Source: Capitulum mitella
Taxonomy: Eukaryota > Arthropoda > Thecostraca > Pollicipedomorpha > Pollicipedidae
NCBI GenBank assembly: GCA_030062745.1
Contig: CP099841.1
Coordinates: 29,019,398 to 29,083,397 of the forward strand
Reading direction: 5' to 3'
Length of the DNA stretch: 64,000 nt
The notes beneath the pieces are model-generated. The model was not told where the DNA came from. It saw only the letters and a list, made by a program, of their open reading frames with translations, and did no database searches. How positions within the stretch are numbered: the stretch's first letter is position 1; the number at the start of each line of letters is the position of its first letter. The translations under genes were made by a program, and so were the position numbers. Below are positions 1-64,000 of this stretch, one piece after another.

Positions 1-873
1 GCGGCTGGGCGCGGGCTGTCGGGAGAGCCGGCCGACGTCCACCGGGAGCAGGCGTGGCGCACTCCTGCGCCGTCGGCCCGCGAAAAACAACGGCGACCGG
101 CGTGTGTCGGGAGTCCCCGGCACCGCAGGCGTCCGTGCTGGAAGAGCTTGCGGTACGACAAGGAACAGCATGAGCAAGTGAGACACCCCGCCCGTCTTCT
201 GTGTTCTGATATCTGGCCCAAGCGCCAACACCGACATGAATACTTATCGTAACACAGGCGTTCAACAGATATACTTACCCTAGCACAAGTGTTCAACATA
301 TATATGAGGACAGCATCGTTTTATTCCCCGTGCTGTTCTAAGAGTCACGTTTTTCTATGACACGTTCACAATATCAAAACATATGTCGTATATACAGTCG
401 GACAAATTTCTGGGCTAGAAATACTAAGCACGGAAGAAACGCTTGCTGCGCACAGAAGCATCAGCTGACTACATACTATTAACTCATGGTCGCTAGATAC
501 ATAAATTAAAATTTTCTGCAGTATTCAGTCTGGTCCATTTCACAGATATCATTGTTACATATGAAATGCATTGTCAGCATAGCTTCAGCTCCGGCGCGAT
601 GCCGACATTTGCGATAACATGTTGCGACAAGCGCCACTGATATCCGGAAGTTGCTGCAGACCCTCACAACGTTTGCAGGTACCAGCCGTGAAGAGGAAAA
701 TATTGCAAATTCTGGAACCAGTGCTGTATGAAAAGAGAAGTCATGCCACCGTCACGAGCTTTACCGGCACCTGATCACACTCCCTGCAGCATATTGCCAA
801 TGCAAAAAAAAATGCTTAAACGTTTCATACTCCTAGTGTTTTGGCATTGGCATGCTCCTACCAGACATGTGGG

Positions 874-1060
874 CGATTCACGAAATTGTGAATCAATTCG
901 ATTCTGATTCACAGCCCGAGAACGTGATTCTGATTCTGGTTCCGATTCAGCTTGGGAAACAGAATCAGTTCGATTCTGATTCAAGGACATGACGGCAAGG
1001 AGTCGACTCGATATACGATTCACGAATCACGACTCAACTCACGATTCAGTTATTTACGAA
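874..1060. repeat. GATTC-rich degenerate repeat island (left)
   Basis: Direct and inverted copies of short words such as GATTCTGATTC, GTGAATCA and GAATCGATTC are packed into about 190 bp. A second island with the same vocabulary lies at about 1690-1910. Such paired islands can be the subterminal repeats of a non-autonomous DNA transposon, but I see no clean terminal inverted repeat or target duplication. Confidence 0.6.
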
Positions 1061-1689
1061 ATGACGAAAACCGCGCTTTTTTGTCAAATGCAGTGACCAA
1101 GTCCTGGGTCTTGTGTTATCCCAAGGCCTGCTATAGATTGTAGGATAATATGAGAGAACAATGATAAGGCATTTCATATACTGCTTGATATTTCTACGCA
1201 TGAGCATAGAGCACTGTACCCAAATGCCCAAATGCAGTTTGCATTTTGCGCCAAGATGTAAAGAATCCCAGTATGTAAATGCATTAGTGTCTAAGGTCAG
1301 TGGTAATACTGCAAATGTTCACCAGCAATAACCCACAAATAAAACGTCTTGCATTTCTTCGTAATAAAAAGATAGTCATAACTAATGATGCGAAGAATAG
1401 AATATGAGCACGAAATTGTGAAGGGAAATGAGCATTAGGGTGGATGTAGTACGTATCAAATGTACCTTCCACTCAAGCATTCATTTAGGGTGTGGAATGT
1501 GCAAATTTGTTTGACATATTGACATACTGATTCTGTATGACGTACACGAAATATTTCATTTTTCATTGCATCAGAACTGTAACTTTCATTTCCTGTTTTC
1601 CCTTAGCTCTGCACTCTCCCCAGATAGACCTTATGATAACTGTTGTAAACATTGGCGAAGAATTGTCACATTTATTAGTTAAATAAAGG

Positions 1690-1910
1690 ATTCTAATGAA
1701 TCAGGATTTCTGAATCGATTCAGCGAATCGATTGCCACCAACTTTGCGAATTGATTCGATTCTGATTCTGATTATTGAGCCGAAGAGTGTTTCGAATTCT
1801 GATCCTGATTCACAGTCGTCAAATAGTGCATTAATACTGATTCTGATTAACAAAAAGGGGCAGTGAATCAGAATCGATTCTAGTTCGATTCTGAATCGCT
1901 GACAAGTCTG
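1690..1910. repeat. GATTC-rich degenerate repeat island (right)
   Basis: This is the second block of GATTCTGATTC-like words, including GAATCGATT and several GATTCTGATT copies. It lies about 630 bp beyond the left island, and the sequence between them is unremarkable and AT-rich. The pair may bound one element. Confidence 0.6.
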
Positions 1911-2934
1911 GTTCGTACAAGGCATTGTCAGTTAGCAAAGCCAAAACGGATGTCCCAGATATGGAAGAAGGGTCGATGGGTAAGGCAGCAGAAATCTTCC
2001 TCTTCTAAACAAAAATGATGGCAGTCGGTAAAAATAGCTGATTTCCAGTTGGCACATCTTAAGTGATATGCTAGATTAGCGACCACAAATTTCCCCAAGT
2101 ATGGGACCTTGGTACAAGTGGAGTGTGAGGACGGTTGGTAAGTACCAGTAAACCTGCTGCAGCGTTTCTTGAAGGTAAATTGGAAGATATGACCCTGATT
2201 TCCGATGAAAGACGGAAAAATACGTAGCCTATCTGCTATGCGCGACACCGTTAAAAGTTCACGTTGTAATATGTGCAGCATCTGTAACGTATAGACTTTC
2301 ATGCGCCAGATTCGAAACTGCAGCGTGAACTGCATGGATTACAAATTTTATGAGCACACAGCCATTTGCTAAAACACTGGAACTCTTCCTCCGAATCTAC
2401 TGTTCACCAGGCTCATATGCGGAGAGAAATGCGCACAACACCCAGAAAAGGTGCAAAGATGCTACGTCATCCGCTATCCACGTACAATAGGCGTGCAGTT
2501 CTCGTGTTGCGTTACCAGCCCGGGAAATAGCCTCGCCCACTGACAAAGCTGCGCGCAAAGCCTGACGCCAGTGGGGCCGGAGAGCGCCCTCATTTCACCG
2601 CCGCCTCACTCTGAAGCCTCGCTGCGTCGCTGAGGAGCACAACACCGACACACAGCGCGGCCCGCGCCGGCGAGCCAGGCGCCGTGAAGTGCCTCCGTGT
2701 CTCGCCAGAGACGCCCTCTGGCCGGCCCCTGAACTTTTCCCTAAGCGAGGCTGCGAGACAGCGCCTCGCTTCCTCTTTTTTGCTGCCCGAGCTTTTTCAG
2801 TCGACTGAGCCGACCCTGCTGCGTTTGAGGCTCTAGGTTCCATGTGGTCTGTACGACCTGAGTGACTTTGGTTCGAATGAAACGCAGAAACGGCGTTGAT
2901 CCTATCTGAGACGGCCATGACAGCTTCCAGTGTC

Positions 2935-3180
2935 ATTCGGTTACCTTCAGACACATTTAATGGCCTCTGGTAACCTTTGGCATCCTCGAGCCATTTTTAA
3001 ATCATTTTGGTAAGGTTTGGTAGCCACCGTAAACCCCGGCTGCCTTCGGCGACCTCCAGTGAACTCCAGCAATCTTCAAAGACCCTCGTTAATACCCTGA
3101 AACCTCTGGGGGCTTCTAGCTACTTCAGCTTCACATCCAGCGACCTCCTGCAGCCTTCGGTAACACCTGGTCCCCCGGAG
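2935..3180. repeat. Degenerate short tandem repeat
   Basis: Loosely repeated words such as GGTAACCTT, CTTCGGTAAC, CGACCTCCAG and GAACTCCAGC recur every 10-15 bases. The copies are too diverged to define a single unit with confidence. Confidence 0.3.
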
Positions 3181-4014
3181 ACCTCAGGCAGGCGCCAGGC
3201 GTTGGCCCTCAATCGTCCGCCAGCAGGGCCTTGGACGCCTGCACGGTGGACTGGTGGTAACGAGAACGGCCCTCGAAGTCTTCGTTCTCCTCGGTGACCT
3301 GCGTCTGCTGCACGTCCACCCCAGGCGCCATCGGAGTCACCACGATCCGGTCATATTTGGATGACGCGCGCTTCCTGTCGGGGTGATGGCGCGCTCAGTT
3401 GACTGCGAGTTTCAAAACGCGGTATTCGTCAGTTTCTGTCTGTTATACAGGCAACAATGAAAAAGATGAACAGGAATGCTACACTGTCTGTGTGCTTCTA
3501 TTATTGACATAATTTTTACAATCCTAGATCTTTTGGAAGACACAAAGCTTCCTTTCCATGTCCGTATTGGTAATGAAAAACCGTGGCGGTTATCACATCG
3601 ATCAAACAATCCCAACAGTACAGAAAAAGTGTTATTACACTTGACCTGCAGGTTAATACATGGAAACAAAGCGCTAGACTCTAAGGAAGTGAAAAATGGT
3701 AAAATGTATCTATGCTGTGTTGTTGAGCATCAGGCTATACCTCAACATCAGGCATCATCACACATTATCTCAGACTGGGAAGACCTAGTTTGAAAACAGG
3801 TTCCCCAGCTCATGATGACGGGGAGTCTGGAGGAGTGATTCAGCGCCGGAATCCAGACCAACTCCAGCATCAGTCTGGAAGCTGACCACGGTCGCATCAC
3901 AGCAGACGCTTTACCTAAGGCAATGGCTAAACCATTCATTCCAGTCACGATGGGGTGCCTTAAGTGGCGGAGCGCCCGTCGCCGAGGGGCGACTGGCGCC
4001 CCTGCCTGCGCCTC

Positions 4015-6241
4015 TCACCGTCCCACGGCCTGCGCCAGCTTGTCCCGCAGCCAGCCGGTCAGCGAGAACGGGTCGGCCAGCGCGGCCGGGCAGCCGGGAC
4101 TGGCTCGCCGGGCGTACAGCCAGATCAGCAGCACCGACAGCACCGTCAGCAGGCAGTACAGCCAGTTCACCAGCATCATCATCACCAGCTTCAGCAGCAT
4201 CTGAGGCGGCGCAGTGCAAAAATGTAAGTGCAGTTCTCGCTACAGTATATGGGAGTCTTGAAAAGGGTGGACGGTATTAATCTGCATGAATAACTTTTAA
4301 AATCAATGTACGTCAGAGGCATGATTTCCGCTATGTCCCATTAAAACCCCGATGGATTAAACAAAGAAACAAGAAAAGGCCAGCGACCATGCTTACAGAC
4401 ATAAGGTTCACGTCAGTTGCAGTTTGGCGCCACCAGTCACAGTTTCACAGCTACAGAGGAGGCAGTCGCAGAGCATCGACGCTGAAGAAAACACGCCGGC
4501 CACTCACCCCGACCAGAGAGACCCATCGGTTGCAGAACCTCGCGTACCAGCTGGCCGGCTGCAGGTGGATGCCGTCCTGTTCTCCCAACAGTGACGTCAC
4601 GGCGACCGGGTCCCGCCGGTCGGCGGCGTCTGGGACGTCCGAGAAACCGCACAAGACAATCACGACGAGCGGCATCACGAACTCACGAGGCGGAGTCTCA
4701 GGCGTCGCCTCGGGTCTACTGTCACCGCCAATGTTTGGCCCACGCATGCGAAATTTGCGGTGATGTTTGGAAATATCATTGCGGAAGCAGGCAGGCCAGC
4801 CACGTGGCTCTTACCTTTCTCGGTAGTCACCTGGCGGACGCTGTGCGAACTAGAGTCGTCCTCGGGAGATGATGGCACGCTGGTGGTGTTCGTGGACTCC
4901 CACTGCAAAGGAGCGGAGCCTGCGTGAGAGGTCAGGGTAAAGAAAATAACGTGAAATTGCATGACAGCCAAACATTATAGAGCTTACCTCTGAATGTTGA
5001 ACAACCGTAAATATGCTAATGAGTATTCTAAGTACGTGCCACATAAAAATTCGCTTCCTACTTCCTGCTTTAGCTAATTCATAGAAGCGTCTGACGGAAA
5101 ACTGGAAAGGTAAGATGTCCGGGCATGCTAGCAGTTCTGTCTTCAAGAACGCGTGTAAAATATTAATGGCAACTTCAAAGTTCTGGCGAAGTTCGCAGCA
5201 AGCATCAAGTCCGAAAGACAAGCGAAAAATTCCGACGACTCGGAGGTAAGAGTGCTTATCTCAAAACTTTCACCTAAGTCATCGCAACTGCTTTCAAAAA
5301 TTTATAACCGGCATCTACATGACCACGGTAAAGGAATAGCCAAAGCTCAGTCTGATCCTTACAGATGTTTTCATGGCGTTCTTGCTTTGCTTGGACACTT
5401 TATCCACAGCGCCGTAGGCGGTCAGTCCAGTCTCAGTGGTATCAAAGGTTGGCGACCCAAGCTGCTGCGACCTGAGAATAGTCAAAAGTTCTCTTCAGAA
5501 TGTCCATAAAGTTTGCATCCGTTTACCATGATCCATGAAACATTCAGGAAGCCATCCTCGGCATGCATGTAAGCGGCTAATGCTAACATTTTCCCGAAAA
5601 CTTCGCTGAATGATAATACATTGTGAAAAGCAGATGCACCCCGTGAGCCAGTTACATTCTAATATTTTGGGCATGAATTCCGTGGAAGTCATCGTCACAA
5701 AGACAAAAAAACTTTCATTAAAGGACGGGAACAAGTTAAACTCAGCCCGCATATGCTCGATGCCAATCGTGTGCCTGCTACAGCTCCGGGATTCCTGAAC
5801 GGTTACCGGTAAGGGAATCGCACTGTCGGATTCTCCGATCCTGAAGCTTACTTTCGCCTCCGCGCCTCCTCTTCCTGCAGGTCATAGGCGTGCGCCAGGG
5901 CGAAGTAGGCGTAGTCTATGCATGCGTACGTCATCAGAAACGGCAGCGTCACGATGGGCGCCAGCCTGTTGATCTGGCCGATCAGGATGAAGACCAAAGT
6001 GCCCGCGGAAATGGCCATCAGCGCGTATATAGGAACCTGGTTGGCGCCTTTCTGAAAACAAAGCGCGTTGTGTTCAGTACGTCTGCCGACACACGCTCTG
6101 TGCACCGAACACAGCATGACGCAGTAAGACTTGAGATCTTTCTTCAAAGTTAGGATTGCTATTTGCAACCCCAGCACGTCGTTAAGAGACGGGAAAAGAG
6201 CACCATTAGCTCAATCTGAGCGTTTAAACGGTATGCACTCG

Positions 6242-6303
<62 letters not shown>

Positions 6304-9300
6304 AGTATAACAATACGACGCATGTTTTTTTTAGTGTGGTAGTGCTTAACGTAGCACTGAAACCAACGCCTAAAACAACAAGAACACATTCAGTGGTTAG
6401 TTTTTCAACAATATCCGGGAATGACCGCAGTCAAATGTAACCGCATTGCTCACCACTCTGCTGAGAGGCTTTAGAAAGTGGATAATATTCTCATTGGCGA
6501 TGCTCTGAAGAACACGTGGAGTGCCGTACAAAGTTGAAAGACAGGAGGACGAAGATGATATGTAAAGGCCCAGCAGAAGCAGCACACCTGCAAACATTAC
6601 AGATAGTTCAGTTAAGATTTGATTACGACTAATCTCTCCTACACATTCAGTCTCATTCATGATCGTACGGATCAGGAACTGAAATGGCGAAAAAGTCGTC
6701 CCAGTTCTGTGTGCTTTGTCTCTCCAGTCCTGGAAACAGTGCACCAGCCATGACATTTGCGCCGAAAATCGGCCATATCGTCTCACCAGTTGCAGCCACT
6801 CTCTCTGCGATGATGTAGTCTGTTAGCAGCGCTTCTCTGGTACACGTCGCGGCTAACACGAATGCAAACAGGATGTAGAGGATCGTGCTGAAACAAACGT
6901 TTTTGCTTTAGTCCGCGATAGTGGCAACATTTACTATTCTTGGTACTTATCACACCTTTCAATTTTTGATATGACAAACGTCATGATAAGAGCAAAGCCT
7001 TGAATTATCGGCAGCAGCGGAAATGTTAACTCTGCAATACAATGTACCGGGAAATTTCGCAGGATTTAAACCCATTTTCAGTAATTGCTTCTTGGTACTC
7101 CGTCGATTTATCAAAAATAAAACATCGTGCATAAAGCATCTTGGTTGCGCTTTCACCTAAATCATAACGAAAAACGCTCTTATGCCATATTGCTACAACA
7201 TTTCAGCCGACAAAATGCATCACCACCGGTAACTTTCATTGGACCTCTGCAAACTCCTTTTCTCTTTTCTCTCTCATTCACTCGCTCACTCCCCCTCTCT
7301 CCCTCTCTCTTCCTCCCCGCCCTTCCCTCCTCTCCCTCCCCTCCCTTCTCCTCTCTCCCTCTTCCCCTCTCGTAGTCGCCTCATACCTCGCACCCAGGGC
7401 AGCAAGGGTGCCCCGTGGAATGTCCTGTCGGGGGTTGCGCAGGTCGCCAGACATATTGATGCCAGCCATGATGCCCGTCAGACTTGGGAAGAAGACGCCG
7501 AACACGCTGAACCAGTTGTTTCCCTCCGTGTAGCCGGGAGACGTGTTGTTGCGAAGATTTGCCATGTTCCAGCCAACGAAACCATCGCCTGGAAATGATT
7601 TTGGTGGTAACATACGCTTCGCATAGTCTTGTACCCGTGATAGTATACCAACTCGCAGACGCCCAGACAGCACCGCTGATTACATTACCAATCGTTTAGC
7701 CATGAAACTGCTTAAAGAATAGAGATCTTTCATTTCACAACAGAACAAGGCTTCTATGCAGCAAACAAAGCTGAGACACACCATGCCACTGCGCGAAATA
7801 CGCTCGGCCTCGCCTACGAGAGCTCACCTCCGAGACCTTCCCCGATCATCGATCCGAAGAGGAAGTCGAGCACGGCGAGGCCGAGCAGCGCCAGCAGCAC
7901 GAACTGCACCTTCACCACCCACTTGACGCCGGCCACGTTGATGGCGGTCAGCAGGGCGATGAGCGTGATGCCGACGGCCCGCTCCACCCACGGGTTGTCG
8001 GGCGTGTTCAGCAGGTCGGACATGGACTCGCCGAACGCCGCCGCGCAGAGGGCGCAGCCGACCGCCTGCGTGGGCCGCCGCCGGTCAGACCGCCCGGGGT
8101 CGGGCAAAGGCGCTCACGGACAGTGAGCGCCTTTGGTGCCTAGCCTGCCAGACTGACAGCTGATGTGCTGTGAACTCCATATTAAGGGATCCATTTGAGG
8201 TGCTGCAGTTTTTAACATTTCCCGGAGCATGCAAAGGTAGCGATTAATGCTATAAAGGTCCTAGAAAAATGTCAGAACGTTAAGACGGCGCCGTTTCCTT
8301 GGACGCCAGTCCAGAAAAGCCACGAGAATTCCAGAAGACAGTGCCCACCTGTCCGAAGCAGTAGACGAGGCCGAAAGCGGTGCCGATATGGGAGCCGAGG
8401 ACCTGGGAGACCAGCGAATAGACCCCTCCGCTGGCCAGCCGGCAGCGCTCACAGATGCCGATGGCCGACAGGACGGAGGTCAGCACCACACAGACTGCGG
8501 AACAGACAAGGAGAGGCCACAGGTCAAGAACACGCCAACTCAGGGACAGACGCGGGCATACCGTAGTTCAGGAACTCGCCAACTGCGGAATAGGCACAGG
8601 TAGACCACAGGTCGTTGGGACCATCCATCGCGGAACAGATCCAGGCATACGAGAGGTCTGGAACTCTCTCCGTCTGTCTGTTTGGTCTGTACACAGTGTG
8701 AAAACGGAACATGAACGTGCAGGTTTACACAAAACGTCAAACAGATGTCTCGTAAAAGACGATGCGTTTTTGCTCTTAGATATCTAAATCATACGTAGCT
8801 CAACCTTCCTCTTTCATAAACAGATCAGGTCGTGATATCGCAAACCTTGACAGCAAGCTCACAGATGGTGTTTACCTCTCACGAGAGAGGAGGTTCCGCG
8901 GGTTCTCACCGGAGGCCAGGATGATGAGCACGGTGAGGCCCATGCCAGCCTGCGCCACCACCCAGCCGGAGCGGAAGCAGCACAATCACGCCGAAGATGT
9001 TGACGATCACCGTGGTGAAGACGCCGTCCCAGGTGCCGAACAGCACCGGCGACGACACGAAGAAGTTCGACCGCCACCATGGCTGCTGCCGCTGCAGACG
9101 GACACGACAGCGTTGTGCACGAAACGTAAACGAAATGAAAACATAATCACCTGCAGGGTGTCATGTTCTGTCTACAACATGCTGTGCGGTTTTTGCTGTA
9201 CCGGATTAATTAAGTTACCAAACAAAGGCCACGTATGTGAAATGAGATTCACCGGACCTAAACATATTGACATTGGCATATTGGCATATCTCGGCAAGTA

Positions 9301-9642
9301 AACTCAGTGACATGTCTCAGCATAACCCTTCAGGGGAGGGACCGTGAGCAGCTTTGGTAACCAACGGAACCCTGAAACAAATGACCAGCTGAGCCGTTTC
9401 ACATCATGCATCAGCTGAGTCCTAAAACTTTCCCGCCTCCGCTTGGACGCAAGACCGCTCCTTCCGTGCCGAGTTGCGACCCCGCCCACCTGTTCGTCGG
9501 CGAACAGTTCGTCCTCGCCCTCGGCCCGCACGCCTGGGGTGTCGTCTCGCGGGTCGGCAACCGCCGGCGGGCCGCGGGGCGCCTCGGACGCCGGCTGCGA
9601 GCTGAGTCCGAACCGCTTCCAGTCGATCCCGCCCAGCGGCAT
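4015..9642 (-). CDS. SLC12A8: SLC12A8-like solute carrier (cation-chloride cotransporter family), 12 coding exons
   Basis: Coding exons, 5' to 3': 9490-9642, 8910-9091, 8349-8494, 7828-8065, 7387-7588, 6787-6887, 6454-6587, 5852-6051, 5363-5471, 4815-4902, 4508-4629, 4015-4200. All junctions are GT-AG and the phases agree throughout, giving about 619 residues (human SLC12A8 is about 714). The family signature is clear: PWWRSNFFV and [12 protein letters not shown] before the first membrane helix, IASGGVYS-like in helix 2, [50 protein letters not shown] and [21 protein letters not shown]. The long hydrophilic loop is shorter than in human, and the end (NRWVSLVG joined to [15 protein letters not shown], then RRASPG) matches the human C-terminal membrane segment. 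Exon 2 carries one extra base near 8977 that breaks the frame in helix 1. The gene encodes an integral membrane transporter; substrates proposed for mammalian SLC12A8 (polyamines, nicotinamide mononucleotide) are not settled. The ATG at 9642 lies 9 bases from a 3' splice site, so a 5' untranslated exon lies further upstream. Confidence 0.9.
6243..6301. repeat. (AT)n microsatellite
   Basis: About 29 uninterrupted AT dinucleotides lie in the intron between the transporter exons at 6454-6587 and 5852-6051. The array is likely length-polymorphic. Confidence 0.97.
7262..7375. repeat. Polypyrimidine (CT-rich) tract
   Basis: An almost pure pyrimidine run of about 115 bases on the plus strand. On the transcribed strand of the transporter it is a purine run that begins about 10 bases after the 5' splice site of exon 7387-7588. 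Its mirror-like composition could form triplex DNA. Confidence 0.9.
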
Positions 9643-9650
9643 CCTGGCGC

Positions 9651-9860
9651 CTGCCGCAGAGGTCAGGTCACGGAGATCCGGCCACGGGGAATCGTCTGAC
9701 GGATGCGCGCAGGGAGCCGCCTGCCGCAGAGGTCAGGTCACGGAGATCCGGCCACGGGGAATCGTCTGACGGATGCGCGAAGGGAGCCGCCTGCCGCGAA
9801 GGCCAGGTCACAGGGTCAGGGTGCAGGTAGCCGTCTGACAAGAGAGTCAGAGCGCAGGAG
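9651..9860. repeat. 70-bp tandem repeat overlapping the 3' splice site upstream of the transporter start codon
   Basis: CTGCCGCAGAGGTCAGGTCA begins at 9651 and again at 9721, and a diverged copy begins at 9791, so the period is 70 bp. Weaker copies continue towards about 9990. Read on the minus strand, each unit ends in CTGACCTCTGCGGCAG, a complete branch point, pyrimidine stretch and AG. The copy at 9651 is immediately upstream of the exon that holds the transporter start codon. Confidence 0.9.
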
Positions 9861-12446
9861 AATCAGCTGACGCATAGGCCAGGCCACGTGCAATCGCCTG
9901 ACCCAGCATTCAAGCCAACGAGGCCATACGGTGGGTATCTCATCTGTCACAGAGGCCAGGCCACACGACGGCATGGCCACAAGAAACTGCTTCACGCAAA
10001 GGCCAACTGCCTAATGAAGTCTTCCGATAAGGAGAAGTCCGGTTATAGAAATACCCATGCCAGACAGGAGTCAGCTTGCAAAGGACATGCCAGTCACACT
10101 CATCGGCTCGGGCACTAATAAATATGTCCCGATGGCACGTTTGGAACATGTCGCACGGCTTCAACATTCAATAACGCAGCTTTGTTTAGCCGGCCACATG
10201 GCAACGGTACACGGCATGATGATATAATGCACACGTTCCGTTATCGTCGAAGTCCACGGCTGCCATGGCCTGTTAAGGTCCCTCGCGACATGTTCTTCAT
10301 ATCCTGTCCTCGTGAAATATTCCAGCAGACGGGGGAGGGACACGCCATTATTCGTTCAGCGAGATAACCAGAATTCATCAGTAGGGAAGTGTTTTGAAAG
10401 ATGGTGTGACAAAGGTCAGCCCGGTCGGTTCCATGTATACTCATTTTCGCCCCCTACCCCATTATTTTTCATCTGATTTAAATCACTTAATTTTCGATTT
10501 TGATGAAAATGACTCAGAAAGGACTTTTGTTTTTCCAGGTACTAAAATTTACACCGTACCAGGGTGTAAAGCCAGCATTAAAGGATGCGAGTAAAGAGCG
10601 CGAGCGAACAAGACGGTACACTGCACATCACCCACACATCGTACTGCGCAGTGTGCTGGAGTCGAGGACCGCTGCTCATTTAACGCCAGTTATCGAAAAA
10701 GCTCACATTTTCGACACCTTCCCGACGATGTTAGGAACGCCCAGTGTGGCTGGCATACATATGTTACATGTTCTAGAGGCCAGTCCCTATGTTGGAAATA
10801 CTTTATTGGAAGTAAGATCAACTAACCTTATTATTTGCTGAAAGGTAACACGGTATTTAGTACACGAGCACTATTTTAATTGAACTTTGGTTGGGAACTG
10901 ATTGCGATAGACTGCTTTCGACTGCATTGTACGTTGTTTTTAGACGAAAAGTGGTATGTAGGTACCTACCACTGGTGAAAGTTCGCTTGATAGGTTCGTA
11001 GCTATTCCGGGTTTGCTCTTTTCGTTCGCTCATTGAGCTTTTGGGACAGAAACATCCTGAAAGACACTGGACCGGCGTGTTGTATGATGGCATTGTTACA
11101 TAACCTGTTTCTGCTGTGTAATCTTTGGAAACGTTCGCTGTTAAAACTTGGTGTCATGCCACACCAACTGTCGAAGATGGTGTGGTGGAGGCCACATCCG
11201 CCACACCGCATTCCCCACCTATGACGAGCATAGCGGGGTTTCGTTGAACGTTCATTATAATGTTTCGATCATGGGTGTAGAACTGGAGCAAATTTTGGTC
11301 CGAAAACTAAATTCATCGAACCCTAAAACTTCACATTAATGACGAATTTACGGTATTTTATTTCATAAAGCAAGAAACACAAGATTATTGGTACTGTTGA
11401 TATGGAAATTATTCGTATGGAATTCCATACCAATAATTTCCCTTGGTATGGAAAGCTCCCATGCCAAAGGTGAACAAAGTTACGCCCCTGGACGCCATTA
11501 CCATGAGTATGTTGTCTTTAACTGTCCTGAAGCGACCATGATCAATGATCAGCAAGCACGAAAGGACAAACTGAGTAGCAGCAAAAGCCAAATGGTGCAA
11601 TGAACAAGACAACTTTCTTGCTATGACAGCCCTCTGCAAAATTTTCCACTCTGCTTAGAGGAAACAATATCAAGACAAAGTATGAATGAAATAAGATCAA
11701 ATGGACTTCGACGCCATAACGAAACTTAAACATCGAGCCATAATTCATACCAACGAATACGCCGGTGTATGAACTGCATTACGTGAAACAGGGCAAACTC
11801 CTTCAAACTACTTCCGACAAGCGAGCACAATTAAGCCTGAGGCAGGGTTCGCGTGCTCACCCGCCACCTATCACCTGCAAACATATGGCAGCGCGCGGCG
11901 CGGCGGCGCGACGACGGAACGCCTTAGAGCCGGCGGACCGGCGTGCCGGCGTCGGTGGCGAGGCCGTCAGCGGCCGCTGCCGCCGCTGCCGGCCGTGGCG
12001 GGTCCGGTTCGGGCCGGTCGGCCCCGCTGCCTCTCACCTGGTCAGGTCGGCGCCCGGCACAGGACGCCGGCCGACGGCGCCGCGCGGCACGGCCGGTATC
12101 GACCGTCCGGTCGTCGGTGCCGACGCTGGAGCAGGCGCAGCGCCAGCCGCGCGCTGGACGGCCGGCAGCCGGCTGTCGGGAGCGAGCTGCCGGCCCGCGG
12201 CCGGCCGGACGGCGGCGCGCTGGGTCGGCGATTTCGACCAGACGAAACGGGCTCGCTGATTGACACGGTCGGGTGTTTCCTGCCGTTCCAGCTGACATGG
12301 CTGGACGTGCGCGGCCGAGGCAGCCGTTCGAGGACAACGGAAGTGGGTTCAAACACCGTCTGATCGTGTACTGAACGTCTTGGAGACCCACCCCCACCCC
12401 GATCCGCTGCAGTTCCCTCCACATGCGGTGACGGCGCGGTAACAAA
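9861..12446. other. Intergenic or upstream untranslated region
   Basis: No supportable coding exon is present. About 9.9-11.8 kb is unique sequence of mixed composition. From about 11880 to 12260 there is a very GC- and CpG-rich block that is open in several frames on both strands, with no protein similarity that I recognise. It could be the promoter or first non-coding exon of the transporter gene, but nothing in the sequence proves this. Confidence 0.4.
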
Positions 12447-12606
12447 CATGGCTGGAGATTTCCGAAAATTATTGGGGGGGGGTCCATATAAGATTTCAGA
12501 CCGTTTCTTTCCAGTCACTCCCATAGGCCTAATGTTAAAAACCCAGAATACTGATGGGAATCCGGACCCTCTTCCCCTCGTCCCCCCTCCGGGGTCGCCA
12601 GCCATG
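12447..12606. mobile_element. MITE-like element, copy A
   Basis: A 160-bp element is bounded by the inverted repeat CATGGCTGG (12447-12455) and CCAGCCATG (12598-12606). AACAAA occurs directly before it (12441-12446) and again 2 bases after it (12609-12614), possibly a target duplication. It matches a second copy at 26142-26282 in the same orientation, sharing for example GGTCCATA, TTTCTTTCCA and ATGTTAAAA. No coding capacity, so it would be non-autonomous. Confidence 0.65.
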
Positions 12607-12714
12607 GCAACAAATGTTTCGGGTCTTCAAAAGATGTCAGCGCGGAAATGTTGAGTGGTTACGAGCTAAGCCGCAGTATTTGTGCGCACAACGCAGTTTT
12701 AGATGCCTTCAGAT

Positions 12715-13020
12715 GGTTGGTTGGTTGGTTGGTTATTGGGTTATTTAACGACGCTCTCGACTGCCAGGGTCATTTCGCGTCGCAACTCTCACGCCAGTTG
12801 TCGCGGGGACGGCGAAATGCCGAATCCTAATGCAACCATTTCGCATGCTAGATCCGTATAAATTTCTGGTGAATGAGAACTGGCAGTTACGGTCCATTAG
12901 TTTAAATCGTCCAATCCCGAACACTGGGCGAAAATAGCCTTGTGAGATAGGCACTGAACAGTACTACGTACCCACGCAAAAAGGTACCATAGCCTTTGCT
13001 CTACCACAAAGGGATGGTCG
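12715..13020. mobile_element. SINE-like element of an arthropod-type family
   Basis: The stretch begins with a (GGTT)4 run at 12715-12733 and continues with ATTGGGTTATTTAACGACGC and a GCGTCGC core. I associate this wording with a short interspersed repeat that is common in several arthropod genomes. Near 13000 it has GCTCTACCAC, similar to the far end of that family. The match is from memory, not from a search, and the right boundary is uncertain. Confidence 0.4.
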
Positions 13021-13442
13021 GCTGGGACTTGGGACTTCCGAACCTCTACCCAGTCCTCAGTTAAATATCAGATTCCGGTCGACAAATCTCACCCACGAAG
13101 GCAGAGCAAGATGTGGCTTTAGCAGACTTCAAAGCACGATGTTCAGTTCAGTAGACTTAAGCCCAAATAAGTCCAGATATTCCGGGCAAGGCGAAACGCA
13201 AACGCTGCCGGCATACTCCAGGTATCCCGCGACAGAACTAGTTTTCAAACTCAGTCCTTTCTATACTAATCTTGGTCTGCTCAGATTCTGCTGATGAGTC
13301 GTCAATGCGTTACTTGTATCTTTAGCCTGCGTCATCCTGTTGAATCATTCAGCACTATTCTGTCTCGCTGGTCTTGACGGGACCCGGAATCAGTATCATT
13401 CGTGCCCCGAAAACAGACTCGCAAAGAAATAAAGTTCACATT

Positions 13443-13448
13443 TTTATT
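13443..13448 (-). terminator. Polyadenylation signal of BiP
   Basis: TTTATT on the plus strand reads AATAAA on the minus strand, about 475 bases after the BiP stop codon. It is the nearest canonical signal and gives a 3' untranslated region of about 0.5 kb. Confidence 0.6.
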
Positions 13449-13921
13449 ACAAACCTCTTCAAACGTTGCGTACAGTAGGCTGTACACAAAACAGCCCGAC
13501 CTCCGAGGTGGAATACAGTTTACAGCCAGAACTCGGGCATTTCGCAGACAGTTCGTCATGACACTTGCCAGAAATAAGTGCTCAAATAAGGTAGTTTCAA
13601 CCTACGTGACGACGGTAACAAGAACAAATGCCACTCGTGGTTCAAACGAAACCTTCAGGAAGTTGGACCCCTTTCACCAGTCTCCCACAACGTGCTGTCC
13701 ACTCTGCGCTCGCATCGCAGCAATTTTCAGACTTCTCAGCCAGCAACCGAGATTCACACACACACACTGCCAGGCACACCCATTTCAAAGAACTGAACGT
13801 TTTTCCCGTTGTGCCAGCATCTGAATTTAAAGCGGGACGCACAGAAGCCGGTCACAGCTGGACACGTCCACGCGAAATAAATATCACCGGTTAAGATTCG
13901 CCCTACCTATTGACCCGACCC

Positions 13922-15329
13922 CTACAACTCGTCCTTTTCGGACGTCTCGTCATCATCGGAGGGAGGCGGGGCACCGCCAGCGCCCTGGTACAGCTTCGAA
14001 ATGATGGGCTGGATCACGTCCTCCATCTCCTTTTTCTGCGCCTTGAACTCGGACGCCTCCGCCTCCTGGTTGCTGTCGAGCCACTTGATTTTCTCCTCGA
14101 CCACCTCCTCGATCTTGGCCTTCTCGTCCGACGACAGCTTCGCGCCCAGTTTCTCCTTGTCAGACAGCTGGTTCTTCAGGCTGTACGCGTACGACTCCAG
14201 CTCGTTACGAGCCTCCACGCGCTCCTTGAGCTTCTTGTCCTCGTCGGCGTACTTCTCAGAGTCCTGGATCATGCGTTCGATGTCCTCGGGCGTCAGCCGG
14301 TTCTGGTCGTTGGTGATGACGATCTTCTCCTTGGAGCCGGTGCCCTTGTCCTCGGCGGACACCTGCAGGATGCCGTTGGCATCGATCTCGAACGTCACCT
14401 CGATCTGGGGCACGCCGCGCGGCGCCGGCGGGATGCCGGTCAGGTCGAACTTGCCCAGCTCGTGATTGTCCTTGGTCATCGGCCGCTCGCCCTCGAACAC
14501 CGAGATGGTGACGGTGTGCTGGTTGTCCGAGGCGGTGGAAAACACTTGTGACTTCTTGGTCGGGATGACGGTGTTGCGGGTAATCAGCTTGGTCATGACG
14601 CCTCCGACGGTCTCGATGCCCAGGGTCAGAGGGTTGACGTCCAGCAGGACGATGTTGCTGGTGTCGCTGTCGCCGCTGAGCACGCCAGCCTGCACGGCAG
14701 CGCCGTACGCCACCGCCTCGTCCGGGTTGATGCCACGGCTCGGCTCCTTGCCGTTGAAGAACTCCTTGACGAGCTGCTGGATCTTGGGGATGCGAGTGGA
14801 GCCTCCGACCAGCACGATCTCGTCCACGTCCTTCTTCTGCAGGTCGGCATCGTCCAGCACCTTCTGGACGGGTTTCATGGTGCCGCGGAACAGGTCCATG
14901 TTCAGCTCCTCGAACTTGGCGCGCGTCAGGGTTTCGGAGAAGTCGTTACCCTCGAAGAAGTTCTCGATCTCGATCTTCACCTGGTGCTGAGAGCTGAGGG
15001 CACGCTTGGCCTTCTCCACCTCACGCCTGAGACGCTGGATGGCACGGTTGTTGCCTCGGATGTCCTTGCCGTGCTTCTTCTTGTACATCTTGATGAAGTG
15101 GTCCATGACGCGCTGGTCGAAGTCCTCTCCGCCCAGATGGGTGTCTCCGTTGGTGGCGACCACCTCGAACACGCCGTTGTCGATGGTGAGAAGGGACACA
15201 TCGAAGGTGCCACCGCCGAGATCGAACACCAGCACGTTCTTCTCACCCTCCTTCTTGTCCATGCCGTAGGCGATGGCGGCAGCGGTCGGCTCGTTGATGA
15301 TGCGCATGACTGTCAGGCCGGCGATCGAG

Positions 15330-15363
<34 letters not shown>

Positions 15364-17825
15364 TGAAGTACGCTGGCACGGTGACCACGGCGTGGGTCAC
15401 CTTCTTGCCCAGGTAGGCTTCAGCTGTCTCCTTCATTTTGGACAGCACCATGGCAGAGATCTCCTCAGGTGTAAAGACCTTATCTTTGCCATCAACTTCA
15501 ACCCTCACGTGGGGCTTGTTATTTTTCTCCAGAACCTGCAGCAGAAGAAAAATGTGTCAACAAATGAATAAACTTCACAAAGAACAAGATCCATTCAATG
15601 GTGACCAAATATGCCAAAAAGGCCAATAAGTAAGCATTCCATGGAAAAGTTTGCAGTTTTAGGAGCCAAATAGTGTTCTTTCATTTGAACTGGCACATTG
15701 TCATAGACAAGTAAAACATGTATCCCATCTTAACACTAGCAAAAATGAATGTAAGTGGCAAAGGATGCAAGATGTCTTTGCTTAAATGTGATTCCTTTCA
15801 CACTAAGGCAATGCAACTGGCCCGGTAAAACAAGGGAACAATGTTCAAAAAAATGTCATTCCAGTGTAGTGCTTGCAATGTTGTTGAGCAATGACTGCTT
15901 CAAAAAGCAGTAACTATTAAAATAATATGGACCCTTGCAGTGCTTTGCGAGGCACCAATCACAAACATTTAATATGAATATTAATCCCAGTGCAAAATCT
16001 GATCTTACCTTGAAAGGGAAGTACTTCAAGTCACTCTGGACTGCCTTGTCAGACCAGTCTCGGCCAATCAGGCGCTTCACATCAAAGATGGTGTTCTCTG
16101 GGTTGGAAGTAAGCTGGTTCTTGGCAGCATCACCAATAAGGCGCTCATCCTTTGTGAATGCCACATAGGATGGAGTAATGCGGTTACCCTGGTCGTTGGC
16201 AATAATCTCAACTCGTCCATTCTTGAAGACTCCAACACTGAAATAAAAAGACACGATTGTACAGGGCTACAAAGAAACAAAAATGTACAGAGTTGGAAAG
16301 AATAATGTCATTACTTGCTCACCAAACATACAATTTCCATCCCTATCAGATGGTTTTTAAGTGATCATTTTATTTCTTAAAGCTGTTATGTCAATAAAAC
16401 CACAACAGAACTTATCTTTACCATCCAATACCTGGGGCTACAAAAACTGCTGTCCCTTTTAGAAAGATGAATGGTACTAATGCCAAATGCAAAAACTACT
16501 CAAAATGCAAAGAGAATAAGCATGCAGAAAGGATAACCTAATAACACCTAATAATAGATAATCAAAGGTGGTGCAACAATGGTGGAGTAATAAACCTTTT
16601 TAACAAATTTGACCCAACTGGTTGTGCAGCAATGCTAGGGATGAAACCTATGCTAAACACAGCTTGTTTCATGAACTCTTATCCCTATATCCCATAGAAC
16701 AATTAGCAAACTAGTAGCTGATTTTGTGGTGACTTAACAGGCCTCAAAAGATGCAACATGACTGACAGTCAGCTTGACCCCATGTTGGCCAGATGCCAAA
16801 TGATTCATGGGCCAAACATTGCATGCTAATGCCACTCAAACCAGTCCTTCCAGACAAGAAGACCAGTTGTCTGAGTTATCAATCACAGAAGCACAATCAT
16901 TTTTTACCTCCAGGTTGCTGGTCACCTTACAGCTAAGTTGCAGCCAACAAACCAACTTCTTCACAAGTTTTTAGGCACATCATCCAGGGAACCACAGAAA
17001 GAACTCTGAATTTGTAGCATCAACTGAACTTATTCTTTTGCCATGAGTCATACTTCTACAAAATTTGCCAAGCCACCCTATATCATTAGGTAATGACCTA
17101 GCCTTTCCCCTTTCACATCATACTAGCATTGCTGCTTCATGAAAATCCTCAAGATAGTACATGTTTGCCTGCATATACAACCCTTTGATTTTTTGTAATC
17201 TGTGATGAGTTTTTCAAAAGCCATGTCCCAATGAATATGCTGATGGTGTACCATAAGTCCTCACAATGCCTCCAAACAGCATTAATGACTCACATGAAGA
17301 CATGCCATGACCTGATGTGTGACATCCTGGTCAACTATTTCTGGTAACAAGCAGCAGCTGTGGCAAAGTTTGGGCTATTGGCTTTTGTCATTCAACAGGC
17401 CAAATACACAAGGATGAAGTAGGGAAAAGTTCCATACCTTGACAGTTCATTTAGTCTTACAGAAAGAAAGATAACATGAGCCATCCCCATGTAAATCAAG
17501 CACAAAAATTGGTGTTAACCAATCTGTCCAGTTACAACAAAGACATAAAACATGCCATTAATTCTTGCTTTGTGTCACATGCATCAAAAAAGATGCATAT
17601 GTTAGAAAACATGGCTACCATCTATGGTTAGTCATTTTTAATTCCAAAATACCATCTGCATGATTTTACAAGAATGCCCCAGGAACACATTTACACAACT
17701 CACCAAGAGTATGTTGTTCCAAGATCAATGCCAATGACAGTTCCAACCTCTGCCTTTTCATCCTTGTCAGCCGCAAACACTGCAATGGCCATACACAGGC
17801 CAAGGAGCAACAGTCTTGTAGACAT
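13922..17825 (-). CDS. HSPA5: Endoplasmic reticulum chaperone BiP (GRP78, Hsp70 family)
   Basis: Coding exons 17704-17825, 16009-16237 and 13922-15535 join in phase to give 654 residues, the same length as human BiP. The order is: signal peptide at residues 1-19 ending VFAA; ATPase domain beginning [10 protein letters not shown] at about 32-41, with [14 protein letters not shown] and [12 protein letters not shown]; linker [10 protein letters not shown]; substrate-binding domain with [10 protein letters not shown] and [18 protein letters not shown]; helical lid; acidic tail ending in the ER retention signal KDEL. The protein folds nascent secretory proteins in the ER lumen and holds the unfolded-protein sensors inactive. 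A non-coding first exon ends at 18339 and the coding exon begins at 17844. Introns are almost free of CpG, whereas the last exon is very GC-rich at third positions. Identification is essentially certain. Confidence 0.99.
16260..17703. other. CpG-free intron of BiP
   Basis: By reading through the intron I find no CG dinucleotide at all between about 16260 and 17703, although TG and CA are abundant and both flanking exons contain CG. The rest of the BiP introns, 15536-16008 and 17850-18070, are also nearly free. It contains no other feature. Confidence 0.85.
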
Positions 17826-18338
17826 TTTGGTCTGATATGTAATTCTGGAAAAAGAAATCCAATTATTGGAAACAGCACACAAGTACATTTGCAGGATGAC
17901 TAAGTTAACACATCATGCATTGAGCTATAATGTCAAACCAAAATGTCTCAGCAATGGAAATTGCACACTAACAAGGTACTTACAAGAAGCAACTTGAGCA
18001 TTTTCCATGCAAAGGTAACACCCATGACTATGCCATCAGCAATAATTTAGAGGGAATCAAATGCACATCAGAAAACGGGCTTTTTATCCTTCTTTTAGGC
18101 ATGTCTGGCTAGTACTGTGTAGCCAAAATCCCATGACACATGTAACATACCACGTACTTTATGACCTGCACAAAACTTTGCCTATTTAACAGAAGGAACA
18201 GATGTCGAGGCAATTCTTTCCGTGCAATTCCTAAGGCTCTGAAAATGAAAAAAAATATGTAGTCTGCGCACACAGCTTTCCGTTCCTACGCCTACGCGGG
18301 ATATTATTCTCAAGAAAACTCAAGATACAGAAACATAC

Positions 18339-18410
18339 CTTAACGATGAAAACCGGTAATGTCCAGTCTATCTCGACACTCCCACAACAGGCGACTTCAC
18401 GACGCGAATG
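18339..18410 (-). other. Non-coding first exon of BiP (5' end approximate)
   Basis: On the minus strand, TTCATCGTTAAG is followed by the 5' splice site GTATGT at 18338. The matching 3' splice site is TTTTTCCAG just before 17844, 19 bases upstream of the start codon. The transcription start is not visible and is placed only by its distance from the ERSE. Confidence 0.6.
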
Positions 18411-18478
18411 AACCGGCTCGTGCGCTTGCCGGACACGCAGCCACGACCGCTGACGGGGAACTCGGTCAACGATTTTGG

Positions 18479-18497
18479 CGTGGCTGCCTGTGATTGG
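18479..18497 (-). promoter_or_regulatory. ER stress response element (ERSE) of the BiP promoter
   Basis: On the minus strand the sequence is CCAAT, exactly nine bases, then CCACG. This is the perfect consensus bound by NF-Y together with ATF6 (and XBP1) in the unfolded protein response. It lies about 80-140 bases upstream of the non-coding first exon, as in vertebrate GRP78 promoters. Confidence 0.9.
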
Positions 18498-18507
18498 ACA
18501 AAGTATA

Positions 18508-18515
18508 TGACGTCA
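18508..18515. promoter_or_regulatory. CRE/ATF palindrome TGACGTCA
   Basis: A perfect 8-bp CRE lies 10 bases beyond the ERSE on the distal side. Mammalian GRP78 promoters also carry an ATF/CRE site upstream of the ERSE block, so this placement is consistent with ATF4/CREB-type control of BiP. Confidence 0.75.
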
Positions 18516-18520
18516 TCCCA

Positions 18521-18539
18521 CTACGGCGTTTTTGATTGG
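18521..18539 (-). promoter_or_regulatory. Degenerate second ERSE-like half-site
   Basis: A second CCAAT (minus strand, 18535-18539) is followed nine bases later by CGTAG, which matches only two of the five CCACG positions. The CCAAT box is credible; calling it an ERSE is weak. Confidence 0.4.
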
Positions 18540-21500
18540 CTCGAGTACACAGAGTTGGCAGCGCTGTTCTCGTCCATTCGGCCACGTAGCCTTCAAATAA
18601 CGAAGGCATTCTTGTGCAGGATAGTAAACGTGCAGCCGGCTTTCGAAGTCGATATCAAACGCATATACTGTTGTGGTGAAGTTCGTGGACCATCTTGACA
18701 CTAACTTCTTTAAGTTCTACAAATCACGAGGTCTGCGTGGCCAAACGTTTTGCATTTTCATGGCATTTCAAGAACCTTGTATTACTTCACGAAATTCTAA
18801 GAGCTGTACCGTCGGGTGGTACCACAGAGTCCCCTGTAAATCCGTGCCTTAAACCTTTACTTCTTCGTTGACGCCAGTTAGCATGCGGCTTGCCGTTCCA
18901 AAAGCACAAAAATATCGTGAACAACGTAATTTTATCGAGCTGGAAGGCATGCGAGGACGTCACATGACAACTGCACAGATTTTGGACGTCGCCAGAATGA
19001 AATATACTATCTGCAGTCCACGCGACGGCGATATGCATCTGCCATACATTCCGAAGACGGTGCTCATCATGGCACTACCCATTGGCAGCAGGGTTTGCAT
19101 TTGACGCGTTCCCTTCAGTGCAACGTTCGTAGTACCTCTTCTCCAGACAACATTGGGAACGTTTGCATCCGCGTACAACTTGCTAAGCTTATCCTATGAT
19201 CGGCGACGCGAAGGCTGAGCATGTGACCCTCAACTGACAGATGATCAGGTAATTTTCCTGAGTCATTAATACATATACTCAACCAACGGTATCCTGATGT
19301 ATTTTTGAACATACATCTACGACAGGTGCATATGTAGCTGCACACGCTCAGAAGAGCAGTTGAAACCTTCAATAATGATTTACTGATTAATTGCAGGATC
19401 AAACGCGTTCGAACTACAACTACTCATACCACGTTTTCATATATTTTTTCAGCTTCATGGCTTCCAGGGTGCGCAGTAGTTCCTCTACCATATCCGTACC
19501 TAAACCTGTTTTTCAAAACCGTTCGATATATGCACATATGTATTACTCTGAGAGGTTACGTCCATCGCTTGTTACTGTATCAGGATTACACCGCAACCGA
19601 TTCCGTGTACTGTGGTGCACGGATAGGTCACAAGGGAACATTCAATGCAACGAAACCTTACAAGGCAAACAAAAATGGCCAGCAAACAAGCAGCAGTCAT
19701 AGAATGGATTTTCATCACAGAATGCATTCCGTCGGATATTACCGATGTGTCAGGAAAACACAGCAAACGAAAGGATGTACGGGTGAAAAAAAAACTCATC
19801 GCGCCTGCATCCACCGAAGAAAACCCCAGCGCGTCGTCACCGACGACAGGTAAGCAAGTCCCACTGGCGGTTTGGAAGAGAGGTTTTGGTAAAACGGCGG
19901 TCCATTTGCTCGAAACGAAACCCTATGCGTAGCAGTCCGCTCTTCTCGTCCGAGAACGCTTCCTTAATATGTTTCCGACCCCTAAATATTTTCCTGACAG
20001 TTCCTTTGTTCGGAAACGTTTGGCACACCGCTCCTGGTGATGGCAAAGTAGCGCACCAGGACACCCTGACAGCAGCACCCAGCTAGTCGTTCCGTTACTT
20101 CCAGTCCGTGCTGAGGGAGAGGGCCGAGTCCAGGCAGCATGGGAGAGGAGGCGCGACGCCCCCAGCAGTGTCCGACCATCTGCCGAAGGAAACGTTCGTG
20201 AGTCATCACGACGATGGTCTCCGGCACATGAACGACACGCCATGCTCAAGCACAAGTCACGTGATTGTAAGCCACCGCAACATTGCGGACCTGGGAGGCC
20301 GGGATAATTCCATAACCGTTATGACCACAGTCATTGTGCCTTCGGACTGCGTACCAATGTGTCACCAGTGACGACGAAAATACCACACAGTTATACATAC
20401 TTGGCCAACAGCACACCGCAGGCACGACACTCCTGACAACGCCACAACACGCCAGTGTTGTGGCGTTGTCAGGCTGGGACGCCAATGGGCGTCCCAGCCA
20501 GAGAACAACGTTAACATTAACGCCCATCAGCATCGTCACCAGCAGCGAAACAAACAGCTGCGAGAGCCTGTCGTTCTCTGTGCTCGCGACACATAATCCT
20601 GAGGGTGGCGTGTGCCGGTTCTCCGCGGTGTCACGTACTCTGTCGCTGTGTGGACGTCCGTCGGGGAGCCGCTCGTCACGCGGTCACCTCGCCGGACCCG
20701 CAGCGTCGCTCCAGAGACGGGCCCGGCCGTGGCGGCGAACCGGACAGGGCAGGGTCAGCAGATCTCATAACGAAGGCCCTCGACGTGCGACCATACGTGC
20801 CACCCTCCTTCGGCTTCCGCGGTGGCTTCTCCGCCGTTGAGTCAGCTCGGTGTTCCCCTCAGCCGATCGCAGGGGAAAGCCTGGCCTGCCGCCCGGCCGG
20901 TCCGCGGAGTGAGCTCGGTTTGCCCCTCAGCCGGCGGCTGACGGCCGGGCCGGCCGCGGCGAGGGCGTGGCCGCTCCGGCCGGCCCAGTGCCCCGGCGGC
21001 GGCCGGACGGGAGGGGCTTCAGCCGGTCCCAGCGGTCAATCCGGTTACCAGGCGCTCGGCCGGCGAACCAGGCAAGGCCGCGGCGTGGGTTGCGCGGCGG
21101 CGAAGTCGGTGACATCGCCGCTCCGCAGAGGTGGATCTGGAATAAATCAAGTAACCGTTACTGCGGCATCAACCAGCGCGACAGCACGTCTTACATCATT
21201 ACAGCAGATTTATTTGGCCAAAGCGCAATGCGCTACGTGAACTGCAAAAAAACTGCACACATAACCAGCCGCAAAATTAGCATTATAAACGCAGAATCCA
21301 ATGATACCATAAACACGTGAAAATGAAGTGCAATAGCGAAAGCTCGTCAGCGTGTCCAAAGCCACTGCAAATTCCAACGCTGACAGCAGTTTCTGACGTT
21401 AACCCCCGTGACGATAGGACCGGACCCGCAAGCCACTGTCGGCTCTGACAGCGGCGTCCGACCGGAGACAAGTGGGCCGATGAAACCCCACAAGTGTGTC

Positions 21501-23707
21501 CCGGTCAGCCTCGGCCGTAGCGGCGGCGACTCCAGCCCAGGCCAGGCACCCGGCTACGGGCCCCTGGACCCAGCGGCGGGCCCAGGGACCAGCAGCGGAC
21601 CCTGGGACCCTGGGACCCAGCGGCGGCCCCAGGACCCAGCAGCGAGCCGGGCCAGGCGCTCTGTTGCGTGCGTGGCGTCACCTCCAGCCGCCGCGTTAGG
21701 GTGCGATTAAGCGAGGCACGGGAGGGCTGGTGTCAAAGGGTGTCAACGGTAGCTGCAGTGACGCCGCATACTGCGGGGAAGCGCGTAGAGGTATGGCCTC
21801 TGTGTTGAGCATGGCCTAGAATATTCGTGCATCAACCTGTCTTCGCGAATGTGGTGGAATAAAGCTACTCAGTATATACCAAGAAGCATAAAGGACACAG
21901 GAAAGGCGATGACGTGAAGGTGTTGTTTCCCCGTATCACGAAAGCATGGAAGACATAAGTAAAGAATGATGCCGAAGATAATATGCGATGTGCAATGCTC
22001 ACGCAATGTGCGACTGATATCTGTCAAGGAAACGAACATTAAATGACACAGATCTGACGAGCCGACGCAGGGGCACGTCTTTTTGCGGGGTGGTGAATGG
22101 ACCGTGAGGTCACAACCAGATTTGACCTTTAAAGAAACGCATCCAACTGACAGCATATCCCCATTACCCTGCAGTTAAATGTCAGACCCCGCAATGGCCC
22201 AGATACGCCAGGATCCACAAATGCCTGAACGCAGTGGTAACAGAACGGCTAACAGAAGGATAATTAATTCGAGGTAAAACGGCCATGGTATACGAATGTG
22301 TGTATCAGTGTAATCGTGTGGTTCTATCCAAGGCCTGCCAGCACTTTTCACTTCCTCTGTTGAGATGAAATGCGTCGTCGGCAATAGACAGGCACGTAAC
22401 TAGGCAAAACATGCAAGGGGCGGCCAAGAAACAATACGTTTCAAAAGTAATGTGTCAAGCGTCAGCCCTATCCAATAACACCGAGGCAGACTATCGCTCC
22501 AGGGTGATGTTATCAATCTGCTGACAAAATAAGGGAATTGATAACTGAGGGTGAATGTGCTCCAGCTCCCTCATTTTAACTATGAGACTGGGAATGTAAA
22601 GAAAGTGAAAATCCCAGGGGATTGCAATCGAAGATAGCGTGCCGACAAATGAAGTAGCTGCGTGCAAAAGTATGCAATAATTAACCAGACACAGAATGTT
22701 ACCTTGCAACAATCCACAGGAGCCAGCGAAGGAGACAGAAACAGAAACAGAGACAGACAGAGAAGAGAACAGATATTCACCAACATCCAAACGTCACCTA
22801 CACAATGTCTATTTTGACAACAGATACCACCAGCTGATATCAGTGTCAAGCTACGTCAACGCATCTCCCTAAAACATTCAGGCCACTTATGTCCCTCCTC
22901 CCAAAGACGAATAAATATCAAACAACGCCAGGCAAACGGTAACAACAATCGCTTCAACAGCCTAGCTACGGCGATAGACAAACGTCTACACCATCACACA
23001 TAAGGTCGGAGACAGGGACGGACCTATGACAAAAATGATTCCGGTAACAGCATCATGAAACATACAAAGTACGTGGAAGGAATAACGCTACAAATGCATC
23101 AAAATACGACGGGATATATTTCTGTTCGCGTCAAACTATACGCATGCGACTCGTGAGGATTTGATGGAAATGCGGGCACTAACGTATAGCAAAAACTTGG
23201 TACCTAGGTAAATACGGTTATGGACAGTGTCTGATGCGTAGTTGGACGCTGGGAAACGGTTTTTGGAACCGTGACCATCAAAACACGAAAATCATCAACG
23301 AACACGAAAACTAACTTCTGCAGGTCATACAGTGGTCAAAGAACCAGAACCAGGCTACACCGATCGGCCGGGTCATCAAACTGGGAAAGAACTAGCCCTG
23401 CGAGTCGGTGACATGCCAACAGCTATGGAACTTTCGTCAGTGACTTAACTAGCCAGTCCTCTATGCTGGATCAGGATAAGAAAGAATTTTGGTTGAGTTC
23501 GCGCAAGCATTCATACGGGAGATGCCCAATGCGTTTCGAAAAAAATGTTTGATACTCCACGGCTGGTAGCTACCTCGACGCATGGCTCTAAGAAAAGCGT
23601 AAACGTATCCTGATGTTAATGCTACCAAAGAGAATGTTTTCAAGACCTGGCCTGTAATGAGAGTAAAATGAATCGATAGGAGAGGGGATTTCACCTCACG
23701 ATCCAAC
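18540..23707. other. Intergenic region between BiP and PGAP2
   Basis: No supportable coding exon is present. The stretch contains the double hairpin at 20432-20498, a CpG-rich block at about 20600-21140 that is open in several frames, short GGGACCCAGCGGCG-like repeats at about 21540-21660, a purine-rich run near 22730-22770, and otherwise unique sequence with normal CpG. Confidence 0.5.
20432..20498. repeat. Two adjacent perfect hairpins
   Basis: The first hairpin has 19-bp arms, 20432-20450 and 20455-20473, with the 4-base loop GCCA. The second has 11-bp arms, 20473-20483 and 20488-20498, with the loop AATG. The two share base 20473. Perfect arms of this length imply recent origin or selection. 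No tract of T or terminator context is present. Confidence 0.9.
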
Positions 23708-24436
23708 CTACTTCTGTTTGACACTACTCACACAAAGCTGCAGGTCATGGAAGTCCCAGTAGGACGTGGCGTGGAAGGACATGTTCGACAAAACCATGCA
23801 GGTCTCGAAGATGGCGAACAACGAGTACACGCCGGGCTCGCAATAGGCGTTGTGCCTCACGAACAGGTACATGGCATTGGCCAGGCTGAACACATTGCAC
23901 AGCAGCAGGCGCAGCTTCCAGCGGAACGAGACGCACTCGTGGCGCGTGGGCGGCGCGGCGCGGCAGCGCGCCAGGAGCGCCGTCAGCAGCGCCATGTACG
24001 CCTCCGAGCCGAGCACGAACGCCGTGAACGAGAGCCGGTGCAGGGCGTAATGCTCCATCGAGCCGACGAACGAGACGCCGGTCAGGCCTAGCTGCTCCAG
24101 CAGGTAGCAGAACGAGCAGAGGCGCGCCAGGCGGCGGCAGCCGGCCGTCTGGCGCAGCACGCGCGCCAGGTAGCCGGCGTACAGGTAGCCGAGCAACACG
24201 CGCGGCGCCAGGTGCAGCGCCAGCAGCGCGCGCCAGATGAACTTCTGCGGCGAGAACTTGCCCGCTGCCGACGACACAGACGGGAAGAAGTTGTAGACGA
24301 GGCAGTGCGTGCGGTTGGCGACGTCGAAGTGGAGGTAGAGCGAAAGCGCGAAGCAGACGGTCAGCGCGCAGAGCGGCAGCAGCACGGTGACGGCGGCCAG
24401 GTGCCGCACCAGCAGCACGTGCATCACCTTGGTCAT
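23708..24436 (-). CDS. PGAP2: PGAP2 homologue (post-GPI-attachment remodelling, FRAG1 family), single exon
   Basis: A 242-residue multi-membrane protein (human PGAP2 is about 254). Family marks are CLVYNFFPSVSSAAGKFSPQ followed by FIWRALLALHLAPR near residues 50-80, SFRWKLRLLLCN, a RHNAYCEPGVYSLFAIFE segment, and NMSFHATSYWDFHD near the end. The frame stays open to an upstream ATG at 24544, but MTKVMHVLL at 24436 fits the usual PGAP2 start just before the first hydrophobic helix; the upstream stretch looks like untranslated leader. PGAP2 acts in the Golgi in fatty-acid remodelling of GPI anchors. The gene has no intron here, unlike most of its neighbours, and the coding sequence is strongly GC-rich. 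The tail CVSSVKQK is weakly conserved. Confidence 0.9.
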   Translation of the reverse strand: MTKVMHVLLVRHLAAVTVLLPLCALTVCFALSLYLHFDVANRTHCLVYNFFPSVSSAAGKFSPQKFIWRALLALHLAPRVLLGYLYAGYLARVLRQTAGCRRLARLCSFCYLLEQLGLTGVSFVGSMEHYALHRLSFTAFVLGSEAYMALLTALLARCRAAPPTRHECVSFRWKLRLLLCNVFSLANAMYLFVRHNAYCEPGVYSLFAIFETCMVLSNMSFHATSYWDFHDLQLCVSSVKQK

Positions 24437-27292
24437 GTTTGAGTCCGCCGTCCTCCCGGCGGCCAGCCGCCGTACAGAAGGGCACGGAACCTGGGGCACA
24501 GCGGTGTGCCAGTGGTCGCATGGCTCCGGCCCTAAACAGTTCACCTTTCGAGAACAAGTATGCTAACAGCGAAAATTAGTGGTAATCGCAAAGTGACACT
24601 TTTCGTTACGGCCTTGGTTTCCTTTGGACAGTCTGATTACTTGTGTTTTGGTGTAAGATTTCAGGAGTAAAAAAAAAAACACGTCTTCAATCACGTCGCA
24701 AAGCAACGTCCTCCATGTGACTCTGACAATGATCTTAGTCTGTACTTGGTGTTTTGTTAGGCACCTGGGTTCAGTGCTCGTACGAATCCAGCGCTCTTTA
24801 AACCGGAACAGAAAAGAACACCCAGTCCACGTGCGGCGGGGCTATCGTGACTTTTACACACCTAATCCCTTGGCGCCATTCGGTTCCATATCTGGGACAA
24901 AACTGCTCGATCTTTGGGTTCATTTGCGCGATGATATCGCCACAACAAGCTCTGCTAAGGTGACGATAAAGCAGAACACCGACCATTTTAACTGTTCTGA
25001 TTGAATTAATCACTAATGATGGTTTTTTGAAGACGTGGATGGAAGGATTCTGAATCAGATACCAAATTATGATGCCGTTCGCCACAACAGGAGAGGGCTG
25101 TAAGACCAAACAGAAGAATCGCAAAGTACACGACAGGGAATCGGGAGGCCCAGGGAATCCAGAACATCCAGGGGCATGCTGTTTACAGGACGCACGGTCT
25201 CAGGCACAAATCCGGAAGGGATAAAGCCCGAGGACGTGCACTTCCCTTTCCCCAATTTTCAAAATAGCCATGCTGACGATATGGATAAGGCTTAGGACCG
25301 GTCTCACCACCGCCGCCCGTTTTGAACCGGCGAAATGGCTGTCACTGTTTCTTCCCACTGTTGCGTAAACGCGTAACCAAGGGCAGCGTCAGACCAGGTG
25401 CTAAAGGGGAGCCAAATCCACACCCATATAACCTTATTTATCCACAAATGTTGATTTCTCCTCGGATTCTGGCGACTTTGTTTTAGCATTTACGGAAATT
25501 AACATACATTTCTTTGAAAACATTTCAAAAACCGAAAAATTCATGTCTCTGTTCCACAAGGGAGAGGTCAACAAACATGATGGCCCACTTCTCCAATGAA
25601 CATGGGGGGGGCATGGTCCGTTGTTTCCCCCAGATCTGCTAGCACGCGTAACCGTGCGGTTTCTGTACCAAAAAAACGTCATTTCCAAATACTAATGCTG
25701 GATCTGCAATCATACACGTCCTTTATTCTCGGCAAGTAATTACTCTCCCTTCCCCTGTTTATTCGTGCATTGTGTTCATTATACATTTAGATGCACCTTT
25801 ACCTCCGTAATTACCATCCAGACCCCGCGGTTTTTCGTCAGCAGTTTCCACACAGCCTCCACAAATCATGTCAAAAGCCAGGGCATGCCCCGGACTTTTA
25901 TGAAGGGGTGGGGGAGAGGGGATGTAAGAACAAAAATATGCAAACATGAAGCATTCCGGACCATTCTGCCGCGTTTTCCCTCGACATTTAACTAATGTCC
26001 TCCAAGGGGAGCCAGGCCCGTGGGTCCCTTGGATTTACCTTTGTAGGGATCCTGCCTGGTAGCTAGACCTCCTACCTCTGAGTTGTATTAAACCCATTCG
26101 GATACCTCTTACATTAATTTCGCGGCACCTTACATTAATGTCATGGCTGGAAATACCCAAAAATGGTTGGGGTCCATACAGGATTTAGACTCTTTCTTTC
26201 CATATTGCCATTGTGTTTATGTTAAAATGCCTGAATATAGGGACGAGGGGTCCGGATCCCCTTTCAAGGATCGTCAGCCATGCCCGTCAACATTCACGTA
26301 GCATGCAGACATTATAAAGTTATCATTGTCGCTACCAGCATACCATATTGCCATACGCATCCAATGAAAAATACTTACCCAGACAGATATATTACAACAG
26401 CATCCCTTGCACACGACACAGCGAAGCAGTGAACACACTCCCGACGTGCCAGTCTCCTCCCGTCTTCTGCTGAGAAATCAATGGACAAGGACATGAAAAA
26501 TAGACCAGTGGAGCATGGAGCAGTAAACATGTTGCCTTTCATACTATATTCTCCAGCTACCATAAAAGGACGGTTTAGAGCAAAGAGCTGGAGGACCTGC
26601 AACACAGCCTTGTTTTGGAGAATGAATCTCCATTTGTTTTGGTAAAGATATGCCGTGTGTAAAATAGATCGAGTAAACAAGGCATTCAGCATGCCAGAGG
26701 ATGTTTGTTTTTAGCTGTTAGATTCTATTGAACAAACTATGAACTATTTACAAAAATGAGTCTTGAGGACCAAGATAGCTAGGAGAAATATGTAAATGTT
26801 GGAAACTGGCGAAAATTTCAAAAAATGAATAGGCAACTGAAAAATAAACTAGAAATAGACTAGCAATTCAATTTATTTGGTAGCATAAATAGAAAGCCTA
26901 TCCGGCTCACCAGAAACATTTCTAGTGTATATTTCATGGGTGTCTACTAATGGGCAAACCGTTCATTGCACTCATATACGATTGCTTGGTAATTGCGTAC
27001 GTTGCGTTAAAACGGCCATGCCGCCAGCGCTCGTGTTTTGACGCACACCACGGTGCATTGCAATAGGCGTGGCGTTGTAAAACTGACTAGCGGGAACAGA
27101 CTTTTTCTTCAAATCTGCAGCTGAGGTTTTCTGTAAAGGAAATCCTGGATACGAAACCTTTTGCTGTGATTCCATCGGACTTCCAGAGAATGCGTGTTAT
27201 CACTTTGTGCAGTTGTCTCATCTGTCATGTTGGTATGGTACATTAGCAGAATGATGTTTATTTCAGATCCAGAGAAACTGTAAGCCAAGAAG
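24437..27292. other. Intergenic region between PGAP2 and FAHD1
   Basis: No supportable coding exon. PGAP2 and FAHD1 are transcribed away from each other, so this holds both promoters, but I see no clear core promoter motif. A MITE-like copy lies at 26142-26282. The duplicated word TTACATTAAT occurs at 26110-26140 beside it. Confidence 0.5.
26142..26282. mobile_element. MITE-like element, copy B
   Basis: The 141-bp relative of the element at 12447-12606, in the same orientation. It is bounded by CATGGCTGG (26142-26150) and TCAGCCATG (26274-26282), with one mismatch in the inverted repeat. Shared blocks include GGTCCATA, TCTTTCTTTCC, ATGTTAAAA and GGGGTCCGGATCC against AATCCGGACCC in copy A. 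No coding capacity. Confidence 0.65.
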
Positions 27293-29899
27293 ATGTCCAA
27301 CATTGCTCGCTTCACGGAAGTTGGCAGGAAAATTGTAGCAGTGGGAAGAAACTATAAGTATGTCAGAACTCAGCCATCAGCAAAATCCACCTTTGGCATG
27401 ATTTATTTCATTCCTTTTGTGTTTTGTTGAACTTTGGAGATACAAAAACATTCAAGTTATTGCATCATTTCAGGGAGCATGCTGCTGAGCTTGGAAATAA
27501 AATGCCTGATAAGCCCCTGTTGTTTCTGAAGCCACCATCTTCATACTTGACCTCAGGAAATATTGTGGTGAGTGTTTTTTTTTGGGTTGGAAGCCTGAGG
27601 TCACCCAGCATTTTTAGATTTTCTGGTATGCTGATGTATCATATGAAAATATTGCAGCTCCCATTTTTTGTGGAAATAATTTTGAATGTAAAATATGCTG
27701 AAATCCCTGTTGAACCCATGATATGATGCTGGCTGTACTGTATGAAAGGGTTAATGCTGTGCTCCAGACTCTGGCTTTGACTTCACCTTGTCAACTCTGG
27801 TATTGTGACCCCGACTGCATCCTCAGTGTATTTCAATTGGCATGTGCTACCCAGCCATTTTTCCAGTTTGATCATACACCTACTTATTTTACAGATGAAC
27901 AGACATTGCTGTGGCTCTGTTTCAGATGCCTGTTCATATTTAAAGAAACATTCTTTCTGCTGGCTTCCTCTGACCTCCTGATGGCATGCAGCTACTAGAT
28001 GGACAGTGCCCATTGACATGGTTTCAAAATATTTACCTGCCTCACTTTCCTGCTACACCATTGTGAAAACATGCCCAAAAATCCTGATGGTCATGAAAGA
28101 ATTGTACAGCCTTGAAGTGGAAAGTGAAATGATGAGCAATACATTGTGAAAACAATATCAGGCAGCACAGATTACCAAAAAAGGCATTGAAATGTAGGCT
28201 GTCCAAATCTTGTATATGGAAATTCTGGCTCCAAGTCTGAGTGAATTACCTGGTACTACTGATTCTGACTCTGGCTTTGGCCCAAAAACCAACCCCAGAA
28301 TGAATCACACCACCTCTGACTCAGACTTAGCAGCACTGGTTTCAAGAACTATTTTTCAAGCCTTCATTATGCATTGTGTATTATCCATGCCTCTGTCTTA
28401 AAGTAGTCCATGACACAGATCCCACCTGGCTGCTCAGAGCTGCACCACGAGGTGGAGCTTGGTGTGGTTATCTCGGAGACGTGCTGCCGCGTGCCTGAGG
28501 GGACAGCCATGCAGCATGTGGCAGGATATGCCCTTGCTCTCGATATGACCGCAAGGGACTTCCAGGTATTACTGTTCACCACTTGTTATTTTTTGCCTTC
28601 TTCTGAGTTGGAGCTCTCTGTAGTTGTCTCGTGCCAACAATAGTAATGATGGGATTACTAAACTTTATGGAATGAGTATCCTATGATGGTGTTTACCCCT
28701 GATGAAGTGGGTTAGTAAGAAGCTCCATCTCTCTGTTTTTCTAAACATCATTGGCCTAAGATTGCTCATTGGCAATAAATTGCTTAGCCATCTTTGGCCA
28801 TCACAAAATCCTGCTGATGTCACGCAAATTATAAGAACTTGTTGTTTCTTTGAAAACTCTTTCATACGGGACTTAAACACTATGTATGTAATCTCCCAAT
28901 AAAAGATGTCATTTTGACTGTGCTCCCTCTGGGCTCTGCGGGCGTGGAAATCGGATGGCACGGTGTCAGCTCTTCGAGCGCCAACCGGCTCGACGTCGCC
29001 TTACTGATGCTTCTCCCTGCGCCAGAGCGAGGCCAAGGCCAAGGGCCACCCGTGGACGATGGCGAAGTGTTTCGACACGGCGTGCCCGGTGTCAGGGTTC
29101 GTGCCGCGCGACCGGATACAGGACTGTTCCGGTCTGCGGCTCTGGTGCGCCGTGAACGGCGAGACCCGCCAGGAGGGCGCCACTTCCGACATGCACTTCA
29201 CCGTGCCCTTCCTGCTCAGCTACATCAGCAGGTGGTTGTTGTCTGCGTCTGTCCTGCGCAGATTGGTCGGCGTGGGAGCGTGGATTTGCTTCGTGGATTG
29301 TTCGCCGACCACATCCCGTTTGATTGGCCACACCAACAGGAAGGCTTCTGTCGTGTTCCACCCGCGTCGGGTCTTGGTCATGCCCTTGACAGTCCGGGGC
29401 GAAGGCCTGACCACTCCGTGACTGACCCCATGCATTATCAGACCGGCGAATTTCCCGCCAGTGAAGCAGAGAAGACGGACTGTGTGTGATTCAATTAGAC
29501 CTTTTGGGAAATGAAGACCTGCCTTATATCAGTAGCTGGCTGTCAGTCTGTCAGTACAACTAGTGCATTCCTGACTATGTTTTTTGCCACGTGCTCAAAT
29601 CGTTCTGTTTTCCAAGAACCTCGGTAAAAACAATTTTATGCACATGTTGTCTTGCACTCTTCAGTTCGCACCTTTATGACAATGACGTTACCTCTTACAG
29701 CGCTACCCTAGTAAACGGGATGGCTTGCTCTCACGCCGAACTGGCCGGCAGGTACATGACGCTGGAGCCGGGGGACCTCGTGCTCACGGGCACCCCGGCC
29801 GGCGTCGGACCCGTCCGGCCTGGTGACGTCATTGAGGCGTCACTCTCCGACCAGACTGGCCAACTCGCTCACATCAAGGTCGGCGTCGAGCAGAGCTAG
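27293..29899 (+). CDS. FAHD1: FAHD1: fumarylacetoacetate hydrolase-domain acylpyruvase
   Basis: Coding exons 27293-27357, 27474-27567, 28419-28565, 29026-29231 and 29752-29899 give 219 residues (human about 221-224). Landmarks: [10 protein letters not shown] with the conserved His at residue 24, [11 protein letters not shown], the metal-binding [41 protein letters not shown], then [22 protein letters not shown]1 is a small mitochondrial Mg-dependent enzyme that cleaves acylpyruvates and decarboxylates or tautomerises oxaloacetate. The last exon is placed at the acceptor that gives [13 protein letters not shown], matching the human protein; a stronger-looking acceptor at 29700 would add 17 residues in frame. 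The 5' exons and introns are AT-rich and CpG-poor, while exons 4-5 are GC-rich. Confidence 0.95.
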
Positions 29900-31864
29900 C
29901 GCGGCCCGGTGACGTCACTGCAGTGAACTGGCGGACCAAACGGCCAGGCATCGGAGCTGGCGTTCGCACGGGCCGTGCTCTTGTCAGTTGTGACTCTGCG
30001 CGCCCATGTGACGTCATCACGGCGGAGGCGGCCAATCCGACGGCGTTGGCCATTACAAGCAGGTCTTAGTCTGTAGTTGAATTAGCTGAGGAAGTGTACT
30101 ACGATTTGGGTTTTCAGGAAACGACTGAAGTGGGGTTCTTGATTTTGGCATATGTTATGCAGTGTGTATGGATGGTAGGTCTTGTGTGTCTATTCACATC
30201 TTTTGTCATATGGCCCTCTCACAGGGAGGACTCAGTTGTTTGTTTTTTGCCAAGAGAAATTAATGGCATTGGTGAATTGTGATTGTGTGTTCTGGATGCC
30301 TGATAAAGCGTGTTTTGAAATGTCATTGTGTCCGTCTGTAGAAACTCAACGCTTCATGGGAACATGCTCAAAGCTGTCCATTGCGGGTTGTTGAAAACAA
30401 TTCATTTGTTGTTATATTGTTGTTTTGTAAACGTGCCGACCGACATGACAGCTGGCAATAAAACCCTTTCTGGATGACTATCGGTCATTATGGATCGTGA
30501 GGACATGTGATTTGGAAAATGATGAAGTAACTATGGTAACGAGGCCTAAAAACCGTGGCCTGAATTCGTTTCTGTATCTGATAGAGGAGTCTGTGGACGT
30601 AGACCTTTCGAGGTACACAAAAATAAATAAATAGGCATTACGACGATGGAAGCGCCATCCACGATCTGGTAGTATTGTCTTTATGTATTTCCACCTGAAT
30701 CGCCATGTGATACTGTATTGTTCGGTGAGGACGATTATCAAAGCAATGTAATGCCCTAGAGACTCGTGTTGCTCGCGTTGTTCGGGATAACGTGACTTTT
30801 CCTCATAGTTGAACGAAATTAGTAGCCCGTGAGTGTACAGCAAAATCAAATTGTGGCGCAAATGTTGCAAAATAGGCATTTTGCGCCTGGGGTTCAGTCC
30901 ATTGCGTCGCTCGTCCTGCGGAGGAGAGGTGACGAATGGTGAGTCGCGGTCATTGTTTCATTTTCTGCTCTGTTTTCTTGAGTGTTAAGTATTTAGAGAC
31001 ATTAGCTTTCAGAAATACTGCTTGGATTGTAAGTCAGCATTCCTTTGGTTTTCTCCATGTTTCTTCCAAGACTGGTGTTGGTCAGCTTTCAGCTTTGCTG
31101 TCCTCTAATTCACGTGTTAATCTTGAACTTTGGGACTGGGTACGTTTGTCATGAATTTGATCGTGATGAACTCCAGTGTATTCTGTAAAAATGCAAAGTC
31201 ACTGTACTCCGGATAAATGTAATGGTTAAGTTTAAGTCGATAATAGTGCCTGATGTCTGCACAGCAGCCCAAAATTGTCATCAGTCACAATGTAATTAAT
31301 ATTATGTTAAGTCCATTGTTTGGTCAGAAAATTTTCCAGAAGCTTTGCTGAATCTGATGTTCCAGGTTGGATGAGTCAGTATTTCAACCTTTTGGTGATA
31401 AAACTATTTCTTTTTTTATGGTGGAATTCACCCATTTGTACAAACCTGTTGCCCAATGAAGCTGAACAGTATTTTGCAGCTTAATGTTTGTGGCAGCAGA
31501 TGCATGTTATCCATTTTATGGACATCCTTCAAATGAATAAAATGCAATAAAAACTATGTTTAGTAGAAATTGCAGAAGTGTCACTCAAGCATGATATCCA
31601 TTGGCATCTCATGATAAACATTAAATAGTTCTGACCAAATGTTATAGCAGCAAATAGGACCAATGGGCTGATGCTAGATTCAGCAGCAGCAGCTGCCTGT
31701 TGTCCTTAAAAAACCATGCTTCCTCAGTCTTGCTCCATGACATGGTTCTGCATCATCAGTGGATCTGATGACATCACAAGCATTGATTTCAATGTTCTAA
31801 TGAGCATACACTTTGCAGGGGTTTTGTGAATGCTGCACACAAGTCAGTTTTACCAAGCCCTGTT
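29900..31864. other. FAHD1 3' region and PEX11 upstream region
   Basis: The first part is the FAHD1 3' untranslated region. The remainder holds no coding exon that I can support. A possible non-coding PEX11 exon ends at about 30936-30938, where a strong 5' splice site (GTGAGT) occurs; it could join an acceptor TTTGCAG at about 31819, just upstream of the PEX11 start codon. From about 31260 the sequence is CpG-depleted. Confidence 0.4.
30457..30462 (+). terminator. Polyadenylation signal of FAHD1
   Basis: A canonical AATAAA lies about 560 bases after the FAHD1 stop codon, on the coding strand, and is followed by TG-containing sequence. Confidence 0.6.
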
Positions 31865-33491
31865 ATGGATACATGGATTAAATTAAATGGCAGCACAGCA
31901 GGGAAGGATAAACTGCTGAGGTATGTGTCACAATTCTTATGCATTTGTCATTTAAATGAGACTGTCACTGCATGGGTATGTGGTATTTGTGGCCATTTTG
32001 AGGTTTGTGTATGTTTTGAAAGAACCAAATAGATATTTGATTGTGTGGTTATGTTGCAGAACTTAAAAACATTTTCTCATAATTTTTTAGGCCATTCATG
32101 TTCTATATTCTTATTGTACACTTGTAATGCTTGAATAACACTGTGACATGATGACAAACATGATACAATGTGGTTGTTTGAATTGTTTTCACAGGGTTCT
32201 CCAGTATGCTCTTAAAATTGTGAATCACTATCTGAATTCAAGACATGGAAGCAGCACCTCAGTGGTCAAATGGGAAAGAATTGGAGAGCACCATCAGCTC
32301 TTTCAGAAAATGTAAGGATGCTGAATTCATTTCTGAACTAATATAGAAGTTAATTGTTCTGCTCAAATAATGTCAGTTACAAGTTTTGGAATGCTGAAAT
32401 AAATATGACTTCTGGTTGCTGTACCAATTACAATGGATTAAGCATGGTACAGTACCTATTCTAATTAAATAGTTTTGCAGGGACTTATCATCATTGTCAC
32501 CAGCCATGCTCTGAAGCTGCTTCATTTCGGCTACATTTCAAACTAAAGAAGACCTCACATGCCATTCTGTTTGCTGGGCCGTGATGCTCCCCTGACGTCA
32601 CCATCCTGCCACAGTGCTGCGCATGGGCAAGAGCGCCGAGGTGCTGCGCGGCACGTCGCGCACGCTGCGCCTTTCAGATCCCGTGTACCGGGTGACGCTG
32701 ACGGTGGCTCGCATCACCCAGGCGCTCTTCCTGCTGGCCGACCACGTGATCTGGCTCTCCCGCGCCCGCCTGGTGCGCGTCGACGTCGGCAAGTGGGAGC
32801 AGATCTACTACCGCTGCTGGCTGTTCAGGTGAGCCGCCGGCCGCGCGGCCGCCGAACGCGGCGTCTGCGGTGCGGTGAAGGTGATGATTTGGCACATTTT
32901 TAGGAGCTTGTTTTAAGCATTTCAGTCTACTGTATGCATTAATAAATATTTGGGGAATCTGGATTTGACACTTTTTGAGATGAATCCGACGGGCCTGAAA
33001 CGCAGTTTGGTTCCTTTACTTTATTTTTATATGTTTGCCATACATTTATAGCCTTATATGGATGGTTACGCCGTGACTTTTCTGTGACCGTATATGCATT
33101 CTAACAAAATCACAGTAGCGGCGATGTTTTGGAAAACAGGTTCATGCTGTTCAAAAAGAGTACCCTTTGCCGTTGCAGCGTGACGATGAACCTGTGCCGA
33201 GACGCGTACGACCTGTGGCGGGCGGCCGAGGGGTACGCCGAACACGGGCTGCCGGCGGCGCGGGGCCGGCTCGTGCCCGAGCTGCGCAGCCTGCCGCTGG
33301 CCGTGCTGCTCGACCGGCACCGCGACCTGGCCGTCGACACGGCCAAGAACGTGTGCGACCTGGCGCTGCCGCTGGCGGCGCTCGGCCACCTGCCGCTGCC
33401 GCCGGCCGCCGTCGGCCTGTGCGGCGTGGCCTCCAGCGCGCTGGCGCTCTGGGCCGTGCTCGACCCGAGCCTGGTGCTGCGGCCCAGCTGA
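31865..33491 (+). CDS. PEX11B: Peroxisomal membrane protein PEX11 (PEX11B-like)
   Basis: Coding exons 31865-31920, 32195-32311, 32615-32828 and 33179-33491 encode about 232 residues (human PEX11B is 259). The start MDTWIKLNGSTAGKDKL matches the family opening MDAWVRF...RERL. Further marks are LQYALKIVNHYL, LLRMGKSAEVLR, VARITQALFLLADHVIWL, VTMNLCRDAYDLW and the C-terminal LCGVASSALALWAVLDP membrane segment. PEX11 elongates and divides peroxisomes by curving the membrane and recruiting fission factors. The exon 2-3 junction is off by one base: the A4 run at 32307-32310 appears to have one A too many. With three As the join reads QKLLRMGKS, like human RKLLRLGNS. Exons 1-2 are AT-rich and CpG-poor, exons 3-4 GC-rich. 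Confidence 0.92.
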
Positions 33492-33524
33492 GCGGCACGG
33501 CTCCGGCGGCTCAGACCGTCTGAC

Positions 33525-33895
33525 GCGGAACTGTCTGACGGCTGAGCCGTCTGACGCGGAGCTGTCTGACGGCGGAGCTGTCTGACGGCGGAGCTGTCTG
33601 ACGGCGGAGCTGTCTGACGGCGGAGCTGTCTGACGCGGAGCTGTCTGACGGCGGAACTGTCTGATGGCTGAGCTGTCTGACGGCGGAACTGTCTGATGCT
33701 GAGCCGTCTGACGGCGGAACTGTCTGACGGCGGAACTGTCTGATGGCTGAGCTGTCTGACGGCGGAGCTGTCTGACGGCGGAGCTGTCTGACGGCGGAAC
33801 TGTCTGATGGCTGAGCCGTCTGACGGCTGAGCCGTCTGACGGCGGAACTGTCTGATGGCTGAGCTGTCTGACGGCTGAGCCGTCTGACGGCTGAG
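33525..33895. repeat. 16-17-bp minisatellite in the PEX11 3' region
   Basis: About 22 copies of GCTGTCTGACGGCGGA and close variants, starting about 30 bases after the PEX11 stop codon. The core CCGTCTGACGG is nearly palindromic. The long minus-strand open frame across the array is a by-product of the repeat, not a gene. Confidence 0.95.
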
Positions 33896-35614
33896 CTGGG
33901 CGACTGAGCTGCTGAAGGATTGAACTGTCGAATGGGTGAACAGAGTTTCGGGGGCTGCGCGCCGGCTGGGTGAATCGTTTTGTAGCGATGTCTAGCAGGG
34001 TGCGGTGAAAACGCCTGATTATAACGGGATTCTCGCCGGGTGAGTACAAACAGTAGACTGGGGAATGCCTCCTCATTACAACATTGTACAATGTTAGACT
34101 AGCTCGGAGATTAGCAGGAGAGCTATATATGCGGCCAGTGTAGAGCAGTTATCTCACACAATTCCAGTTTCACTCCCGCATTGATGATCATGTAAATGCA
34201 ACTCACCTCAGACAGCGCTATGTCGGCGGTTGCTCCATATTATTCTCTTTTGTTGGAGGATTGCGATTCAAGTTCGCTCGGGTTGCAGGCATTAAAGTGC
34301 TGTGTGACGACAGATTTCCCGAAGCTCAAGTTTTGTTATCGTGTGGTGTGGCAAAGTCTGCATGTTGCACCATGGGTAGCCTTGTGGTCCGTGTATATTG
34401 GTGGGGTTTTCTTGGCTTTAGCGATAGTTGTCTATGTATGTTTTAGCGGAGGAGACTTCTGGTAATCCGTTGCCGGCTGTGACGGTGATGATACGTGTGT
34501 AAATGGCATTCATTCGGCACGTCAGGTATGTTTTAATGGCGTGATCGAAGCTTTGAATAAATATGGTTCAGCGAGATGTTCTGAAATGCAAAACAAAGAT
34601 GGAAAGCGATCAGATTTGATCTAAAATCCTGAAGGAGTAGGAGAATGTTCTTGGTGGTTGTTTGCCTGTATGCCGCATAGCGCGGGTTGCGGCTCTTAGA
34701 AGAGCCAGGGAGTTAGCAGACGTTTAGCCCATGATGCTGAGATCGTAGAGGAATGGGAAATGAAGTAGACTGAACCGACTGAATACTGCGAAAAAGTGTT
34801 CAGTTTCGGCAGAACTAGCTTCTCTGAGCAGTTAACGAAACGAGTTTGGAAGTGGCCGGGTAAACTTGAACAGTTCACACATCTCCATTTTCGACAGATT
34901 TCCTCACACGTGCGCCCTCTGAAATGTCCAACGAAATGTTGACGGCTGGAAAGCGTGCATGTATCAGCCATTGTCGTGCCACATTATTGCCCTTTGCAGC
35001 CGTGTGCCACCGTAAAATCTTTTGATCCATCACAAAGTGAGAGGAAATGACAAACTGCTTCACTGACGCGGTATGTGGATGCCCGACTCAGAACATCAGT
35101 ATGACAGAGTACAGTGCCCATCCTCGGGATGGCGTTGTTGTCTTCGAGGAGGCGTGTAGTGGACGGACAGAGACCGTCATGGTGTCGTGTGATGACGCTA
35201 TGGCAGGTGCCTGAGCTCAAATGGTACCGGAGCCAAGGTCCTGAGAGTCTTCTGCCGTGGTGAATAGGCTTCGGTGACGAATGGTACACATTTTTGCTGC
35301 AAAGGCCAAGCCAGCTTTTCACGCCGAATCAAAATACGTAAAAAATGGCTGTTTTAGATGGTTTTCTGAAGTACTTCACGCACAGAAACCTTCTCCATGA
35401 AATGACTTTGGGGATACTCCTCATCTGGGACACCCTTTACTACGAGACGTTTGGCTGGCAGTGAATGCAGGCGCGTGCCGCCGCACTGCTACACACCAGT
35501 CGAACCATACCGTTACTGTCGGCGCTGGTCAATCCCGTCCAACGCCGTCACTGTCCGTCGCCTAAACTCCGGCGTCCGAACGCTGTTCCAGAGCGAAGAC
35601 ACGTGACTGCCCTT
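33896..35614. other. Space between the convergent PEX11 and AXDND1 genes
   Basis: The left part is the likely PEX11 3' untranslated region, up to the AATAAA at 34556. The rest, up to the AXDND1 stop codon at 35615, is the expected 3' region of that gene. I see no coding exon and no repeat. Confidence 0.5.
34556..34561 (+). terminator. Candidate polyadenylation signal of PEX11
   Basis: AATAAA on the coding strand about 1.06 kb after the stop codon. If used, the minisatellite at 33525-33895 is part of the mature mRNA. Confidence 0.5.
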
Positions 35615-38600
35615 TCAGACACCAGCTTTGGTGTCAGAGGCTTTCTCCGTTTGGCTGTCGGCGCTGAACGGGCCCAGGGCATCTTCCAGCTCCTGCGAGA
35701 AGGCAACATCCCGGTTGCTGGAGCTGGGGACGGCCCCCTGCGCCTTCAGTTTCTTGGCGTTGCGCAGCTTCAGCTGGGCCACCTCCAGCTTGTGGGTGAC
35801 GCTGCGGATGTCGTCCTTGGCGGTGGCCAGGCGCGCCTGCAGCTCCTGGATGTGGCGCTCGCGCTCGCCGAGCCGGTCGTGCAGGGCGGCCAGCTGCTCG
35901 GCGCTCACCTCCAGCGCCGTCAGCCGGTCGCGCTCCTCGTCCGTGGCCACCATCATCTGGCCCGTGTTGGACGAACGCATCTCGCGCGCGAACATCTCGA
36001 TCATGAAGTCGGGGAAGGTGACCTGGTGCAGGTGACCGGAGAAGGTGGTCTGGGCGGCGCGGTCGGCCAGCGGCGCCGCCAGCAGGTCGGCCGCGCTGGC
36101 GGCGTCGGCGCTGGGCGGCCGCGGGCTGGCGGCCGGCGCCGGCGCCGGCGCCGGCGGCGGCGGAGGCGGGCGGCGCGGCCGAGCTGAGCTGCGCCGGCGC
36201 GCGCGAGAGCGCGAGCGCGGCGCCGCCGAGCCGCGCCGCACCCGGCGCGCCGAGCTGGGCACGGCCAGCGCTCGGGAGCTGGGCGCCGTGACAGAGCTGC
36301 GCTGGCGCCGGCGCGCAGCGTTGGGCGCGCCCAGCGCTCGGGCGCTGCTCGTCGCCGAGCCGGGGCTGACCGCGCGGGTCGAGCCGGCCGCCAGGCTGTT
36401 GCGTGACCGGCCGCCCCCGGCTGGCTTTGTGCTGACCTGGCTGGCCGAGCCGGGAGCCAGGCTAGGGCGCGATTTGCCTGCTGCCGACCAGGGACTGACC
36501 TGACTGGCCGAGCCGGGCACGGGGCTCTCACGAGACCGGTTTCCTGCTGCTGCCCCAGTGCTGACCTGGCTGGCTGAACCGGGCGCAAGGCTGTCGCGAG
36601 ATCGGCGACCCGCCCGTCCTTTGCTGACCTGGCTGGCTGAGCCGGGAACCAGGCTGTCACGTGGTCGGCGTCCCGCCGGCGCCGTGCCGACCTGGCTGGC
36701 GGAGCCAGGCACGAGGCTGTCACTGGATCGCTCTCCGGCCGCCGAGCCAGGCCTCAGTCCGCCGGCAGAGCCGCGCACGACGCGCGCCTGGCTGCCGTTA
36801 CCTGGCTGGGCGCGCGAGTCGCGCCGCCCGCCGGCCGGCGCCGACTCGCCGCCGACCGAGCTCCGCACGCGGGACGAGTCGACGGCGAGGCGCGGCAACG
36901 GCCCGGCGGTGGAACCCGCCGGCGACGACGGCACCGACACGCGCACGTCGCCGGCCGACGCGTCGCCGTCGGCGTCGGCGAAGCTGAGCGTCGAACCGAG
37001 CAGCGGGTCGGCGAGGGACACTGACGACCAAGCGCCGAGGACCTCGTAGTCGAACAGCGGGTCAGTGTTGGTGGCCGCGTCGGCGGCGGCGACCTCCAGC
37101 GTGTTGACGCCGGCGTCGCGCGTGGTGACGTCCGGACGGAACATCTCGCCGGAGCGCAGCTTGGCCATGCACGTGTCGGAGAGCTCGCGCCAGGTCTGGC
37201 ACTCGGCGCGGAACATGGTCGACATGGTGTCCGGGTCGACGCCGACGGTGCCGTACGTCCGGCCGCCCTGCTCCTGCACCAGCTCCCACGACCGGTGCAT
37301 GCTCTCGGTCATCTCGGTGAGGCGCCCCTTGATCTCCTGGTGGCGTGTTGCCAGCGCGTGCACGTCGGACACGGTCCGCTCGATGAGCCGGCGCGCCTCC
37401 TCGGGCACGCTGGGGTGGTACGGCGCCGCCAGCGTCAGGCACTCGGCCGTCCACTGCACGATCAGGTCCTGCACGTCGTCCATCCGCAGCTTCTGGTCGT
37501 GCATGCTCTCGGTGAGGCAGTCGATGACGGCGCTGCGGAACTCGTCGGTCTTCTGCGTCAGCCGCTCGCGCACCACGTCGAAGGTGGTCCGCTTGCCCTC
37601 CCACATCATGTAGCCGCTGGCGTCGCACGCCTGCTGCAGCTTCATCGACCACTGCGTCAGCTCGGCGTGCAGCTGGCCCAGGTCGCCGACGCGTAGGTTG
37701 CGCTTGGCCCACATCCGCACGCCGACCTCGGTCTTGTGGATGATCGGGTCGATGCCCCGGTAGAAGGCGCTCTCCAGGACCGGGTGGGCGGCCTTCATCA
37801 TCGCCAGCAGCTCCGTGTGCGCCTCGCCCACCCGCTTCAGGAAGTTCTCGTCGCGGATGGTGAGCAGGATGTGGCACTGCGTCTGGAAGCGCCACGACTC
37901 GCGGATCCCCTCCAGTCGATTGAGGTACTTCTCGAACTTGGTTGTGCCCGCCATGCCGTCGTCGATCTGGCCCAGGTCGACAGTGAACTTGGACGTCCAC
38001 TGCACCAGCGCCTTGTGCAGGGTGACGGGCTTGCCGCCCTCGAAGGGGGTCACCTGCAGCTCGGCCGGGTCCGGGTTGACGGCGGCCTTCAGCTGGCTGG
38101 CCACAGCATCGATGCTGTGCCACATGCTGTTGGCGAACGTGTGCACCCGCTGCTCGCGCACGATCATGAAGGCGATGATGTCCTCCACCTTGCCTGACCA
38201 GTCCTTGAGGAAGGAGAAGTTCAGCTCCAGCTGCTCGTTGTCCTTGGTCTCTCTCTCCTCGATGATTTTGTTCGCCAGTACAGCCCAGGTGTCCAGCGAC
38301 GTCGCCAGAAACCGGAACAGCCCCAGCTTGTAGACGTTGACGACCTTGCCGATGATGGAGCAGCAGGCGTTCTTCCAGAACTCCAGCTGCCGCGCGAAGG
38401 ACTGGTTCTCGTGCTCCTGTCGCTGCCGCTGCATCTTGTACAGACCGTGCAGCTGGTCCGAGATCTGGCTCGTCTTCTGCGCGTCGATCAAGGCGTGCTT
38501 CAGCTCCTCCTGGGCGGTGGACATCCGGCCCTTGGTCTTCTGGTAGATGTGGTGCACGTTATCCAGGCCGAGCACCACCTGCACCAGCCGGATCTTGAAG

Positions 38601-39475
38601 TGCAGCAGCTCCTCGGTCAGCCGCCGGTCCAGCGAGCGCTGGACGATGTTCTCCTGGTGCATGGTCATGACGATGTCCGGTATCCTGGAGAGCAGTCGGG
38701 CGTAGAAGCCGCGCAGCTCCGAGAGAATCTCGCCCCGCTCGGCGCAGTCGACGGTCACCTGGCGGATGATCTCGTGGAAGACGATGTTGTAGACCTCTTG
38801 CTCCGATCGCACCAGTTCGATGAGTTTCTCCACCTCGGAATCGGTCCGTTTCTCCAGAACAGCCTGCGATAGGTTTTCGCCCATTCCGGCTTCGGCGAGC
38901 AAACGTCGGAACACGTCTTTGAGACGAAGCACTTCCTCGCGCGTGACCGGGGTTCGGCTTGGCACGCAGGTACGGTGAACCTCGTGGTCTGTTGAAGTGG
39001 TGGTATACTCGTCCCTGATGAGCTCCAAAGCGTCGCCGTGCTGATAGCTCTTTACGTGCAGTTCCTCTGGAATGAGTGTGGTGATGTTCTTGGCAGGATT
39101 CCTTGGTTTCTTGGGGTCGGCGTAGAAACCGTCAACGTCGATATTGGACGCAAACTCTTTGTTATCTATGTTCTCGAGAAAGAATGAGAATCCTTTCCCA
39201 ATTCCGCACTGACACGGTGTGTTTTCTGTTTGGTGACGAATGCAATTTCCTTTCGGAAAGCTCCACACATTTGGTACCCTCCTTTGGCATTTTACAGATT
39301 TTTTATGTTTGCTAAATGTGCTTACCAGCTCTGGCGGCACGCTTTGCCACTCTTGAGCTCTCTTCAGAATTTCAGCCTTACTTGGTAATTCGCTCTCTTC
39401 CTCGAAGTCTTCATCACAGTTCACCATTGCCCTCAAGTCCTCATCGACGGAGCTTTTTTTGCTTGTAAGAGACAT
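35615..39475 (-). CDS. AXDND1: AXDND1: axonemal dynein light chain domain-containing protein 1, intronless
   Basis: A single uninterrupted 1286-codon frame (human protein about 1012 residues, from a gene with many exons). The Ax_dynein_light-type region runs from about residue 137 (IPEELHVKSYQHGDALELI) to about 420 and contains the family block EQEVYNIVFHEIIRQVTVDC at about 225-244, then SLDRRLTEELLHFK. Long helical coiled-coil stretches follow to about residue 760. Residues 830-1110 are low-complexity Ser/Arg/Ala/Pro. They contain five tandem 21-22-residue repeats with the core PGSASQVS at about 915-1015. A final coiled coil (DEERDRLTALEVSAEQLAAL onwards) precedes the end. The protein is known from sperm flagella and motile cilia in mammals. 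The first 125 codons are AT-rich and the rest GC-rich. Absence of introns suggests a retrocopy or intron loss. Confidence 0.9.
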   Translation of the reverse strand: MSLTSKKSSVDEDLRAMVNCDEDFEEESELPSKAEILKRAQEWQSVPPELVSTFSKHKKSVKCQRRVPNVWSFPKGNCIRHQTENTPCQCGIGKGFSFFLENIDNKEFASNIDVDGFYADPKKPRNPAKNITTLIPEELHVKSYQHGDALELIRDEYTTTSTDHEVHRTCVPSRTPVTREEVLRLKDVFRRLLAEAGMGENLSQAVLEKRTDSEVEKLIELVRSEQEVYNIVFHEIIRQVTVDCAERGEILSELRGFYARLLSRIPDIVMTMHQENIVQRSLDRRLTEELLHFKIRLVQVVLGLDNVHHIYQKTKGRMSTAQEELKHALIDAQKTSQISDQLHGLYKMQRQRQEHENQSFARQLEFWKNACCSIIGKVVNVYKLGLFRFLATSLDTWAVLANKIIEERETKDNEQLELNFSFLKDWSGKVEDIIAFMIVREQRVHTFANSMWHSIDAVASQLKAAVNPDPAELQVTPFEGGKPVTLHKALVQWTSKFTVDLGQIDDGMAGTTKFEKYLNRLEGIRESWRFQTQCHILLTIRDENFLKRVGEAHTELLAMMKAAHPVLESAFYRGIDPIIHKTEVGVRMWAKRNLRVGDLGQLHAELTQWSMKLQQACDASGYMMWEGKRTTFDVVRERLTQKTDEFRSAVIDCLTESMHDQKLRMDDVQDLIVQWTAECLTLAAPYHPSVPEEARRLIERTVSDVHALATRHQEIKGRLTEMTESMHRSWELVQEQGGRTYGTVGVDPDTMSTMFRAECQTWRELSDTCMAKLRSGEMFRPDVTTRDAGVNTLEVAAADAATNTDPLFDYEVLGAWSSVSLADPLLGSTLSFADADGDASAGDVRVSVPSSPAGSTAGPLPRLAVDSSRVRSSVGGESAPAGGRRDSRAQPGNGSQARVVRGSAGGLRPGSAAGERSSDSLVPGSASQVGTAPAGRRPRDSLVPGSASQVSKGRAGRRSRDSLAPGSASQVSTGAAAGNRSRESPVPGSASQVSPWSAAGKSRPSLAPGSASQVSTKPAGGGRSRNSLAAGSTRAVSPGSATSSARALGAPNAARRRQRSSVTAPSSRALAVPSSARRVRRGSAAPRSRSRARRRSSARPRRPPPPPPAPAPAPAASPRPPSADAASAADLLAAPLADRAAQTTFSGHLHQVTFPDFMIEMFAREMRSSNTGQMMVATDEERDRLTALEVSAEQLAALHDRLGERERHIQELQARLATAKDDIRSVTHKLEVAQLKLRNAKKLKAQGAVPSSSNRDVAFSQELEDALGPFSADSQTEKASDTKAGV
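36431..36730 (-). repeat. 63-66-bp coding tandem repeat in AXDND1
   Basis: Five units spaced 63, 66, 63 and 63 bases each encode a version of RDSLVPGSASQVS plus a variable Ala/Gly/Arg linker. Unit lengths are multiples of three, so copy-number change would keep the frame. The repeated Arg-x-Ser motifs are potential phosphorylation sites (inference). Confidence 0.9.
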
Positions 39476-41220
39476 GATGAATGCCCCGTCAGACTGAGAA
39501 AACTTTTCGGTGAAGGACTGCTAACAGCTCAAGCTTGGGTGATCATGGATAGAACGCGTTAATCACTATATACAGACTATTTAAGAAAATGAAATCAATG
39601 ATATTCTCGTGACAAGTGTGGCAGTCAGCCATCGCTGTCATGCTGCGTGTGGAAGCCTGTGGGTGGTCAGACGAAGTACATGATGGGCTAAATTTGAAAA
39701 ACTTACGAATAAATGCACATTCACGTGACCTTTCCACATTCCGACTTGCTTCGAAACATCTCTTTGCTACATAGGCGACATTTCGAATCTGTACACAACG
39801 TCAGTTACTAAGCTGTCCGGGATTATTGCATCGTGCAAAGGCCACAGATGCGAAAGCATTTCTTATTTATACGGAAATTGCCATTTATATGATTGCGAAG
39901 ACGTGATCAGGGGGCACAGGTATTATCTTTAAGCTGAGTTTTTTTGTACAGCATCAAAATTTGGAAGGGTTTTCTTGATATTATGAAGCAGGCATTCGCA
40001 GACATCGGTGTTTTTTTTAAATACTAGGTGAAACCGCACCACGTTTCAGAATACTTTTCGACTAGAACTGTTACTTTCGCAGTGTTCGTAAGAAGACGGA
40101 TTTCTTCTTCCTTGACGCATTTTTTTATATTGAGGAGTAACATTTGCCATTCATTTTCGCGCGCTTCGCGTATGTCACTCGTTTGTCTGGGACAGAAATT
40201 CGTTTTTGTGTATTGGCGTTAATTCTCATAGCGATGACTGCTAGCCATCCCGCGATACATGGTACCTGGATTGCCTATTGCCATTCACAAACACTTGTAT
40301 ACGATGAACGGAACAGCGTTAAAAACCGGAATCAGGCACCAAACAGTCCTACACTGAGATCATTGATATCATGTGTTGACCCGACTGACGACGTGAAACA
40401 GGTATTCGCACATTTCGTCAGCTTGGCTTTTTAAGGTCCTGTCGGCCCTGATCTCAACAGACATTACGGATGCAGTTCTGCTTGTACTATTGCATTGTTT
40501 TGTTCTTGTTGCGAACAGCCGTAATTCGAGGACGGCATGCGATAAAATAACATTTTTACCCTACCTTGGGTAAGGTAAAAATGTTACCTTACCTTGGGTA
40601 AGGATGTTATTTTATAACATCCTTACCCAAGCCCAGAAACTCCAGTCTTGTCTGCCCATTTGTGCATGACTTCGAGCCAAGAGATCACACGTGTGAGCAG
40701 TTCGGAGACAATGCCGCTCTGCAGCTGGTAGGAGCTCCCCCTGAGCCGCACTTGTTGCGTGCATCTGGCGGCAACACGTCGTATTTAGCAGCCGACCAGG
40801 GCAGGACCTTCACACACGGTCGGTCTCCCCCTCCTGTCCCTGCCCCAGCAGTGGTCTTTCGGCGCCAGTCGCACGTTCAGCTGGAGATCCTCGGCTCGGC
40901 GGCAGTCCTTATAGCTCGGACTAACCAGCAGCAGGTACGCCCAGCCCAGCGGCTGACGAGGGCTGGAACTGCTCAGCTCAGCACCTGATCCCGGCACCGT
41001 TCACCCAGCAGTAGGGGCTGCTCAGCGCCGTAATGACTCGCATCGTGATCCATTCAGCAGCAGAGATCGCCCAGTTCAGCAGATCAGCAGTGGCCTGTGA
41101 GCGCTGTCAGTCCCCAAACAGAAGGGCTGAGCTCAGCAGCAGGCTCGCGTTCAACATCCCGACAGCAGACGCTGGTCAGCCCAGCGGCTGGCTCCAGCGC
41201 AGGTGGCCAGCAGGAGCTGG
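39476..41220. other. Space between AXDND1 and the Vps62-family gene
   Basis: Contains the presumed AXDND1 promoter on the left, the double hairpin at 40543-40631, and on the right the 3' untranslated region of the Vps62-family gene, rich in CAGCAG and CAGCTGG words. I see no coding exon. Confidence 0.5.
40543..40631. repeat. Nested inverted repeats forming two adjacent hairpins
   Basis: Hairpin 1 has 12-bp perfect arms at 40549-40560 and 40574-40585. Hairpin 2 has 18-bp perfect arms at 40593-40610 and 40614-40631 with loop TTT. The outer words at 40543-40553 and 40604-40614 are also reverse complements. The word CCTTGGGTAAGG recurs in both. The arrangement of two hairpins side by side resembles that at 20432-20498, though the sequence is unrelated. 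Confidence 0.9.
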
Positions 41221-41262
41221 TCAGCCGAGCAGCTGGCTCCAGCGGGAGCTGCGGCCGGAGCC
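41172..41262. repeat. 45-bp duplication spanning the Vps62-family stop codon
   Basis: CTGGTCAGCC starts at 41172 and 41217, and the following CAGCNGCTGGCTCCAGCG is shared, giving a period of 45 bp. The right copy encodes the protein end SRWSQLLG and its stop codon; the left copy lies in the 3' untranslated region. Confidence 0.75.
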
Positions 41263-44200
41263 GGCCGCCGCCGGGCACTGGAAGGCGGGCGGCTTGAGCG
41301 GAATGCCGGTCGGACCGCCGCTGATGGTGCACAGCGAGCCCAGCAGGTGGTAGCAGTCGGCCGGGTTGCCCCAGCGGCCCAGGAAGCGGAGCCACTGCGG
41401 CGGCCGCACGTGCAGCGGCACCAGCCGCCGCCACGTCAGCCAGGGCTGCCCGGCGCCGGTGACGTCCGTCAGGCGGGGCCAGCGGCTGTACACCTGGACC
41501 CCTGTAAGATGGAACAGAGGTCTGTCAGACGGAGCGGAGGCGTGTCAGATGGAGCGGAGATCTGTCAGACGGAGCAGAGGTCTGTAGGACGGAGCAGAGG
41601 TCTGTCAGACGGAGCAGAGGTCTGCCAGACGAAGCACAGGTCAGTCAGACGAAGCAGGGGCCTGTCAGATGGAGCAGAGGTCTGTAGACAAGGCAGAGGT
41701 ATGTCAGATAGGGCAGAGGTTTGCCAGGCGGAGCAGAGATTTGTCAAGCAGGGCAGGAGTATGTCAGATGAGGCATTAGTTTTTCATGTAGAACAGATGA
41801 CTGTCACACGGAGCATTGGTCTGTCAGACGGGACAAATATCCGCCAGGCAGGGCAAATGTCTATCAAACGGGGAAAACATCTTGCAGACGGAGCACGAGC
41901 GTGGCAGGCGGGGAACATCTGTTGGACAAGCTACCATCACGGTTGGGTCAACTACACCTGAATTCCCCTGACACAGCACAAGTATATGCAGCTATATGTT
42001 TTGCCATGTGGTAATGCGCCTGGTTGCGCAAGTGATACGGGCTAAAGCCTTGGCAAGATGCAGTTACGTTTGTGGTTGTTGCTTCACACAGCCTTCAACT
42101 GAGCTTTGCGCTTTATGCAATCTCTGTCATTTTGCCACAACTCCATCCTCCAAATTTCGTTGTAATCGAGTTTTCTTCATGTTTTACGGAGCAAGATTGG
42201 AAACCTAGACGCCTAGATGCTTTTTCCCGGGTAATAACCTGCTGCAGCACCTGAACGCTCACCTGGGTTTGGCCAGACGCCGTGGGAACCTTTTGCGACG
42301 TAAAGAACGGGGTGGTTACCAAACGTCTGGAGCTGAAACATAATTCGTACAGATGTTTTTTTTACACATCGACAAAGAAGGATTGGAAAGGAACCTGGGT
42401 CGCGCACTTAACTGTAAGTAACAGGCTCGGAACTCTGTTGACTTAATGGCGGATGCAGTGGATAATAGTGTGGACCGCACGGCCAGTCACGTGCTTCCTA
42501 GTAAATAGATGGGCATGGACATTGGGGAGACACGAAGCCGTCGCTGAAGCATGAAAATGCGCTGGTGTAATACTGTGAATAAACAGACAATCCTGCAATC
42601 ATTTCGCATGGCACATTGGTAACCAACGGCAACATGTTGCACAGACCAATAAGTTGTGTCAACAGCACTGAAAGTTGTTTTGGCTTGAATTGTATGAATG
42701 AGCGGTGCACATTTGGAAATAAGAGAGGCATGCAGAAAGACACGAATTCTGGTTTGCCAATGAAAACTTTTCTACCTCCGCGTTGTTCGCATGCTTGCCA
42801 TTCGCGTTGTTTGCTAAACTTACTGTCGGCGCATATTTCGGGCTCAGTATGAACTGTCCCCTGTTGTTCTGGGAGGCAAAGCGATACACGCTGGTGGACG
42901 GCTCGTAGTTGTAATAGGCTCCGAATTCGTGGGCAGATATGTAGATGGAAACAGGTGCGCCATCCTGCGTACAGAAGACATACAGGGCACTGCTGGTAAG
43001 TCGAATACTGAATCGCAGCCCAGTTTTCAATGTGAATCGTAACATACAGTGATAAGTTAATGCTCCACATCGTGAACAATGAAGTTAACAGCACCATCAC
43101 AATAATTTGCAAGCATTTGCAGGGGATGAAACGAAATGGAGGCCCTAAAAATTGTTAATGGGCCCAGCGATTTTTTTCTCCGGCGTGAGCACCTGGACAA
43201 GATGCCATTACGACCAGCGAATTTTCCAGACGTTAAAAGCCTGGAGCTTGGTACTAACCGTCCCGGTAGTGGCTGTCCTGTGTACATAGAGCCTGAGACC
43301 GACTGTTCTGCGCATCTGGTCCCTGAGGCCGTCTGTCGTGCATGACTGAAACTTGAGACCGACTGTGCTGCTTACCTGGACCCTGAGACCGACTGTCACG
43401 CGTACCTGGACCTTGAGACCGACTGTTCTGCTCAACTGGACCAGGGACTGATTGTCCATGCGTATCTGGACCCTGAGACCGACCGTGACGCGTACCTGGA
43501 CCCTGAGACCGACCGTGACGCGTACCTGGATCTGAGACCGACCGTAAAGCGTACCTGGACCCTGAGACCGACCGTAAAACGTACCTGAACCCTGAGACCG
43601 ACCGTGACGCGTACCTGGACCTTGACACTGACGTGCTCCCAGTCGCCGACGTGACTGCCGCGCAGCCGGCCGGCCGCCCGTTTCCCTTCGCTGAACGGGT
43701 AGAACATCCAGTAGGTGGCGACGAAGCTGGGCAGCCGGGTTCGAGACCGGCCCCGGCCCTGGACCGCCGGCGACTCGCACCGGCTCACCGAGACGTACAC
43801 GGGCACGCTGCCAGAGGCTGGACTCGTGCCGCGCAGGTGTTTCGGAGGCTGTACGTTCCCGGTGCCGAGACCTGGAAGAGGTGGGCAGGATAGCGGAGGA
43901 GGCCGTGAGTTTGGGATTGCGTTTTTATTGTGACGTTGGCTCATGTTCTTCTCGAGCGACGCTTTCCATTGTTGGCGGAAACGGCTGTGCGTTTTTCCCA
44001 ATATTTTGCTCTAATGTTCAACAGATTGCGGACTAGGAGCGTCTGCATGGTGATCACACAATATTTTTTAGTTCAACCTTTTCTATGGTGTTTAATGACG
44101 CCAAAAGCAGTTTCCAAAAACTTACGGTGATTTGAGAAACAAGCTGGAACTGTGGGCAAAATGAACTGTTTTACGCTACTCAATCTGACTCAATCTTACG

Positions 44201-46693
44201 AATGGACGTCATGCATGATGTAGGTGACCTACGCATTTAGGTCTCTACTTGAGTTAGGTCATTTCAGGTGGAAATCAGGAAATGAAGCTGCTGACCCATT
44301 TGTCCTTTTTAATCTCGTGGAGGAGGGTCATGAATTAATTTGAAATGATTACGTGCGTACGTGCATGCATACATTCAGACAGCATTTGCAATCCATCTTC
44401 ATCGTCAGAAGCCGTTTTGGGGTCCTCAGAGGTGTCTTATTGGTTACATCTCCTGCGATCTAATGGAAACCAGAATCCTCTGACATTTTTTGAGGTCATC
44501 TTGAGGGTCACCGTTTTACTTGAAAAGGCCCAGCTTGGTATCCTTGTGTCTAAAGTACCAGTTACACGTTCGTTTTTGTTTCGTCGACGTATCACGTCAG
44601 GTTTGGAAATGGCTGGGGGTCGTGTCAATCCCCTGTACCGTGGAACGTTGCCAAATGGCGATCACCACCGAGAGTTAAAAGGCAGATGGACAATATTATG
44701 TACTGCCTGTGGGCAAGGCAGGACTGTACCACCTCGTGAGGGCTTTGGAGCCAGACTCAGTACCTCGGGGCAGGCGCGAGACGAGGTGAGAGTCCAGACT
44801 GCGACTGCCCACCGGCAGGCTGTAGTTGACCACCTCCCGCAGGCCATCCGTGTCCAGCACCTTGACGTGCGAGATGAAGTCGTCCACGTCACCGGGAAAC
44901 CAGCTCTCCTCCGGGTGGAGGAACAGCAGCGGGGCGTACCGGACCAGCAGGCTCTCCAGCAGGTCCGCCTCGTCTGCCGGCGACGGAGGGACCGTGCAGC
45001 GGGCCGGGCATGTTGAAAGCTCGTCATGACCCGTGGTTTCGGTCGTGTTGCGGAACAAAGGCCGTTTCAGGCGGCGCGCGCGGACGGAGTCGAGGGCGGG
45101 GTTCCGCCGAGGACGGGACGATGGGGGTAATGTCTCTCTCGTTTGGGAAATGCAACATTGTTTTTGCTGCGTGGTGAGTGAGTGAATGAAGAGAGAGGGG
45201 GGGGGGGACAAAATGTAGGGCCTCAGTACTCAATACCTCAGGACTGAGGAGCTCAGTACCTCAGCTACCGGTTTACCCGTGGAGCCAAGGACTCTGCGCT
45301 ATGCTGACCCGTGATGGAGCACATGCCAAAGGTGCCATGGCACCGTGAAATGCTTCGATGGAACGCAACAAACGGCTTTGGTGTGATGCAAACGACGGCT
45401 AACTAGGGGCTGGTTTCATCTGGAATCTGCAGGAGCCGGCTTCTGTTGCAGCGTCCTTTGGACTGCTGCGAAGCGGGTGTGCAATGTTTAATCACTAAGC
45501 AGAACAATGATAAAAAATAGCAGGAGCGGAACAGCTTTATTACCACGTTCTGCGACCCTAAACGCGCCTGGCCTGACGGTTGTCGCCTTCACGCCATCGT
45601 TAGACCGCGGAACATTACAACATCCTGCTGAACAAAGACTCATCCTTTCACCTGGGATGAGAGCGGACTGGGAAATTATTGCAGCTCCCTGTTCAGCGAT
45701 TTGAAGGCAATCGCAGATTTTGCCGGAACTCGGATTAATTGTTCTCTCGTCGAAGTTGTCGGGAAGTGTTGCTAATCTTTAGCGACGTCTGAACTTTGGA
45801 CTTTGAACTCTGAGTCCGACAGGCCTCTCACCCGGCGGGGTTGGGAAATGCTCGCTAATGCATTCCGCGTGCGTATCGGCGACTGTGAGATGCACGACGA
45901 GGTCTGGCCAAGCGTACCAGAGCGTGGAACGACGCGCAGCAGTAATCACGTCACGGAAGAAGGCAAAAAGTGGAACCAGGGGCGTAGTTAAAGGGATGGC
46001 CAAGGGGCCATGACGCCGCTTTGGGGTCGAAAACGTAACGTTTCTTGACACAGCAAAAATGAAAGTAAATAACAATTTTCGGAATTCAGGAGTAAAGTGG
46101 CCGAAAGCCGAGAAGTAGTCGTTTTTGAGGGGTGGCTAGGTTTGTTCTGGTCCCATCCTTGCCGAATTCTTGGCTATGCCCACGGGTGGAACGCATCATT
46201 TCAGGGGGCTCCGCCGTCCGTGCAGGGGACTGAACGGCAGTACGGAGACGTTCACCACGGCGGTGCCATGGGCTGTGCTGGATGTGGTATCTTCAGTGGG
46301 AGGAGTTACATCACATTGGCGAGGAGCTCAAATTACACCAGTTCTAGTAACCGTGCACCTCAGTGTGGGGAGCCGAACTACATCATCATAAGTAGCCGCA
46401 CTAGTGAGGGGAGCGTCATTGCGTTATTTCAGGGTGCTTCATTATGCGTGTCATTACCGGCAGTTACGTCATACCTGCGCGGGAAACATCAGTACGTCAT
46501 TGCGGGGAGCGGAGTCACACCAGTGCGGGCAGCCAGACCCCGGCCAGGGTGCACGGCACTAATTACCAAACGGCCGTTGGGCCGCGTCGGCCGGCGACGG
46601 CATCAGCAGCAGCAGCGTCAGCAGCAGGGCTGGCAGCGACAGCGGCGGCGGCGGCGCCGAGCTGGGCCGCGGCCAGCGGTGACGCAACGCCAT
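41221..46693 (-). CDS. Vps62-family protein with signal peptide, six exons
   Basis: Exons 46567-46693, 44764-44973, 43615-43871, 42824-42964, 42263-42332 and 41221-41501 join in phase to give 361 residues. Residues 1 to about 36 are a signal peptide with a long leucine core (LPALLLTLLLLMPSPADA). The family marks follow in order: RYAPLLFLHPEESWFPGDVD at about 53-72, a TYWMFYPF strand, GDWEHVSVKVQ at about 188-198, APVSIYISAHEFG, NHPVLYVAKGSHGVWPNPG, then RRLVPLHVRPPQWLRFLGRW and GGPTGIP. This is the Vps62 (former DUF946) layout known from fungi and plants. Yeast VPS62 was found in screens for vacuolar protein sorting, but the biochemical role is unknown. The signal peptide implies a lumenal or secreted product. 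The ATG at 46693 is chosen because the signal core follows it; an in-frame ATG at 46837 gives an Arg-rich extension. The exon 1-2 join is the least certain. Confidence 0.82.
41511..41930. repeat. 20-bp minisatellite abutting the last 3' splice site of the Vps62-family gene
   Basis: About 21 copies of GGAGCAGAGGTCTGTCAGAC. Copies next to the exon (41511-41640) are almost identical and those farther away are progressively diverged. On the transcribed strand each unit reads GTCTGACAGACCTCTGCTCC, that is, a branch-point-like CTGAC, an AG and a pyrimidine stretch. The array ends nine bases from the true acceptor at 41502. Confidence 0.95.
43255..43614. repeat. 30-bp minisatellite repeating a 5' splice site
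   Basis: Twelve or so 30-bp units, one of them 29 bp. On the transcribed strand a unit begins with GTACGCGTCACGGTCGGTCT and ends CAGGGTCCAG, so each junction reads TCCAG|GTACGC. The first junction is the exon 43615-43871 boundary itself. About eight junctions keep a usable MAG|GTRNG donor. Units are mostly in frame with the upstream exon. Confidence 0.95.
44974..46566. other. First intron of the Vps62-family gene
   Basis: A 1.6-kb intron with no recognised exon. It contains a G10 run near 45198-45207 and a degenerate repeat at about 46285-46535 with spaced copies of GGGGAGCG, TACATCA and TACGTCAT words. CpG content is ordinary. Confidence 0.5.
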
Positions 46694-49600
46694 GACAACA
46701 CGGCGCGCGCCGGCCGGCCGGCCGCGCTGAAAGTACCGGCGGCGGCGGAGCCCGGTCAGCTGGGCAGATGATTGGCGGAGCGTCCCGCGCGCGCGCCACC
46801 GGCCGGGCGATCGAGCAGGGCTCGGGACGGTCTGCACGGCCGGAGACGGGCGGTGCCTGGTGCGGGACGTTTGACCGCTGACACCAGTGCCCGGGCGATC
46901 AGATTGAGTTCAGATTAGTGGCCTTGGCTTGTAACGCAGGCTTGAGACACGCGAAGGGACCGGTGAGGCGCTGTTGGGGTGGCATAGGTGCCCGAGTGTT
47001 TCAGTTCGCAGCATTAAAAACTTGGGACTATGTCGCGATGGAGCATATGCATCAATAAGTCTTTCGTTCAGCAGTAAGATCGCGTGTCTACACAACTGGC
47101 TTGGCCATTAGCATTGTTTCTCAAACCATCAAGCTTTGCTGCGCTCCATTAAAAGAATGGCGTGATGCCGGTTTGCGGTCTCACCGCCTTTCATTATAAA
47201 GCCAGGCTGGCGCCACTGGCCCTGTAAATACATGTGGCGGCAGCTGCCACTCATTACCTGACAATTGCGGCCCTGTGCTGGTGAACGCCGCGGACCGCCT
47301 GGGGTCTGTCCCTCCGACCGACTGCAGATACCTGATCTCACGCCCCCTAACTCAGCTACCAGACCCGGAGCTGCCGCACGTGGCTGGTGCGGTCGGTGCG
47401 GCTGCAGTCACGAGTTGCAGACACCAGTCGGTCACCACTCACGGCCACCGGCCGCGATCTCCTTTCTCAGGCGCCAGCCGCGGGCACCAATCGGTCACCA
47501 GTCACGGTCACCGGCCGCGGCCTCCGTCCGCGCAGTCACCAGCCGCAGAACCAGCGCCGTCACCAGTCACAGTCACCGGCCATGGTTTCCACTCGTAATC
47601 ACCAGCTGCAGCACCAGCGCCGTCACCAGTCACAGCCACCGGCCGCGGCCTCCGTTCGCAGTCGCCAGCCGCAGCACCGGCTGCGGAGACGTCCCCAGTC
47701 ACGTCCACCAGCCGCCGTCGCCAGCCACTGAACGGCCGGCCCGGTGACCGCGAGCGGCGGCGGCGGCCGGTCTGCCGGGGATCGGCGCCCGCTGTGCGGC
47801 CGCCGGTGATGCTGGGTCGGCGGAGCGGGCGCGCCGCTGGCGCCACACACCGCCACGCTCCGGTCGGCCTTTCACGCCGATCGGCGCCGGACGACGCAAG
47901 GCCGCGCCGGCCGCCGCTCGGCCGCCCTGGGGCCGGCCGGAGGCGCCCAGCGGTTCTCACCGGGGGCGTCCGCCTCCGCGCACTGGGCTTGCTCCGTTTA
48001 CCCGTGCTCAGAGGCGTGACGTGCTGACGGAAAAGGACAGGCGCCTTTTGAGTTATGTTTGCTGAAGCAGCTTGTTCCCTATCGAGTCGCTGGTTGACAA
48101 TACATCGCTACTTTTAATGCAAATGTGTGGAGTTGGAAATGGCTTTCTTTCTCAACACATTGATCGGGATGTACAAAAACAGCTGCTAAAACAGCATGCT
48201 TTTCATTAACATCACCTGATTTTGTTTTGAGCTTGTTCGCTGAAAGTCACTTTAATTTAGTTATAGTCAGAGAGGTGTACTAGCGGCAAAGCTGACCAGG
48301 CTTTAAAACTCATTTACGAATGCAGCGAAGAAGATCATGGGACCCCATTTGAGACCTAAGTGTGACCGCAAACCGATGAACACTGCCAGACTGCGGAGAC
48401 ATCTGTCCCAATTTGGGTTTACTTTCTTCACCGCGGAGGTTTTCTTGGTAGCTCCGGTCGGTTCGGTTTGTCCAGTTACCTCCCTGTCTGTCTGCAAACT
48501 CGTCCATCTCCAGGATGTCCCAGTCACCCTTGATGGCTTTAGAGATGGAAGGAGTACATTCCTATGACTTACGGAGCTCAAGTCCTGGAGGATATTTTAA
48601 GTTTAAGCCTTGAGCCTTCAAGAAACCTGATCGAGCCACGCCATGTCCAAACCGACATCGCGACATCTTTGGAGCACCGAGGCTGTTTTCAAGTGGGTAT
48701 CGATGTGTGCAACGTGCTTGGCATTGATTCGATAAGAATGGAAATGTCTTTCATGGCTGCATAATCCGGCGGTACTACTTCCCCCGGAAGAATAGTCCTT
48801 CCTGTGCAATTCTGTCCTCGGGGCGTTCAGTCTCAGAGGCTCCCTGGAGCTGCGAGATCTGACCTTTTTGCCTCGTTCATCTTCGGTTAATGGACCTGGC
48901 CGACGAAGAGCAGAGCTCGACAACTGCACCAAACCACAGGGCGCTGAACTGTCTTCCGTCTGACTTGTGATGCCGCCAGGACTGGGGTGATGTCAGAACC
49001 AGCATCACCTCCCCGCCCGCGAACTTAAGAGCTTAAGATGCCAGTTGACGTCATTAACTACAGCTGTTTCCATCGTGGCGAGCTTCTGGCGCAATCTGAC
49101 AACACCGCGTTTTTGTGACTGCAAAAACCCGTACTTGCCGTCGTGCTAATGGACTGGATTTGACGCATCGTTACAGCAGCTCCTTATGAGGATCTTGCGG
49201 GCAGTTCGGGCGCGACGGCATTGAGCGTTGGCTGGATGGCACACATGAGGCCAATGTTTGCATCACCATCGTGACACAAGAACACGTGTTCCTGATTGTG
49301 CGTCGTTGGCTGCATCATCTCACTACGCAGCTTGTAAAGTTCCTGTTCCGGAATATACTTAAGTGGCTATCGGTGTTATCTTTTGACACGCAAGGCCGGC
49401 ATTGCCGAAGGCGTGACAATGGTCAGCCGCTGTGGGGTACGAAAATGTCATGAGCACGGTTGCTGAGAATGCATCGATACGTTCTTGCGGGTCTGGGACA
49501 AGACACGATATGTTAAATGTGTTTTCATAAAATGGCGCTGATTCCTAAATGCCAACTTTTTGCACGGTTACCTATTTTTGATGCTTTTCTTGGCACACTT

Positions 49601-50183
49601 TCTGATGGCATCGCATTGGTATTCGTATGCGTATCGTTGTTAGTGTTGCTGTGAAGACTTCGAGCTCAAAGTGGCCAAAGGTGATTGTCCAAGTCCTTAA
49701 CAAGACCGTCCTTCCTCTACCTATCATGGTGTTTGCTGTTTCTATGACATAATTAAAGGGATTGTTTCATACCCAATATGCGTTTTTTTTTCTTTTAGCG
49801 GGATAACCAGGTTGCAGTTTGGTCTAAACAGCTTCGAATACATGAATCTGACAGATATATATTTAAGGGGTTTCAAAGCAATTTCCCGCGACTTTTCCCT
49901 GTATCATATTCGTCAGTGTCATCCCGTCAGCTGTTGCGTGACGACGCGAGCGGCCGCAGACCAATGACGTTAGCGGAGGACCCATACTGCGTCATCATTG
50001 GTGAAGTCAGAATACAATTTTTGATTGATAAAAGCTTTTAAGTGTTGCTCCGACAAATGAGCGCTAAAAACAAAATCGGCGACATTTCTGGGAGCAACCG
50101 AATCCGTCTTGGAGAAGTTGGCCGACTGGACATTCCCTTTAGTAAATGATGAAGTACTACAGCACAAGCTGAACTGGGATGCG
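46694..50183. other. Space between the Vps62-family gene and the PDZ gene
   Basis: Holds the presumed Vps62-family promoter (GC- and CpG-rich to about 46870), the minisatellite at 47385-47730 and a GC-rich block to about 48000. A minus-strand open stretch of about 80 codons lies at 48305-48552 (reads KGDWDILEMDEFADRQGG), followed by unique sequence. I cannot assign the open stretch to a family, and no flanking exons are apparent. Confidence 0.4.
47385..47730. repeat. Degenerate minisatellite (GTCACCAGTCACAGTCACCGG type)
   Basis: Roughly a dozen diverged copies of a 24-36-bp unit built from CAGTCACC, GGCCGCGG and CACCAGCGCCGTCACC. All frames stay open across it because of composition, so the long overlapping frames are not evidence of coding. 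Confidence 0.8.
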
Positions 50184-50189
50184 TTTATT
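50184..50189 (-). terminator. Polyadenylation signal of the PDZ gene
   Basis: TTTATT on the plus strand reads AATAAA on the minus strand, about 290 bases after the proposed stop codon at 50478. Confidence 0.55.
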
Positions 50190-50477
50190 CATATGGCCTC
50201 AACGCGAGGTGCCACTGGGTCTAACCAGGACCTTTCCCGAGGCCTCATACAAAATACACAGACGCAGAGGCCACCAGTGAGCTGAGCACTTCTCAGTTCA
50301 TCGACCGTGCATAAACAGTAGTACAAAACCGCGCTAACACTGTAATATACCATAGTAAATTAGTTTAAATTATTCAAGGGAGGAGGTGGACATTAGGCAG
50401 ACCGCCCTCGTGATTACATTCCTCAGCCCCGACGAGCGGGGCTCGCAAAACAAAACAAAATCGGATCACAGACAGAA

Positions 50478-53400
50478 CTAGGCCTTGGGCAGTATGACGG
50501 AGGGCAGGGGACCGGCCTTGGGCGTGACACCGGTGATGACTGGCCGCGTGCCGGCCCGCGCCGCCGCCGGCTGCCGGCTCGGCTCCGGACGGACCCAGCT
50601 CTCCGGCATGGGGCTGCGCCGCTCGTCGGCCGACTCCGCCGCAGGGGGAGCCGGTCTCAGGGGGCTCGGGACGGGCGCTGTTAGGAGCCCGGTCGTAGCG
50701 GTGGGGGACTCTGAGGGGGGTGGTGAGGCTCCGGCGGCAGGGGACTGGGCGAGGGGGGTCGCCAGTTGAGCGGAGTGCGACTGCCGTCTGGGCGTCAGGC
50801 AGGGCGGTCGGCATTGCGGGGGTCGCCGAATGGGGCTCAGGAGCGTCCGTATGGGGCTCGGGAGGGCTCTTCTGCACTCCGGAGGGCGCAGCCTGGCCGG
50901 GGTTCAGCCATTTGCGGATAGTGAGACGCACAGGACCGTCCGGCTGTTTCTTGAGCAGGGTCCATGCCTCGATCCGAGCCATGTGTCTGATGTCCTGGTC
51001 GTTGATTGCCAGAATCTGGTCGTTGACGTGCAGCAGACCGCTTTTGTCCGCAACGCCACCTGCACGGAACGGAAACGTCACAGCGGCACCTGCAGAGCAC
51101 AGCCGTATATGTGCTGCCACCTGCCGGGAGCAGCCAATGGCTTCAGTCGCTCACATTCAAGTCATTTTTGGTATGGACAGGATATGCAGAAGACTAAACA
51201 TATGAACATCATTCAAAACCCATATAAGGGAATCATCCACTGAACTCATTTACAGGCGTTTCACGATCTCTAGCCTCCTTTCCGTGCATCCTTGACATAG
51301 TTCGTTTTGGCCGCAAATGTGGCCATCTGCAGCTCCCGGGTTCACACTGGATATTTAATTGAAAGGTTGCAGCACCAGCCAACCAGTACATGTGAGCAAG
51401 GAAAACGGCACAGGCGGCTGGGTTCTCCGAACAGTCCGCCGGGGCAGACGCCGTCGTACCGGTGAATATTTTCTTGGCGACCAGCGGCCGGTCGCCGAGC
51501 GGCGAGTCCTTGCCGCCCTGCAGGCTGAAGCCGAGCCCGGCGCCCTCCTTCTTCAGCGTGATGACGGTCGGCGGCGCGCGAGACCCGTCCTCGGCCTCCA
51601 GTTCTGCAGGGGAGCGGTCAGGTCAGGTCAGGTCAGGTCAGGTCAGGCAGCGTCCGGTCCGGTTACCGTCACATTTGGCCACCGTCAGGTCGGGATATGG
51701 TAAGGTTATGGAATGGCTGGATCAGTGAACCGTCAGGTCAGGACACCACGTCAGGGCGTGTTTAGTTCAATGTGGCAGTCTCGAAATCGAGGACTGAACC
51801 AACCCATGCATGAGAACGAAAGGCATGACGAAAGGCATTACCTCAGTAAAAATCAAGTGTGTGTCGGTGCCTGTGTCATGTGACGAACATGATCCAGCAC
51901 CAAGCAGACATAGACTCGACGTGATACGGTAAATGGCATACACGAGGTCAATGAGATCCGACAGGCAGCTGATTAAGGACCGCCGTGATCCGACAGGCAG
52001 CTGATTAAGGACCGCCGTGATCCGACAGGCAGCCGGCTAAGGACCACTGCGATCCGATAGGCAGCCAGTTAAGGATCACCGCGATCCGACAGGCAGCCGA
52101 CACCACGTCAGTGTGGTCCGGCGGAGGAGCGGGCGGTCGACATGGAGTCGACACGGTCTAGTGGTGAAAAAAGACCAGCACCAGGGGCCTTTCCGACAGG
52201 TGCTGGAGACGCGTGGCTAGAAATATCACATAAGTGACACCCAGGCCACTTTGACGCCCGGATATTTTCCTTTCCGTGCCCGTCGATCTATGGTGTATCG
52301 TTAGGTACAAAAAAGGTGACCGTGAGTTTCTTCTCGTTATCAGCCTAGGCATGGATCCCGTGGCGTTCAGGGACACTTTCACACATTTCTGTTGTAAAGA
52401 ATTTCCGGAAGAACTTGAACAGTATTATGACGGATTTCGGGTTCATTAGGCTCTGCACCCCATTTTTACGGCGCCCACTTTTCCGATAATCCTCGATCTG
52501 TGCCCGCAGCCATCGCAGGAGTTAATCATAAACATACGCTGCATCTACGCCGCCTGTAAAACATGTTCCATTGCTGTTTAATCCGGACACGAAAGCTGTC
52601 CAACGCAACTCAAGTATCTGTTAGTGAGACCGTAACAAAGGATCCGCCACACATCGATCCAAACTGCTAAGCGTGATGCATGCTCGTCTTATCGAACGCA
52701 ATCTTGCAATACTGGACCAGCGTAATGCTTTTAGTAGCTTCCTCAGAGCACGTGATATGCTATCGGTGTTTGTAGAACAACGGGACCTCCACTGCTATCA
52801 CTTCAATCACGGCCATCAGAAGCGAACTCACCTGAGGCCAGGCTTTTGCTGTCCATGGGGCTCTCTAGTATTTTCGGCGGCCGGCTGCTGATGCTGCTGA
52901 TGGTGGGGCGCGGGTAGCAGCCGTCGTCCGAGGTCGGGTCGTGCGGGGTCACTGACCTCGAGCGGGACAGCACCAGCACCACTTCTGAGCGGGGCGCCTG
53001 CGGCACGCGGGTGGTTCACGGATGGAGCGCGGGTTGGCGCAAGAGCACCACATGGTTCTCTGCGATGGGGCTGCAGGATTGCAAGACCAGCAGCACTGGA
53101 TGGTTCGAGTATGGCTCGGAGCTCTTAACAGCAGGCTGGTAGACTGACGCAGGTGCATACTACGTTTGATGGCCGAAGTCTCGTCTTGAGACCATATTAG
53201 GTGCACCTCTGAGTTCTTGGTGTAATTACGACAGTCATTCGAGAATTATGAAAGAATAAGTCATTGGTCTAAGGTACAGCATACGAGCTATACCATAGGC
53301 CTGCAAATGGTAATAAAGGTTATCATCAATAAACACCACACAGCGACTTCTGTTCGCTCTCCTAACTTAAGACTTCTATCCTTGAACCCAGAGAAGACTC

Positions 53401-56400
53401 GAGTTTCTCACCTTCAGTGTGTTCAGCGCCTCGCGATGGGACATGCCCTTGGAGGAGCGGCCGTTGATGGATATGACCCGGTCTCCCTTTTTGATTCGTC
53501 CGTCCCTGTCCGCCACCGAGCCCGTGATGACCTTGTTGACCTGAGGAGAAACGAATAAAAAAAGCTAAATTTTGTCGTCTCGCGAGATTTATCGTAATAC
53601 AGATGCGACGTTTAACAACATGTGCCGGTTTCTAATTCTCATGATATGACAATGCGTTTTTTAACGAAGAAAATACTTGAATAACGTTGTATTGATGTAG
53701 TTCTATACGACAGATGTGACTACTCGTACTTATATTGTTTTTTTTTAGTAACACTGTAACTTATTCCGTTCCTCTTCATCATAACATACAATGGCGGGCA
53801 GCATCCTAGCACTCCACCAAACGAAAACAGTCATGCCCGTGTAAAGTTGGCAGCCGCTCCAGCGACCGCTCCAGCGGCCACAGGACTTGATTTTGTCCCT
53901 CTACATCCGAGTTAAACGCACCGTTAACTGTTATTGCTGAAGCCCAGGGGCTCAGTAGAATGAATTTGTCGCAGGCGAAGGGCCACAAAGCTCCCCGTTT
54001 ATCGGTATTTCCGGCGCCAAATGATCGGGATTACACATATATTGGCATGAGAGATGTTAAATTTCACAGGCTTCATTTCGTTTGACACATTGGTATTCGT
54101 TTACCTCGTCTGAATGAAACCCCCGAAATAAAAGACTGCAGAAAGCACAAGCTTATGGGGGGCTTAAATCGGATAATATGTTGCAATGAACGGCTATATC
54201 GTATGTTTAACAATGGTGAGAAGTTAAATGGACAAGACAGCCGCCAGCCTCTGCTTTCACTGGTCGGCTGACGCCAACCTACAACATAGCCATTAATAAA
54301 AGAACGGAGCAGTCGTTTGACAAAAGCACCGCTACGCAGATAACGTTGTTGCTAATTTTGGACCGTGCAGACGTTCTCGTCCTTAGATGAAAACAATCGC
54401 AATATAAGGCTCATTGTGCGGGCAAAGCCATGCAGACCAACAACGATACAGTGTGGCGTGGTTTTAGGAACAAAGGCATGACCACATTAGACAAGCCTTG
54501 CTGGACGCACGGCGGCATCTACTTCCATACGCGAATTTGCACTCAGTAATCGTGCAAGGACACATACCTACGCAGGTGCGTTACACGAACAGTGCGTTTT
54601 ACGGAAAAGTATGTAAGATGCAACGCAACTACGCAGGGGAAGCCTGCAGCGGTAAATGCTAGTGTATCCCGAGCCAACAGCCGACAGATTGACGGTTTGT
54701 TATAGCCGAGCCAGCAGAACGGTGAGCCGGGTGGTGGCTCACAGCGGAGGAGGAGACGCCCAAAACGGTGGTCGGGCGTGGCCCCCTCCCATCAGGCCAG
54801 CGGCCGCTCGCCACCCACCGAGATCTCTTTGTTCTCGTAGTCGGCGCCCCCGGCCAGCGTGACGCCGATGCTGCCGCCCATCACCTCGCGGTGGATCACG
54901 GCCACGATGATCTCGTGCGACGGTGTGCCGGCCTCCTCCAGGCTCTGGTTGGCCTCTTCGATCAGCTGCTGCAGCTCCTGACGACACGGGCGGGCTGTCA
55001 GCCTGGAGGGTAGGCAGGACTTCGCGAAGGAGGAGCCAGGACAAACCTAACCCCCCTCGAAACTTAAAACTTCTCACATTTCAAGGACTGTATTTTAGAT
55101 TTTTGGTGCGTAAAGAAACGTTAGATTTTCAGCCCCAGGGGCCATGTCCCCATAATCCTCCCCTGGCTACGCCCCGCCGTCAGCAAACCCCTGCGACCGG
55201 CAGCGGCCGGCTCAGCGCTGCTTCTCCCCTGACAGCGCCGCGGGAGGACCGCAGCCAGCGCGGGCACGAGCTCACGTCCCGTCATCGCTCATTTCGTGCC
55301 TGACAGTTATTGCCGATCGCCGCCCTGCAGCGTGACGTCCGTCAATTGGCGGCTGCAGCTGTGGGCGGCACGGCTGTCAGACAGCGTGATGCTGTTACGG
55401 GCACAACGCCCCGGCCGCGTGACGCGGCCTGTCAGGCTTGAGCTCCACCTCAGAGGGGGCCAAAAACCACCCCTCTCGTCGTGCGCGCGCGGAGTCTGGA
55501 CCGCTTCACTGTGTGCGGTGTGGGTGGCGTGCGCGAACCGTGTTGGACCAGCTTCGCTGTGAGCGTTGAGAGTGGTGAGAGTGTCGGTCAGATTTCCGTG
55601 TATTTGCTGCATGTCACTGTCACGCAGAACCACGCAGAGCGCGCAACTACGTTACGTGCTGCTTTGGAAAAACTGTGAGAGCCACGTGAAGTCGGCCACC
55701 GATGTAACGAACTGGGAAGGATGTTGAAAATTTTACAGCAAACAAAAACAGCTCTAACAAGCAAATTAATGACACATCAAATGCGTATTTGTCTAAGCAG
55801 CCTTTGTTTCTCATTGGCCCCCAACCGTCCGTTTTTCGTGATGAAATGGGACAAAAACCTTGTCGCCCCATTTCCAACATAAACAAAGAAACACTAGAGA
55901 CTCTGTGCTCCTCGTGCATGCGTTTTCTCCCCGGGTATCTGTTTTAATGGATTCATTCAGTTCCTTCGGTACAAATAAAGATCCCTGTGCGGGTGAAGCC
56001 GTGGAAGACCGCATTCCGTCCCTTTCGCACCATACCCATATGTTTTAACTGCCTGTTGCTTCCGGGCCTCAGGTCATGGCCCAACTTCTCCACGTTTCTG
56101 CCCGCGAAATACACTGGGCTGTTTCGTGTCATCCGTGGATCTTTTGACTATTCAGCAGTTCACAGGCCGGCAACATGCGGTGCGGTCGGGCTGCGTAAAC
56201 TGAGAACAGCTCTACGTCAAGTGGCGTCGCATCGGAACAGGACGAGTTCGTCTCCAGTGAGCGGACGCAGATCCAAGGCTGGTCGGACGTGACCAGACGA
56301 TTTAATGCTTGGGTTCTGGGAACAGGTGGTGGACGGCGACGAGTGGCAGATTACGAAGTCATGTCACAAGAATGCATCCAATTAAGATGGTGGTCCTCGA

Positions 56401-59400
56401 GCGAGCTCAGGGAATTCGAAACTGCTGGTGACAAATTCATGCGCAGGACGAGAAATTTGCACGTGTTCCGACGACGATCAGTGAGAGAAGAAAGCGCACC
56501 GTGATGTTCCGGTGGAGAATTACAGGGTGAAACGTACCATTAACACTCCGTTCTTAATGTGCCATCGGCATCATTTATCAATGTTCTATCGAACAATTGG
56601 TCTCCTGAAAAATGCAGCCCTGAACTGTAGAGAGTTCAACTAACTGGAACACCCCGCCGCAAATTTATCAAACTGCTAATGACTTTAAAGGTGCAAGTTC
56701 AGACGACCAGCAAGTACGACAGTCTCGACGCGTATAAAACAAACGCGACGACGCCACTAAGGGTGTGGAAAAATCGGCGAGATCGGGGTAGCAAGTCATT
56801 GTACACTTAACATCGTGTGTCACGACCTACATACGGTTGACAGCCAGCAGGTCACCACAGTACATGCGGTCTGGGGCCATCGCACAGAAGCGACCCGACT
56901 TAGCACTGCAGCAGCGGATGGCTGGAAGGCCAGGTCAAGCCACGTCCCTTCCGCCAGCTTTGTGACGGCAAGTATGCGGGAGTATGGTGAGTGAGCCAGC
57001 CAGCGGCAGACAAGCCAGCTCATCGGGCCTCTGCCCAGACAGATCTGATCTGACCCTGCTGCAGGTCGGGATAGCGGACACTCGGACAGCCAATGGCCGA
57101 CAGATCACTTCAGGCCGCGGCTGTGCACGGCTCTAAGCGCGCCGCCGTGCAGGAGTGCATCCGCCCGGGACGGCGGCCGGCGCTCCTCGCGATCCGGTTC
57201 ACTGCTCCCCGCCGCCGGGTGACGGCGGAACCGACCGGTCCGCCGCCGCCCCGGGCGCCGTCCGCCCACCCGCCCCCGGCCCGCACCGTCAGCTGACGGA
57301 CTGGCGGACGCAGCAGTCTGCGGTCGTGACGGCTCCTAGCCGTACACGCTCGACTGGCTGTGAAATGGGGGAGAAGATGGGGCAGCTGCAGCGCTGAACG
57401 ACCGGGATGTGAAAGGCTTTCCGCTTTCGCTATCGGCGGCTTTTCGTCGCAGCAATCGTTCGGCTCATTTCTCACTTATGTTCAGGCTGCAGTTACGCGA
57501 GTCACATTCGTCGCTCTTCCATCCTTTTGTAGTGTCATCACTTCAGCAGGATGGTGAAAGGCCTACTTCTAATAACATTTGAAGGCTTCTAATGACATAT
57601 ATGTCGTTCAGTTAGCAACTTCGCTGACGGGTTCTACTGTACCGGGGAATACGTGCACATTCTGTGTCCATCGACAATAACGTTTCAGTTCACATCGCCT
57701 TGCATGCAGGAAACTGACGTCTGCATGCCCCAGAAACATGTGGAAATCCAACTGCACAAACATTCAAGCTTCTGCTCGCAAAAAAAAATCCCTACGGCAC
57801 CCATGACGCCACTCACGTGCGGTGAAATGAGGCTGGTGGAGGAGGCCAGCGACGTGATGCTGCCGTAGTGGTCGCGGGTGGAGGTGGGCGACGCGATGGA
57901 GCCGCTGCCCGACATCAGGAAGCCGGGGATATCCTCGCTGGCGCTGGAGTCGAGCGAGGACATCCGCGCGTGACCGGATCCCGCGCCGCTGTGCGGCCGG
58001 CCGTCCCAGCGCTCGAAGGCGCGCCGCAGGTCGCTGACGCTCAGCACGTGCTTGGAGCGCGCCGTGCGCTTCAGGTTGGCGGTCAGCATCTCGAGCAGGC
58101 TGCTGGTGGAGCCGCTCGGCGACTTGGCGCCGTCCAGCGCGTCCATGATGTTCTCCTGGCTGGAGGAGGCGCTGCCGCCGCCGCCGTCCAGGTAGCCGCC
58201 CAGCTCCAGCGGCTTGGCGTCGCGCTCGCCCTCCAGCCAGCTGTGCGGCCGCGACGGCGCCGAGTCCTTGCGTTCGCGCAGCCGCAGCTCGGCCGAGCTG
58301 TACGCCGGCGTGCTCAGCTTGCGATCGAAGCCGGCGCGCTCCTTGTCGACGGCAGGCCAGCCGGTGTCGGTCGCGTCGGCCGCGTCGGCCGGCGGCGGCG
58401 GCGAGGACGTCGGCGTCGGGTTCGGCAGGCCGGGCGCCGGGCGCGACGCCCGAGACGGCGCCGGCGCGGGCGCCGGGTCCGCCTCGTCGCTCAGCTGCTG
58501 CCACTTCTGCTTGAGCGACTGGACGCTGGTGGCCTGGCGCAGGCGCGCCAGGTCGCGCGTCTCACCGCCGGCCGGCGCCGCGCCCGGCCGCCGTCCGGCC
58601 ACACCGTGCTTCCGCCAGGCGCCGTCGTCGAGAATCTTGGGCGGCGAGCCGGCCGCGCGTGCGGGCCGCTCGTCGGCGGCGGCCGCCGGCTCGGCGACGG
58701 GCGGCGAGCGAGGCCGCGGCGCCGGCTCCTCGTCCAGCCGGTCGGCGGCGCGCACCTCGGCCGCCCGCTCCAGCTCGTCGTCCAGGTCGAGCTCCTTGAC
58801 GGGCGAGCCGTGCAGCGTGGACGTGCTGGCGCGGTGGTCGAACTCGACGCTGCCGGCGCGGCTGCGGCCAGCCAGCTCCGGCTCGTCGACGAGCGTCAGC
58901 GTCGAGCCGCCGACGTCGGCGTCGGCCGGCTCCAGCCGGCTCCGCAGGTCGGCGGCGTCATCGTCCGAGATCTTGCGCCGCAGCTGGCCGGCGGCGCTCA
59001 GCGGCCGCGAGTTGAGCGAGCTGCTCCGCTGCAGCGGCTCGCGCGCCGGCCCCGGCGGCGGCCGCGGCGCCGCCGGCGGCTCGCTGCGGCGGCCGGCGCC
59101 GCTCGCGTCGCGGCGCCGCTCGGCCGAAGCGCCGCGGTCGCGCCGCGACGGCCGCGACAGCTCCACCGAGGAGCCGCCCAGCTTGGCGGAGCACGACACC
59201 AGGCGGAACGCCGAGCCGGACGGCCCGCGCGGCGAGTGCACCGATATGTTCTTGCGCTTGAAGGCGGGCGAGTACTTCTGGATGTTCGGGGACTCGCCCT
59301 TCCACGGCGGCGACGAGAGCTGATGAGAGTCGACTCTGTCCGACCTGGAGGCCAGCGTCTGCTTCGCTGGCGAGCTGCACGCGCTCGAAGCCCGGAAGCT

Positions 59401-60815
59401 GGACGAGCTCAGACTGGAGAGAGCTTTGCTCTTGATGGTGGGCAGGTCGGCGGGGCCCTTCTTCGTGAAGCCGTCGACCTTGTCGGGAATCACCAGGCCG
59501 CGAAGACGAGACAGACTTCGCCTCCTCTCCTCGGTGATGGAGTTGAGCGACACCTTCCTGGAGAGGTCTCCGGCGTGGCTGGAGTAGCTGTACACGCGCT
59601 CCTGCAGGCCGGCGAAGCTGTGCCGTTTCTCCGGCTTGGCCAGGTCGAACAGACTCTGCGACCGCTCCGAGAGGGGACTGGGCGACGCCTCTCTGGACGA
59701 GAAGTTGTCGGAGAGTCCAGGCGAGGACTCCGTCTGCGTCGTGGAAAGGTCTTGGGAATCCGAGGCCGCGGGCGACGGAGAGGGGGGAGCTGCGGGCGGC
59801 TTTGCTGCTGGAGCTGTCTCACTATCCACCGTGGATTCTGGGTCGGACTTCCTCTCGCTTATGTGCATGTTCATCATGCTTCCAAACTTGGTCCCACGCG
59901 ATTTGGGCGCATTGTTTCGCCTCGCCAGGACGTCCCCTGCTTTCGTCTTACGCGACGCGTGCTCGGTCAGCTTCACATCAGATCTGGACCTCACCTGCGA
60001 CTTGGACGCGCTGCCTGCTTCCAAATCATAATCCAAGCTCTTGTGTTTGTGCAGCTTTGGGTGGGCCGGGGCCAGCTGCTCCACCGACTGGCTGGAGAAG
60101 AGCGCAATCTTATCCTTGACGCTGACCTGACCTCGCACACCTTTCCCTGCCGTTTTCGACCTGGCCGCGGGCGCCACCTTCCGCAGGTCGCCCACGCTCT
60201 GCCGCTCGCCGCGTCTGACCGCCAGCGGCTCGGGCCCGCCCCTCCCGCTCCTGCCGCCGTCGCCGCCGAGCGAGTCGGACCGCTGGTACCGCCGGCCTGG
60301 CTCCGGCGGCGGCGCGGCGGCGGCGGCCCGCGGGCGCTTCTCGGCCGGCGGCGACGCGGCCTCGTCGCCGAAGCCGGACGGCGGCCGCAGCACGGCCGGC
60401 CGCTCCGGGCCCGGCGCCGGGGCCGGCTCGGCGAAGCTCGGCGGGAACTCGTGGCCGTCGGGCGGCTGCCGGGCGTTGGGCGGCGGCGGCGAGCCCCCGA
60501 GGCCGGCCGCGCGGAGCGGGTCGTCCGCGGCGCCGGGCGGCGGCGGCGAGTCGCCGCCCGAGCCCGAGCCGGAGGTCTCCGGGTCCGACTCGCCGCTCGA
60601 CGAGCGCCGGCCCGAGTCGGTCTCGCCGCTGGAGCGTCTCCCAGGCTCCGTCTCCCCGCTGGAGCGTCTCTCGCCGGCCGGCTTGCCGCTCGGCCGGCCC
60701 CGCTCGCCGCTGGCGAGGCCCGTACCGCGCTCCTCGTCCGTGTCGGCGGCAGGCTGAAGGGCTCGCCGCCGCCCGTCTGCCGGGGAGCCGCCGTCAACGG
60801 TCGCGCCGGCGGCAT
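50478..60815 (-). CDS. Two-PDZ scaffold protein related to pro-IL16/PDZD2 (5' part missing)
   Basis: Exons seen, 5' to 3': 60815-57817, 54977-54819, 53540-53412, 52997-52832, 51603-51460, 51059-50478. Phases agree at every join, but the first exon enters mid-codon, so at least one upstream exon is missing. Exon 1 encodes 999 residues of Ser/Arg/Pro-rich disordered sequence containing KDKIALFSSQSVEQL and HKHKSLDYDLE. The first PDZ domain (GGSIGVTLAGGADYENKEIS, then GDRVISINGRSSKG) and the second (GAGLGFSLQGGKDSPLGDRP, then VADKSGLLHVNDQILAIND and PDGPVRLTIRK) have the spacing and wording of the C-terminal PDZ pair of pro-IL16. Such proteins tether partners at the cortex or junctions; in insects the nearest known relative may be Big bang (inference). 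In the last exon the uncorrected frame runs to 50374. One base fewer in the G6 run at 50753-50758 gives a cleaner tail ending SVILPKA at 50478. Confidence 0.85.
51616..51645. repeat. (GGTCA)6 array at a 3' splice site of the PDZ gene
   Basis: Six perfect GGTCA copies on the plus strand, TGACC on the transcribed strand. They lie 13-42 bases upstream of exon 51603-51460, exactly where the branch point is expected, and each junction reads CTGAC, the animal branch-point consensus. Confidence 0.95.
51955..52105. repeat. 32-bp tandem repeat in a PDZ-gene intron
   Basis: Between four and five copies of a 32-bp unit starting GATCCGACAGGCAGCTGATT. The first two are identical and later ones diverge. 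It lies mid-intron, about 350 bases from the nearest exon, so it is not splice-site associated. Confidence 0.95.
54978..57816. other. 2.8-kb intron of the PDZ gene
   Basis: Between the disordered exon and the first PDZ exon. Both flanking phases are 0, so a direct join is possible. I see no further exon. A GC-rich block at about 57110-57300 is open in several frames but resembles nothing. Confidence 0.5.
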
Positions 60816-63800
60816 CTGGAAAGGAGTCAGAGCGTTATCACTGTCTTCCCTTGGTCGCCGTTATCGGAGACTGCGTGGTCGTTCTCGATATATGCGAGCC
60901 GTCGTCAAAGAATGTCTCGAACGTTTAGATAAAGCACCCGAGAACAGTACACAGGACATGAAAACTATTCAGCGAGCTACTAACCAATGCCACGCTGGTG
61001 GAACGTTCGTTTTGGGGAAAATGCTTTGAATAAATGTCGCAGACGGTCCGGGCACGTGTCAGACGTCAGACGAACAACAAAGCACCGACCAGTGACGAAG
61101 AATGTCTTGGCATGGCTGGGTCGTGGCAATCAGATAGTGGAACAAGACTGCCATTGTCATGTCAAGGTAGCAATTTGGACCATACCATTTACGGGTATGA
61201 AAGTGCCCCGTGCTGTACACTCTCAATTAAAGCTCAAGTAACAATCTCTTGTGCCACAGCTCGTCTGATTTCCTACAGATAACAGTAAAATCTGCCCATT
61301 GTACATGTGTCAAAAGCGTGAAAAACAGGCCAACAACACATCGTGAGCTGATCGGAGATACCCCGACAGCTTCCGAGGGTAGATACATCCAACCAAGCAT
61401 CCGATAAATCTCGAACCTCTAACAATAAAATATGGCAAGTCTAACGTTTAAGATATTTTAGATTGAGATTTGTGATAAAACTGAAAGGATTTTAGGACCC
61501 AGAAATGAAAGTATCATACCTGCAGCTTCGTGCGTTACCATCCAACCCCGACTATATCAGAAATACTGTAAGGCATTCTGGTTATTGCCGTTGTCCTGGA
61601 ATCTAAACTAAGCCACTCGATTTATTCCCGTATGCTTATTTGGTACAAAAATTCAGTTAGGGTCCCTATCTCTGCATGGCGGTATGTACTGGCTGAGTGT
61701 ACCATGCAATACATGAACAACGCGATGGCCTTTGGGTGTTTGGGCGTTTCGAGTTGCATGGTCTGGTTCCCTTGGCTTGGTTTGGGCTGTCTTCCGAACG
61801 TGGTCGCTCGTGCTTGATCGCGCCCTATCACAGACCGTTCCCAGCTGTCCTGGACTGTTCGTTCCCGTCTGTCCCTGCCTGAATGGCCGTGGCCAATAGC
61901 GGTGAGTGACGTGTCTAAGGTTGAGCTAGCCCAGGGTCGCATTTCATAGTCACGCTCCAATTCTTGCCCAGAAATCTTTGTTTCGACGTCAGAGGCTGGA
62001 CACAACATGAACAGGGCAGCTAAATACGTTTCTCAGCAGTTCTAAAACCTTCAGTAGGCCTTAAGAATGGAAGAAGGTAATGTTTGCCAGTGGTCGGTTT
62101 TTACTGACCACTCAATCCTGGCTTTCCTGACTACCGCCTGTGATTACTGTCCAACTGTGACCGTCCCCAGACTTCCGCATCCGGCTCCAGCTGTCTCCAC
62201 TATTTTCCTGCTTTGTCCTGTTCATCCAGTCCTGTGCGCCCAAGACTGGTCGCGCTCTCGTAACTGAAGTGCGAGTCCGAACACGCAGGCGGTTCCCTCC
62301 GAACGTCTTAGAAGGCACCTTCTTTTGATCCCCTCTGTCGGCGTTTTCAGGCGGCGCTTGCTGACTAAAGGCAGCTCCTTCTCGTCATCCTGCTGAGAGA
62401 CCTTAGAGCAGCCCTCAGTGGTCCTCTGTGGTTGAGGGCAGCTTCCAGTGACCCCCTCCTGTCTGTGACGGGGACAAACACGCGGCCGGCGCCACTGAAG
62501 CGCAAACAGGCGCCCGAGGGGCCGCCGCGGCACGCTCGCTTTCCCTCCCGGAATCCCCTGCAGTCAGCGTGGCGGCGACACTGGGAGCGCCCGGTCCGGT
62601 CGCACAAGGCGGCGCGCCCCGCTCAAAGCCGTCATTCAGCCATGAACGAAGCCCGACAGTGGCGCGACACTGCCGCGCGCGCGCGGTACGCCACCGACGG
62701 TGAATACTTGTCACAGGGCCAATGACCGGGGCCTGCGGCGCGCCGGAGCTCGCGGCCCACAAAGACGGCGGCCGGCCGGGCGCCGGCCGCGGCTCGGTGG
62801 CGCTGATGGAGCCGACCGCGGCCGGCGGCGGCCAGCGCGTGTGCCCTCCTACGCTGATGGTCACGGAGCGGCGGACGCACGTTGGCCAACGCCGCGCCGG
62901 CCGGCGCCCACGCGTGGCCTCGCGCGATACGGGTGGGTCGGCCGGGCCGGCGGCGCCGCCCGGCCGCGCCCAACGGGACCCGCAGCAGAGCTGCGCACGG
63001 CCCTGGGATGGTGCGCCGCGCCGCCGGCCGCCGCGGTCGGGCAGATGCATGCGTGAAATGAGCAAACGTGAGCTAGATAACAGGCATAGATGTTTAAAAT
63101 CCTTCTCCCATCTCTCAGATCCTAGATCCAAAGCCACTCAGGATTCGTGCTCCGCTATTTATTACGATTTACTGGACCCAGTAGGGATCCATTAGGATCA
63201 AGATCCAACCACTCGTTTTACCAAAAGATCTTCCAGGATGAGAGATCTACCACCCAGTTCCTGATTTGCTCGAAAGATCCGAGGAATCCAAGACGTAATA
63301 TAATAAAGTTGGGATCCAAAATCCGGGTTTACGTCACATTAAGAGCTAATGTGGGTTCTGTGTAATCGTTGAAGGTTTATGCGGCTTATAATATTGAAAC
63401 AGAAACCCTTCTTCTACATTGGTTTTAAATGTCTTTTTTCAAGTTAATACGGAACCTTTCAGATAACCTTTCTAGGGCGACCCGAAATCTGACTGCTGCC
63501 TAGGATCTAAAGATCCGCAGTGATCTGAGATCCAGTCGCTGGGCCATCATTTGCACGGGGAAATCCGTTAATATACGGGATCCAGGTTTGATTTGTTTCA
63601 AGGCCTAAATCCGATTCAAGATCCATTTACCCATGCGATCGGGGGATCCAATGAAATCCGAGATCCAGGTTTGGGATCTCGGCTCATGTCCGGGAGCGAC
63701 GCGACACTGTGGCCGCCGGGCAGTCCCGGGACGGCCGCGGAACAGGTCCGGGACGCACCTGTCCACACCGACGCCCGACAAAAGAGCCCGACATTCTGAG

Positions 63801-64000
63801 CCCGGCTCCCGGGACGGACGAGAGACGCGTCGGCGGTGCCACGACGAAAATCGAGGATAGGAGGCAGCCGACTGCACGAGCCGTTTTGCGCTTATCGGCC
63901 GGCTGCAGCGCACCGAACGGCCGACTTGAGACGGACTTCAGCTGGCCTAGTGAGCTTGCAAACAGCTGCAGACTGTTATCTCGTTTGAGCATGAAATGTC
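60816..64000. other. Upstream part of the PDZ gene (intron or promoter region)
   Basis: No exon that I can support. A CpG-rich block at about 62480-63050 with open frames on both strands could be a promoter or first exon. The GATCC-rich island follows at 63110-63680. The missing 5' end of the PDZ gene lies here or beyond the window. Confidence 0.4.
63110..63680. repeat. GATCC-rich degenerate repeat island
   Basis: More than twenty scattered copies of AGATCC, GGATCC, GATCCA and AAATCCG in both orientations within 570 bp. It recalls the GATTC islands at 874-1910 in style. No clean unit, terminal repeat or coding frame is visible. Confidence 0.6.

What the first reader, a model, noticed from the sequence alone, without database searches (positions are those of the whole stretch)
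43255..43871. A minisatellite whose unit is the exon's own 5' splice site
The exon 43615-43871 ends GGTCCAG|GTACGC on the transcribed strand. The next 360 bases are about twelve 30-bp units that each end TCCAG and begin GTACGC or a variant, so the true donor is followed by about seven more donor-quality sites at 30-bp spacing. Most units are in frame, and use of a downstream donor would add 10 residues per unit. It may buffer splicing, create length isoforms, or be the relic of intron birth by tandem duplication of an AG|GT-containing segment, a model already proposed in the literature. I do not know of this exact arrangement being described.
Basis: partly seen in the sequence, partly recalled or inferred. 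Interest (0 to 1): 0.75.

Follow-up and report, generated by a model that had tools for sequence, protein, structure and literature searches.

The report
Splice-site minisatellite (mirage) in an arthropod
The boundary between an exon and its intron has been copied about a dozen times into the intron of an arthropod gene, a kind of repeat known from a few lancelet genes, and in a sample of other genes of this genome about one splice junction in twenty lies inside a tandem repeat, at least four of them built the same way.

Summary
Confirmed and extended. The array lies in intron 3 of a complete six-exon Vps62-like gene. A paralogue places the donor at 43615 without a gap. The unit is the junction itself: the last 21-24 exon bases plus about 8 intron bases. 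Six downstream copies score at least as high as the genuine donor, but only 43585 and 43555 keep the frame. The same gene has an array of 3' splice sites ending exactly at the exon-6 acceptor. In WD40-anchored loci elsewhere, 8 of 148 predicted junctions lie inside an array; four clearly carry exon letters in the unit. Random intron points give 8.7, so junctions are neither hot nor protected. The kind is known: lancelet 'mirages'. New here: an arthropod host, donor and acceptor arrays in one gene, a prevalence estimate, and decay away from the exon. Intron birth is contradicted, since the paralogue has the intron. Splicing was not observed.

The parts
46567..46693 (-). exon 1 (ATG, hydrophobic N-terminus that looks like a signal peptide)
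   Evidence: gene model; start chosen by eye, no homologue checked
44764..44973 (-). exon 2
   Evidence: tblastn match to the paralogue
43615..43871 (-). exon 3, ending CAG|GTACGC
   Evidence: 43615 pairs with the paralogue's donor (L037 5107) in an ungapped stretch
43615..43638 (-). exon part of the junction unit (last 24 bases of exon 3)
   Evidence: 20 of 24 aligned columns identical with the intron-only array, alignment reaches the exon end
43286..43614 (-). donor mirage: 11 units (10 x 30, 1 x 29 bases) directly after the donor
   Evidence: similarity falls away from the exon (rho -0.71, p 0.010, 12 steps)
43585..43585 (-). alternative exon end, CAG|GTACGT, in frame (+10 aa), scores above the genuine donor
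43555..43555 (-). alternative exon end, CAG|GTACGC, in frame (+20 aa)
43376..43376 (-). strongest donor copy, CAG|GTAAGC; its use gives a premature stop
42824..42964 (-). exon 4
42263..42332 (-). exon 5
41502..41921 (-). acceptor array: about 21 units of 20 bases ending exactly at the exon-6 acceptor; 8 of the 10 units nearest the exon, the genuine one included, end in CAG
   Evidence: TRF 41502-41746, units read; similarity falls away from the exon (rho -0.72, p 0.0002, 22 steps)
41221..41501 (-). exon 6 with stop codon

Best explanation
The array is a 'mirage': a minisatellite seeded by tandem duplication of an exon-intron junction inside an already existing intron. A segment holding the last 21-24 bases of exon 3 and the first ~8 bases of intron 3 was duplicated, and further copies accumulated on the intron side only. 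They are tolerated because the exon still ends at an intact donor and the spliceosome, most likely by pairing sites across the exon (exon definition), takes the copy nearest the exon. Copies far from the exon are older or less homogenised and decay. The 3' splice site of exon 6 was repeated in the same way on its intron side, and in the sampled genes about one junction in twenty lies inside an array. Shown: the junction letters are the unit, the gene is intact, the intron is older than the array, similarity falls away from the exon. Inferred: the direction of growth, exon definition, near-exclusive use of the outermost site. The array most likely has no function of its own; what it changes is intron length.
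For: Gene and donor: full-length model of 361 aa, Vps62 PF06101 E 4e-10, 39.1 bits against a cut-off of 22.1; paralogue 124 of 245 aligned residues identical in exons 3-6, no gap at the three shared junctions. Junction is the unit: exon end against intron-only array 15, best of 73 other exon ends 11; against the unit consensus the genuine end scores 13, the paralogue's exon end 7, the four other exon ends of the gene 3-6. Intron-side growth: the array overhangs the exon by less than one unit in 8 of 8 cases (2-60 bases) against 74-654 bases on the intron side, and array coverage is 0 of 4440 positions at 60-90 bases on the exon side. Polarity: rho -0.71 (p 0.010), -0.72 (p 0.0002), -0.79 (p 0.004) in three of four arrays; the fourth, LIS1-like, -0.34, not significant. 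Same in other genes: one search finds the own exon end matched by 0 of 75 other ends in an SNRNP40-like gene, 0 of 76 in a PHIP/BRWD-like one, 0 of 79 in a LIS1-like one and 1 of 76 in a WDSUB1-like one.
Against: No RNA data: splicing is not observed for any of these junctions. In this gene two downstream donors outscore the genuine one, and intron-proximal sites can win when all are occupied (recalled), so mixed use is possible. Junction-including arrays are not more frequent than arrays at random intron-side points (8 against 8.7 +- 2.2), so no junction-specific process is shown. The exon-6 acceptor array shares no exon letters with its unit (score 8; 36 of 75 other exon starts do as well), so it repeats an intron end, not a boundary in the strict sense. 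In the same test L053 (51 of 79) and L083 (22 of 77) fail and L073 (5 of 77) and L078 (5 of 78) are weak. Downstream donors as good as the genuine one are not general: 0 in the L088 and L083 arrays, and 4 in L073 against 1.4 in shuffles, at most 5. The exon-only test against every window 30-mer is moderate: 59 of 127,040 reach 13, in overlapping clusters, the best 15.
Confidence: 0.82

Rival explanations
1. The tandem donors are used: a variable share of transcripts ends exon 3 at 43585 or 43555, inserting VRVTVGLRVQ-type decapeptides, as a length-isoform generator or as a buffer against donor mutations.
For: 43585 scores above the genuine donor and both keep the frame (371 and 381 aa); six copies equal or exceed the genuine site. 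In C. elegans a minisatellite is over-represented near alternative splicing regions (PMC4039745, abstract).
Against: Four of six extra donors give premature stops; unit lengths show no leaning to multiples of three (4 of 10); in the exon-6 array each of the ten upstream unit positions tested, seven of them ending in AG, gives a premature stop.
Confidence: 0.12
2. The array is the relic of the birth of intron 3 by tandem duplication of an AG|GT-containing exon segment.
For: The unit holds CAG|GT; such births are proposed or described elsewhere (titles and abstract openings; a model drawn for lancelet globins).
Against: The paralogue, about half identical in protein, has the intron at the same position and phase, and TRF finds no array in that intron; the intron is therefore older than an array of nearly identical units.
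Confidence: 0.03
3. An ordinary intron minisatellite drifted up to the donor and the likeness to the exon end is chance or later gene conversion into the exon.
For: Arrays cover about 4 percent of this genome's sampled DNA and junctions are not enriched.
Against: The likeness is in register and reaches the exon edge; three other genes show it at 22 of 24, 30 of 30 and 26 of 29 aligned columns; the exon end still codes EHVSVKVQ|DG against EHLSISVK|DG in the paralogue.
Confidence: 0.05

Closest known systems
Mirages of lancelet genes (Adh3, globins BflGb6 and BflGb9, troponin C, PGBD5)
   Same: Minisatellite-like tandem duplications that span an exon-intron boundary; both 5' and 3' boundaries occur; many units carry splice signals; units of 10-72 or 150-160 bp (PMC3087553 passages; PMC3902484 passage).
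   Different: The host here is an arthropod; two arrays in one gene, one at a donor and one at an acceptor; decay away from the exon measured; a sampled prevalence. Undisturbed splicing and length or somatic instability, reported in lancelets, were not tested here.
Variable internal tandem repeats at exon-intron boundaries in human segmental duplications (PMC2812944, passages)
   Same: Minisatellites of about 30-bp units located at exon-intron boundaries that alter intron structure; 27 intron modifications are reported.
   Different: There the repeat can make a new intron and is often also retained in the exon; here, by prediction, the exon keeps its end and the copies stay intronic.
Intron gain by tandem duplication of AGGT-containing segments (search listing only)
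   Same: Tandem duplication of a segment with a donor-like AG|GT.
   Different: Here the intron existed first.

Membership tests
mirage (tandem duplication of an exon-intron boundary) | repeat unit spans the boundary, exon letters included | tested here: met
   Vps62 donor array, 20 of 24 columns to the exon end; also L044, L080, L088, and L048 with 1 of 76 others as good. Not met for the exon-6 acceptor array, L053 and L083.
mirage (tandem duplication of an exon-intron boundary) | units carry splice signals | tested here: met
   6 downstream donors at or above the genuine score; 8 of the 10 units nearest exon 6 end in CAG
mirage (tandem duplication of an exon-intron boundary) | both 5' and 3' boundaries are affected in one genome | tested here: met
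   5 donor and 3 acceptor junctions among the 8; with clear exon letters 3 donors (L048, L080, L088) and 1 acceptor (L044)
mirage (tandem duplication of an exon-intron boundary) | regular splicing not disturbed | not testable with these tools
   no RNA data are held
mirage (tandem duplication of an exon-intron boundary) | length instability between alleles or in soma | not testable with these tools
   one assembly only
intron gained by AGGT tandem duplication | intron absent from the paralogous or ancestral copy | tested here: not met
   paralogue has the intron at the same place and phase
functional tandem alternative donors | alternative sites keep the reading frame | tested here: not met
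   2 of 6 keep it
Vps62 (PF06101) | match over the curated cut-off | tested here: met
   39.1 bits against 22.1 for the 361-aa model; two exons alone stay under it, 20.8

The most novel reading that the evidence does not exclude
Exon-intron junctions are as open to minisatellite growth as the rest of the intron, and in this arthropod about one junction in twenty lies inside such an array, which by extrapolation would mean thousands in the genome. Exon definition makes the copies invisible, so that introns lengthen from their edges by tandem duplication of their own splice sites. The genome would then hold a large natural set of identical competing splice sites (the SNRNP40-like gene has eight downstream copies identical to its donor).
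Probability: 0.5. Interest if true: 0.72.

Novelty: new member of a known kind. Interest (0 to 1): 0.55.

Why it matters
In the passages I saw, boundary-spanning minisatellites are described from single lancelet genes and from recent human duplications. Here they recur across genes of an arthropod at both kinds of junction. They give a ready test of how the spliceosome chooses among identical sites at short spacing (nearest to the exon, nearest to the other splice site, or strongest) and a simple route by which introns grow. They also matter for annotation: gene finders can be misled by repeated exon ends.

Tried and rejected
Donor at 43621 (AAG|GTCCAG): considered first because paralogue and window share 'SVK', then rejected, since the ungapped alignment pairs 43615 with the paralogue's donor and +3 C is rare in donors (recalled).

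Enrichment of arrays at junctions: tested and not found (8 against 8.7 +- 2.2; 0.72 of 2000 draws reach 8). The exon finder is crude (codon bias from the window plus recalled splice weights), so some of the 148 junctions will be false and dilute the count. It gave 147 junctions, 7 of them inside an array. I then moved three by hand (L048, L078, L080) and added one acceptor (L039), all next to arrays, which gave 8 of 148; only junctions near arrays were re-examined, which leans the count upwards. Input: 79 of the 150 WD40 hits scored, 3 of which had no locus, on 51 of 54 fetched loci (L047, L057, L063 overlap others and were left out).

Arrays 13-71 bases away from a junction (L058, L056, L084, L066) show no exon likeness. 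The SRP72-like locus L005 (array next to an acceptor) was left out of the junction counts because it came from a search with the unit itself. The paralogue's own 33-bp array (L037 7118-7571) is not at a junction.

A second, independent family (kinesin, PF00225) could not be searched: the server did not complete. The organism was not identified: 16 contigs, 477 Mb and a 45.5 Mb contig C1 resemble Capitulum mitella (463 Mb, 16 chromosomes, longest 45.43 Mb; passages; another assembly has 512 Mb), but nothing tests this. Literature searches on boundary minisatellites listed no crustacean case that I recognised from titles and abstract openings; two listed papers that might bear on it (PMC7536079, PMC12783039) were not opened. 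PMC117041, cited as the Adh mirage paper, is not held.

Full report
What is there. On the minus strand the window holds a complete six-exon gene, exons 46693-46567, 44973-44764, 43871-43615, 42964-42824, 42332-42263 and 41501-41221, reading 361 aa from ATG to stop. It matches Pfam Vps62 (PF06101) with E 4e-10, over the cut-off. A paralogue lies on contig C2. Exons 2-6 match it; in exons 3-6, 124 of 245 aligned residues are identical, with no gap at any of the three junctions. The paralogue's exon ends at L037 5107, which pairs with 43615 in an ungapped stretch.

The array. After CAG|GTACGC come 11 units, ten of 30 bases and one (the third) of 29; TRF itself starts the array 18 bases inside the exon. 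Six downstream copies score at least as high as the genuine donor, against 0.26 (at most 3) in 500 shuffles; the strongest are CAG|GTAAGC at 43376 and CAG|GTACGT at 43585 (recalled donor weights; U1 duplex energies rank them alike). Because of the 29-base unit only 43585 and 43555 keep the frame (371 and 381 aa); 43526 and 43496 give a stop further down, 43406 and 43376 a stop inside the array.

The unit is the junction. The last 30 exon letters alone score 13 against the unit consensus; 59 of 127,040 window 30-mers outside the array reach that (best 15, in overlapping clusters), 4 of 5000 shuffles do, the paralogue's exon end scores 7 and the four other exon ends of this gene 3-6. Against the intron-only array the exon end scores 15, with 20 of 24 columns and the alignment reaching the exon edge; 0 of 73 other exon ends do as well. 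The exon end codes EHVSVKVQ|DG where the paralogue has EHLSISVK|DG, so the exon copy is read as the original and the intron copies as derived (inference).

A mirror case in the same gene. A 20-base array, 41502 to about 41921, ends exactly at the exon-6 acceptor, whose place is again fixed by the paralogue. Of the ten units nearest the exon, eight end in CAG, the genuine one included. At 7 of 11 unit ends tested a branch-point-like motif (recalled set) lies 21-25 bases upstream. Each of the ten upstream unit positions tested, seven of them ending in AG, gives a premature stop if used. The unit shares no letters with exon 6 beyond chance, so it repeats the intron end only.

Elsewhere in the genome. 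I fetched loci anchored by WD40 matches (30, 24 more), used 51 of the 54, and predicted exon edges around 76 matches (79 of the 150 scored ones were copied, 3 had no locus): 147 junctions, 7 inside an array. After moving three by hand and adding one acceptor, 148 junctions (75 acceptors, 73 donors), 8 inside an array (5 donors, 3 acceptors). A ninth array, L039, stops a few bases short of its acceptor; the exon start there scores 12 against the array, reached by 1 of 78 others. The clearest of the eight: an SNRNP40-like gene (L080), 71 bases x 10.1 at 98 percent, each unit about 60 exon bases plus the donor; its spliced peptide matches human-type U5-40K chains over equal spans, 94 and 94 residues, though WD-repeat chains with many repeats rank above it. 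A PHIP/BRWD-like gene (L088), 36 exon bases inside the array, 26 of 29 columns identical. A LIS1-like gene (L044), 22 of 24 columns. A WDSUB1-like gene (L048), 23-base units, 13 of 13 exon letters, matched by 1 of 76 other ends. Weaker: L078 (FBXW-like; equal spans of 102 residues with FBXW7) 5 of 78, L073 5 of 77. Without exon likeness: L083 22 of 77, L053 51 of 79. Downstream donors equal to the genuine one number 8 in L080 and 3 in L048; L088 and L083 have none, and the 4 of L073 are within the shuffled range.

How often, and is it special? Arrays of period 8 or more cover 4.4 percent of the first 30 WD40 loci and 4.2 percent of the window. At random points 50-700 bases to the intron side of the same junctions, 8.7 +- 2.2 of 148 would lie in an array; 8 do. 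Junctions are thus neither enriched nor protected. What is special is the asymmetry: in 8 of 8 the array overhangs the exon by less than one unit (2-60 bases) and runs 74-654 bases into the intron; at 60-90 bases on the exon side coverage is 0 of 4440 positions. I read this as duplications falling at random, of which those whose extra copies are spliced out survive.

Polarity. Similarity to a junction-near unit falls with distance from the exon in three of four arrays tested (rho -0.71, -0.72, -0.79; LIS1-like -0.34, not significant). In the two Vps62 arrays the template was typical of exon-near units, which leans towards this result; in the other two it was the junction unit itself.

Mechanism. 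Most likely the junction was duplicated in an existing intron, copies piled up on the intron side, and splicing keeps to the outermost site because sites are paired across a short exon. The last step is inferred; proximity or strength rules (recalled) would predict otherwise for this gene. Isoforms from 43585 and 43555 remain possible.

Known or new. Lancelet 'mirages' are tandem repeats spanning exon-intron boundaries in Adh3, globin, TnC and PGBD5 genes; the passages say that splicing does not seem disturbed and propose intron gain from them (PMC3087553, passages; PMC3902484, passages). Human segmental duplications hold variable repeats at exon-intron boundaries (PMC2812944, passages). The held text of the Daphnia tandem-repeat survey (PMC3152781) has no occurrence of 'splice'. 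The host here is an arthropod: 150 of 150 scored Chitin_bind_4 matches, of 627 candidates, are over the cut-off (that this family marks arthropods is recalled). It may be a thoracican barnacle, which was not tested. I file the donor array as a mirage, a new member of a known kind, in another branch of animals.

Noticed in passing
L005:1-460: SRP72-like gene (name recalled): a roughly 34-base array runs up to the acceptor near 420, and the exon start GGAGACG resembles the unit. Found with the Vps62 unit as query, so left out of the junction counts.
   Followed up: partly
L037:7118-7571: The Vps62 paralogue has its own 33-base x 13.8 array, in the intron before the exon that matches exon 3 and away from any junction.
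   Followed up: partly
window 33518-33898: 16-base x 24 array GTCTGACGGCGGAGCT, near a doubtful tRNA-Leu (gag) call at 33328-33417 that itself overlaps a 30-base repeat.
   Followed up: no
L037:1682-2534: TCTGTC repeated about 142 times downstream of the paralogue.
   Followed up: no
genome contigs C9, C10, C11, C13: Large clusters of Chitin_bind_4 cuticle-protein genes, several with identical scores.
   Followed up: no
L053 minus strand 1355-1467: Two-copy 57-base duplication, 94 percent alike, that includes the acceptor and 2 exon bases: possibly a mirage at its first step.
   Followed up: partly
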